A DNA stretch of 40,890 nucleotides from Bifidobacterium breve (GCA_945861935.1 CAMAVU010000007.1:1-40890); one strand, 5' to 3'. Numbered from the stretch's first letter, positions 1-40,890 are shown. Notes: a model not told the origin generated them from the sequence alone. Program-made: numbers and translations.

Positions 1-73
1 TGGTGTCCTTTCGTCAGTCGACTTGGTGGTCAACCGACGAGTCTGGGGCCCGCGGTGGCCGGGCGTCGTTGCG

Positions 74-93
74 GTGCGTTCCGCAGAACGCAC
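74..93. repeat. 8-bp inverted repeat upstream of the lipoprotein gene
   Basis: GTGCGTTC (74-81) and GAACGCAC (86-93) are perfect complements around a CGCA loop. It could be a hairpin ending a gene to the left of the window or a protein-binding site. The half-sites are in the opposite order to an actinobacterial SOS box, so I do not call LexA. The rest of 1-244 contains no convincing gene, only a possible promoter. Confidence 0.4.
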
Positions 94-177
94 ATGCGCG
101 GAGTTTCCGGCCGCTACGTGCTCGTTACACCACTTCTAGCGACGTGACCGCAACGGCCTACGCGCCGTGGCGGTCCG

Positions 178-183
178 TATGCT
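178..183 (+). promoter_or_regulatory. Possible -10 hexamer of the lipoprotein gene
   Basis: TATGCT fits the TAnnnT form seen upstream of many genes in this window. A start of transcription near 190 would leave a leader of about 55 nt carrying the GAAAGG ribosome-binding site. No clear -35 is visible. Confidence 0.35.
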
Positions 184-244
184 TCCTTTCGTCCGTCGGG
201 GCATTCCCCGCGGCACAGATCACACGCCACCCGAAAGGCCCACG

Positions 245-727
245 ATGATCGCTTCCTCGCGTTTGGCTGCGGTATTCGCCGCGGCGGCCCTGTCCATCGG
301 TGCCCTCGCGGGATGCGGTGGATCGTCGGACGCGCCCGCGTCCGGGGACCCCGCGATGTCCCTCGAGCAGTTCGTGACACAGGTCAACGCCGTGTGCGCT
401 GATGCCGAGGCGCGCTCGGATGCGCTGGCGGTGCCCACCGACGCCGCTGACGTTGACGGCTTCCTGATCGAGCAGATCAACATCGCGAAGAACACGGCGG
501 ACGCCGTGGCCGCCCTCCCGGCGCCCCCGGAGATCGCATCCTCGGTGGAGACCATGGTGACCACGTGGGGCGAGATCGTTGCCCTTCTCACTACCGCCCA
601 GGACAACATCACCGCGGGGGAGGACCCTCTCGCCGCTCTCTCGGGGCTGGGCACCGAGGGTCCCGCTCTGGCGGCGACGGTGACGGCTGCCGCGACCGAG
701 GCCGGCCTCACGGAGTGCGCCAAGTAG
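245..727 (+). CDS. Small secreted lipoprotein of unknown function
   Basis: A 160-residue protein beginning with a type II signal peptide: positive residue R6, a hydrophobic stretch to about residue 20, and the lipobox L-A-G-C with the lipidated Cys at position 24. A Gly/Ser/Ala-rich linker follows, then a mostly helical, acidic, Ala-rich domain with two further cysteines (in VCADAEARS and TECAK) that could form a disulfide. I chose the ATG at 245 because GAAAGG lies about 8 nt upstream and because the signal peptide then starts correctly; an upstream in-frame ATG at 167 would bury it. It stands alone and ends at a strong hairpin. It resembles small actinobacterial extracytoplasmic lipoproteins, but I recognise no family. 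Confidence 0.8.
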   Translation: MIASSRLAAVFAAAALSIGALAGCGGSSDAPASGDPAMSLEQFVTQVNAVCADAEARSDALAVPTDAADVDGFLIEQINIAKNTADAVAALPAPPEIASSVETMVTTWGEIVALLTTAQDNITAGEDPLAALSGLGTEGPALAATVTAAATEAGLTECAK

Positions 728-736
728 TGACTCAGA

Positions 737-765
737 CCCCCGGCGCCCCGCGCGGGCGCCGGGGG
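737..765 (+). terminator. GC-rich hairpin terminator after the lipoprotein gene
   Basis: A perfect 12-bp stem (737-748 with 754-765) around a CGCGC loop begins 10 nt after the stop codon. There is no U-tract, which is common for terminators in GC-rich actinobacteria. Confidence 0.7.
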
Positions 766-1120
766 GCCCGCAGGCCGTGGGGTGCACCGCCCTGAAGGCG
801 GTGTCCACCAACGCGGGGGATGACCTAGCCCGGCGCGGCCCATCTGGCTCATCGGTGGCCTTTCCGAGCGCATGCAGGACGCCGTCATCGCACGGCGTGT
901 ACGCCACGTGACGAAGGCGGACGACACCGGCTGATGACCGGGGTTCACCCCGATCAATGCAGGAGATCGGGCTCCAGTCGCTAACCTCATCGGGTCGCCC
1001 GGCATTCAGCCGGTCGAGAGGTCGGCTTCCTTGGGTCCCGCCATGCTGGCGGTTCGGGTGAGCAGTGCCTCCCCAACCGCCGCGCGCCGCACAGGCCCGG
1101 TCACCACGAGGAGCAGTCAC
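766..1120. other. Non-coding stretch before the helicase gene
   Basis: About 355 nt without a convincing gene. It contains a small hairpin (CACCGCC 785-791 with GGCGGTG 797-803) and a TAACCT hexamer at 982-987 that could be the helicase -10. Transcription from there would give a long 5' leader of roughly 125 nt, which also holds short GGGGT/ACCCC and GCCGG-type inverted repeats. A regulatory leader is possible for a DEAD-box helicase, but I recognise no known RNA family. Confidence 0.35.
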
Positions 1121-2362
<1,242 letters not shown>

Positions 2363-2454
2363 CCCGGAGGGCTGTCGGCCTCGCGGAACCGATCCTCGCG
2401 CGGCGCCGCACGATGTGCACACCCAGGGGACGGCACCCCACATGGCGTGATCCT

Positions 2455-2487
2455 CACCGGGGTCGTCGGGATACCGCGACCCCGGTG
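2455..2487 (+). terminator. Hairpin terminator after the helicase gene
   Basis: An 11-bp perfect stem (2455-2465 with 2477-2487) and an 11-nt loop, about 90 nt after the helicase stop. Confidence 0.6.
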
Positions 2488-2595
2488 ACGTAGATCATTG
2501 GGTGAACGGGGCCAGGCCCGTGGTCACTGCGGCGGTTGGCGGCGTCAACGGTCCGCACCCGTCGTGCGCCCGGTACCACTGGTGACGGGGGCACC

Positions 2596-2625
2596 TTGCC
2601 CGGTGGGGTCGCTCCACCGTACGCT
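2596..2625 (+). promoter_or_regulatory. Promoter of the DUF4287/DUF1801 gene (leaderless)
   Basis: TTGCCC (2596-2601), an 18-nt spacer and TACGCT (2620-2625) form a good sigma-A promoter. Only six bases (2626-2631) separate the -10 from the GTG start, so the mRNA should begin at or next to the start codon. Confidence 0.6.
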
Positions 2626-2631
2626 GGCCGG

Positions 2632-3201
2632 GTGACGTCCCCGAGCGGCGATCGGTCCCGGTACTGGCCCGCGATCGAGAAGAAGTACGGCGAGCCGGTG
2701 GAGTGCTGGCTCGCCATCATGGAAACGCTCGCGGGCAGGACGTACGAGGATCAGGTTGCCCACCTGAGGGAGAACTTCGGGTTCAGCCGGACGCACGCCA
2801 ATGCTGTGGTCATGTACTCCCGCGGATCAACAACGTCGCGGCGGTTCGACACCCTCGACAGCTACCTGGCGACAGCCGACCCCACCGCGCAGAGGACCAT
2901 CCGCGCCATTGTCGCGGCCGTCCGGAAGGCCGATCCCGACATCAACGTCGTGATCGCCTGGAACCACCCGATGCTGAAATTGGGCGATCAGTACATCCTC
3001 GGGCTCTCCGTGGCGAAGGCGCACATCCTCATCGCACCTTGGGGGGCAGGGGTCCTCGATGCATTCCGGTCGAGGCTCGTCGGGTACACAGTGAACAAGA
3101 AGACGATCAGGGTCCCGATTGACTGGGATGTGGATGCCGCGGTGCTCAACGACCTGGCGGCGGCGCACCGTGCGCAACCGGGGGAGCCCTCCACCGGCTG
3201 A
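2632..3201 (+). CDS. DUF4287 plus DUF1801 domain protein
   Basis: A 189-residue protein with two small domains of unknown function. The N-terminal part (about 8-65, with YWPAIEKKYGEPVECWLAIM and a following H..NFGFSRTHAN) matches the DUF4287 pattern. The C-terminal part (about 75-175, with DPDINVVIAWNHPMLKLGD) matches the DUF1801/YdhG-type alpha/beta fold, whose members resemble iron-chaperone frataxin-like proteins in shape. No catalytic residues are evident. GTG at 2632 is chosen because a promoter -10 ends six bases upstream, which excludes the longer frame starting at 2536 from this transcript. It is cytoplasmic, with no signal peptide or membrane segment. Function is unknown. Confidence 0.82.
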   Translation: MTSPSGDRSRYWPAIEKKYGEPVECWLAIMETLAGRTYEDQVAHLRENFGFSRTHANAVVMYSRGSTTSRRFDTLDSYLATADPTAQRTIRAIVAAVRKADPDINVVIAWNHPMLKLGDQYILGLSVAKAHILIAPWGAGVLDAFRSRLVGYTVNKKTIRVPIDWDVDAAVLNDLAAAHRAQPGEPSTG

Positions 3202-3281
3202 GGGGTGGGATCGCGAGGGGGTTCCCTCCCAATCGTGACGTGAGGCCGGACGCCCCCGCCGTCGGCCATGAACGGGTGGGG

Positions 3282-3297
3282 CCAACGGTTCCGTTGG
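3282..3297. terminator. Short palindrome between two convergent genes
   Basis: CCAACGG TT CCGTTGG lies between the DUF1801 gene (ending 3201) and the DUF6636-like gene (ending 3436). It may act as a bidirectional terminator. The stem is short and no U-tract is present. Confidence 0.35.
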
Positions 3298-3406
3298 TGG
3301 CAGAGACAGAAGGGCGGCGGCGGGTCGGGACCGCTCGTCGGCGCTCTGCTGCGCAGGCCGCACCGCGCGGTTGGTTCCCGCGGTTGTCTGGGGTTGCCTC
3401 GCGGCC

Positions 3407-3435
3407 GGGGGCGGGGCCGGGGGCGGGGGCGGGGG
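3407..3435 (+). other. G-quadruplex-type run
   Basis: Five runs of four or five G separated by C or CC (3407-3411, 3413-3416, 3419-3423, 3425-3429, 3431-3435). The run lies immediately next to the stop codon of the convergent minus-strand gene, whose transcript would be C-rich here. Confidence 0.6.
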
Positions 3436-3909
3436 CTATGGGCTGTAGGTGCCGGCCGTTCGCTGCTTCGATATCACGAAGCCGTGGCCGCTCGGGGCGA
3501 CGCACCTCAGGCCCGTGGTCTCACTGCGGCATTCGAATGGGCCCCAGCGCCATCGGGTTCCGTACGCGAGGGTCTTGAAGCCGCTTCCGGTGGTCGGTGG
3601 GAGGGTGGTGTCGCCGTGGCACGTCCAGCGGGCGGGGCCCTGACGCCTCAGGCTCAGGGAGTCGCCGTATTCAAGATCGCACGCCGTGGGGCGGGCCGGC
3701 GTGCGGTAGGTGTGGGTGCGGATGTCGCATCGCAGGTACCAGCCGCCGCTTGATGATGCGTAGCAGCCGATGTTGCGACTGGGGGTGGTGATCTGGGCGG
3801 ACACCGCGGCCGCGCCAGCGGGGTCGGTGGCGGTCGTGGCCGATCCCAGCACCACTGTGGCGCAGGCCAGCCCGAGGAGTCCGATCGGGGATCGTGCGCG
3901 CACGATCAC
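3436..3909 (-). CDS. Secreted DUF6636-like protein
   Basis: A 157-residue protein with a Sec signal peptide: R4/R6, then a hydrophobic core ending near the AGAAAVSA region. The mature part has six cysteines (49, 61, 77, 97, 127, 136) that could make three disulfides. It follows the DUF6636 pattern: TPSRNIGCY, YLRCDI, a P..P..C motif, a W-x-C block, a YGT..W..G.F.C block, and the ending SGHGFVISKQ. Function is unknown for the family, which is found mainly in actinobacteria as small secreted proteins. Start is GTG at 3909; a second in-frame GTG lies two codons on. It lies 190 nt downstream of the aldo/keto reductase gene and probably has its own promoter. Family call is good; role unknown. Confidence 0.78.
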   Translation of the reverse strand: MIVRARSPIGLLGLACATVVLGSATTATDPAGAAAVSAQITTPSRNIGCYASSSGGWYLRCDIRTHTYRTPARPTACDLEYGDSLSLRRQGPARWTCHGDTTLPPTTGSGFKTLAYGTRWRWGPFECRSETTGLRCVAPSGHGFVISKQRTAGTYSP

Positions 3910-3983
3910 CCCGTCCCTGCCGGGGGGTGGGCGGACCCTGCCGTGACGAGCATGGTGCGCTTGCGGACCCTCATGGGCGAAAC

Positions 3984-3989
3984 GCTACA
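3984..3989 (-). promoter_or_regulatory. Possible -10 for the DUF6636-like gene
   Basis: Read on the minus strand this is TAGCGT, with GTCAGG just upstream. It would give a leader of about 70 nt. Weak evidence. Confidence 0.25.
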
Positions 3990-4099
3990 CCCTGACGGGA
4001 GGGCGGGCAACCGGCTCAGCGCCGGGGGTGTGCGCGGTCCCCGGTCGGGCGACCCCGCCCCACCACCAGCCCGGGGGCGCCGCCCGCAGCGCGACCACC

Positions 4100-5248
4100 C
4101 TACGCCCGCACGCCGCTCCCCAGATGCACCAGATCGCGGTCCGGGTCGATCCCCCACCGGCGGGCGACGGCCTCGAGGTCGGCCTCCATGGGCCAGGAGT
4201 CGGGCATCGGGTCGCCGTCGTGGGAGGGGGTACCGCCCTTGAGGCGCATGGAACCGTGGTTGTCGCCGAGACGGTCAATCTCGGCAAGGTCGGCTGCGGT
4301 GAGCACGATCTCCGCCGGGGTGGTGGCCAGTTCGCGCCGTTGGTCCTCCACGGCCTTGTGCCCCTCCCCCGCCTCCTGGATGAAGGTCGGCACCACGCAG
4401 TGGACGGCGGGCTGGGCGAGCGTCCACTGGGCCGCGAGCTGGAGGGGGGTGACGCCGTGGCGGGCGGCGATGGGCTGCACGGCGGCGAGGCGCGCGCGGC
4501 CAGCGGCCACCCATCCCGCGGGGCGGAACGCACGGTGGTCGCCGGGCGCGAGGCCGTCCTCGTCCGGCAGGTCGCCGTGGAAGATGCCGCCGTAGTCCAC
4601 GACCCGGGCGAGCACCTTCACCCCATGCTGCTCGAGAGCGGGCAGGGCCAGCCGGCCCGGCCAGGGCTCGAACGGGTTGAGGATGATCATGGCCCAGTCC
4701 ATCTCGCTGCCAAACGCCTCGACGCACCCGATCAGGTCGAGCGTGAAGCCGTTCGCCGGACCGGGGGCGATGCCGATCATGTGGGCGAGGCCCTCCGCGC
4801 GCAGGTCCCCCATGGCGCGCCACACCACCTCGCTCGTGTACCCGATGCGGTCCGGGTTGTGCAGCATCACCAGATCCACGTGATCGGTGCCCAGGCGCTC
4901 CAGACTCGCCTCGAGGGCGCCGAACAGGTAGTCGCGATAGGCGTCCTCGCCGCGCAGTGCGGGGCTGGTGAACCGGGGGTACCCGCTCGAGCCCTGCCGC
5001 ACGCCGTTCACGAAGTCGTGCCCGATCGCGGCGGCGATGCAGTACGACCCGCGATCGAGTCCTGCCGTGGCCCGGCCGACGATACGGTCCGCCTCACCCT
5101 CCGCATACACGTCGGCGGTGACCACCGTGCAGATGTCGTCTCCGGGACGCAGGAGAGCCTCGAGGCGCGCGTCGTCGAGCGGAACGCCGAAGTGCATGAC
5201 GCGCCCCCCGCTCCAGGCGCCGATCGCCGTGTGCCCGATCCCGGCCAT
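4100..5248 (-). CDS. Aldo/keto reductase family protein
   Basis: A 382-residue NAD(P)H-dependent oxidoreductase-like protein with the (beta/alpha)8 aldo/keto reductase fold. Visible family marks are the DVYAEGEAD segment in the position of the catalytic Asp/Tyr motif, LERLGTDHVDLVMLHNPD carrying the catalytic His, and the C-terminal TPLQLAAQWTLAQPAV block. The conserved Lys of the catalytic tetrad appears to be missing: where relatives have a K-V-G-type motif this protein reads CIAAAIGHDF, so normal reductase chemistry is doubtful. ATG at 5248 is preferred, with CACAAT six bases upstream as for other leaderless genes here. A GTG at 5302 that overlaps the S4 gene stop (GTGA) is the alternative; its 18 extra residues look non-homologous. 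Substrate unknown. Confidence 0.8.
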   Translation of the reverse strand: MAGIGHTAIGAWSGGRVMHFGVPLDDARLEALLRPGDDICTVVTADVYAEGEADRIVGRATAGLDRGSYCIAAAIGHDFVNGVRQGSSGYPRFTSPALRGEDAYRDYLFGALEASLERLGTDHVDLVMLHNPDRIGYTSEVVWRAMGDLRAEGLAHMIGIAPGPANGFTLDLIGCVEAFGSEMDWAMIILNPFEPWPGRLALPALEQHGVKVLARVVDYGGIFHGDLPDEDGLAPGDHRAFRPAGWVAAGRARLAAVQPIAARHGVTPLQLAAQWTLAQPAVHCVVPTFIQEAGEGHKAVEDQRRELATTPAEIVLTAADLAEIDRLGDNHGSMRLKGGTPSHDGDPMPDSWPMEADLEAVARRWGIDPDRDLVHLGSGVRA

Positions 5249-5254
5249 TCCACG

Positions 5255-5260
5255 ATTGTG
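5255..5260 (-). promoter_or_regulatory. Possible -10 of a leaderless aldo/keto reductase transcript
   Basis: CACAAT on the minus strand, exactly six bases before the ATG at 5248. The first base departs from TAnnnT, so this is weaker than the others. Confidence 0.35.
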
Positions 5261-5298
5261 GCACCGCCCCGGCGGGATGGGCGGGCCGTTCGTCCCCG

Positions 5299-5511
5299 TC
5301 ACGGGCGCGCGACGACCCGGAGTTGCTCGCCCCCGGCCTCCACGATGTCCCCCGGGTGCACCTGCCGACCGCGGCGGTCGTCGGGCACGCCGTTCACGCG
5401 CACCCCATCTCCGAGGATCGCCTTCACGTCCCCGCCGCCCGACGCGAGGCCGGCCAGTTTGAGGAGCTGCCCCAGCCGGATCATGTCGCCGCTGATCGGG
5501 ATCTCACGCAC
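5299..5511 (-). CDS. S4-domain RNA-binding protein (YbcJ-like)
   Basis: A 70-residue protein that is almost entirely one S4 RNA-binding fold: the helix IRLGQLLKLAGLASGGGDVK followed by the loop-strand segment GVRVNGVPDDRRGRQVHPGD. This matches the short YbcJ/YaaA-type S4 proteins, which bind structured RNA and are often linked to ribosomes. Start is GTG at 5511, with TATCGT seven bases upstream and no Shine-Dalgarno, so it is probably leaderless. Its stop overlaps a possible GTG start of the aldo/keto reductase gene. It is divergent from ctaG with only 41 nt between start codons. Confidence 0.85.
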   Translation of the reverse strand: MREIPISGDMIRLGQLLKLAGLASGGGDVKAILGDGVRVNGVPDDRRGRQVHPGDIVEAGGEQLRVVARP

Positions 5512-5518
5512 GCCGGTG

Positions 5519-5544
5519 ACGATACCCCTGCCCCGCGATACCGT
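5519..5544. promoter_or_regulatory. Back-to-back -10 hexamers for the S4 gene and ctaG
   Basis: TATCGT on the minus strand (5524-5519) lies 7 nt before the S4 gene GTG. TACCGT on the plus strand (5539-5544) lies 8 nt before the ctaG GTG, with GTGACG (5516-5521) as its -35 at 17-nt spacing. The two promoters overlap, so they should compete for polymerase. Confidence 0.5.
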
Positions 5545-5552
5545 GCGGGATC

Positions 5553-6566
5553 GTGAGCCGTACCCGCTGGATCCCCATCGTCTTGGTGTGCGGTTCGATC
5601 ATCGCCCTGTCGCTGGTGGTCGCCGTCACGACTGATGGTGCCTCGGAGTTCTGGGGCGGATACGAGGACGCCCTCGCACGTGTCGCGTCCGGGCCGTGGT
5701 GGCAGTTGTGGGTGCTTCCCGGGCTGCTGCTCGCGCTCGTCGCGGCTCTCGGCATTGGAATCCGCACCTCCCCCGCCTGGGCCCGTTCCCCCGGGGACAG
5801 CAGGTGGCGGGCCCTGTTCCTGTGGGGCGGGGTCCTCGTGCTTGCCGTGTCGGTGTGCGCGCCCGTTGCCGTGGTCGCGCAGGGTGGCCTGCTCTCCGCG
5901 CACATGGTCCAGCACGTTCTCATCGGGGGGCTCGGGGCCCTGCTCATCCTGCTGGCCGTGCCCGGGGCGACGCGCGGCACACGGGAGCGCCGGAGGGTTC
6001 TGGCCATCGTGCTGCATCCGGCCGTCGCGTTCGCCATCTGGCTGGCATCCACCATCGCCTGGCTGGTGCCCGACCTGCACCACGAGGTCCTCTCGCGACC
6101 CTGGGTCTGGCTGGCCCAGCAGGTCGCGGTGTTCGTGGCCGGGATCATCATGTGGGCGCCCGTCACCGACCGCATCGTGGACCCGCCCGCGTGGTTCCGG
6201 ACCGGGCCGAAGTGCGCCTACATGATCGCGGTGTGGTTCACGGGCGTGGCGATCGCAAACGTCTACTGGTTCTCGGGCACCCCGTTCTACGACTCCCACA
6301 CCGCCGGCGCAGCCGCACTCGGCCTGTCCCCCCTTGAGGATCAGGCATATGCGGGGACCGTGATGATTCTGGCCCACTGTGCGATCACGTTCGGCGCCAT
6401 CGGTGTCCTGTTCTTCCGCCACGCAGCCGAGCGCGGGCTGGAGCAGCGGCTCATCGAGGCGGGAGTCCCCGAGGATGAGGTGCACCGCGCCACGTTCGAC
6501 GGAGCGCTGCCCGATCTGGCTGCACGCATGGACGTTGCGGTGCACACGCGGACGGGGCTGGACTGA
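5553..6566 (+). CDS. ctaG: Cytochrome c oxidase assembly protein, CtaG/caa3 type
   Basis: A 337-residue polytopic membrane protein of the Bacillus CtaG/caa3_CtaG family, needed for maturation of heme-copper cytochrome c oxidase. About seven or eight hydrophobic segments are visible, starting with residues 7-27. Family marks include LSAHMVQHVLIGGLGALLI, with the conserved His pair, then LHPAVAFAIW, the LHH motif in LVPDLHHEVLS, and a C-terminal MILAHCAI segment. The last 50 residues are a charged cytoplasmic tail. Start is GTG at 5553 without a ribosome-binding site but with a -10 eight bases upstream. It is coupled to the next gene by a TGATG overlap at 6564-6568. No other oxidase gene lies in the window. 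Confidence 0.88.
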   Translation: MSRTRWIPIVLVCGSIIALSLVVAVTTDGASEFWGGYEDALARVASGPWWQLWVLPGLLLALVAALGIGIRTSPAWARSPGDSRWRALFLWGGVLVLAVSVCAPVAVVAQGGLLSAHMVQHVLIGGLGALLILLAVPGATRGTRERRRVLAIVLHPAVAFAIWLASTIAWLVPDLHHEVLSRPWVWLAQQVAVFVAGIIMWAPVTDRIVDPPAWFRTGPKCAYMIAVWFTGVAIANVYWFSGTPFYDSHTAGAAALGLSPLEDQAYAGTVMILAHCAITFGAIGVLFFRHAAERGLEQRLIEAGVPEDEVHRATFDGALPDLAARMDVAVHTRTGLD

Positions 6567-7702
6567 TGCGCCTCATCGCGGGTCTGGCAATCGCCTGCGC
6601 CGTCGCCCCCCTCGCGGTGGGATCACCGTTGCCCATGCGCCCGGTCCCCGGGGAGGCCTTCTTCGGCGAGGTCGTGGCGCTCGCGCCCCGGATGGCCACC
6701 ACGGCGACCGTGGGGAGCCGCGGCCGGGCCACCCGCGTCGCCGTGACGGCCCGTATCGCCCGTGCCCGGCTCACAGGGGGCCCGGGCAGTCGGAACATCA
6801 CCGTCGTGATGCGCCGAGCGGATGGTCATCCCGTCGCCCGGCGCGACACGTCGGGTGCCTACCTCCTTCCCAGGTCGGGACAGGTGGCGGTGGCAGGGAA
6901 CCGGCGGTGGGGTCGTATGCAGGCCGCCGTCCAGCGGATCGCCGGGAGGTACCCCGGGCCGACGGCCATCTGGGTACACGACGTCCGGACGGGCCGGGTA
7001 GCGGCCTGGAATGCCGACGCCGAGTTCCCGGGCGCCAGTCTGGTGAAGCTCCCCCTCGCGGTCGGCGCAGTGATGCGGATGGGAAGCCGGCCGTGGACCC
7101 ACCCCTCGTGGGCCGATGTCGGTGAGGTATTGCGCCGGAGCAGTGACCACGCCGCCAACCGACTCGTGAACGCGGTCGGGTCCGGGTGCGGAGGCGGCCC
7201 CGATGCGGCGGCGGCGGACGGCCTGCGTCGACTCGGGGCTCGTCACAGCACGTATCCCGGGTGCTACCTCGTGGAGCACGAGCTGCAGCCGCGCCTCCCC
7301 GCAGGCGGGGTCACCGACGTGCCCGAGTGGTCCACGCGCCACACCACCGCGCGCGACATGGGCCGCATGCTCTTCTCGCTGCAGGCCGCGGCGGTACCCA
7401 CGGCCGCGGGCCGCAGGAACACGGGCATCGATCCCCTCCGCGCCCGTCTCGTGCTCGGCCTGCTCCTGACTGCCGACCATACCGGGGGCAACGACTCCCT
7501 GTTCGCTCCGGGTCTTCCCGCCGGCACCCCCGTCGCCGAGAAGCGCGGGTGGCGCTCGGGCGAGCAGCACGGTGCGGCGATCGCCTACACCCCGCGCGGG
7601 CCGGTGATCATGGTCGTCCTTACGCAGGCCACGGGGGATGTGAATCCCGCCATCGCCCGGGCGATGGGCATGGACGTCGCACGCGCCGTGATGGCGGGCT
7701 GA
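6566..7702 (+). CDS. Secreted beta-lactamase-like serine hydrolase
   Basis: A 378-residue exported protein of the class A beta-lactamase/penicillin-recognising superfamily. The signal peptide spans residues 1-20. A variable region to about 110 precedes the catalytic domain. The SxxK motif is S158-L-V-K161 in GASLVKLPL; the second motif is SDH (193-195) where beta-lactamases have SDN; the KTG-like motif is K-R-G in VAEKRGWRSG, followed by AIAYTPRGPVIMVVLT. Such proteins may be beta-lactamases, D,D-peptidases or esterases; SDH and KRG argue against a classical lactamase. ATG at 6566 overlaps the ctaG stop by one base, so translation is coupled and export alongside the membrane protein CtaG is likely. 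Substrate unknown. Confidence 0.82.
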   Translation: MRLIAGLAIACAVAPLAVGSPLPMRPVPGEAFFGEVVALAPRMATTATVGSRGRATRVAVTARIARARLTGGPGSRNITVVMRRADGHPVARRDTSGAYLLPRSGQVAVAGNRRWGRMQAAVQRIAGRYPGPTAIWVHDVRTGRVAAWNADAEFPGASLVKLPLAVGAVMRMGSRPWTHPSWADVGEVLRRSSDHAANRLVNAVGSGCGGGPDAAAADGLRRLGARHSTYPGCYLVEHELQPRLPAGGVTDVPEWSTRHTTARDMGRMLFSLQAAAVPTAAGRRNTGIDPLRARLVLGLLLTADHTGGNDSLFAPGLPAGTPVAEKRGWRSGEQHGAAIAYTPRGPVIMVVLTQATGDVNPAIARAMGMDVARAVMAG

Positions 7703-7703
7703 A

Positions 7704-7736
7704 CACACCCGCCATCTGGCACCTGCTGGCGGTGTG
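7704..7736 (+). terminator. Hairpin after the serine hydrolase gene
   Basis: CACACC-C-GCCA (7704-7714) pairs with TGGCGGTGTG (7727-7736) with one bulged C, starting two bases after the stop codon, and is followed by ATTCTC. Confidence 0.6.
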
Positions 7737-7789
7737 ATTCTCCCGGTCGGGGTGCGACACCCGTCGCCAGTCGTCGTGGGACCCGATCC

Positions 7790-8060
7790 ATGGGCACGGA
7801 CACCGCGCAGGACCTGAAACCGGCGAGACGACGGTCGGGCTCACCGCCGTCATCGCCATCGTGTTCAACGCGATGGGCGTGGTCGGGGTTGTGGCGGCCA
7901 TCGGTGACACTGGTGGCGAGGGCAGCCGCTGGCTCCTGCCATGGGCGTCCTCATCGGCGCCGCGTAGCCCTCGTCCTCGGCGTGGGCGATCGGCCTTCTG
8001 GTCGGCATCCATTTCCTCTTCGATGGGCTCGGCCTGGTCCTGCTGGCCTCCGGCGCTGAG
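7790..8060 (+). pseudogene. Probable remnant of an HdeD-like membrane protein gene
   Basis: In the otherwise empty 490-nt gap 7703-8192, two stretches in different frames translate to membrane-like segments. One, about 7826-7945, reads VGLTAVIAIVFNAMGVVGVV and then WLLPW. The other, about 7975-8060 after an in-frame TAG, reads AIGLLVGIHFLFDGLGLVLL. Both resemble the repeated helices of HdeD/DUF308 proteins, whose last helix often reads like G-I-x-L-L-x-x-G-I. The frames are joined only by shifts and a stop, so a decayed gene is the simplest reading. The family link is from general resemblance and could be wrong; nothing else is visible in the gap. Confidence 0.35.
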
Positions 8061-8192
8061 AACTCCTGCTCCCTCTCCCGGCACCGGGCCGTGGAGAGGG
8101 AGCGCGTTCTCCATGCAAGCGACCCCCGAAGGTGCTTTCATTCACGCGCCCGACCCGGGCATGCTCCACCCACCAAGGAGATACCGAGACCT

Positions 8193-8765
8193 ATGGCCGT
8201 CACTGTCCAGAGCCCGCCCGTATCGCCCGCAGAGGCGATGTCACTCCTCGGCATATCGGCCGAGCACACGAACACCGGACGCCGTAACCGGGCTCTCGTG
8301 GCCATTCTGTGGCGCGTTGGCCTGCGCCCCGGTGAGGCGCTGGAGGTCTCCGCCGCTGACATCGACATGTCCGCACGGACGGTACGCATTGGCGACCGCG
8401 TCGCCGGCATGGACGACATCGCCCTCCGGGCGATTCAGACCTGGGCGGAGGCCCGGGGTGGGCTCGGGCTCACGGACACCGGTCCCTTTCTCTCGACCCT
8501 GCGCGGCAAGCCTCTGAGCCAGGCGTACGTGCGCGAGTTGCTGCCCCGCCTCGCCGCGCGCGCCGGCATTACCCCACGGGTCCACGCGATGGGCCTGCGC
8601 TACGCATGTGCCGCCGAGATGTCCGGGGAGGGTGTGCCCACCGAGATCATCGAGGCACAACTCGGCATCCGGCCGCAGTCGTCGGTGGCGCGGTACCTGC
8701 CGATCCCGGACGACGAGGACATCGTCGCTGCGATGGCCTCGCGCACGCCACCGCCGATCGGCTAA
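8193..8765 (+). CDS. Tyrosine recombinase catalytic domain protein, without an N-terminal domain
   Basis: A 190-residue protein that matches only the C-terminal half of XerC/D-type integrases. Recognisable parts are RRNRALVAILWRVGLRPGEAL with catalytic Arg45, VHAMGLRYACAAEM with His131 and Arg136, and QLGIRPQSSVARYLP with Tyr168. The usual second His/Trp is Arg160 and the beta-hairpin Lys is not evident (VRIGDRVAGMDD), so activity may be weak or lost. The SAM-like core-binding domain is absent, which would hinder independent DNA binding. ATG 8193 is preceded by AAGGAG at about 12 nt. The stop is only 8 nt from the next gene, so the two are probably co-transcribed. No attachment sites or cargo are visible. 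Confidence 0.78.
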   Translation: MAVTVQSPPVSPAEAMSLLGISAEHTNTGRRNRALVAILWRVGLRPGEALEVSAADIDMSARTVRIGDRVAGMDDIALRAIQTWAEARGGLGLTDTGPFLSTLRGKPLSQAYVRELLPRLAARAGITPRVHAMGLRYACAAEMSGEGVPTEIIEAQLGIRPQSSVARYLPIPDDEDIVAAMASRTPPPIG

Positions 8766-8773
8766 GCACTCCG

Positions 8774-10036
8774 GTGCGGGCGCGGCTTCGGCTCGGCGAT
8801 CCGGCCGATGCGCGCGCTGCAGCCGCTCTCCTCGTCGCTGCGGGCTACCGGGTGCTGGGTCAGACCGACCCAGCACCCGCTGACCTGCTCGTCGTCGATG
8901 AGTGGACCCCCGAGGATGCGCCCTCCGTGCAGGCGGCCCGTCTGGTCGGCACGCGGGTGACGGTTCTGGCCGAGTTGGTTCTGGCCGGGGCGCCGCGGCC
9001 GCTGGTTGCGGTCACCGGCACGGCGGGCAAGACCTCCACATGCCGGGCACTTGAGGACATCCTCCGGGCCTCGGGTCATGAGGTGGTCATCTCCTCCACG
9101 GCCCGTGCGAACAACGCGTGGCCCGACCACTCGCTCGCGGGACCCGCACATGCGGGCGCAGTGACCGTCGCGGAGATGACCTCCACCCATCTCTGCCACA
9201 TGGGGTCCGTCCACCCCGACGTGGCGGTGATCACGATGATCCGCCCGGACCATGTCGAGATGCATGGCAGCCTCGATCGGTATCTCGCGGCCAAGCGAAA
9301 GGTCGTTGCCCACCTCATCCCGGGCGATGCGGTGGTGCTCCCCGTGGACGACCCGGAGACCTGCGTGGCCCTCGGGCCGATCACCGCTGCCGTCTGGGGG
9401 TTCGGGGTCTCCCATTCCGCCCGCCAACCCGGCGCCTTCGCCGTGGGCGGGCAGGTGGTGCTGGACGACGGCCGGGCACGGGAATACTGCCCCGCCCCCG
9501 CATCCGGCCCTGCACTCCGTGCCGCGCTGGCCGCGGGCGCCGCCGCGTTGTCCCTGGGCCTCGCGCCAACCGACGTGGCTCACGCCATGTCGTCCATCCG
9601 GCCCGTCCCCCACCGCATCCACCGGCTCGTCGGGCCCGGGGGCGTGACCCTGGTGGACGACACCATGGCCGCTACCCCGCTGAAGGCCCTCGCCGCGATC
9701 ACCGAATTCGGCACGCGGGACCTCGTGCTCGTGGTGGGTGGTGACGATGCCCCCGCAGGGGTCCGGGTGCACGCCGCCCCCGAGGAGGAGGCGGTCCTTG
9801 CCCGGGCCCTCGGTGCCGCCCGCGACGCGGCCCGCCTACTGGTGGCTTTCGGACCGGCGTCGGACCGGGTACGGGCGCACGTGCGCCCCGACGTGGTGAC
9901 CAACGACATCAACGAGGCGATGGATGTGGCGCTCGGTGCGGCCGCGAGCACCGGTGCCCACGTGCTCGTGAGCCCGATGTTCCCCCTCACCACCCAGGAC
10001 CGCGACCACGTGGCGAGTCTGGGCACCGCCTCTTAG
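8774..10036 (+). CDS. Mur ligase family protein, MurD-like
   Basis: A 420-residue ATP-dependent ligase-type protein. It has a short Rossmann-like N-terminal part, then the P-loop GTAGKTSTCRALEDIL, EMTSTHL, a MurD-like block PDHVEMHGSLDRYLAAKRKV carrying the Lys that is carbamylated in Mur ligases, and a C-terminal domain opening with VDDTMAATPLKALAAI and VVGGDD as in MurD. The P-loop has Ala where MurD/E/F normally have Asn or His. It may add glutamate to a UDP-MurNAc-like acceptor or be a paralogue with another substrate; it is not in a division/cell-wall cluster. Start is GTG 8774, 8 nt after the recombinase stop. Its stop shares four bases with that of the convergent gene. Confidence 0.78.
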   Translation: MRARLRLGDPADARAAAALLVAAGYRVLGQTDPAPADLLVVDEWTPEDAPSVQAARLVGTRVTVLAELVLAGAPRPLVAVTGTAGKTSTCRALEDILRASGHEVVISSTARANNAWPDHSLAGPAHAGAVTVAEMTSTHLCHMGSVHPDVAVITMIRPDHVEMHGSLDRYLAAKRKVVAHLIPGDAVVLPVDDPETCVALGPITAAVWGFGVSHSARQPGAFAVGGQVVLDDGRAREYCPAPASGPALRAALAAGAAALSLGLAPTDVAHAMSSIRPVPHRIHRLVGPGGVTLVDDTMAATPLKALAAITEFGTRDLVLVVGGDDAPAGVRVHAAPEEEAVLARALGAARDAARLLVAFGPASDRVRAHVRPDVVTNDINEAMDVALGAAASTGAHVLVSPMFPLTTQDRDHVASLGTAS

Positions 10037-10593
10037 GAGGGTGCCAGCCGCGTGCGGCCGGGGTGACGCAGGCGCACCACGTGGGCGCCCTCCTCCCGGT
10101 ACTGGCCCACCCAGGCGAGCGGCGGGGAGTATGCGTGCACCGAGACCGCCGGAACGCCGTCCCAGTGCTCCACCCGGTGGATGTAACCGAGGGGGCCCTC
10201 TTGCTCCTGACCCGGCGTCATCACCTGACACGTCGCCGGCCGGTCCAGATGCATGTGGTGCTCGCGGATCATGCCCGCGGCAACGCAGATCCCCACCTCG
10301 GACAGGTCGTGGTCGTGGAAGCCGGTCTCCTGCCCCGGCAGCCACGAGAGCACCCAGACATCGATGAAGTCATTCTCGTACACCAGCCGGTAGTCGCGGT
10401 AGTCCTCGCAGACCGCCACATAGTCACGCCAGAGGCCGGAAGCGACGATCCGGGCGCTCATCGCGGCCAACTCGGGCGCGCGGAGTTGCCGGTCCACATC
10501 CGCGAGGAAGGCGAGCCCCTCGGGCAACACCGGAAATGGCCAGCGCGGCTCGGGCATGGGCCACGCGGGACGAGGATGGACAAGCGTGCTCAC
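10033..10593 (-). CDS. Cysteine dioxygenase family cupin
   Basis: A 186-residue mononuclear iron cupin of the cysteine dioxygenase type, expected to oxidise cysteine or a related thiol to the sulfinate. The metal-binding histidines are visible: H93 and H95 in GFHDHDLSEVG, and H153 in VSVHAYSPPL, with the IHRVEHWDG segment at 138-146 as in the family. Spacing between the second and third ligands (58 residues) is close to that of known enzymes. Start is GTG 10593 with a GGAG element about 6 nt upstream. It converges on the Mur ligase gene with overlapping stop codons (TTAG at 10033-10036), so no terminator can lie between them. Confidence 0.83.
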   Translation of the reverse strand: MSTLVHPRPAWPMPEPRWPFPVLPEGLAFLADVDRQLRAPELAAMSARIVASGLWRDYVAVCEDYRDYRLVYENDFIDVWVLSWLPGQETGFHDHDLSEVGICVAAGMIREHHMHLDRPATCQVMTPGQEQEGPLGYIHRVEHWDGVPAVSVHAYSPPLAWVGQYREEGAHVVRLRHPGRTRLAPS

Positions 10594-10676
10594 GACATGC
10601 TCCGGAATAGGGTCCGCGTGCCGAGGATACGCGCCCGCCCGGCGGATGCACGCGAGGGTCGGTCCCGGGCAGGGGT

Positions 10677-11294
10677 CTACCCGCCGCGGATCCGGCGGAC
10701 TGCCTCCGCATCGTCGCGCTCGATCTCCGCCGCCGCCGCCACGACGGCCTCACGGTCATCCCATGGCACGACCACCATGCCGGCCTCGTCCACATACACC
10801 CAGTCGCCGGAGGCGACGGTGATGCCGCCGGCCGTCACGAGCCCACCCACCTCGAGGACCTGCAGGAGATCCCCGCTGGCCCGCGGCGTCTCGCCGAGCG
10901 CCCACACGCCCATGCCGAGCCCCGCCGCCTCCGCACGATCGCGAATGGCGCCCCATGCGATGACCCCGGCCGCACCGAGCGTCCCGAGGGCGGCGAGCTT
11001 CTTCCCCCCCGCCACGGCCTCCCCCACGGCGTCGGCTGCAGCGATGATCACCACGCCCCCCGCCGGGACCTCCGCGAGCGCATGGCGTGCTGAGTCCACC
11101 AGATCGTGGCCCGGCAGGTCGTCCCGCCGCGGCCCCATGCGGATGGTGGCGGCGGGACCGGCGGTCACCTCTCCGGGGCGCGCCGGCAGCAGGCCGACCG
11201 TATGGCAGCGGTGGGAGTGACGGCGCGCCATCGCGTCGCACAGGGAGGCGCTGGTGACGACTCCCCGGAGGGATGCCGGATCATCTGGGTGCAT
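10677..11294 (-). CDS. RraA family protein (aldolase-like or RNase E regulator-like)
   Basis: A 205-residue protein of the RraA/HMG-CHA aldolase fold. The family core is visible as GKKLAALGTLGAAGVIAWGA followed by I-R-D, the region that binds substrate and metal in the aldolases, and GDWVYVDEAGMVVVPW near the end. Members act either as 4-hydroxy-4-methyl-2-oxoglutarate type aldolases/oxaloacetate decarboxylases or, in gamma-proteobacteria, as RNase E inhibitors; the aldolase role is more likely in this lineage. ATG 11294 is chosen over the upstream in-frame ATG (11387) because GGGAGG lies just before it. It is divergent from the YciI gene, 52 nt apart. Confidence 0.82.
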   Translation of the reverse strand: MHPDDPASLRGVVTSASLCDAMARRHSHRCHTVGLLPARPGEVTAGPAATIRMGPRRDDLPGHDLVDSARHALAEVPAGGVVIIAAADAVGEAVAGGKKLAALGTLGAAGVIAWGAIRDRAEAAGLGMGVWALGETPRASGDLLQVLEVGGLVTAGGITVASGDWVYVDEAGMVVVPWDDREAVVAAAAEIERDDAEAVRRIRGG

Positions 11295-11336
11295 GCCACC
11301 TCCCGGGCGTATGCGAGGATGCGCCGCCGACCAGAC

Positions 11337-11342
11337 GGAGGA
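11337..11342 (+). promoter_or_regulatory. Ribosome-binding site that fixes the YciI start
   Basis: GGAGGA, four bases before the ATG at 11347. It decides against the longer frame opening at 11254. Confidence 0.65.
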
Positions 11343-11346
11343 ACCG

Positions 11347-11619
11347 ATGGCGCACACCCTGCTGCTGTACGAGTACGTCGAGGACATCCTCGACCGGCGT
11401 GGACCTTACCGGGATGCCCACCTGGCCCATCTGCGGGCCCTTGCCGACGCCGGGACCGTGCTCATGGCCGGCGCCCTCGGTGACCCCGTGACGGGCGCGG
11501 CCATCATCTTCGCCCCGTGCTCGCCCGAGGAGGTGGCGGAACAGGTCGTGCGCGACCCGTACTACGCGGCGGGACTCATCCGGGACTGGCAGGCCCTCCC
11601 CTGGACCGTCGTGACCTAG
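11347..11619 (+). CDS. YciI family protein
   Basis: A 90-residue single-domain protein of the YCII-related superfamily, a ferredoxin-like fold. It reads MAHTLLLYEYVEDILDRRGP, with an R.AHLAHLRALADAG helix in which the His and Asp of the usual active-site dyad can be placed, and the closing block VVRDPYYAAGLIRDWQALPW. Some relatives are small dehalogenases or muconolactone isomerase-like enzymes, but most have no assigned role. Cytoplasmic, monocistronic. Confidence 0.82.
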   Translation: MAHTLLLYEYVEDILDRRGPYRDAHLAHLRALADAGTVLMAGALGDPVTGAAIIFAPCSPEEVAEQVVRDPYYAAGLIRDWQALPWTVVT

Positions 11620-11844
11620 GGTCCCGGCGTAGGCAATGGCCTCGACACGGAATCGCATGTACCCCTGACGGGTTGCGGCCTGGCCGATCCGGTTGACCAC
11701 CGCACGGTCGGCGATGTCGGGGACACGTCCCCCATGGGCGAGAGGTCTCCACCCGGATTGGCCGCGTCATCACGCAGCGCCCGCACGCGTGCAGGGTTGC
11801 CCTGCTTCCACCCGGGAAGCGCCTGACCGATCGGGTGGGCGGCG

Positions 11845-11858
11845 CGTGTGCTCACACG
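11845..11858 (-). terminator. Short hairpin after the transglycosylase gene
   Basis: CGTGTG-CT-CACACG starts about 7 nt beyond the stop of the minus-strand transglycosylase. The rest of 11620-11864 holds no clear gene. Confidence 0.35.
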
Positions 11859-11864
11859 ACGACC

Positions 11865-12488
11865 CTACGGCGCCACGGTGACCGCCCCGAGGCGGTCGCC
11901 GTGGGCACTTCGGTAGATCGGCCACGCCGCGAGGACATCGGTGACGTAGCCCCGGGTCTCGTCGAGCGGGATGTCGTCCGGGATGCGTAGGTCACTCCCC
12001 CGGGCCTGCGCGGCCCTCTGCCACGACTGCACTGCCCCGGGACCCGCGTTGTAGGACGCCAGTGCGGCCCCCACAGACCCGTCGTGCATGTCGATGAGGT
12101 AGCGGAGGTACCACGCGCCGTAGGCGATGTTCACCGCCGGATCCTCGATGTCGTCCGGCATGCCCGGCGGGGGAGCGTTCTGGGTCGCGATGAACGTGGC
12201 AGTGGAGGGAAGGATCTGCATCACTCCCACCGCCCCGCGCGGAGACATGGCCGAGGCGTCAAAACCGCTCTCCCTCCAGGCGACCGCCGCCACGAGGGCC
12301 GGATCGAGGCCGTAGCGCTGGGCGTCCCGGTTGATTGCGGCGTCGTGCTCGAGCGGGTACCACAGGCGTGCGTACCACGGCGGCATGGACTGATGAACCG
12401 CCAGGCCCAGCGCGACGGCTGCGCCGATGATGACCAGCACCCCCAGCAGCCTGCGTGCGCGGAATCCCCGGCGCCTACGACGCCCCAT
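11865..12488 (-). CDS. Membrane-anchored lytic transglycosylase (Slt-type)
   Basis: A 207-residue muramidase-like enzyme that cleaves the glycan strands of peptidoglycan. Residues 1-13 are strongly basic and 14-31 form one transmembrane anchor or uncleaved signal. The SLT domain follows: DPALVAAVAWRESGFDASAM with the catalytic Glu73, SPRGAVGVMQILPSTA, NIAYGAWYLRYL and ALASYNAGPGAV. Its ATG overlaps the end of coaE by 14 nt, so it is translated from the same message. It is the last gene of the rpsA-coaE unit. Confidence 0.9.
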   Translation of the reverse strand: MGRRRRRGFRARRLLGVLVIIGAAVALGLAVHQSMPPWYARLWYPLEHDAAINRDAQRYGLDPALVAAVAWRESGFDASAMSPRGAVGVMQILPSTATFIATQNAPPPGMPDDIEDPAVNIAYGAWYLRYLIDMHDGSVGAALASYNAGPGAVQSWQRAAQARGSDLRIPDDIPLDETRGYVTDVLAAWPIYRSAHGDRLGAVTVAP

Positions 12489-13122
12489 CGGACGCCCCGT
12501 GCCCGTAGCGGTGCATTACGCGGCCCACCCACGCATCGAGGTCCATGAGGGATCCGTCGTTCACGTATGCCATGTCGGCGCGGGCGACCTTCGCGGCCTC
12601 GTCAACCTGGTGGGCGCGCCGGGCGTCGTACTGCTGGCCGCGGTCCTCCACACGCACGCGGCGGACGGCCTCGGGGGCAGTCACCACCACCACGGCGTCG
12701 AACTGGTCCGCGAGGCCGACCTCGAACAGGAGCGGTACCTCACAGACGAGCACAGGCGGTGGCGGAGTGGCCGTGCGCTGCCCGGCCACCCAGGCGGTGC
12801 GTTCCGCCCCGATGCGCGGATGCAGAAGACCTTCGAGGAAGGCCAGATCAGCGTCATCGGTGAAGGCACGCTCTCCCACTGCCCCCCGGTCCACGGTGCC
12901 ATCTGCGCCGAGAACCCCATTGCCGAACCTGCCGACGACCGCACTCACGACGTCGGGGTCGGCATACAGGCGATGGACGACCTCGTCGGACGACAGCACC
13001 GCCGCCCCGCGACGCGCGAACGCCGCAAGGGCAGCGGTCTTCCCGGATCCGATTCCCCCGGTGAGGCCGATGCACGCTGGCCCGGAGGTGGGGCGGTCAG
13101 TCCTCGTACTCGCCCTCGTCAT
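12475..13122 (-). CDS. coaE: Dephospho-CoA kinase
   Basis: Catalyses the last step of coenzyme A synthesis, ATP-dependent phosphorylation of the ribose 3'-OH of dephospho-CoA. About 215 residues from the chosen start. Marks are the P-loop GLTGGIGSGKT, SSDEVVHRLY, the HPRI motif, VPLLFEVGL and the adenine-binding RVEDRGQQYDARRAHQ lid region. ATG 13122 overlaps the 3' end of rpsA by 26 nt; the longer frame upstream is only rpsA antiphase sequence. Unlike E. coli, the gene follows rpsA directly, an order also common in actinobacteria. Confidence 0.92.
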   Translation of the reverse strand: MTRASTRTDRPTSGPACIGLTGGIGSGKTAALAAFARRGAAVLSSDEVVHRLYADPDVVSAVVGRFGNGVLGADGTVDRGAVGERAFTDDADLAFLEGLLHPRIGAERTAWVAGQRTATPPPPVLVCEVPLLFEVGLADQFDAVVVVTAPEAVRRVRVEDRGQQYDARRAHQVDEAAKVARADMAYVNDGSLMDLDAWVGRVMHRYGHGASDGAS

Positions 13123-14296
13123 CGTCCACGGGGTCGGCAGCCATCTCCGGCGCGTCGCCATCGTCCGCGGGGGTGACGCCCTTGAGCGACAGGGAGAGTC
13201 GGCGGCGTTCGCCGTCGATCTCGATGATCCGCACCTCGAGGTCGTCACCCTGGTTCACGACCTCCCGCGGGTTCTCGACGTGATGCTCGGCCATCTCGGA
13301 GATGTGGACGAGGCCCTCAACACCCGCATGGATCTCGACGAACGCCCCGAACGTCACGACCTTGGTGACCTTGCCGGGGACGATGTCGTTGATCTGGTAG
13401 GTCTCGACGACGCTCTGCCACGGGTCGGCCTGCGTCTGCTTGAGGCCGAGGGAGATCCGCTGCCGCTCGCGGTCGATCTCGAGGACCTGCACCGTGACGG
13501 TCTCGCCGACGTTCAGGACCTCAGACGGGTGGTTGACGTGGCTCCAGGAGAGCTCCGAGATGTGGATGAGGCCGTCGATCCCGTCGAGGTCGACGAATGC
13601 GCCGAAGTCCACGATGTTGGAGATCACGCCGTCCACGACCTTGCCGGGCTCGAGTTCGTCGAGGATCCGCTGCCTGACCTCGCGCCTGTCGTGCTCAAGC
13701 ACGGCACGGCGGCTCAGCACGACGTTGTTCCGGCTGCGGTTGAGCTCGATCACCTTGCACTCGAGGCGCTGGCCCATGAACTCGTCGAGGTCCTGCACAC
13801 GGCGGATGTCGACGAGCGACGCGGGCAGGAACCCGCGCACGCCGAGGTCGAGGATCAGGCCGCCCTTGACCACCTCGATGACGGTGCCCTCCACGGTCTC
13901 GCCAGCAGTGGAGGCGGCTTCGATGCGCTTCCACGCCTTCTCGAACCGTGCACGCTTCTTGGAAAGGATCAGACGGCCTTCCTGATCCTCCTTCTGCATG
14001 ACCAGGGCGTCGATCATCTCGCCCAGTTGCACCTCGTCCAGCACGCTGACCGACTTGCGGATGGACAACTCGTTGAGCGGGATGATTCCCTCGCTCTTGT
14101 ACCCGATGTCGACGAGCACCTCGTCCTTGTCGATCCGGACAACCCGTCCCGTGACCACGTCCCCCTCACTGAAGATGGGGATGGTGATGTCGTAATTCGG
14201 GACCTGCTGGCCGTCAACCTCGATGTATTCCGGCCCGTCGAGTGTGAAAACGGGGGTTTCGAGGTCGATGATGATCACGTCGTCCGTGGTGCTCAT
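13097..14296 (-). CDS. rpsA: 30S ribosomal protein S1
   Basis: A 399-residue protein with four S1 (OB-fold) RNA-binding repeats, the shorter actinobacterial form compared with six in E. coli. The repeats begin around GDVVTGRVVRIDKDEVLVDI, GETVEGTVIEVVKGGLILDL, GKVVDGVISNIVDFGAFVDL and GKVTKVVTFGAFVEI. The second copy is the least typical in its end region and the last two have the high-affinity GAFV form. The C-terminal tail is very acidic (DDDEGEYED). ATG 14296 fits the conserved start; an AAGGA element lies 12 nt upstream. S1 binds mRNA leaders during initiation, so its role is of interest in a genome with many leaderless genes. Confidence 0.95.
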   Translation of the reverse strand: MSTTDDVIIIDLETPVFTLDGPEYIEVDGQQVPNYDITIPIFSEGDVVTGRVVRIDKDEVLVDIGYKSEGIIPLNELSIRKSVSVLDEVQLGEMIDALVMQKEDQEGRLILSKKRARFEKAWKRIEAASTAGETVEGTVIEVVKGGLILDLGVRGFLPASLVDIRRVQDLDEFMGQRLECKVIELNRSRNNVVLSRRAVLEHDRREVRQRILDELEPGKVVDGVISNIVDFGAFVDLDGIDGLIHISELSWSHVNHPSEVLNVGETVTVQVLEIDRERQRISLGLKQTQADPWQSVVETYQINDIVPGKVTKVVTFGAFVEIHAGVEGLVHISEMAEHHVENPREVVNQGDDLEVRIIEIDGERRRLSLSLKGVTPADDGDAPEMAADPVDDDEGEYED

Positions 14297-14368
14297 GTCG
14301 GTTGGTTGTCCTTGCTGGTGGGGCGGGAGCACCGGCCCCCGCTGCCCGTAGGAGTCACAGGGCGGGGG

Positions 14369-14374
14369 ATGTTA
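14369..14374 (-). promoter_or_regulatory. Possible -10 of the rpsA unit
   Basis: TAACAT on the minus strand, about 70 nt before the rpsA ATG. It overlaps the space just after the J-domain-like gene; no clear -35. Confidence 0.3.
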
Positions 14375-14381
14375 GGCGAAA

Positions 14382-14594
14382 TCAGCCGCCGAGCAGGACC
14401 CGGCGGGCCCATACGAGGCGGGCGAGTTGCAGGCTGCCGCCCTGCTCATCGGCACAGGCGATCTCGCGCAACACCACGAACGCCGCCTCGATCACTTCGG
14501 GACGGGCCTCGGCATGCACCTCCAGCACCCGGTACGGGTCGAGCCCCGGCTCGGGAGCCAGCGGCGGACCGGTCACGGCTTCGCGGCGAGCCAT
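14382..14594 (-). CDS. Small J-domain-like protein
   Basis: A 70-residue protein whose middle, DPYRVLEVHAEARPEVIEAA followed by F-V-V-L, closely follows helices I and II of DnaJ J-domains (the D-Y-Y-x-V-L-G-V pattern). The HPD tripeptide that activates DnaK is absent: where it should lie the protein reads REIACADEQ. A degenerate J-like fold with another role is therefore more likely than a true co-chaperone. The gene is real by context: ATG 14594 has GGGGGAG two bases upstream and overlaps the polA end by 22 nt, implying coupled translation. Confidence 0.6.
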   Translation of the reverse strand: MARREAVTGPPLAPEPGLDPYRVLEVHAEARPEVIEAAFVVLREIACADEQGGSLQLARLVWARRVLLGG

Positions 14595-17236
14595 GTCTCC
14601 CCCACACCCACATCCACGGCCAGCGCCGGGTCGAGGTCGTACGCCCCGGCCATGGCATCCACGACGATGGCGCGCACCTGATCCGCGGAGTCCGGCGGCG
14701 TTTCCACCAGCAACTCGTCGTGGATCTGCAGGACGAGCCGCGCACCGGTGCCGGACTCCACGAGTGCACGGTGTGCACGGATCATCGCGATCTTGATGAT
14801 GTCCGCCGCCGACCCCTGGATCACGGTGTTCACCGCCAGCCGCTCGCCCAACTGCCGCTGCTGGTGGGTACGCGCCGTCAACTCGGGGATTGCCCGGCGG
14901 CGCCCGAGCAGGGTGGTCACGTAGCCATCGGTCGTCGCTGAGGTGATCGTGGACTCCATGAACGCGCGGATGCGCGGGTAGCGGGCCAGATACGCCTGGA
15001 TGTAATCCCGGGCCTCGGCACGCGGGATGCCGAGTTGCTCGGACAGCCCGAAGTCGGAGATCCCGTAGACGATCCCGAAGTTCACCGCTTTCGCCCGGTC
15101 GCGGACCTCCCGCGGCATGCCGTCAATGGGGACCCCGAAGACCTCCGCGGCAGTGGCCGCATGGACATCGTGCCCGGCCGCGAAGGCCTCTCGCAGGGCG
15201 GGCTCGCCGGAGCAGTGGGCGAGGATCCGGAGTTCCACCTGCGAGTAGTCAGCGCTCATGAACACGAAGCCGTCGCCCGCCACGAAGGCATCCCGGATCT
15301 CCCTGCCGGCCTCGGTGCGCACCGGCACGTTCTGGAGGTTGGGGTCGGTGGACGACAGACGGCCGGTCTCGGCCACGGTCTGGTGGAAGGTGGTGTGCAG
15401 ACGCCCGTCCACCGGGTCCACGAACCCCGGCAGGGCCGCCAGATAGGTCCCGTCGAGCTTCACCATCTCGCGATAGCGGGCGACGAGGGGCACGATCTCG
15501 TGCTGGTTCGCGAGCGACCGCAGCACCCTCCGGTCCGTGGAATAGCCGGTCTTCCCCTTGCGCCCGGCGGACAGCCCCAGCCGCTCGAACAGCACCTCGG
15601 CGAGTTGCTTCGGCGAGTCAATCGTGAACGGCCCCCCTGCGAGCCCGTGGATCCGGAGGGTCAGCGACGCGATCTCCGCCTGCGTGCGTGAACGGATCTC
15701 GTGGAGGCGCTCCACATCGACGGCCACCCCCACGTTCTCCATGGCCACCAGCACGCCGATCAGGGGCATCTCGATATCGGTGAACAGGGGGATGAGGCCT
15801 TCGGTCTGCATCCGCTCCCTCTGGATCGGCCCCAGGGCGCGTACGGCTTCCGCGGCGGCGGAGGCGGCGGCGCCCGCGTCGTCCCCGGACGCGGGGATCG
15901 GGATACCTGCCTCCGGAGCGATCTCATCGAGCGGGTACCCGCGCCGACGGGGATCGAGCAGGTAGGCAGCAATCATGGTGTCGTGATCCGGAAGGGGACC
16001 GTCAAGACGCCCACGCCTGAGGAGTGCCTTCGCGTCATGCGCCCACCAGGGCGTGGCGCCGATGATGGCGGCAACGAGGATCCCGGGGCCTGCGGAAAGG
16101 CATCGGGTGCCCTCCCCCGCGCGTGCCACGGCGAGGACATCGCCGCTCTGCGCAACGGCGATCGGGCCGGCGCCCGCCAGGGCCGTCGCGAGCGCCTCGT
16201 GCGCGTCGGCGTCGATGCGTACCGCCTCCACGACCGCGACCGGGTCCAGGTCCAGCGTCAGGGCCTCGGGTGCGTCGCGCGGGACCCGGGGGGCTTCCAC
16301 CACCTGGCGCGGGACGGCGGCGGCAGCGGGACCCGCAGCGGCCAGATCCGACACGCGGCGGGCGAGCGTGCGGAACCCGAATTCCTGAAAGACCGCCGTG
16401 AGCGCCGAGAGGCGCCCGGCGTCACGGGTGATGAGGGGCGCATCGAGGGGATCGAGATCCAGCGGGACCGCGACGTCAATCACCGACAGGTCGCGGCACA
16501 TCCGCGCCAGATCTGCGAACTCCGCAAGATTCTGGGCACGCTTCGGGGTCTGGTCCGCGGCATGGGCCAGCACCTCCTCAAGGGAGCCGTATTTCGCCAT
16601 CAGTTGCGCGGCGGTCTTCTCGCCGATCCCGGGGACCCCCGGCAGGTTGTCGCTGGAATCGCCGACCATCCCCCGGAGGTCGGGCATCTTCCCGGGGGGC
16701 ACGCCGTACCGGTCCTCCACCTTCGCGGGGTCGTACCGCGTGGTGTCGGTCACGCCCCGGCCCGTGGCGAGGACGCTCACGTTGGCGTCCACGAGCTGGA
16801 GGGCATCACGGTCGCCGGTGAGGATCGTCACCCGGGCGCCGGCGTCGGATGCACGCCGTGCCAGCGTTCCGATCACATCGTCGGCCTCGTACCCCGGCAC
16901 CTCCACGTTCACGGCGCCGAATGCCTCCATCAGCGGCCGGAAGTGCGGCGCCTGGATCCGGAAGCCCTCCGGCGTCTCCCGGCGCCCTGCCTTGTACTCG
17001 GGATAGATATCGTCGCGGAAGGTCTTCCCGGGCGGGTCCCATGCGACGATCACGCGGGAGGGCCGCTCCTCCTCGATCACCTTGATGGTCATCGCCGCCA
17101 ACCCGTACAGGGCATTCGTGGGCATGCCATCGTCCCGCGTGATGCTTTCGGGCAGGGCGAAGAACGCGCGGAAGGCGAGGCTGTAGCCGTCGACCAGCAG
17201 GATCTCGCCCGCGGGATTGATGGCCTCCGCGCTCAC
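14573..17236 (-). CDS. polA: DNA polymerase I
   Basis: An 887-residue repair and Okazaki-fragment polymerase. The 5' nuclease domain (about 10-300) shows LVDGYSLAFRAFFALP, GYEADDVIGTLA, LTGDRDALQL and the H3TH segment GVPGIGEKTAAQL. The central 3'-5' exonuclease-like domain (about 335-480) lacks the first Asp/Glu motif (it reads IAVAQSGD) and keeps only remnants such as HDAKALL and DTMIAAYLLDP, so proofreading should be absent. The polymerase domain has motif A DYSQVELRILAH, motif B RDRAKAVNFGIVYG and motif C QIHDELLVE. Start is GTG 17236, seven bases after a TACACT hexamer and without a ribosome-binding site, so the message is probably leaderless. Divergent from the malic enzyme gene. Confidence 0.96.
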   Translation of the reverse strand: MSAEAINPAGEILLVDGYSLAFRAFFALPESITRDDGMPTNALYGLAAMTIKVIEEERPSRVIVAWDPPGKTFRDDIYPEYKAGRRETPEGFRIQAPHFRPLMEAFGAVNVEVPGYEADDVIGTLARRASDAGARVTILTGDRDALQLVDANVSVLATGRGVTDTTRYDPAKVEDRYGVPPGKMPDLRGMVGDSSDNLPGVPGIGEKTAAQLMAKYGSLEEVLAHAADQTPKRAQNLAEFADLARMCRDLSVIDVAVPLDLDPLDAPLITRDAGRLSALTAVFQEFGFRTLARRVSDLAAAGPAAAAVPRQVVEAPRVPRDAPEALTLDLDPVAVVEAVRIDADAHEALATALAGAGPIAVAQSGDVLAVARAGEGTRCLSAGPGILVAAIIGATPWWAHDAKALLRRGRLDGPLPDHDTMIAAYLLDPRRRGYPLDEIAPEAGIPIPASGDDAGAAASAAAEAVRALGPIQRERMQTEGLIPLFTDIEMPLIGVLVAMENVGVAVDVERLHEIRSRTQAEIASLTLRIHGLAGGPFTIDSPKQLAEVLFERLGLSAGRKGKTGYSTDRRVLRSLANQHEIVPLVARYREMVKLDGTYLAALPGFVDPVDGRLHTTFHQTVAETGRLSSTDPNLQNVPVRTEAGREIRDAFVAGDGFVFMSADYSQVELRILAHCSGEPALREAFAAGHDVHAATAAEVFGVPIDGMPREVRDRAKAVNFGIVYGISDFGLSEQLGIPRAEARDYIQAYLARYPRIRAFMESTITSATTDGYVTTLLGRRRAIPELTARTHQQRQLGERLAVNTVIQGSAADIIKIAMIRAHRALVESGTGARLVLQIHDELLVETPPDSADQVRAIVVDAMAGAYDLDPALAVDVGVGETWLAAKP

Positions 17237-17243
17237 GACGGCG

Positions 17244-17249
17244 AGTGTA
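17244..17249 (-). promoter_or_regulatory. polA -10, leaderless arrangement
   Basis: TACACT on the minus strand, seven bases before the GTG start at 17236. Confidence 0.5.
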
Positions 17250-17295
17250 TCCGGCAGGGGTCGGATGCCCCGGCGGTGAATCCCCTCCCGCCGGT

Positions 17296-17301
17296 TATCC
17301 T
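17296..17301 (+). promoter_or_regulatory. -10 of the malic enzyme gene
   Basis: TATCCT. Transcription would begin near 17308, leaving a short leader with GGAGGA at 17320-17325, four bases before GTG 17330. Confidence 0.45.
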
Positions 17302-17329
17302 TGCCGCCTTCGCCAACGTGGAGGACCTT

Positions 17330-18751
<1,422 letters not shown>

Positions 18752-18758
18752 TTCCCAC

Positions 18759-18841
18759 GGGGACGTGGCGGAACGGTAGACGCGGCGGACTCAAACTCCG
18801 CTCATGGAAACATGGTGTGGGTTCGACTCCCACCGTCCCCA
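18759..18841 (+). tRNA. tRNA-Leu (anticodon CAA)
   Basis: Acceptor arm GGGGACG (18759-18765) pairs with CGTCCCC (18834-18840), discriminator A at 18841. The anticodon stem GCGGA/TCCGC encloses loop CTCAAAC with anticodon CAA at 18792-18794, reading UUG. A long variable arm (CATG-GAAA-CATG) marks a class II tRNA, and the T arm is GTGGG-TTCGACT-CCCAC. CCA is not encoded. It follows the malic enzyme stop by 7 nt, so it may be co-transcribed with it. Confidence 0.96.
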
Positions 18842-18867
18842 TTGTGATCGTGGTGCGCGCCGCAGGA

Positions 18868-18873
18868 TAGGCT
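18868..18873 (+). promoter_or_regulatory. -10 of the quinone oxidoreductase gene, leaderless
   Basis: TAGGCT ends six bases before GTG 18880. Confidence 0.5.
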
Positions 18874-18879
18874 GGGCCT

Positions 18880-19914
18880 GTGAAGGCGATCGTTGCCCAC
18901 GGGGTCGGAGGGCCCGAGGTGCTGCGACCGGGATCGGCGCCCGATCCGGAACCGGGGCCCGGCGACGCCCTGATCGCGGTGCGGGCCACCGCCGTGAACC
19001 GCGCCGACATCCTGCAGAGGCGCGGCCTCTACCCCCCACCGGCCGGTACCAGCAGCGTCCTCGGCCTCGAGGCCGCTGGCGAGGTCATCATGGCGCCCGC
19101 GGGCGGGTCGCTGGTCCCCGGTGACCGTGTGATGTGCCTCGTGGGCGGAGGCGGGTACGCCGAGCGGCTTGCCGTGCCGGCGGCACAGTGCATGTCGGTC
19201 CCGGACCGGCTCTCGTGGGCGGAGGCGGCGGCGATTCCCGAGGCGTTCATCACGGCCTATCAGGGCCTTGTCCGGCTCGGGCGGCTGGGTGAGGGGGACA
19301 CCGCCCTCGTGCATTCGATCGCGAGTGGTGTCGGCACGGCCGCGGCTCAGGTCTGCCGGGCCATCGGAGCCCGGTGCATCGGTACCTCACGTGGCCCCGT
19401 GCGAGCGTTCGCGGGCACGGCGTGGGGCGCGACGGGCCTCGTCGTCACCGATGCGACCTTCGCGGGGGAGGTCCACGCACTGACCGGGGGCCGCGGGGCC
19501 GACGTCATCCTCGATCTGGTCGGCGCCAAGTATCTGGCCGAGAACGTCGCCTCGCTCGCCCCGAACGGGCGTCTGGTCCTCACCGGGCTCGTCGGTGGTC
19601 GCACCGCCGGGCTCGACCTCGGAGCCCTCATCGCCGCGCAGGGGACCATCCTCGCGTCGAGCCTCCGGGCGCGTCCCCCCGGGGAGATTGCTGAGATCAT
19701 GAGGGACTTCGCCGCCTGGGCACTGCCGCGGTTCGCGCACGGTGACCTGTCCCCGGTCGTGCACGCCGTACTGCCTCTGGACGAGGCGGCGGAGGCGCAC
19801 CGCATCGTGGAGTCGAATCAGGCCGTGGGCAAGGTGGTGCTTCTGATTGACGCGCCGTCCCCGGGCATCAGTCCGGCGGATCCACCCGGAACCCCACGGC
19901 TCGCACGGTCGTAA
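18880..19914 (+). CDS. NAD(P)H quinone oxidoreductase, PIG3-like MDR family
   Basis: A 344-residue zinc-independent medium-chain dehydrogenase/reductase. The N-terminal GroES-like domain shows VRATAVNRADILQRRGLYPP, the signature of the PIG3/TP53I3-type quinone reductases. The Rossmann domain has VHSIASGVGTAAAQVCRAIG, IGTSRG for the cofactor ribose, GADVILDLVGAKYLAENV and PNGRLVLTGLVGG. No zinc-ligand cysteines are present. Such enzymes reduce quinones with NADPH by one or two electrons. Start is GTG 18880, just after a TAGGCT hexamer, with no ribosome-binding site. Its 3' end overlaps by 47 nt the full-length frame of the convergent response regulator. Confidence 0.9.
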   Translation: MKAIVAHGVGGPEVLRPGSAPDPEPGPGDALIAVRATAVNRADILQRRGLYPPPAGTSSVLGLEAAGEVIMAPAGGSLVPGDRVMCLVGGGGYAERLAVPAAQCMSVPDRLSWAEAAAIPEAFITAYQGLVRLGRLGEGDTALVHSIASGVGTAAAQVCRAIGARCIGTSRGPVRAFAGTAWGATGLVVTDATFAGEVHALTGGRGADVILDLVGAKYLAENVASLAPNGRLVLTGLVGGRTAGLDLGALIAAQGTILASSLRARPPGEIAEIMRDFAAWALPRFAHGDLSPVVHAVLPLDEAAEAHRIVESNQAVGKVVLLIDAPSPGISPADPPGTPRLARS

Positions 19915-20572
19915 CCACCGGCGGCCGACCGGGGCGCTCCACCTTGCGACGCAGGTTGCTCATGTGCACGTCCACGGCATGGTCATCGCCCCGCCAGTCA
20001 TGCCTTCACACGCGCTCGACGAGGCGACGTCGCTCGACCACCCGGTGAGGCCGCTCGAGCAGCAGGTGGAGGATCTCGAACTCGATCCGGGTGAGCCTGA
20101 TGTGTTCGCCGTCCACCTGCACGGTCCGCGACACAGGATCAAGGGTGACGTGGCCTGCCCAGAGCGGCCCGGCACCTCCTGCGGCCAACCGGGGACGTCG
20201 CAGCATGGCGCGTGCGCGCGCCGCGATCTCACGGGGTGAGGTGGACGACGGCACGCAGTCGTCGGCACCCGCATCCAGTGCCATGACCCGGTCCGCCCCG
20301 TTCCCACCGGGTGTGAGGAGGATCAGGTACCCCTCCCACCTCTGCCGGATGGCCCGGCAAGCGGCGGGAGCGTCGCCGTCGGTCGCATCGAGGTCGAGCA
20401 CGATGAGGGATGGCATGAGGGTGTGTGCACGGGCGGGGAGGTCCGCCCCCCGGCCGGCGGTCTCGACCGTGAAGCCATCAGCCGCGAGGGCGTCGACGAC
20501 AGGACCCGGGTCGACGCGGACGGACAGCACCACGAGTGCGGAACGGGATGCGCCACCACCACCTGCGAGCAT
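19868..20572 (-). pseudogene. OmpR-family response regulator interrupted by an in-frame TGA
   Basis: Reads from ATG 20572 (six bases after TACCAT, so leaderless) through a receiver domain and a winged-helix domain, but TGA at 20008-20006 stops it after 188 codons. The frame continues perfectly for 45 more codons to a TGA at 19870-19868, giving RHDWRGDDHAVDVHMSNLRR and a final VTTVRAVGFRV, the normal end of an OmpR wing. The interrupted codon is exactly where relatives have Trp (R-V-W-x-H-D-W), so TGG to TGA is the likely change. The receiver is also atypical: the paired acidic residues near the N-terminus are missing (ALVVLSVRVD), the phospho-acceptor Asp is kept in IVLDLD, and the conserved Lys is lost (DCVPSSTSPRE). 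No histidine kinase lies nearby. A sequencing error or readthrough cannot be excluded. Confidence 0.75.
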
Positions 20573-20578
20573 GGCCCG

Positions 20579-20584
20579 ATGGTA
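20579..20584 (-). promoter_or_regulatory. -10 of the response regulator gene, leaderless
   Basis: TACCAT on the minus strand, six bases before ATG 20572. Confidence 0.45.
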
Positions 20585-20640
20585 CCGCCACGCGGAGCCA
20601 ACGCCCCGGGCGCCCGGTCCCCGCGCGTGGCGCCGCGTGT

Positions 20641-20646
20641 TACGGT
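20641..20646 (+). promoter_or_regulatory. -10 of the 60-residue membrane protein gene
   Basis: TACGGT; the leader would be about 23 nt and carries GGGGGGAGGGA just before the ATG. Confidence 0.4.
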
Positions 20647-20675
20647 ATTCGCAGGCTGCAACCGGGGGGAGGGAC

Positions 20676-20858
20676 ATGAAAACCGTCATCAAGCTGCTCG
20701 CCCTTATCGGCATCGGGATCATCGTGTACTGGTTCCTGCGCGACCGTCTGGGCGGAGAGCCCGACGAGTTCACGTTCACCGAGTTCACGGCTGACGGCGC
20801 CGACGCTCTGGCCGACACCGTCGGCGGTCCGGCGGACACAGCCGCCGACGCCGCCTAA
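20676..20858 (+). CDS. Small single-pass membrane protein of unknown function
   Basis: A 60-residue protein with K2 and K6 flanking one hydrophobic helix (about residues 4-20, ending VYWFL) followed by R22-D-R and a soluble acidic tail rich in Asp, Thr and Ala. It has a strong purine-rich ribosome-binding site and its own TAnnnT hexamer, which argues that it is real. The charge pattern suggests N-terminus in, or a signal anchor with an external acidic tail. It is divergent from the interrupted response regulator. No family recognised. Confidence 0.65.
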   Translation: MKTVIKLLALIGIGIIVYWFLRDRLGGEPDEFTFTEFTADGADALADTVGGPADTAADAA

Positions 20859-20876
20859 GTTCCCGGCGGGGCCCAG

Positions 20877-21350
20877 GTGGGCATTCGTCCCCCGGCGGGT
20901 CCTGACCCCGCGGCTGTACTCGACCCGGATCTCGCCCTCGCCGCCAGAGGGATCGCGGGGGCAGTAGCGGTGCGGCTGGGCGAACTCGTCCCTGCCCTTC
21001 GCGCCTCGGGCGACGACGGGTCCGAGCCACATCTGTTGATTGACGAGGTCAGCATGGACCCTGCCGACCCTCTCGACCCCTTTACCCTCATCGCCTGCCT
21101 TCAGGCCCATGACGCGTACGTTGCCGCTCGGGGGCGCCCCGGCGCTGCGAGCCCGGGCGCGATCGCCCTGGCCCGATTGCTCACGTGGGCCGCGCGCGCC
21201 GAGATGCTCGGCCGTGCGCCTCTGGTGGTCTGGATCGGACCTGCATCCCGCCGCCCTGATACGGCGGACGGCCATACGGTGACGGCGACCGTGCGCCTCA
21301 CCGGTGCCGACGGCCCGGTGCGCGCCGTGGCCGTCGCTGTCGTGACCTAG
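20877..21350 (+). CDS. Hypothetical protein
   Basis: A 157-residue soluble, Ala-rich protein. It has a helical N-terminal half (LALAARGIAGAVAVRLGELV), a central LLIDEVSMDPADPLDPF, and a C-terminal half with a strand-like LVVWIGPAS and alternating hydrophobics to VRAVAVAVVT. No signal peptide, membrane helix or motif is recognised. Start GTG 20877 is 18 nt after the small membrane protein stop, so the two may form an operon. Its stop shares four bases (CTAG, 21347-21350) with that of convergent dnaG. A competing minus-strand frame exists here but overlaps the better-supported small gene; I consider the plus frame more protein-like, with moderate confidence. Confidence 0.5.
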   Translation: MGIRPPAGPDPAAVLDPDLALAARGIAGAVAVRLGELVPALRASGDDGSEPHLLIDEVSMDPADPLDPFTLIACLQAHDAYVAARGRPGAASPGAIALARLLTWAARAEMLGRAPLVVWIGPASRRPDTADGHTVTATVRLTGADGPVRAVAVAVVT

Positions 21351-23074
21351 CCTGTGCGCAGAGCGATCTCGACGCGCTTGACCATGGCCTGCAGGCGCAG
21401 GTATTCGGTGTCGTCGCCCGCGGACCGGGCCGCTGTCATCTTCCGCTCCAGCGCACGCTTCTCGACCCGCAGGCAGGCGTCCTGCAACTCCGCCTCGGTT
21501 CCTCCATTTGCCGCCTCAGCGGACAGGGCACCCTCCAGCGCGGCGAGATCCGGCGGCCAGCCCCGAGCGCCACTGATGATCAGCGCACGGGCCGTGCGAT
21601 GCTCCGATGAGACAAGGTGCTCGTCCCGCAGCCCCTCGAGGACCGGCCGGCCGGCCGTGGGCATGGCCATCACGAGAGCCAGCAACCGCCGCTCGCGTAC
21701 CTCGTCCAGCGACAGCACCTCGGGAGTGGGGGCGTCATCGGGCGCGGGGGCAGCGCCCGGCCGGGAGCCCCCTGCTTTCTGGGCACGGCGCATGAACCGG
21801 TCGAACAGGACAGGTGAGACGCCGAGGGCCGTGACCCGTCGAATGGCCTCGTCCTTGTCCGCCGACTCGGGGAAGGACTGGAGCAACGTGCCGAGGTCGG
21901 AGAGGGCGCGGTCCTGATCGGCCGGGGTGTCCGCCGAGCGGGCGATCCGTTGTTCCACCAGCCAGGGAAGCAGCGGGTCCGCACTCCCCACGGCGGCGGC
22001 CAGAACGTCGCGGCCCGCCGGCGTGGCGGCGAGATCGCCGGGGTCGGTGCCCGGGGGCAGGCCAACCACGGCGAGGCGGACGGGAACGGTGCGGGCAGCC
22101 TCGATCGTCCGCCGGGCAGCCTCCTCACCGGCGCGATCGGCGTCGAAGCACAGCCGGACCTCGGGAGCCAGGCGGGCCAGGAGGCGCAGTTGCTCAGTCG
22201 TGAGGGCCGTACCCATGCAGGCCACCGACCCCTCGACCCCGGCGAGACGCAGGCCCATGACGTCGGTGTACCCCTCGCAGACCACCGCGTACCCGGCCTT
22301 CGCCGCAGACCGCCGCGCGAGGTCGAGCCCGAAGAGCAGGTCCCGCTTCCGGAAGCCACTCCCCTCGGGGGAATTCACGTACTTCGCGCGCTCCTCCGGG
22401 TCCATCGTCCGGGCCCCGAAACCCTGCACGCGCCCCCGGGCATCGGTGATCGGGAACGTGATGCGCCCCACGAAGAAGTCGTGCGCCGTGCCCCCGCGCA
22501 CGCGGGCCAGACCGGCTCGCTCAAGCTGCTCGCGCGAGAACCCGTCGGCCATCGCCCGCCCCGCCAGCGCCGAACCCCCGCGCGGGGCCCACCCCACGCG
22601 GAAGGTCCGAAGCAGATCCTCCGGGAACCCGCGGGCGGCCAGATACTCCCGGGCGGGGGCGGCCTCATCCGTGCGCCAGAGCATCGCGGAGAAGAACTCG
22701 CACGCACGCACCAGCAACTCGCGCATGCGCTCGGTCTCGCGCCGCCGGGCGTCGTCCCCCGGCGACGCGGCCTCGTAGCGGATCTCCACACCGAAGCGAT
22801 CGGCAAGTTGCTCGACAGCCTCCATGAACGACCCGGCTCCCTCACGCTGCTGCATCCATGTGAAGGAGTCCCCGGTCGCACCGCACCCGTAGCAGTAGTA
22901 CGTGCGGTTCTCCGGCGGGATCAGGCAGAACGACGGTGAGCGCTCCTCATGGAACGGGCACCGGCCCCACCACCGGCCTCCGCGCCTCGCGACCTGCACC
23001 TGTCCCCGTACGAGGTCGAGCAGGTCGGCCGCCCGGCGCACCTCATCGATCGACGCGTCGTCAATCCGCGGCAT
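21347..23074 (-). CDS. dnaG: DNA primase
   Basis: Synthesises RNA primers for replication. 575 residues. The zinc-binding domain has C39, H42, C61 and C64 (GRCPFHEERSPSF and YYCYGCGATGD). The catalytic core shows EYLAARGFPEDLLRTFRVGW, VGRITFPITDARGRVQGFGA, the TOPRIM Glu in VVCEGYTDVMGL and the acidic DADRAGEEAARR. The last 150 residues form the more variable helicase-binding region, with an Ala/Pro linker. Its ATG overlaps the dgt stop (TGATG at 23076-23072), so it is translated from the same message. It is the last gene of the unit and meets a convergent gene stop to stop. Confidence 0.95.
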   Translation of the reverse strand: MPRIDDASIDEVRRAADLLDLVRGQVQVARRGGRWWGRCPFHEERSPSFCLIPPENRTYYCYGCGATGDSFTWMQQREGAGSFMEAVEQLADRFGVEIRYEAASPGDDARRRETERMRELLVRACEFFSAMLWRTDEAAPAREYLAARGFPEDLLRTFRVGWAPRGGSALAGRAMADGFSREQLERAGLARVRGGTAHDFFVGRITFPITDARGRVQGFGARTMDPEERAKYVNSPEGSGFRKRDLLFGLDLARRSAAKAGYAVVCEGYTDVMGLRLAGVEGSVACMGTALTTEQLRLLARLAPEVRLCFDADRAGEEAARRTIEAARTVPVRLAVVGLPPGTDPGDLAATPAGRDVLAAAVGSADPLLPWLVEQRIARSADTPADQDRALSDLGTLLQSFPESADKDEAIRRVTALGVSPVLFDRFMRRAQKAGGSRPGAAPAPDDAPTPEVLSLDEVRERRLLALVMAMPTAGRPVLEGLRDEHLVSSEHRTARALIISGARGWPPDLAALEGALSAEAANGGTEAELQDACLRVEKRALERKMTAARSAGDDTEYLRLQAMVKRVEIALRTG

Positions 23075-24042
23075 CAGAGGGGTCCCTCGTGGGGGACGAA
23101 CATCTCGGCATGCATGCGCACGGCGTAGCGATCGGTCATGCCCGCAACGAAGTCGGTGACGCGTGTCGGGACGTCCCCATCCTCTCCGGGAGGCAGCAGC
23201 GAGGGGTCGGCGAGGTATGCGCGGACCAGGGCCTGAACCACGTAGCGGGCCCGGTGCGCCTCATCCGCCGCGGGCGACGCCAGATAGACCTCGGCGAACA
23301 TGTATGCCCGGAGCGATCGGAACGCCTCCCCCACCTCATCGCTCTGAAGGATCTCGTCGGCGTCGGCGGAGGTGCGGACGATGTCGGTCACCAAGGTGGT
23401 GATGCGCTCGGAGGTGGTGGCGCCGAGGACCGTGATCTCCTCTGCGGGGAGGTCGCTGGGGGCGATGATCCCGGCCCGCACGGCATCGTCGATGTCGTGG
23501 TTGACGTAGGCGATGCGGTCCACGAGGCGGACGATCTGCCCCTCGAGCGTCGTGGGATGTCCGGTGCCCGTGTGGTTACGGATGCCATCCCGGACCTCGC
23601 GGGTGAGGTTGAGCCCGCGCCCGTCGCGCTCCAGGACCTCGACCACCCGCACGCTCTGCTCGTTGTGCAGGAACCGGCGACCGTGCTCCTCCCTCAGCAG
23701 GTCGTCGAGGGCATGCTCGCCGGCGTGGCCGAAGGGGGCGTGGCCGAGGTCGTGCCCCATCGCGATCGCCTCCACCAGATCCTCGTTCATGCCCATCGCC
23801 CTCGCCACCGTGCGCCCGATCGCCGACACCTCGAGCGTGTGGGTCAGCCTGGTGCGGTAATGATCGCCCTCGGGCGAGATGAAGACCTGCGTCTTGTGCC
23901 TGAGACGGCGGAAGGCCTTGGTATGGAGGATGCGGTCGCGATCGCGCTGGAAGGCCGTGCGGAGCGGGCAGGGGTCCTCCGGGACCTCACGGGTGGCGTC
24001 CTCCGCGCGCGCGGCCCGCGGATCGAGCGGCGGCTCCCTCAC
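23074..24042 (-). CDS. dgt: Deoxyguanosinetriphosphate triphosphohydrolase-like protein
   Basis: An HD-domain hydrolase that splits dNTPs into deoxynucleoside and triphosphate, of the shorter type-2 dGTPase-like group. 322 residues. The start region has the FRRLRHKTQVF block; the metal-binding HD motif lies in TRLTHTLEVSAIGRTVARAM and AMGHDLGHAPFGH; DRIAYVNHDIDDA gives the last Asp ligand. GTG 24042 is chosen because it overlaps the stop of the preceding gene in a GTGA arrangement; the longer frame adds only non-homologous residues. Located directly before dnaG, as in many actinobacteria, which ties dNTP balance to replication. Confidence 0.92.
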   Translation of the reverse strand: MREPPLDPRAARAEDATREVPEDPCPLRTAFQRDRDRILHTKAFRRLRHKTQVFISPEGDHYRTRLTHTLEVSAIGRTVARAMGMNEDLVEAIAMGHDLGHAPFGHAGEHALDDLLREEHGRRFLHNEQSVRVVEVLERDGRGLNLTREVRDGIRNHTGTGHPTTLEGQIVRLVDRIAYVNHDIDDAVRAGIIAPSDLPAEEITVLGATTSERITTLVTDIVRTSADADEILQSDEVGEAFRSLRAYMFAEVYLASPAADEAHRARYVVQALVRAYLADPSLLPPGEDGDVPTRVTDFVAGMTDRYAVRMHAEMFVPHEGPL

Positions 24043-24809
24043 GGTTGAGCGGGAAGCGGGTGGACCACATGCACCACGAAGCGCCACGGACCCTGCGCCG
24101 CGTCGTCCGGCCGCTTCGGATCGCCGACGGCTGCGATGGACACCGACATCTCCGTCACATCGCCGGGGATCCCCGGGCCGATTGCATACGCCCCGTCCAC
24201 GCGATTCAGGTCGTGGTGGTCGTCAATCAGGGCCGTGGTGTACCGGCGTCCGTGGTCGTCGGTCACCTCGAGCCCAACCAACTGCATGGCCTTGCGCTTG
24301 CGTGCATCGGGCGAATGGACGAGGAAGCGCAGCCGGGCACCGTCCCGGTACCGCTCGAGCGTCGTGAGGGCCACGGTCACGTCAGACACCGACACCGTCT
24401 GGTCAATGGCGTTCACCCCCCTCAGGGTCCCGGGGCTGAAGACGAGCGCACCGGGAAACGGGTCCACCACCTCGGTCCAGTCCTGTTGCTCGAACGGCGT
24501 GGCCATGGGAACGTCAACGGCCATCAAGTGGATCCGGTCGGCACCGCGGTGCTTCCAGATGTGCGGGCACTCGCGGAACATCGAGATGAGCGCACGGTGG
24601 GAGAGCGCCTTGCCGTCGTCCGGGATGCAGATGCCATACCGCCCCTGATCGGGCCTGACGAGTTCGATGAAGGCAGCCGGCACATGCGGGTCGCCCTCCG
24701 ACAACGCGCTGTCGTCGGCGTAGTGCAGCCGGTCCACCTGCCAGCCGTCGATGATCATCTCGATCAGGTCGCCCAGACTGCCGGGCCGGTACCGCTCCTC
24801 AGTGCTCAC
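24039..24809 (-). CDS. Protein of unknown function heading the dgt-dnaG unit
   Basis: A 256-residue soluble protein. The first 30 residues (LGDLIEMIIDGWQVDRLHY) look helical. A middle domain holds GRYGICIPDDGKALSHRALI. A C-terminal beta-rich domain begins near VTVALTTLERYRDGARLRF and includes LVGLEVTDDHGRRYTTALI, the V-T-D-D-x-G-x-x-Y pattern seen in small beta-sandwich domains of unknown role. No signal peptide or catalytic motif is evident. GTG 24809 has GGAGGAG just upstream and is preferred over the longer frame. It overlaps dgt by four bases, so its product should be made together with the dGTPase and primase. Confidence 0.72.
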   Translation of the reverse strand: MSTEERYRPGSLGDLIEMIIDGWQVDRLHYADDSALSEGDPHVPAAFIELVRPDQGRYGICIPDDGKALSHRALISMFRECPHIWKHRGADRIHLMAVDVPMATPFEQQDWTEVVDPFPGALVFSPGTLRGVNAIDQTVSVSDVTVALTTLERYRDGARLRFLVHSPDARKRKAMQLVGLEVTDDHGRRYTTALIDDHHDLNRVDGAYAIGPGIPGDVTEMSVSIAAVGDPKRPDDAAQGPWRFVVHVVHPLPAQP

Positions 24810-24845
24810 GAGGACTCCTCCGGGGGGCCGATGGCGGAACGACGA

Positions 24846-24851
24846 TCGTAC
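24846..24851 (-). promoter_or_regulatory. -10 of the unknown-dgt-dnaG unit
   Basis: TACGAT on the minus strand; a leader of about 30 nt would carry the GGAGGAG site before GTG 24809. It suggests a start separate from the glyQ-glyS-ppdK message. Confidence 0.45.
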
Positions 24852-24899
24852 ACCCGGGGCGTGCTCCACCGGCCCGGCAGGGCCATCGCGCCGTCCGGC

Positions 24900-27568
<2,669 letters not shown>

Positions 27569-27569
<1 letters not shown>

Positions 27570-29665
27570 TACTCACCGCCGCCGAGGACGAGGACCTCGA
27601 AGTCCGCAACCCGACCGTACGCCTCACCTGCTCGCCGCACCAGCGCATGGCGCCTCTCGCGGGCGGACAGATCGTCGGCGTTCACCATGACCGCCTCGAA
27701 GAACCCGTTCAGCGGGCCCGTGAGAGCACCGGCCGCGGCGAGCGCCGCACCCGGGTCGCCCGCGGCACGAGCCGTTGCGATGGAGTTCTCGGCGACGGCG
27801 AGCGCGGCCGCCAGGGCGTCCTCGTCAGGGTCCCCGAGCGACGCAAAGCCGCCAAGCCCGTGCGCGTCACCCGCCACGATCCGGCGACACCGATTGGCAC
27901 CGGCGGCCGCGCGGACGACGGCGGAATCGTCCCGGTGGGCATGCAGGGCGCGGGCCCACGCGGCCGTGACGGCGAGCCCACCCGGATCCGCGCCCATCGC
28001 GGCACGCACGGCGTCGGGCGACACGCCCTCCTGCCCCAGATGGTGGACCAAGCGGTCGCCGATGAAGGGCACGAGAGCGCCGAGGGCCTCCTCGTCCGAC
28101 AGCACCGCGTCGGCCCCCTGCGAGCGGAAGCGGGCGAGCGAGGATACGAGTACATCACGGGGTCGCAGGGACCACCCCCGTTCGAGCGCGATACGCACCA
28201 GCCCCGCGGCGGCGCGGCGGAGCCCATACGGGTCCTTCGAGCCGGACGGGATCTCGCCAATGAGGAACGCCCCGGCCAGGTTGTCCACCTTCTCGGCGCA
28301 CGCGAGCAGGGCACCGGCCTCGGTCGCCGGAGACGGCGAGTCGGCGCCCTCGGGCAGGTACTGCTCGGCGATCGCGTCCACGACCGCAGGCGGATGCCCC
28401 GCCCGCTCGGCGTAGTGCGCCGCCGCGAAGCCCTGCAACTCGCTGAACTCGGCGACGAGAATCGCGCCCTGATCCGCCTTCGCCAACGCAGCGGCCGCCT
28501 CGGCGGCCAGGACGACATCGTCCGCGGCGCCAGTGGACGTCCCGAGGTCGCGAACGCCGCCCATGAGGCGATCACGCTTGTCCGCGAGGGTCCCGAGCCG
28601 GGCATGGAAGACGATCGAACCGAGTCTGGCCCCGAGCGCGTCGAGACCTGCGGCGACATCGCGCTCATACGAGAACGCTGCGTCCTTGAGCCGGGCGTCC
28701 AGCACGTCCTCGTTCCCGCGCACGATGATCTCCGCCGCGGACGGGTCACCGTTCGACACCGCGAGGAACATGGGCATCAGCCCACCGTCGGCATCGTGGA
28801 TGGGCATGTACCGCTGGTGGCTCTGCATCGCGGTCACGAGCACGCGCTCCGGCAGGCCAAGGTGCCCCGCCGCGATGCGGCCGGCGATCACCCCCGGCCA
28901 CTCGACGAGGTGAACCACCTCCTCGATCTTCCCGGCGGGGTCGCTCCAGGTGCCGCCCAGCGCGGCCGCGGCGGCATCAAGCCCGGCGAGGATCGCTGCC
29001 CGCCGTTCCTCGTGGTCGCTGATCACGAACGAGGCCCGAAGATCGTCCCGGTACGCACCCGCCGACGAGACCGCCACGGGGCCACCGAGGAACCGATGCC
29101 CGCGGCTGCTGCCACCCGCCGGGATCCCATGAATCCCGAACTGCACCGGGCGGGAATCCACCATCGCGGTGATCCACCGCACGGGGCGGGAGAACCGCAG
29201 CCCCCGCCCCTCGCCCCACCGCATCGTCTTCCCGAACCGCAGGCCCTCCAACACCCGCCCCGCGATCTCAGCGACCAGGTCCTCGAGTGGCGCATCGTCG
29301 CCTGGCCGGTCGAACCATATGAAGTCGCGCCCGGCGTCGGGGTCCTCACGCACAACCAACTGGGCCACATCAGCGCCCTGCCCCCGGGCGAATCCGTGGG
29401 CCGCCGCGGTCGGGGCCCCCTCCGGGTCGAAGGCCGCGGACGCGGCCGGGCCCCGCACCGATCGCGTGCCGCCGCCCTGGCGCTCCGCCACGCCTCCACT
29501 GAAGACCGCGATCCGTCGTGGGGCAACCCACGTCACCGACGCGCCGGCGGAGAGGTGAAGATTGGCCAGAGCCGCATCGAGCAGCCCCGGGGCCTGGGCG
29601 ATGGCCTCCCGGCATGCGCTGGATGGCAACTCCTCGCAGCCGAACTCGATCAGCAGATCAGGCAC
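27569..29665 (-). CDS. glyS: Glycyl-tRNA synthetase beta subunit
   Basis: The tRNA-binding subunit of the bacterial alpha2beta2 GlyRS. 698 residues, normal for the family. It opens with [18 protein letters not shown], has [20 protein letters not shown] followed by the RWI segment, QSHQRYMPI, the HD-like [20 protein letters not shown] region and [15 protein letters not shown] before the anticodon-binding end. It overlaps glyQ by 8 nt and ppdK by one base. Most later-branching actinobacteria use a single-chain GlyRS instead, so this pair is a lineage clue. Confidence 0.96.
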
Positions 29666-30536
29666 CGGCGCCCTCCCGGTCGCCCGTCATCGCCAGCCAG
29701 GCCTCCGCGCACCGCGCCGCGAGAGCCCGGACCCGCCAGATGTACGCCCCGCGCTCGGTCACGCTGATGACACCGCGGGCGTCAAGCAGATTGAACGTGT
29801 GCGAGCACTTCAGAACCTGATCGTAGGCTGGCAGCACCAGACCGGCATCGAGGCAGCGCCCGCACTCGCGTTCGTAGTCCTCGAAGTGGCGGGAAAGCGC
29901 CCCCGTGTCGGCCACCTCGAAGTTGAACGCGCTCCACTGGCGCTCGTTCTCCCGGTACACATCCCCGTAGGTGACACCTGGCGCCCATTCGAGGTCGTAC
30001 ACCGATCGCACGCCCTGCAGGTACATGGCGATGCGCTCCAGCCCGTAGGTCAACTCCACCGGGATCGGGCCCAGATCCACGCCGCCCGCCTGCTGGAAGT
30101 ACGTGAACTGGGTGATCTCCATCCCGTCGAGCCAGACCTCCCATCCGAGCCCCCAGGCCCCGAGCGTGGGGCCCTCCCAGTCGTCCTCGACGAAGCGGAC
30201 GTCGTGGATCGCGGGGTCGAGGCCGAGCGCGGTAAGCGAGCCGAGGTACTGCTCCTGCACGTCATCCGGCGACGGCTTCAGGATGACCTGGTACTGGAAG
30301 TAGTGCTGCAGCCGGAATGGGTTCTCGCCGTAGCGCCCATCGGTCGGGCGGATGGATGGCTCGACATAGGCCACGCGCCACGGCTCGGGTCCGAGGCTGC
30401 GGAGGAGGGTGGCGGGATTGAAGGTGCCCGCCCCGACCTCGGTGTGGTACGGGTGCATCAGCGAGCACCCGCGCGACGCCCAGTACGCGTGCAGGTCGAG
30501 AATGATCTGCTGGAAGGACGGCGCGGCGCGTGACAC
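29658..30536 (-). CDS. glyQ: Glycyl-tRNA synthetase alpha subunit
   Basis: The catalytic subunit of alpha2beta2 GlyRS, which activates glycine with ATP. 292 residues from the chosen start. Family marks are [18 protein letters not shown] near the start, [36 protein letters not shown] and the [20 protein letters not shown] block. GTG 30536 is preferred because it falls at the conserved N-terminus and a TATGCT hexamer ends eight bases before it; there is no ribosome-binding site. The longer frame to 30623 runs through the promoter. First gene of glyQ-glyS-ppdK. Confidence 0.95.
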
Positions 30537-30544
30537 GGTGGCGG

Positions 30545-30550
30545 AGCATA
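30545..30550 (-). promoter_or_regulatory. -10 of the glyQ-glyS-ppdK operon, leaderless
   Basis: TATGCT on the minus strand, eight bases before GTG 30536. Confidence 0.5.
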
Positions 30551-30713
30551 CCCGCCGCATCCGAGGCGGGCATCCGGGGTCAGGGGGGAGCGGCACCATG
30601 CCCCGCCGCCGGTTGCACCCCACCCTCGTGGAGGGTCTGCCCGCCCTGGTCCTCGTCCCCTCGACCGCCGTCGGCAGGTTGATCGCGGAGCGCGAATCGG
30701 ATGACGGCGGGTT

Positions 30714-30748
30714 TGCCGCCCGGCGGCAGATCAGGCGTGATCTAATCT
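30714..30748 (+). promoter_or_regulatory. Palindrome and -10 before the cyclophilin gene
   Basis: TGCCGCC-C-GGCGGCA (30714-30728) is a near-perfect dyad lying about 15 nt upstream of TAATCT (30743-30748), where a -35 or an operator would sit. A leader of about 20 nt would carry AGGAG at 30764-30768. Confidence 0.35.
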
Positions 30749-30774
30749 CCCCCGTCCACGATCAGGAGCCACCC

Positions 30775-31272
30775 ATGCCCGACCTGCCGCCGCCTGCCGA
30801 TCCCGGAACCGCATACGTCGCGGTGTTCGATACATCGGCCGGTGAGATCCGGTGCGAATTGTTCGCGGCGGACTCACCCCAGACCGTCGGCAACTTCGTC
30901 GGGCTGGCCGAGCAGGGCTTCTACGACGGCCTCGTCTTCCACCGTGTGATTCCCGACTTCATGATCCAGGCGGGATGCCCCGAGGGCCGGGGCACCGGCG
31001 GGCCCGGCTACACCTTCGCAGACGAGATCAACGGTCACACGCTGGTGCGGGGCAGCCTCGCGATGGCAAATGCCGGACCCAACACCAACGGCTCGCAGTT
31101 CTTCATCGTCACTGCCGGTGCCACGTCGTGGCTCGACGGCAAGCACACCAACTTCGGGTGCGTGGTCGCCGGGCACGACGTGGTTGACGCCATCGGCACG
31201 ACGGCCACCGGCGCGAACGACCGGCCCGTCGCGGAACAGCGCATCAACTCGGTCCGCATCGAAACCGCCTAG
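30775..31272 (+). CDS. Peptidyl-prolyl cis-trans isomerase, cyclophilin type
   Basis: A 165-residue cytoplasmic cyclophilin that catalyses proline isomerisation in protein folding. The fold is complete: VAVFDTSAGEIRCELF, SPQTVGNFVGLAEQGFYDGL, VFHRVIPDFMIQAGCPEG with the catalytic Arg, SLAMANAGPNTNGSQFFIVT, and WLDGKHTNFGCVVAGHDVVD. ATG 30775 has AGGAG six bases upstream; longer upstream frames cross the promoter. No signal peptide, so it is not the exported form. It lies 84 nt before the sigma factor gene. Confidence 0.94.
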   Translation: MPDLPPPADPGTAYVAVFDTSAGEIRCELFAADSPQTVGNFVGLAEQGFYDGLVFHRVIPDFMIQAGCPEGRGTGGPGYTFADEINGHTLVRGSLAMANAGPNTNGSQFFIVTAGATSWLDGKHTNFGCVVAGHDVVDAIGTTATGANDRPVAEQRINSVRIETA

Positions 31273-31290
31273 CACGATTCGTCCCGTCGC

Positions 31291-31329
31291 GCCATCTTCC
31301 GCGAGGCACCCCATCGCATCTAAGATGGC
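31291..31329 (+). promoter_or_regulatory. Sigma factor gene promoter inside an inverted repeat
   Basis: TAAGAT (31321-31326) is the -10, with TTCCGC (31297-31302) as a weak -35 at 18 nt. GCCATCTT (31291-31298) and AAGATGGC (31322-31329) are perfect 8-base complements that cover both elements. This may be an operator, or the terminator of the cyclophilin gene. CGGAGA precedes ATG 31357. Confidence 0.5.
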
Positions 31330-31356
31330 CTGCGATTCCACCCGCATCGGAGAACG

Positions 31357-32442
31357 ATGACGACCTCACTCACGCACCTGACGGAACTCATTGAGCACGA
31401 CGAGTTCCGCACCCTCCTCCAACGCGGCCACGAGGTGGGCTTCCTCTCGCTCGAGGATGTCGCCGAGATGGTCGACGCCCTGGGCATCGAGACCGGACTG
31501 GCGGAGGAGATCTACCAGCAGCTCGACGAGCTGGGGATCGAGTTGCTCGAGGCCGCCGACGCCACGGCTCGCATGGCCGACATCGCCGAGCAGGCCGATC
31601 GCCCCCGGCGGCAGACCACGATCGAGCAGACCACCGACGCCCTGCAGTTGTTCCTCAAGGACATCGGCCGCGTCCCGCTGCTCACCGCAGCGCAAGAGGT
31701 GGACCTCGCCAAGCGCATCGAGTCCGGGGACCAGACCGCCAAGACGCAGATGGTCGAGGCCAACCTGCGACTCGTCGTGTCCATCGCGAAGGGGTACCGC
31801 GGCCGTGGCCTGCCGTTCCTCGATCTCATTCAGGAGGGGACCCTGGGTCTGGTGCGCGCGGTCGAGAAGTTCGACTGGCGACGCGGGTTCAAGTTCTCGA
31901 CCTACGCGACATGGTGGATCCGGCAGGCCGTCACCCGTGCGCTGGCCGACAAGGGCCGCACCATCCGCATTCCCGTCCATGTGGTCGAGAAGCTGAACCA
32001 GATCAGCCGGGCGGAGCGCACGCTGGTGGGCAAGCTCGGCCGGGAGCCCACGGCCGAGGAGATCGGCGCCGTTGCGGGCCTGCCCGCCGCCGAGGTGGAG
32101 GACATCCTCCGGAGCGCGCAGCCCATCGTCTCGCTCGAGAAGCCTGTCGGCGAGGACGAGGAGTCGGAGTTCGGCCGCTTCCTCGCCGACGAGACCAGCA
32201 TCGCCCCCGACCTGGCCGCAGAGCAGTCCCTGCGCGACGAGGCTCTGCACGACGTACTCGACCAGTTGTCCTACCGCGAGCGGCGCGTGCTCGAGTTGCG
32301 GTACGGCCTCGGTGGCGAGAAGCCCCGTACGCTTGACGAGCTCGGGCGCATGTTCAACGTCACGCGTGAGCGCATCCGGCAGGTCGAGCACCAGTCCCTC
32401 CAGAAGCTGGCCAGCATGGCCGAGGCCAGCCGCCTCTCGTAG
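31357..32442 (+). CDS. rpoD: RNA polymerase primary sigma factor (RpoD/SigA type)
   Basis: Directs RNA polymerase to housekeeping promoters. 361 residues with a short region 1.1-like N-terminus (to about 75), region 1.2 TDALQLFLKDIGRVPLLTAA, region 2 from MVEANLRLVVSIAKGYRGRG through LDLIQEGTLGLVRAVEKFDW and KFSTYATWWIRQAVTRA, region 3 (IRIPVHVVEKLNQISRA) and region 4.2 with TLDELGRMFNVTRERIRQVE. The complete set of regions and the RG..FSTYATWWIRQA block mark group 1 or 2; a paralogue elsewhere cannot be ruled out. The compact N-terminus lacks the long acidic insert of Streptomyces HrdB. The promoters in this window (TAnnnT) are what such a factor should recognise. Confidence 0.93.
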   Translation: MTTSLTHLTELIEHDEFRTLLQRGHEVGFLSLEDVAEMVDALGIETGLAEEIYQQLDELGIELLEAADATARMADIAEQADRPRRQTTIEQTTDALQLFLKDIGRVPLLTAAQEVDLAKRIESGDQTAKTQMVEANLRLVVSIAKGYRGRGLPFLDLIQEGTLGLVRAVEKFDWRRGFKFSTYATWWIRQAVTRALADKGRTIRIPVHVVEKLNQISRAERTLVGKLGREPTAEEIGAVAGLPAAEVEDILRSAQPIVSLEKPVGEDEESEFGRFLADETSIAPDLAAEQSLRDEALHDVLDQLSYRERRVLELRYGLGGEKPRTLDELGRMFNVTRERIRQVEHQSLQKLASMAEASRLS

Positions 32443-32459
32443 GCAGCGCCCCCTGTGCC

Positions 32460-32488
32460 CGACCCCCTCCTAGTTGAGGAGGGGGTCG
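32460..32488. terminator. Bidirectional terminator between the sigma factor gene and yqgE
   Basis: A perfect 12-bp stem (32460-32471 with 32477-32488) around AGTTG, 17 nt after the sigma factor stop. It includes the stop codon of the convergent yqgE gene, so it can serve both. Confidence 0.8.
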
Positions 32489-33030
32489 TCCGGCGTCGTG
32501 GCCATCAGGCGGTAGGACCCGCCGACACGCTCGAGAACGGCACGCCACAGTGCGCCCGGATTGCCGGTGAACACATCGGCGGCCGACGCCTCGGCATCAA
32601 TCCAGGCGTCCTGGCGGATCTCGTACTCCAGTTGGCCCCCTCCCCATCCGGAGTACCCCCCGAATGCCCGCGCGGTACGCATCTCCGGCCGGTTCCCGCT
32701 GCCCACGGATTCGGGATCCAGGATCCCCACCGACCCGAAGGTGATGCCGCCTGCTGTTCCCGGGTCGTGGAAGTCGGCCAGCACGATGACCGTGCCGGGC
32801 TGGACAGGGCCGCCGCGGAACACCGCGTCGCCCTCCGGCACGACGCCTGCCAGCGGCTCGGGCAGCGCCTCCCCGGCTGCGACCTCCATCGGATCATTCA
32901 GAACGATCCCGAGCGCGCCCTCGTCGGCATGCTCCAGCACGAGCACCACCGCCCGCCGGAAATTCGGGTCATCGTCGAGGTGCGGCGCTGCAACGAGAAG
33001 GCGACCGCGACGCCAGCGTGGGCCGCTCAT
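32470..33030 (-). CDS. YqgE/AlgH family protein (DUF179)
   Basis: A 186-residue member of the YqgE/AlgH family, whose biochemical role is not settled. Family marks are GRLLVAAPHLDDDPNFRRAV, LEHADEGALGIVLNDP, FRGGPVQPGTVIVL, and AFGGYSGWGGGQLEYEI followed by the W-I-D segment. ATG 33030 lies 30 nt after the stop of the small membrane protein gene; the gap holds a CTGCCC/GGGCAG hairpin. Cytoplasmic. Confidence 0.9.
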   Translation of the reverse strand: MSGPRWRRGRLLVAAPHLDDDPNFRRAVVLVLEHADEGALGIVLNDPMEVAAGEALPEPLAGVVPEGDAVFRGGPVQPGTVIVLADFHDPGTAGGITFGSVGILDPESVGSGNRPEMRTARAFGGYSGWGGGQLEYEIRQDAWIDAEASAADVFTGNPGALWRAVLERVGGSYRLMATTPDDPLLN

Positions 33031-33037
33031 GCGGGGC

Positions 33038-33052
33038 CTGCCCGGAGGGCAG
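33038..33052 (-). repeat. Short hairpin between the small membrane protein gene and yqgE
   Basis: CTGCCC-GGA-GGGCAG fills half of the 30-nt gap. It could lower yqgE translation or stabilise an mRNA end. Confidence 0.35.
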
Positions 33053-33060
33053 CGGCCGGG

Positions 33061-33306
33061 CTACTGGAGGGACGCGCGCCGACGACGGCCCTGGAGCGTG
33101 TTCCAGACCCCGCCGGCGATGATGAGAACGACGCCGATGAACACGCAGGCCCAGAACACACCGAAGTGCTGCCAGAGGTCCCGCCCGACATCCTCGAACG
33201 CGAATCCGATCTGGAACCAGATGAGTCCGACGACGATCAGGAGGCCGGCAAGGGTGAACGGCCACACGAGCGGCAGGCCGGAATCGTCCTTCTCATCGTG
33301 CGCCAT
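33061..33306 (-). CDS. Small membrane protein with two transmembrane helices
   Basis: An 81-residue protein. A charged N-terminus (MAHDEKDDSG) is followed by helix 1 at about 14-35 (WPFTLAGLLIVVGLIWFQIG), an acidic loop FEDVGRDLW, helix 2 at about 48-68 (VFWACVFIGVVLIIAGGVW) and a basic tail GRRRRASLQ that should stay in the cytoplasm, so both termini are probably inside. ATG 33306 has GGAGGA upstream. It is followed by yqgE on the same strand. No family recognised. Confidence 0.8.
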   Translation of the reverse strand: MAHDEKDDSGLPLVWPFTLAGLLIVVGLIWFQIGFAFEDVGRDLWQHFGVFWACVFIGVVLIIAGGVWNTLQGRRRRASLQ

Positions 33307-33379
33307 CCGACGTCCTCCGGGCGGCTCGGGACCAAGACGGGGCCACGTTATCAGCGCTCACGGAACGCGGCACGGTGCC

Positions 33380-33399
33380 AGCGGGGCGAAGGCCCCGCT
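33380..33399 (-). terminator. Hairpin terminator after the NrtR-like gene
   Basis: AGCGGGGC (33380-33387) and GCCCCGCT (33392-33399) form a perfect 8-bp stem with a four-base loop. On the minus strand it begins within the stop codon of the NrtR-like gene. Confidence 0.65.
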
Positions 33400-34061
33400 C
33401 AGGCGGGCGGACCGTCACCGGCCGAGATGGCGCGCTCGGCCCTCCGTTCACGGGCGTCCACGGCAAAGCGCCCGCCAGCGGACCGGTACAGCCGCGCAGG
33501 CCTTCCCCGCCCCTCTGCGCGGACCTCACCCGACGGCTCAACCACGCCCGCCCGCAGGACGTCGCGCCGGAAGTTCCGCGCGTCGAGGGACCGCCCCAGA
33601 AGGATCTCGTACACCACCTGGATCTCGCTGAGCGTGAACAGCCCGGGAAGCAGGTTCACCGCGACGGGCGCATACGAGGTCTTTGCGCGCAGCCGCTGGA
33701 CTCCGTAGGCCACCACGCGGTCCTGCCCGTCGGCGAGCACGGGCAGATCGTCGTGCGGGAACCAGCGTACCTCTGCCACGTCGGTACCGGGTGCCAGCGG
33801 GTGGCGTCCGGCATCGATCAGGGCAAGGTAGGCAACCGCCACTTCCTCGCCACCGCGGTCGAACGTGTAGAGCTGCTCCGTGGCGATGCCCAGCAGGCCG
33901 GCCATCTCACCAACCGCGTGCCCCGCCGCCTCCGCGAGCGCCCGGTCGTCGCCGGGTCCGGTCACGGGTAGTGACCAGACTCCTCCGCTCAGGCGCCCGA
34001 GCAGGACCTCGAGCCGCGCGTCGCGGACCGTGAATACCGCCACCTCGATACGCACCCTCAC
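33399..34061 (-). CDS. NrtR-like regulator: Nudix-fold domain plus winged helix
   Basis: A 220-residue protein with a Nudix-type N-terminal domain (IEVAVFTVRDARLEVLLGRL to about residue 135, with LAPGTDVAEVRWFPHDDLPV) and a C-terminal winged-helix-like part, LPGLFTLSEIQVVYEILLGR followed by LDARNFRRDVLRAG and RPARLYR. This is the layout of NrtR transcription factors that control NAD synthesis genes and sense ADP-ribose. The Nudix box is degenerate (LAEAAGHAVGEMAGL instead of the R-E-x-x-E-E pattern), so hydrolysis is unlikely, as in many NrtR members. GTG 34061 overlaps the stop of the upstream hydrolase gene (GTGA). No NAD genes lie in the window, so its targets are unknown. Confidence 0.8.
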   Translation of the reverse strand: MRVRIEVAVFTVRDARLEVLLGRLSGGVWSLPVTGPGDDRALAEAAGHAVGEMAGLLGIATEQLYTFDRGGEEVAVAYLALIDAGRHPLAPGTDVAEVRWFPHDDLPVLADGQDRVVAYGVQRLRAKTSYAPVAVNLLPGLFTLSEIQVVYEILLGRSLDARNFRRDVLRAGVVEPSGEVRAEGRGRPARLYRSAGGRFAVDARERRAERAISAGDGPPA

Positions 34062-34972
34062 AGGGCCGCGGCCTCCCGCTCGACCATCCCCTGAAGTCCC
34101 AGCACGTTGTTGTCGAGCCAGTTGAAGGTCATCCACCGCATGAGGGCCTCGGGGGTGCGCAGGGCGTCGTCTGGCGGCCACGCGGCATCCACGGCCACGC
34201 GCAGCGCGGTCTGGTCCCCCGGTGCACGGGCGTGGGCCGATCGCGCGGCCTCCCCGATGGCTGCCTGCGCGCGCCGCCCCAGATCAATGGACTCCGAAGG
34301 ATCGTCAACGGCCCCGAAGTGGCTCACGTACAGCCGCGACGCGCCGAGGCGCTCCAGCGTGTCGAGCGTGGCAAGCGCCGCATCCACGTCGTACTCGGGC
34401 GGCGGGATGCTCGGGTAGAGATCCCCCCCACCCATCTGCACGCCGACGGCATCGCCGGCGAAGAGGATGCCCTCCCCCTCGTCGAGCAGCGCCATGTGAT
34501 GGCGGGCGTGACCCGGGGCCCAGACCGCCCGGAGCGTCCGGCCCCCTCCCAGTGGGATCACGTGCCCGTCTGCCGCCTCGACCACGCGCTCGGCCGCGAT
34601 CGGCTCGAGGCCACCGAGCGCCGGGCTGAGCCGCCCGAACAACGCATGGGTCCCCTGAACGAGGCGCGAGGGGTCCACGAGGTGGCGGGCGCCGCGGGGA
34701 TGTACCACCACCGTGGCACCCGGAAAGGCCCGTGCCAGATCCCCCGCGGCGCCGCAGTGGTCGAGGTGGACATGCGTGAGCACGAGCCACGCAAGGTCGG
34801 TCGGCCCCAGTCCGGCGGCCGTGACCGCGTCACGCACGGTATCGGCGCTCGTCTGGGTGCCGCAGTCCACGAGGGCGGGCTGCTCGGCGAGGATCAGATG
34901 GGCACCGGTCATCCCCGGGATCCCGGCGAGAAGGGTGTCGATCTGCAGGATCGAGCCGGGGTGCAGGTCCAT
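34058..34972 (-). CDS. Metallo-beta-lactamase fold hydrolase
   Basis: A 304-residue metal-dependent hydrolase, soluble. Metal ligands are visible: LTHVHLDHCGAAGDL with the H-x-H-x-D-H motif, the next His in APGHARHHMALLDEG, the bridging Asp in ILFAGDAVGVQMGGG, and the last His in YVSHFGAVDD. The C-terminal 60 residues are helical. Proteins of this kind are lactonases, thioesterases, glyoxalase II-like or other hydrolases; I cannot choose. ATG 34972 lies seven bases after GACACT. It is divergent from rpiA, with 28 bases between the two start codons, and translationally coupled to the NrtR-like gene. Confidence 0.88.
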   Translation of the reverse strand: MDLHPGSILQIDTLLAGIPGMTGAHLILAEQPALVDCGTQTSADTVRDAVTAAGLGPTDLAWLVLTHVHLDHCGAAGDLARAFPGATVVVHPRGARHLVDPSRLVQGTHALFGRLSPALGGLEPIAAERVVEAADGHVIPLGGGRTLRAVWAPGHARHHMALLDEGEGILFAGDAVGVQMGGGDLYPSIPPPEYDVDAALATLDTLERLGASRLYVSHFGAVDDPSESIDLGRRAQAAIGEAARSAHARAPGDQTALRVAVDAAWPPDDALRTPEALMRWMTFNWLDNNVLGLQGMVEREAAAL

Positions 34973-34979
34973 GTCCGCG

Positions 34980-34994
34980 AGTGTCGCATACCCT
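34980..34994. promoter_or_regulatory. Interlocked -10 elements for the hydrolase gene and rpiA
   Basis: GACACT on the minus strand (34985-34980) lies seven bases before ATG 34972. TACCCT on the plus strand (34989-34994) lies six bases before ATG 35001. The whole divergent control region would overlap coding sequence. Confidence 0.45.
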
Positions 34995-35000
34995 TGCCAC

Positions 35001-35660
35001 ATGGCGAATGACAGGGAAGCCGCTTGGGCCGCTGCGGGTGTCGCCTGCGCCCGGCTCATCGAGGACGGCATGCGCGTAGGGCTCGGCACCGGCAGGGCCG
35101 CCACGGCGGGAATCCGCGCACTCGGACACCGGGTCCGCGAGGAGGGCATCCGCGTGATCGGCGTCCCCACCTCGGACGCCAGCAGGCGTGTGGCCGACGA
35201 GGAGGGCATCGCACTGGGCGAACCGGGCCCACCCCTGGACCTCGCGTTCGACGGCGCCGATGCCATTGACCCGATGGGCCTGTGTGTGAAGGGCGCGGGC
35301 GGGGCGATGGTGCGGGAGCGCGTGCTGGCCGAGAGCGCCGGGCGCTTCCTCGTGCTGGTGGACGCGCCGAAGATCGTGTCGTCGCTCGACGAGTGGGGCA
35401 CCCTTCCTCTGGCCGTCGTCCCGTTCGCAGCCGACGCGGTGGCCCGGGAACTCGCCGGGTTCTCCCCCACGCCCCGCCCGGTGCGCAGCGACGACGGAAT
35501 GGTGCTGATGGACCTTTCGGTCCCCACCGGATCGGACTGGGTGGCGGTCGCCGGCCAGGCCCGCTCCCTCGCGGGCGTGCTCGACCACGGGCTGTTCCGC
35601 CTGGTTCTTGCCGACGTCATCATCGGGGCTCCCGACGGATCGGTGACGACGGCGGCGTGA
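35001..35660 (+). CDS. rpiA: Ribose-5-phosphate isomerase A
   Basis: Interconverts ribose 5-phosphate and ribulose 5-phosphate in the pentose phosphate pathway. 219 residues, the family's usual length. Marks are MRVGLGTGRAATAGIRALG for the phosphate loop, VPTSDASRRVADEEGI, LDLAFDGADAIDPMG with the catalytic acidic residues, and VKGAGGAMVRERVLA with the catalytic Lys. ATG 35001 follows a TACCCT hexamer by six bases. It heads the operon with murT: its TGA overlaps the murT GTG. A pathway link to cell-wall amidation is not obvious. Confidence 0.93.
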   Translation: MANDREAAWAAAGVACARLIEDGMRVGLGTGRAATAGIRALGHRVREEGIRVIGVPTSDASRRVADEEGIALGEPGPPLDLAFDGADAIDPMGLCVKGAGGAMVRERVLAESAGRFLVLVDAPKIVSSLDEWGTLPLAVVPFAADAVARELAGFSPTPRPVRSDDGMVLMDLSVPTGSDWVAVAGQARSLAGVLDHGLFRLVLADVIIGAPDGSVTTAA

Positions 35661-37039
35661 GCACGAGGGCCCGCGCATCGGCGGCGGTTGCCCGCGCCGT
35701 GGGCAGGGCGTCGCGTGCGCTCGGCCGGGGAGGCGGTACCGCGCTTCCGGGGCATGTGCTCGTGAGGTTGGACCCCGGAGCCGTCGGACGGCTCGCCGCC
35801 GACCTCCCCGGGGGTTGCATCCTCATCTCCGCGACCAACGGCAAGACCACAACCACGCGCCTCCTCGTCGCGGCCCTGCGATCCAATGGTCAGAGGGTCA
35901 TCACGAACGCCGCGGGCGCCAACCTCATGAGTGGAGTGGCCACCGCGTTGGCGGAGGGCAGGACGGGTCAGGGCGCGCCGGCATGCGGGGCCTTCGAGGT
36001 GGACGAGGCCGCCCTCCCGGATGTGGCGGCCCGGGTGCGCCCCACCGTCCTCCTGCTGATGAACCTCTTCCGGGACCAACTCGATCGCCACGGGGAACTC
36101 GAGGCGATTGCCGGGCGGTGGGGAGCGATGCTGGAGGGGATGGACCCGGTACCCCGCCTTGTTCTGTGCGCGGACGACCCGCTCATCGCCGCCCTGCCCC
36201 GCCCCGGATCGGACGTCATCTGGTTCGGCATCGACGACCCCGCCGTGTCTGCAGGCGGCCTTCCGCATGCCGCCGACTCCATCCGCTGCCGCGCCTGTGC
36301 GACTCCGCTTGTATACGAAGAGGTATGGCTGGGTCACATGGGGACCTGGGCCTGCCCGGCCTGCGGCCTGCGGCGCCCCACCCCTGTCGTGGCCGTGGTG
36401 CATGCGGGGCTCGACGGAGCCCGGGGTGCCCGGCCCCGGTTCCGCACCACCGAGGGCGACGTCACCCTTGATCTGGGGCTGCCCGGCCTCCACAACGTGA
36501 TGAACGCCGCAGGGGCCCTGGCCGCGGCTCTGGCGATGGGGGTCCCCGCCGCCGACGCCGCTGTGGCGATTTCGGGTGTGGGCGCGGCGTTCGGCCGGGG
36601 CGAACGCGTGCGCGTGGATGACCGCGAGGTGGTACTGCTCCTCGCGAAGAATCCCGCCGGGGCCAACGAGAACGTCCGCACACTGCTCCTCGAGGACCGC
36701 GACCACGATCTGCTCGTGGCGCTGAACGACCGCATCGCCGACGGCCGGGATGTGTCATGGATCTGGGATGTTGACTGGGAGCCCATGCTCCCGCGCATCC
36801 GGCGCCTCACCGCCACCGGCACCCGGGCGCATGACCTGGCCCTGCGGTTCCGGTACGCGGGGCTGGACATGAGCCGCGTCCACGTCATCCCCGACCATGG
36901 GGCCGCTCTGGCCGGGGCACTGGCGGCGCTCCCCGCCGGAGGCACTCTGGACGTGCTCCCGACGTACACCGCAATGCACGAGATCCGCACCGATCTGGTG
37001 GCTCGCGGGGCGGCGAGCGCGTTCTGGGACCCAGCCTGA
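35657..37039 (+). CDS. murT: Lipid II isoglutaminyl synthase, MurT subunit
   Basis: With GatD it amidates the alpha-carboxyl of the D-Glu in lipid II, using ATP and glutamine; MurT activates the substrate. 460 residues. It shows the Mur-ligase P-loop SATNGKTTTTRLL (Lys63), NAAGANLMSGVATAL, NLFRDQLDRHGELE, and the MurT-specific zinc ribbon with C211, C214, C233 and C236. The C-terminal domain (DUF1727) starts near VVLLLAKNPAGANENVRTL, with a WDVDWE motif. GTG 35657 overlaps the rpiA stop (GTGA), so translation is coupled. The gatD gene is not adjacent but follows one gene later, which is unusual. Confidence 0.94.
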   Translation: MSTRARASAAVARAVGRASRALGRGGGTALPGHVLVRLDPGAVGRLAADLPGGCILISATNGKTTTTRLLVAALRSNGQRVITNAAGANLMSGVATALAEGRTGQGAPACGAFEVDEAALPDVAARVRPTVLLLMNLFRDQLDRHGELEAIAGRWGAMLEGMDPVPRLVLCADDPLIAALPRPGSDVIWFGIDDPAVSAGGLPHAADSIRCRACATPLVYEEVWLGHMGTWACPACGLRRPTPVVAVVHAGLDGARGARPRFRTTEGDVTLDLGLPGLHNVMNAAGALAAALAMGVPAADAAVAISGVGAAFGRGERVRVDDREVVLLLAKNPAGANENVRTLLLEDRDHDLLVALNDRIADGRDVSWIWDVDWEPMLPRIRRLTATGTRAHDLALRFRYAGLDMSRVHVIPDHGAALAGALAALPAGGTLDVLPTYTAMHEIRTDLVARGAASAFWDPA

Positions 37040-37076
37040 GATGCCACGCACCCCCATCACCCCCGCGAGGGGGTTC

Positions 37077-37814
37077 ATGGCAGAACACGCCCACTACGAC
37101 GACGACGCCGGGTTCTGGGAGGAGCACGCCGACCGTCTGGGTGGCCCCGTGGTGGATCTGGGAGCGGCCGTCGGCCGCGTCACCATCCGGGTGGCGTTGC
37201 AGGGGCACGAGGTGTGGGCGGTGGATACCGATCGCGAGATGCTGGATGTCCTCGCCGAGAGGGCCCTTCGCGCCGGGGTACGTGGACTCATCCACGCGGT
37301 CCCGGGCTCGATGACCGACCCCCTCCCCGTCTCGGACGCCGGCCTCGTGATGGTTCCGATGAACACCCTCCAACTCCTGCGCCAGAGGTCCGATCAGGTG
37401 AGGTGCCTCGCGAGCGCTGCGTCCGGGCTGCGCGCAGGAGGCGAGATGATCTTCGATCTGGCCATGCCGCACCTCCGGGAGACCCGGGCCCTCCAGGGGG
37501 AGATCCTCGACACCGGCCGTGGCCTGGACGGCGACACCGGTGACGTTCTCCTGCACACAACCACTTTCGACGAGGTCACGCCAGCCACCGGCGAGGTCCG
37601 GATGCGCATCGTCGTGGACCGTATCCACCGCGACGGATCGCGCACCTCGGTGGAGCGTCCCCACCACCTGCACCTGTACGACCCGGACGAGATCCCCGCG
37701 CTCGCCCTGGACGCCGGCTTGGAAGTCGTCGCGGCCTGCGGGGGCTTCCGGGGCGAGCCGCTGGGTCCCGACTCCGACCGGCATGTGTGGCGGCTGCGAC
37801 GGCCCGGCCCATGA
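37077..37814 (+). CDS. SAM-dependent methyltransferase inserted between murT and gatD
   Basis: A 245-residue class I methyltransferase, soluble. Motif I is PVVDLGAAVGRVTIRVA (Ala replaces the usual Cys/Gly in the loop), motif II has the ribose-binding acidic residue in VWAVDTDREMLDVLAERA, motif IV lies near DAGLVMVPMNTLQLL and post-motif GLRAGGEMIFDLAMPHL is clear. The C-terminal half is beta-rich and carries PHHLHLYDPDEIPALALDAG, a common small-molecule methyltransferase ending. ATG 37077 has GAGGGGG just before it; ATG 37041, one base after the murT stop, is the alternative. Its stop overlaps the gatD start (ATGA). By position it may act on a cell-wall precursor or carrier, but the substrate is unknown. 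Confidence 0.85.
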   Translation: MAEHAHYDDDAGFWEEHADRLGGPVVDLGAAVGRVTIRVALQGHEVWAVDTDREMLDVLAERALRAGVRGLIHAVPGSMTDPLPVSDAGLVMVPMNTLQLLRQRSDQVRCLASAASGLRAGGEMIFDLAMPHLRETRALQGEILDTGRGLDGDTGDVLLHTTTFDEVTPATGEVRMRIVVDRIHRDGSRTSVERPHHLHLYDPDEIPALALDAGLEVVAACGGFRGEPLGPDSDRHVWRLRRPGP

Positions 37815-38611
37815 CCGACCCCTCGCACGTCGTCCGCCTGTGCCACCTCTACCCCGCGGAGATGAACATCTACGCCGACCGGGGCAACATCGCGGTCCTC
37901 AGACGCAGGCTCGAATGGCGGGGGCTGGGCCTCGTGGTCCACGAGGCCGGGATCGGGACATCCCTCACACCAGGGGACCATGACCTGTACTACCTCGGCG
38001 GCGGTCAGGACCGCGATCAGGCGATCGTCGCCGACGACCTTGCCCGCACGAAGGGTCCCGCCCTCTGCTCCGCCGTGGAGGACGGCGCCGCCCTGCTCGC
38101 CGTGTGCGGCGGCTTCCAGTTGACCGCTCGGGGATACGTCGCCGCGGACGGGTTCAGGATGCCGGGAATCGGCCTGCTGGACGCCGAGACCGTGGCCGGG
38201 CCCACCCGCCTCATCGGCGACGTCCTCATCGAGGCAACCCTCGATGGCCGATCGGGCGAGGTGGCCGGATTCGAGAACCATGCGGGACGCACCGTGCTCG
38301 GGCCAGGCGCCACGCCGTTCGGCCGTGTCATCGCCGGCCACGGAAACGACGGACGGGACGGCACTGAGGGGGCCACGCGCCTCCGGGCGATCGGAACATA
38401 TCTCCATGGGCCGCTCCTTCCGCGCAACCCCTGGGTGGCCGACACCCTGCTGCACTGGGCCCTCGCCCACCGGACGGGCGAAACCATCGTGCTTGATCCC
38501 CTCGACGATGCGCTGGAGGCGGAATCCCGGCAGGTCGCGAGCGGGCGTGCCCGGGGTGACCGCACCGAACGCCTTATCGGTCGCACCCGACGCGCTCGGT
38601 CCTCGCGGTGA
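37811..38611 (+). CDS. gatD: Lipid II isoglutaminyl synthase, GatD glutaminase subunit
   Basis: A glutamine amidotransferase of the CobB/CobQ-like class I type that feeds ammonia to MurT. 266 residues. The start VRLCHLYPAEMNIYADRGNI and YYLGGGQDRDQ are typical of GatD. The nucleophile is Cys99 in LLAVCGGFQL and the catalytic His is H199 in GTYLHGPLLPRNP. GFENHAGRT marks the substrate-channel region. ATG 37811 overlaps the methyltransferase stop by four bases. Last gene of the rpiA operon; a weak hairpin follows. Confidence 0.94.
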   Translation: MTDPSHVVRLCHLYPAEMNIYADRGNIAVLRRRLEWRGLGLVVHEAGIGTSLTPGDHDLYYLGGGQDRDQAIVADDLARTKGPALCSAVEDGAALLAVCGGFQLTARGYVAADGFRMPGIGLLDAETVAGPTRLIGDVLIEATLDGRSGEVAGFENHAGRTVLGPGATPFGRVIAGHGNDGRDGTEGATRLRAIGTYLHGPLLPRNPWVADTLLHWALAHRTGETIVLDPLDDALEAESRQVASGRARGDRTERLIGRTRRARSSR

Positions 38612-38612
38612 C

Positions 38613-38639
38613 CTCCGGGAGATACCCACATCCCCGGAG
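38613..38639 (+). terminator. Weak hairpin after gatD
   Basis: CTCCGGG (38613-38619) pairs with CCCGGAG (38633-38639) over a 13-nt loop, starting two bases after the gatD stop. Confidence 0.4.
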
Positions 38640-39062
38640 CCCGGGTGAAGCAGATGGGCCCCACGACCCCAGCCGAGGCGTCCCCCGCTCCGGCAGGGGG
38701 CGTTGCGTATCCAAACTCAGCCCGCGAGCCCCCCACGCCTCGCCCGGAGGCACAGCCGGGGTGCCCGCGCCGCGATCCCGGCAGGGTATCTGCCCGCCGT
38801 GGGGAGGTAAGGCATGACTTGAGGACCACCGGTCGGCCGGCGACGCCGGGCAGGTATTGAAGGGATTCCGGGTGTTCCCCCGTGCTCTCCGATGCTCAGG
38901 CGGCGCCCATCTGGTTCAGGCCGACGTTGCCGTCCGCTGCGCCCAGACGCGTCTGGGCCATGCGACCCCGTCACAGCCGAACGCGATAGTCACCCCAGGA
39001 TTAGCCTCCTGATCGGTGACCTGAACCGCGCCTGGGGACGACACCGGGCAGCCCCCACCCGG
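38640..39062. other. Non-coding stretch between convergent gatD and the RCC1 gene
   Basis: About 420 nt with no convincing gene on either strand. It holds a perfect 18-bp palindrome (38941-38958), a GGCAG-GGTAT-CTGCC hairpin near 38780-38794, and a small stem at the end of the RCC1 gene (ACCGGG 39043-39048 with CCCGGT 39058-39063). I compared the region with the common riboswitch cores I know and saw no match. Confidence 0.4.
38941..38958. repeat. Perfect 18-bp palindrome
   Basis: GCCCAGACG followed directly by its complement CGTCTGGGC, in the empty stretch between two convergent genes. As RNA it would make a tight hairpin; as DNA it could be a protein site. Confidence 0.6.
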
Positions 39063-40890
39063 TCAGGACGCGCCCAAGATGAACGCGACCGACCCCGCGA
39101 CGCCACGGCTGTCGGTGACACTCACGCGGAACGCTCCGGGGAACCCCGACTGGGACCGAAACCCCGTGACATCCACCGGGGAGGCCTGGTCACCTGTGAT
39201 GTCCCCGTTGCCGAGTTGGCCGTTGGCGTCAGTCCCCCAGCACCGCACCTCGCCCCGCCTGAGGACGGCGCAGGCGTGGTAATAGCCTGTGCTGATACCT
39301 CCCACCCCGCTGGCGAGGCCGAGGACGACTCCGGGGGAGGATACGTTGCCGCCGATGACGCCGCTCCCCGCTTCGCCGTTGACGTTGCTTCCCCAGCACA
39401 TCATGTCGCCTGCGGTGTTGGCGGCGCAGGTGTGGTACTCCCGCGTGCTCACCTGAGTGACATTGGACAGCGCCCCGGAGCCATTGGTGTCAACCACGAT
39501 CACCGGCGAGTCCTGTTGGGCTGTGCTCGCCCCCCCATTGCCGAGCTGGCCGTAGCCGTCAAACCCCCAGCACCTCACCCCACCCGCGGTCGTCACAGCG
39601 CAGGTATGCTTGGCGCCTCCTGCATCGACCTGAGCGATCCCGGTCAGCGGCGACGAGTCGGCGCTCGAGGTACGGACGTCCATCGGGGAGGTCTGGTTGG
39701 CTGTGACGGTCCCGTTGCCGAGTTGGCCGTTGCTGTCACTCCCCCAGCACTTCACCGCGCCCACGGTGGTGAGGGCGCAGGTGTGGCTCCACCCTGCGCT
39801 CACCTGCGCGATCCCCGTCAGCGCCGACGTGTCGGCGCCCGAGGTATGCACGTTCACCGGGGAGGGCTGATTCGCCGTGACCGCCGACCCGTTACCGAGC
39901 TGGCCGTTGCTGTCGTCCCCCCAGCACTTCACCCCACCTGCGGTGGTGACTGCGCAGGCGTGTTGCCACCCTACGTTCAGCTGAGCGATGCCCGTCAACG
40001 CCGATGTGTTGCCGCTCGCCGTGTGCACGTCCACGGGCGCGGTCTGGTCCGCGTCGCTGCCGTTGCCGAGTTGGCCGAAGCCGTCATACCCCCAGCACTT
40101 CACGCCCCCCGTGGTGGTGAGGGCACATGTGTGGTCATGACCTACGCCAATTTGCGAAATGCCGGAGAGGGGCGTGGAAACGGAAGGCGAACTCGACACA
40201 TCCACCGGGGTGGTCTGGGTGGTCGTGGTGGTGGCGCCGTTTCCGAGTTGGCCGCTGATGTCTCTCCCCCAGCACTTCACCCCGCCCGCGGTGGTGAGGG
40301 CGCAGGTGTGGGACTCGCCCGCGCTCACCTGCGCTGCGCGGAAGTTCCAAGCGGAGGCGGCGGGTCCGGTGAAGGTGCCGGTGGCCGTGTTGAAGGTGAC
40401 GCCTGTGGGCAACGTGCCCTGCACCGAGAAGGTGCGGGTGCCCTGCCCCCCACTCACCACGGGGCTCAGCACCTGCGCCGCCTGCCCGCTGGTGAACGTG
40501 GTGGTGGGGTAGGAGATGGCCGGGCTGGTGATGGCTGCGATCATCACCTGCCCGGAGGAGGAGGTGCCCACCTGATCGGTGGCGGTGATCCTCACCCACG
40601 CCGGGAAGCCCGCCTGGAGGCCGGTGCCGCTCACCAGAGCGGGGGTGGTCTGATTGGCGTCGGTGTTCGTGCCCAGTCTGCCGTAGAGCCCGGACCCGAA
40701 GCAGCGCGCCTCGCCGCTGGTCATCACCAGGCACGAGGAGGCGGTGCCTGCAGCCACCAGCGCGACATCAGGCAGTGCGCTCCCGCCGGGAGCCCCCAGC
40801 ACATCCACCGCGCTGGCGCTGGTGATATTGGTGCCGTCCCCGAGCCTCCCGCTTGATCCGGCCCCCATGCACTTGACGGTGGCGGTGCTC
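39063..40890 (-). CDS. RCC1-repeat protein with an Ig-like insertion (partial, 5' end outside the window)
   Basis: The gene enters from the right edge already within a repeat (V-K-C-M-G-A-G) and ends at TGA 39065-39063. About 608 residues are visible. Nine RCC1-type blades can be counted, two before and seven after an insertion. The typical unit is H-T-C-A-L-T-T-x-G-G-V-K-C-W-G then GQLGNG and P-V-D-V, about 55-60 residues long. Each has a Cys pair that could form a disulfide, which fits a secreted beta-propeller. The insertion (about 110 residues after repeat two) contains LPTGVTFNTATGTFTGPAAS, the signature of putative Ig domains of the He_PIG type. A partial Ig-like tail (FRVSVTDSRGVAGSVAFIL) ends the protein. 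Start and signal peptide are not visible. Likely an extracellular or surface binding protein. Confidence 0.88.
   Translation of the reverse strand, partial: STATVKCMGAGSSGRLGDGTNITSASAVDVLGAPGGSALPDVALVAAGTASSCLVMTSGEARCFGSGLYGRLGTNTDANQTTPALVSGTGLQAGFPAWVRITATDQVGTSSSGQVMIAAITSPAISYPTTTFTSGQAAQVLSPVVSGGQGTRTFSVQGTLPTGVTFNTATGTFTGPAASAWNFRAAQVSAGESHTCALTTAGGVKCWGRDISGQLGNGATTTTTQTTPVDVSSSPSVSTPLSGISQIGVGHDHTCALTTTGGVKCWGYDGFGQLGNGSDADQTAPVDVHTASGNTSALTGIAQLNVGWQHACAVTTAGGVKCWGDDSNGQLGNGSAVTANQPSPVNVHTSGADTSALTGIAQVSAGWSHTCALTTVGAVKCWGSDSNGQLGNGTVTANQTSPMDVRTSSADSSPLTGIAQVDAGGAKHTCAVTTAGGVRCWGFDGYGQLGNGGASTAQQDSPVIVVDTNGSGALSNVTQVSTREYHTCAANTAGDMMCWGSNVNGEAGSGVIGGNVSSPGVVLGLASGVGGISTGYYHACAVLRRGEVRCWGTDANGQLGNGDITGDQASPVDVTGFRSQSGFPGAFRVSVTDSRGVAGSVAFILGAS

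What the first reader, a model, noticed from the sequence alone, without database searches (positions are those of the whole stretch)
35657..38611. A methyltransferase gene sits between murT and gatD in a translationally coupled operon
MurT and GatD form one enzyme and their genes are normally adjacent. Here a class I SAM methyltransferase lies between them; its stop overlaps the gatD start by four bases, and its own start is either just after or 37 nt beyond the murT stop. Such tight coupling suggests matched production and a joint role. The protein could methylate a peptidoglycan or lipid precursor (for example the amidated stem peptide), a quinone, or the MurT/GatD complex itself. Seen: gene order, overlaps and motifs. 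Known: MurT/GatD chemistry. Inferred: a link to cell-wall modification.
Basis: partly seen in the sequence, partly recalled or inferred. Interest (0 to 1): 0.65.

Follow-up and report, generated by a model that had tools for sequence, protein, structure and literature searches.

The report
Methyltransferase inside murT–gatD operon
In two related orders of soil and freshwater actinobacteria, a methyltransferase gene of unknown function sits, and has stayed, between the two genes for a cell-wall amidating enzyme, which hints at an undescribed modification of the cell-wall precursor but does not prove one.

Summary
rpiA–murT–methyltransferase (MT)–gatD lie head to tail at 34998–38611; the MT stop overlaps the gatD start by 4 nt, and the MT most likely starts at 37041, 1 nt after murT. 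The order is not an assembly oddity. All 40 Miltoncostaeales genomes in which murT was found carry the MT directly after it, as do 73 of 76 murT-bearing genomes of the Conexibacter family (f7) and most sampled genomes of two further Thermoleophilia families. The operon MTs form one clade (support 100/96), are under purifying selection, and are absent beside murT elsewhere in the phylum sample. The fold is a class I MT closest to amine N-methyltransferases (CcbJ, CypM, CorZ). The MT is not an obligate part of MurT/GatD: two genomes kept it after losing murT and gatD, five kept murT–gatD without it, and in two murT moved away while MT–gatD stayed. Sister-clade MTs sit equally tightly in a histidine operon (hisF–MT–hisI) or beside LemA, so coupling alone does not identify the substrate. 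Best reading: an independent amine (less likely carboxyl) methyltransferase acting on a peptidoglycan precursor in parallel with amidation. The substrate is inferred, not shown.

The parts
34998..35660 (+). rpiA, ribose-5-phosphate isomerase A; stop overlaps murT start by 4 nt; next to murT in the inspected Miltoncostaeales loci L143-L145
   Evidence: Pfam PF06026 and NCBIfam TIGR00021 above cut-off; synteny
35657..37039 (+). murT, lipid II isoglutaminyl synthase subunit: ATP motif TNGKT at residues 60-64 and four Cys 211/214/233/236 of the zinc-ribbon-like insertion
   Evidence: Pfam MurT_C 100 bits; residues; compared with PMC6085368
37041..37814 (+). class I SAM-dependent methyltransferase (MT), 257 aa from ATG 37041 (alternative ATG 37077, 245 aa); SAM motif DLGAAVGR, MNTLQ motif after strand 4
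   Evidence: Pfam Methyltransf_25 36 bits; alignment A1; AlphaFold2 model pLDDT 85
37811..38611 (+). gatD, glutaminase subunit: CGGFQ Cys99 and LHGP His199
   Evidence: Pfam GATase_3 118 bits; residues
37811..37814 (+). ATGA overlap of MT stop and gatD start; the same 4-nt overlap is available in 33 of 36 Miltoncostaeales loci

Best explanation
The MT is an old, stably inherited third gene of a murT-MT-gatD operon of Miltoncostaeales and Conexibacter-type Solirubrobacterales (SHOWN: order, clade, selection). It has the fold of the amine N-methyltransferases that act on peptides, amino acids and amino sugars (SHOWN by model comparison). It works as a separate enzyme, not as a subunit of the amidotransferase (SUPPORTED by gene losses in both directions). 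I propose that it transfers a methyl group from SAM to a peptidoglycan precursor in the cytoplasm (UDP-MurNAc-peptide, lipid I or lipid II), most likely to a free amine such as that of meso-DAP, less likely to a free carboxylate, in parallel with amidation of D-iGlu by MurT/GatD (INFERRED). Sharing one transcript would keep the two modifications at matched levels (INFERRED).
For: Order: 40/40 murT-bearing Miltoncostaeales genomes; 73 of 76 murT-bearing f7 genomes; also f5 and f9 (L139-L142, L150, L213, L215, L266-L270). One clade for operon MTs, 100/96 and 97, with shared M95 and Q99 that non-operon relatives lack. Purifying selection. MT-gatD stays coupled even where murT moved (L260, L261). 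Neighbourhood holds peptidoglycan and lipid genes: dut-hflX-dapL-dapF on one side, and in f5/f7/f9 a DAGK/YegS-type lipid kinase upstream of murT. Fold and sequence neighbours: CcbJ, CypM, YunM, CorZ, MtfA, TylM1; CorZ methylates a free peptide amine (PMC12951456). C. woesei wall is A1-gamma with meso-DAP (PMC3035278). Methylated Glu, mDAP or terminal Ala is reported for M. smegmatis, function unknown (PMC9239049, PMC12632261).
Against: No direct evidence on the substrate. Sister MTs (f22) are equally tightly embedded between hisF and hisI, and others adjoin LemA in Rubrobacter-like and f3 genomes, so operon coupling is a weak guide to substrate. The C-terminal, substrate-lid half differs strongly between Miltoncostaeales and the other operon MTs, which allows different substrates. 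The fold neighbours include C- and S-methyltransferases too (PsmD, NmbA). f7 genus g78 has extra MT copies outside any murT context.
Confidence: 0.38

Rival explanations
1. The MT is a small-molecule or lipid methyltransferase with no link to peptidoglycan; it was caught in the murT-gatD operon of a common ancestor and kept there because overlapping genes are hard to separate.
For: MT retained alone after loss of murT and gatD in G080 and G100; extra free-standing copies in g78; sister MTs similarly embedded in a his operon; in G100 the MT start overlaps the stop of the lipid kinase gene by 4 nt.
Against: The MT has stayed with murT/gatD across two orders despite several rearrangements, and MT-gatD stays together when murT leaves.
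Confidence: 0.4
2. The MT is a carboxyl O-methyltransferase that makes methyl esters on stem-peptide carboxylates (D-Glu, DAP or D-Ala), an alternative way to mask the charges that MurT/GatD masks by amidation.
For: Methylated Glu, mDAP or terminal Ala are reported for M. smegmatis, function unknown; conserved Arg residues in the Miltoncostaeales lid, R194 and R239, would suit an anionic substrate; MT retained where amidation genes are lost (G080, G100).
Against: Closest folds act on amines, carbon or sulfur; R194 and R239 are not shared with the other operon MTs; a link to the mycobacterial modification is not tested.
Confidence: 0.12
3. The MT methylates MurT or GatD, or is a third subunit of their complex (one of the first reader's options).
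For: Tight coupling and conserved order.
Against: murT-gatD persist without MT in g76, G226 and G120, and MT persists without them in G080 and G100; extra murT-gatD pairs in G448 and G201 lack it.
Confidence: 0.05

Closest known systems
murTgatD operon (lipid II isoglutaminyl synthase)
   Same: Same two enzyme genes, same order, conserved Cys99/His199 of GatD and Cys tetrad of MurT (PMC6085368)
   Different: Papers read here describe a two-gene operon; here a MT gene lies between, giving three coupled genes
CorZ/BytZ, CypM and daptide-type peptide N-terminal methyltransferases
   Same: Best PDB sequence match (CorZ) and near-best fold matches (CypM); class I fold; shared DY/HY..D motif near the N-terminus with CorZ
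   Different: About 25% identity to CypM, no RiPP cluster, daptide model far below cut-off (58.7 against 175 bits)
CcbJ (celesticetin methyltransferase)
   Same: Top Foldseek hit, TM 0.71-0.80, 26% identity
   Different: Antibiotic tailoring enzyme; here a chromosomal housekeeping neighbourhood
Methylated lipid II/peptidoglycan of Mycobacterium smegmatis
   Same: A methyl group on the stem peptide is documented; function unknown (PMC9239049, PMC12632261)
   Different: No enzyme is named in the passages read; the operon MT was not found next to murT outside Thermoleophilia in the phylum sample

Membership tests
MurT/GatD amidotransferase | MurT_C and Mur ligase central domain; ATP motif | tested here: met
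   Pfam above cut-off; TNGKT at 60. NCBIfam MurT equivalog matched at 212 bits, below its cut-off of 800
MurT/GatD amidotransferase | GatD catalytic Cys and His | tested here: met
   Cys99 in CGGFQ, His199 in LHGP, compared with Cys94/His189 of S. aureus
MurT/GatD amidotransferase | Third GatD triad residue (Asp32/Glu19) | tested here: inconclusive
   Acidic residues are present near the N-terminus (E17, D23) but were not aligned to the solved structure
Class I SAM-dependent methyltransferase (Methyltransf_25 clan) | Rossmann fold with motif I and acidic residue after strand 2 | tested here: met
   Pfam 36 bits over cut-off 27; invariant D27, G29, G33, D50; model
Daptide/CypM-like peptide N-methyltransferase | Score above curated family cut-off | tested here: not met
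   NF041820 58.7 bits, cut-off 175
Daptide/CypM-like peptide N-methyltransferase | Methyl transfer to a free amine | not testable with these tools
   Fold similarity only
UbiE/MenG quinone methylase | Match to a family model | tested here: not met
   No match at E 0.001 in Pfam or NCBIfam for the window MT; weak UbiE matches appear only in sister MTs
Peptidoglycan-precursor methyltransferase | Methylated precursor dependent on the gene | not testable with these tools
   Needs mass spectrometry and a mutant

The most novel reading that the evidence does not exclude
murT-MT-gatD encodes a previously unrecognised peptidoglycan-modifying methyltransferase, fixed in two actinobacterial orders, that N-methylates (or methyl-esterifies) the stem peptide of lipid II and would be a dedicated enzyme for stem-peptide methylation.
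Probability: 0.35. Interest if true: 0.8.

Novelty: new variant of a known kind. Interest (0 to 1): 0.52.

Why it matters
Amidation of lipid II by MurT/GatD controls cross-linking and is reported essential in mycobacteria and Streptococcus pneumoniae. Stem-peptide methylation has been reported from mass spectra (M. smegmatis, P. aeruginosa) with its function described as unknown. A methyltransferase locked into the murT–gatD operon over two orders is a concrete candidate for such chemistry, testable in a cultured organism with a complete genome (Conexibacter woesei).

Tried and rejected
(1) Co-loss of murT and MT in G027 and G029 looked like strong linkage, but both contigs begin exactly beside the missing locus (at or inside the metallo-beta-lactamase-fold gene that flanks rpiA), so this is probably an assembly gap and is not counted. 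(2) Independent origin of the Miltoncostaeales and Solirubrobacterales operon MTs: disfavoured by the tree and by the shared dut flank, but an AU test did not reject Miltoncostaeales MTs grouping with f23 (p 0.16), while it rejected grouping with f3/f22 (p 0.014). (3) Quinone or tRNA methylase: no support. (4) Literature: the searches made found no report of a methyltransferase in the murT–gatD operon, nor of N-methylated muropeptides with a methyltransferase; subscription papers are largely missing from the library. (5) Rfam and tRNA scans: nothing in the operon.

Full report
Identity of the window. The window is contig C7 of a 1.6-Mb, 78-contig genome. Its closest named relatives by this MT include MAGs labelled Miltoncostaeales and Thermoleophilia, so it is taken to be Miltoncostaeales (class Thermoleophilia).

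The observation. rpiA (34998–35660), murT (35657–37039), MT (37041 or 37077–37814) and gatD (37811–38611) lie head to tail on the + strand. rpiA/murT and MT/gatD overlap by 4 nt each. The upstream MT start (37041) is favoured because its extra residues MPRTPITPARGF match MTGSEITPARGF and MTGSDISPARGF of relatives that also start 1 nt after murT. MurT and GatD keep their key residues, judged against the published structure (PMC6085368).

Spread of the gene order. Of 42 Miltoncostaeales genomes searched, 40 have MurT_C and the same 40 have the MT directly downstream. Reading 38 of these loci gave murT–MT in all 38 and MT–gatD in the 36 not cut by a contig end, with a 4-nt overlap available in 33. 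The two genomes without either gene have contigs that begin at this very spot, so they are probably assembly gaps. In the class, families f5, f7 and f9 share the order, whereas f6 and f11 loci, and the f2 and f3 loci read, have murT–gatD directly adjacent. f7 contains G189, whose single 6,359,369-base contig matches Conexibacter woesei DSM 14684 by size (the identification rests on my own knowledge of that genome size). In f7, 76 of 78 genomes have murT; 73 of these have the MT directly after it. In a phylum sample of 197 genomes no other class showed an MT next to murT (by comparing coordinates).

One origin. A careful maximum-likelihood tree puts all operon MTs on one side of a branch with 100/96 support (97 in a reduced set). 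They share M95 and Q99, where non-operon relatives have F and L. Both lineages also have dut near the gatD side and dapL/dapF beyond. The AU test rejects Miltoncostaeales MTs with f3/f22 (p 0.014) but not with f23 (p 0.16), so one origin is likely rather than certain.

Separability. Three kinds of exception are informative. MT kept, murT and gatD gone: G080 (no murT or strong gatD match genome-wide; L131) and G100 (no murT genome-wide, no gatD at the locus; L231); both have intact flanks on one contig, and in G100 the lipid kinase stop and MT start overlap by 4 nt. MT gone, murT–gatD kept: G199, G255, G258 (f7 genus g76), G226 (f5) and G120 (f9). murT moved away, MT–gatD kept in place: G250 and G254 (f9). 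Hence MT is neither an obligate subunit nor strictly dependent on amidation.

What the protein is. It is a class I SAM methyltransferase (Methyltransf_25). The AlphaFold2 model (pLDDT 85) is closest to CcbJ, CypM, YunM, 3d2l, PsmD, MtfA, TylM1 and others, mostly amine N-methyltransferases with a beta-sheet lid (chemistry of the named enzymes partly from general knowledge). The best sequence match in the PDB is CorZ (9sot), which methylates the free N-terminal amine of a cyclic peptide (PMC12951456). It falls below the cut-offs of all curated NCBIfam methyltransferase models it matched. dN/dS in close pairs is about 0.1–0.3, in the range of its neighbours or somewhat higher.

Mechanism. The wall of C. 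woesei is A1-gamma with meso-DAP (PMC3035278). Lipid II carries a free amine on DAP and free carboxylates (general knowledge). An amine N-methyltransferase fold, together with co-inheritance with the enzyme that amidates the same precursor, makes methylation of the precursor, probably on an amine, the best specific proposal. It is an inference. The main caution is that sister MTs are inserted just as tightly in hisF–MT–hisI of f22 and lie beside LemA in f23 and f3, so members of this MT family enter tight operons of unrelated pathways. The substrate-lid half also differs between the two operon lineages. I therefore give the peptidoglycan amine reading about 0.38, a methyl-ester variant about 0.12, and an unrelated substrate about 0.40.

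Novelty. Published descriptions read here treat murTgatD as a two-gene operon, and the searches found no report of this arrangement. It is a new variant of a known operon, with an untested but well-defined biochemical prediction.

Noticed in passing
L205:4506-6227 and L206:4124-5993: In two f22 genomes a sister MT lies between hisF and hisI, with 4-nt overlaps on both sides in L206: the same kind of insertion in an unrelated pathway.
   Followed up: partly
L200:5208-7684, L201:5306-8662, L134:5069-8256, L208:2391-5630: Sister MTs of Rubrobacter-like (f23) and f3 genomes lie beside LemA, followed by an M48 peptidase (f23) or a DUF2207 membrane protein (f3).
   Followed up: partly
L136:4261-6506, L137:6533-8829, L270:5485-7781: In f5/f7/f9 a DAGK/YegS-type lipid kinase gene lies directly upstream of murT, often overlapping it; kinase-murT-MT-gatD looks like the fuller operon there.
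   Followed up: partly
L141:6227-6811, L142:6517-7098: Two f9 genomes have a gamma-glutamyl cyclotransferase-like (GGACT) gene between murT and MT.
   Followed up: no
L236:3747-6064, L237:1354-3651: Two f7 genomes (G448, G201) hold a second murT-gatD pair without MT.
   Followed up: no
L232, L233, L234, L235: Four genomes of f7 genus g78 carry a second, free-standing MT copy; in a quick tree three of these copies fall apart from the genus's own operon copies, near another genus (g24), suggesting transfer.
   Followed up: partly
L007, L009: Public MAG records titled Acidobacteria bacterium REEB500 and Bifidobacterium breve MaE-04nov19-327 carry this Miltoncostaeales locus, so their labels look wrong.
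   Followed up: no
window 39063-40868, - strand: Large RCC1-repeat protein near the window end, downstream of gatD on the opposite strand.
   Followed up: no
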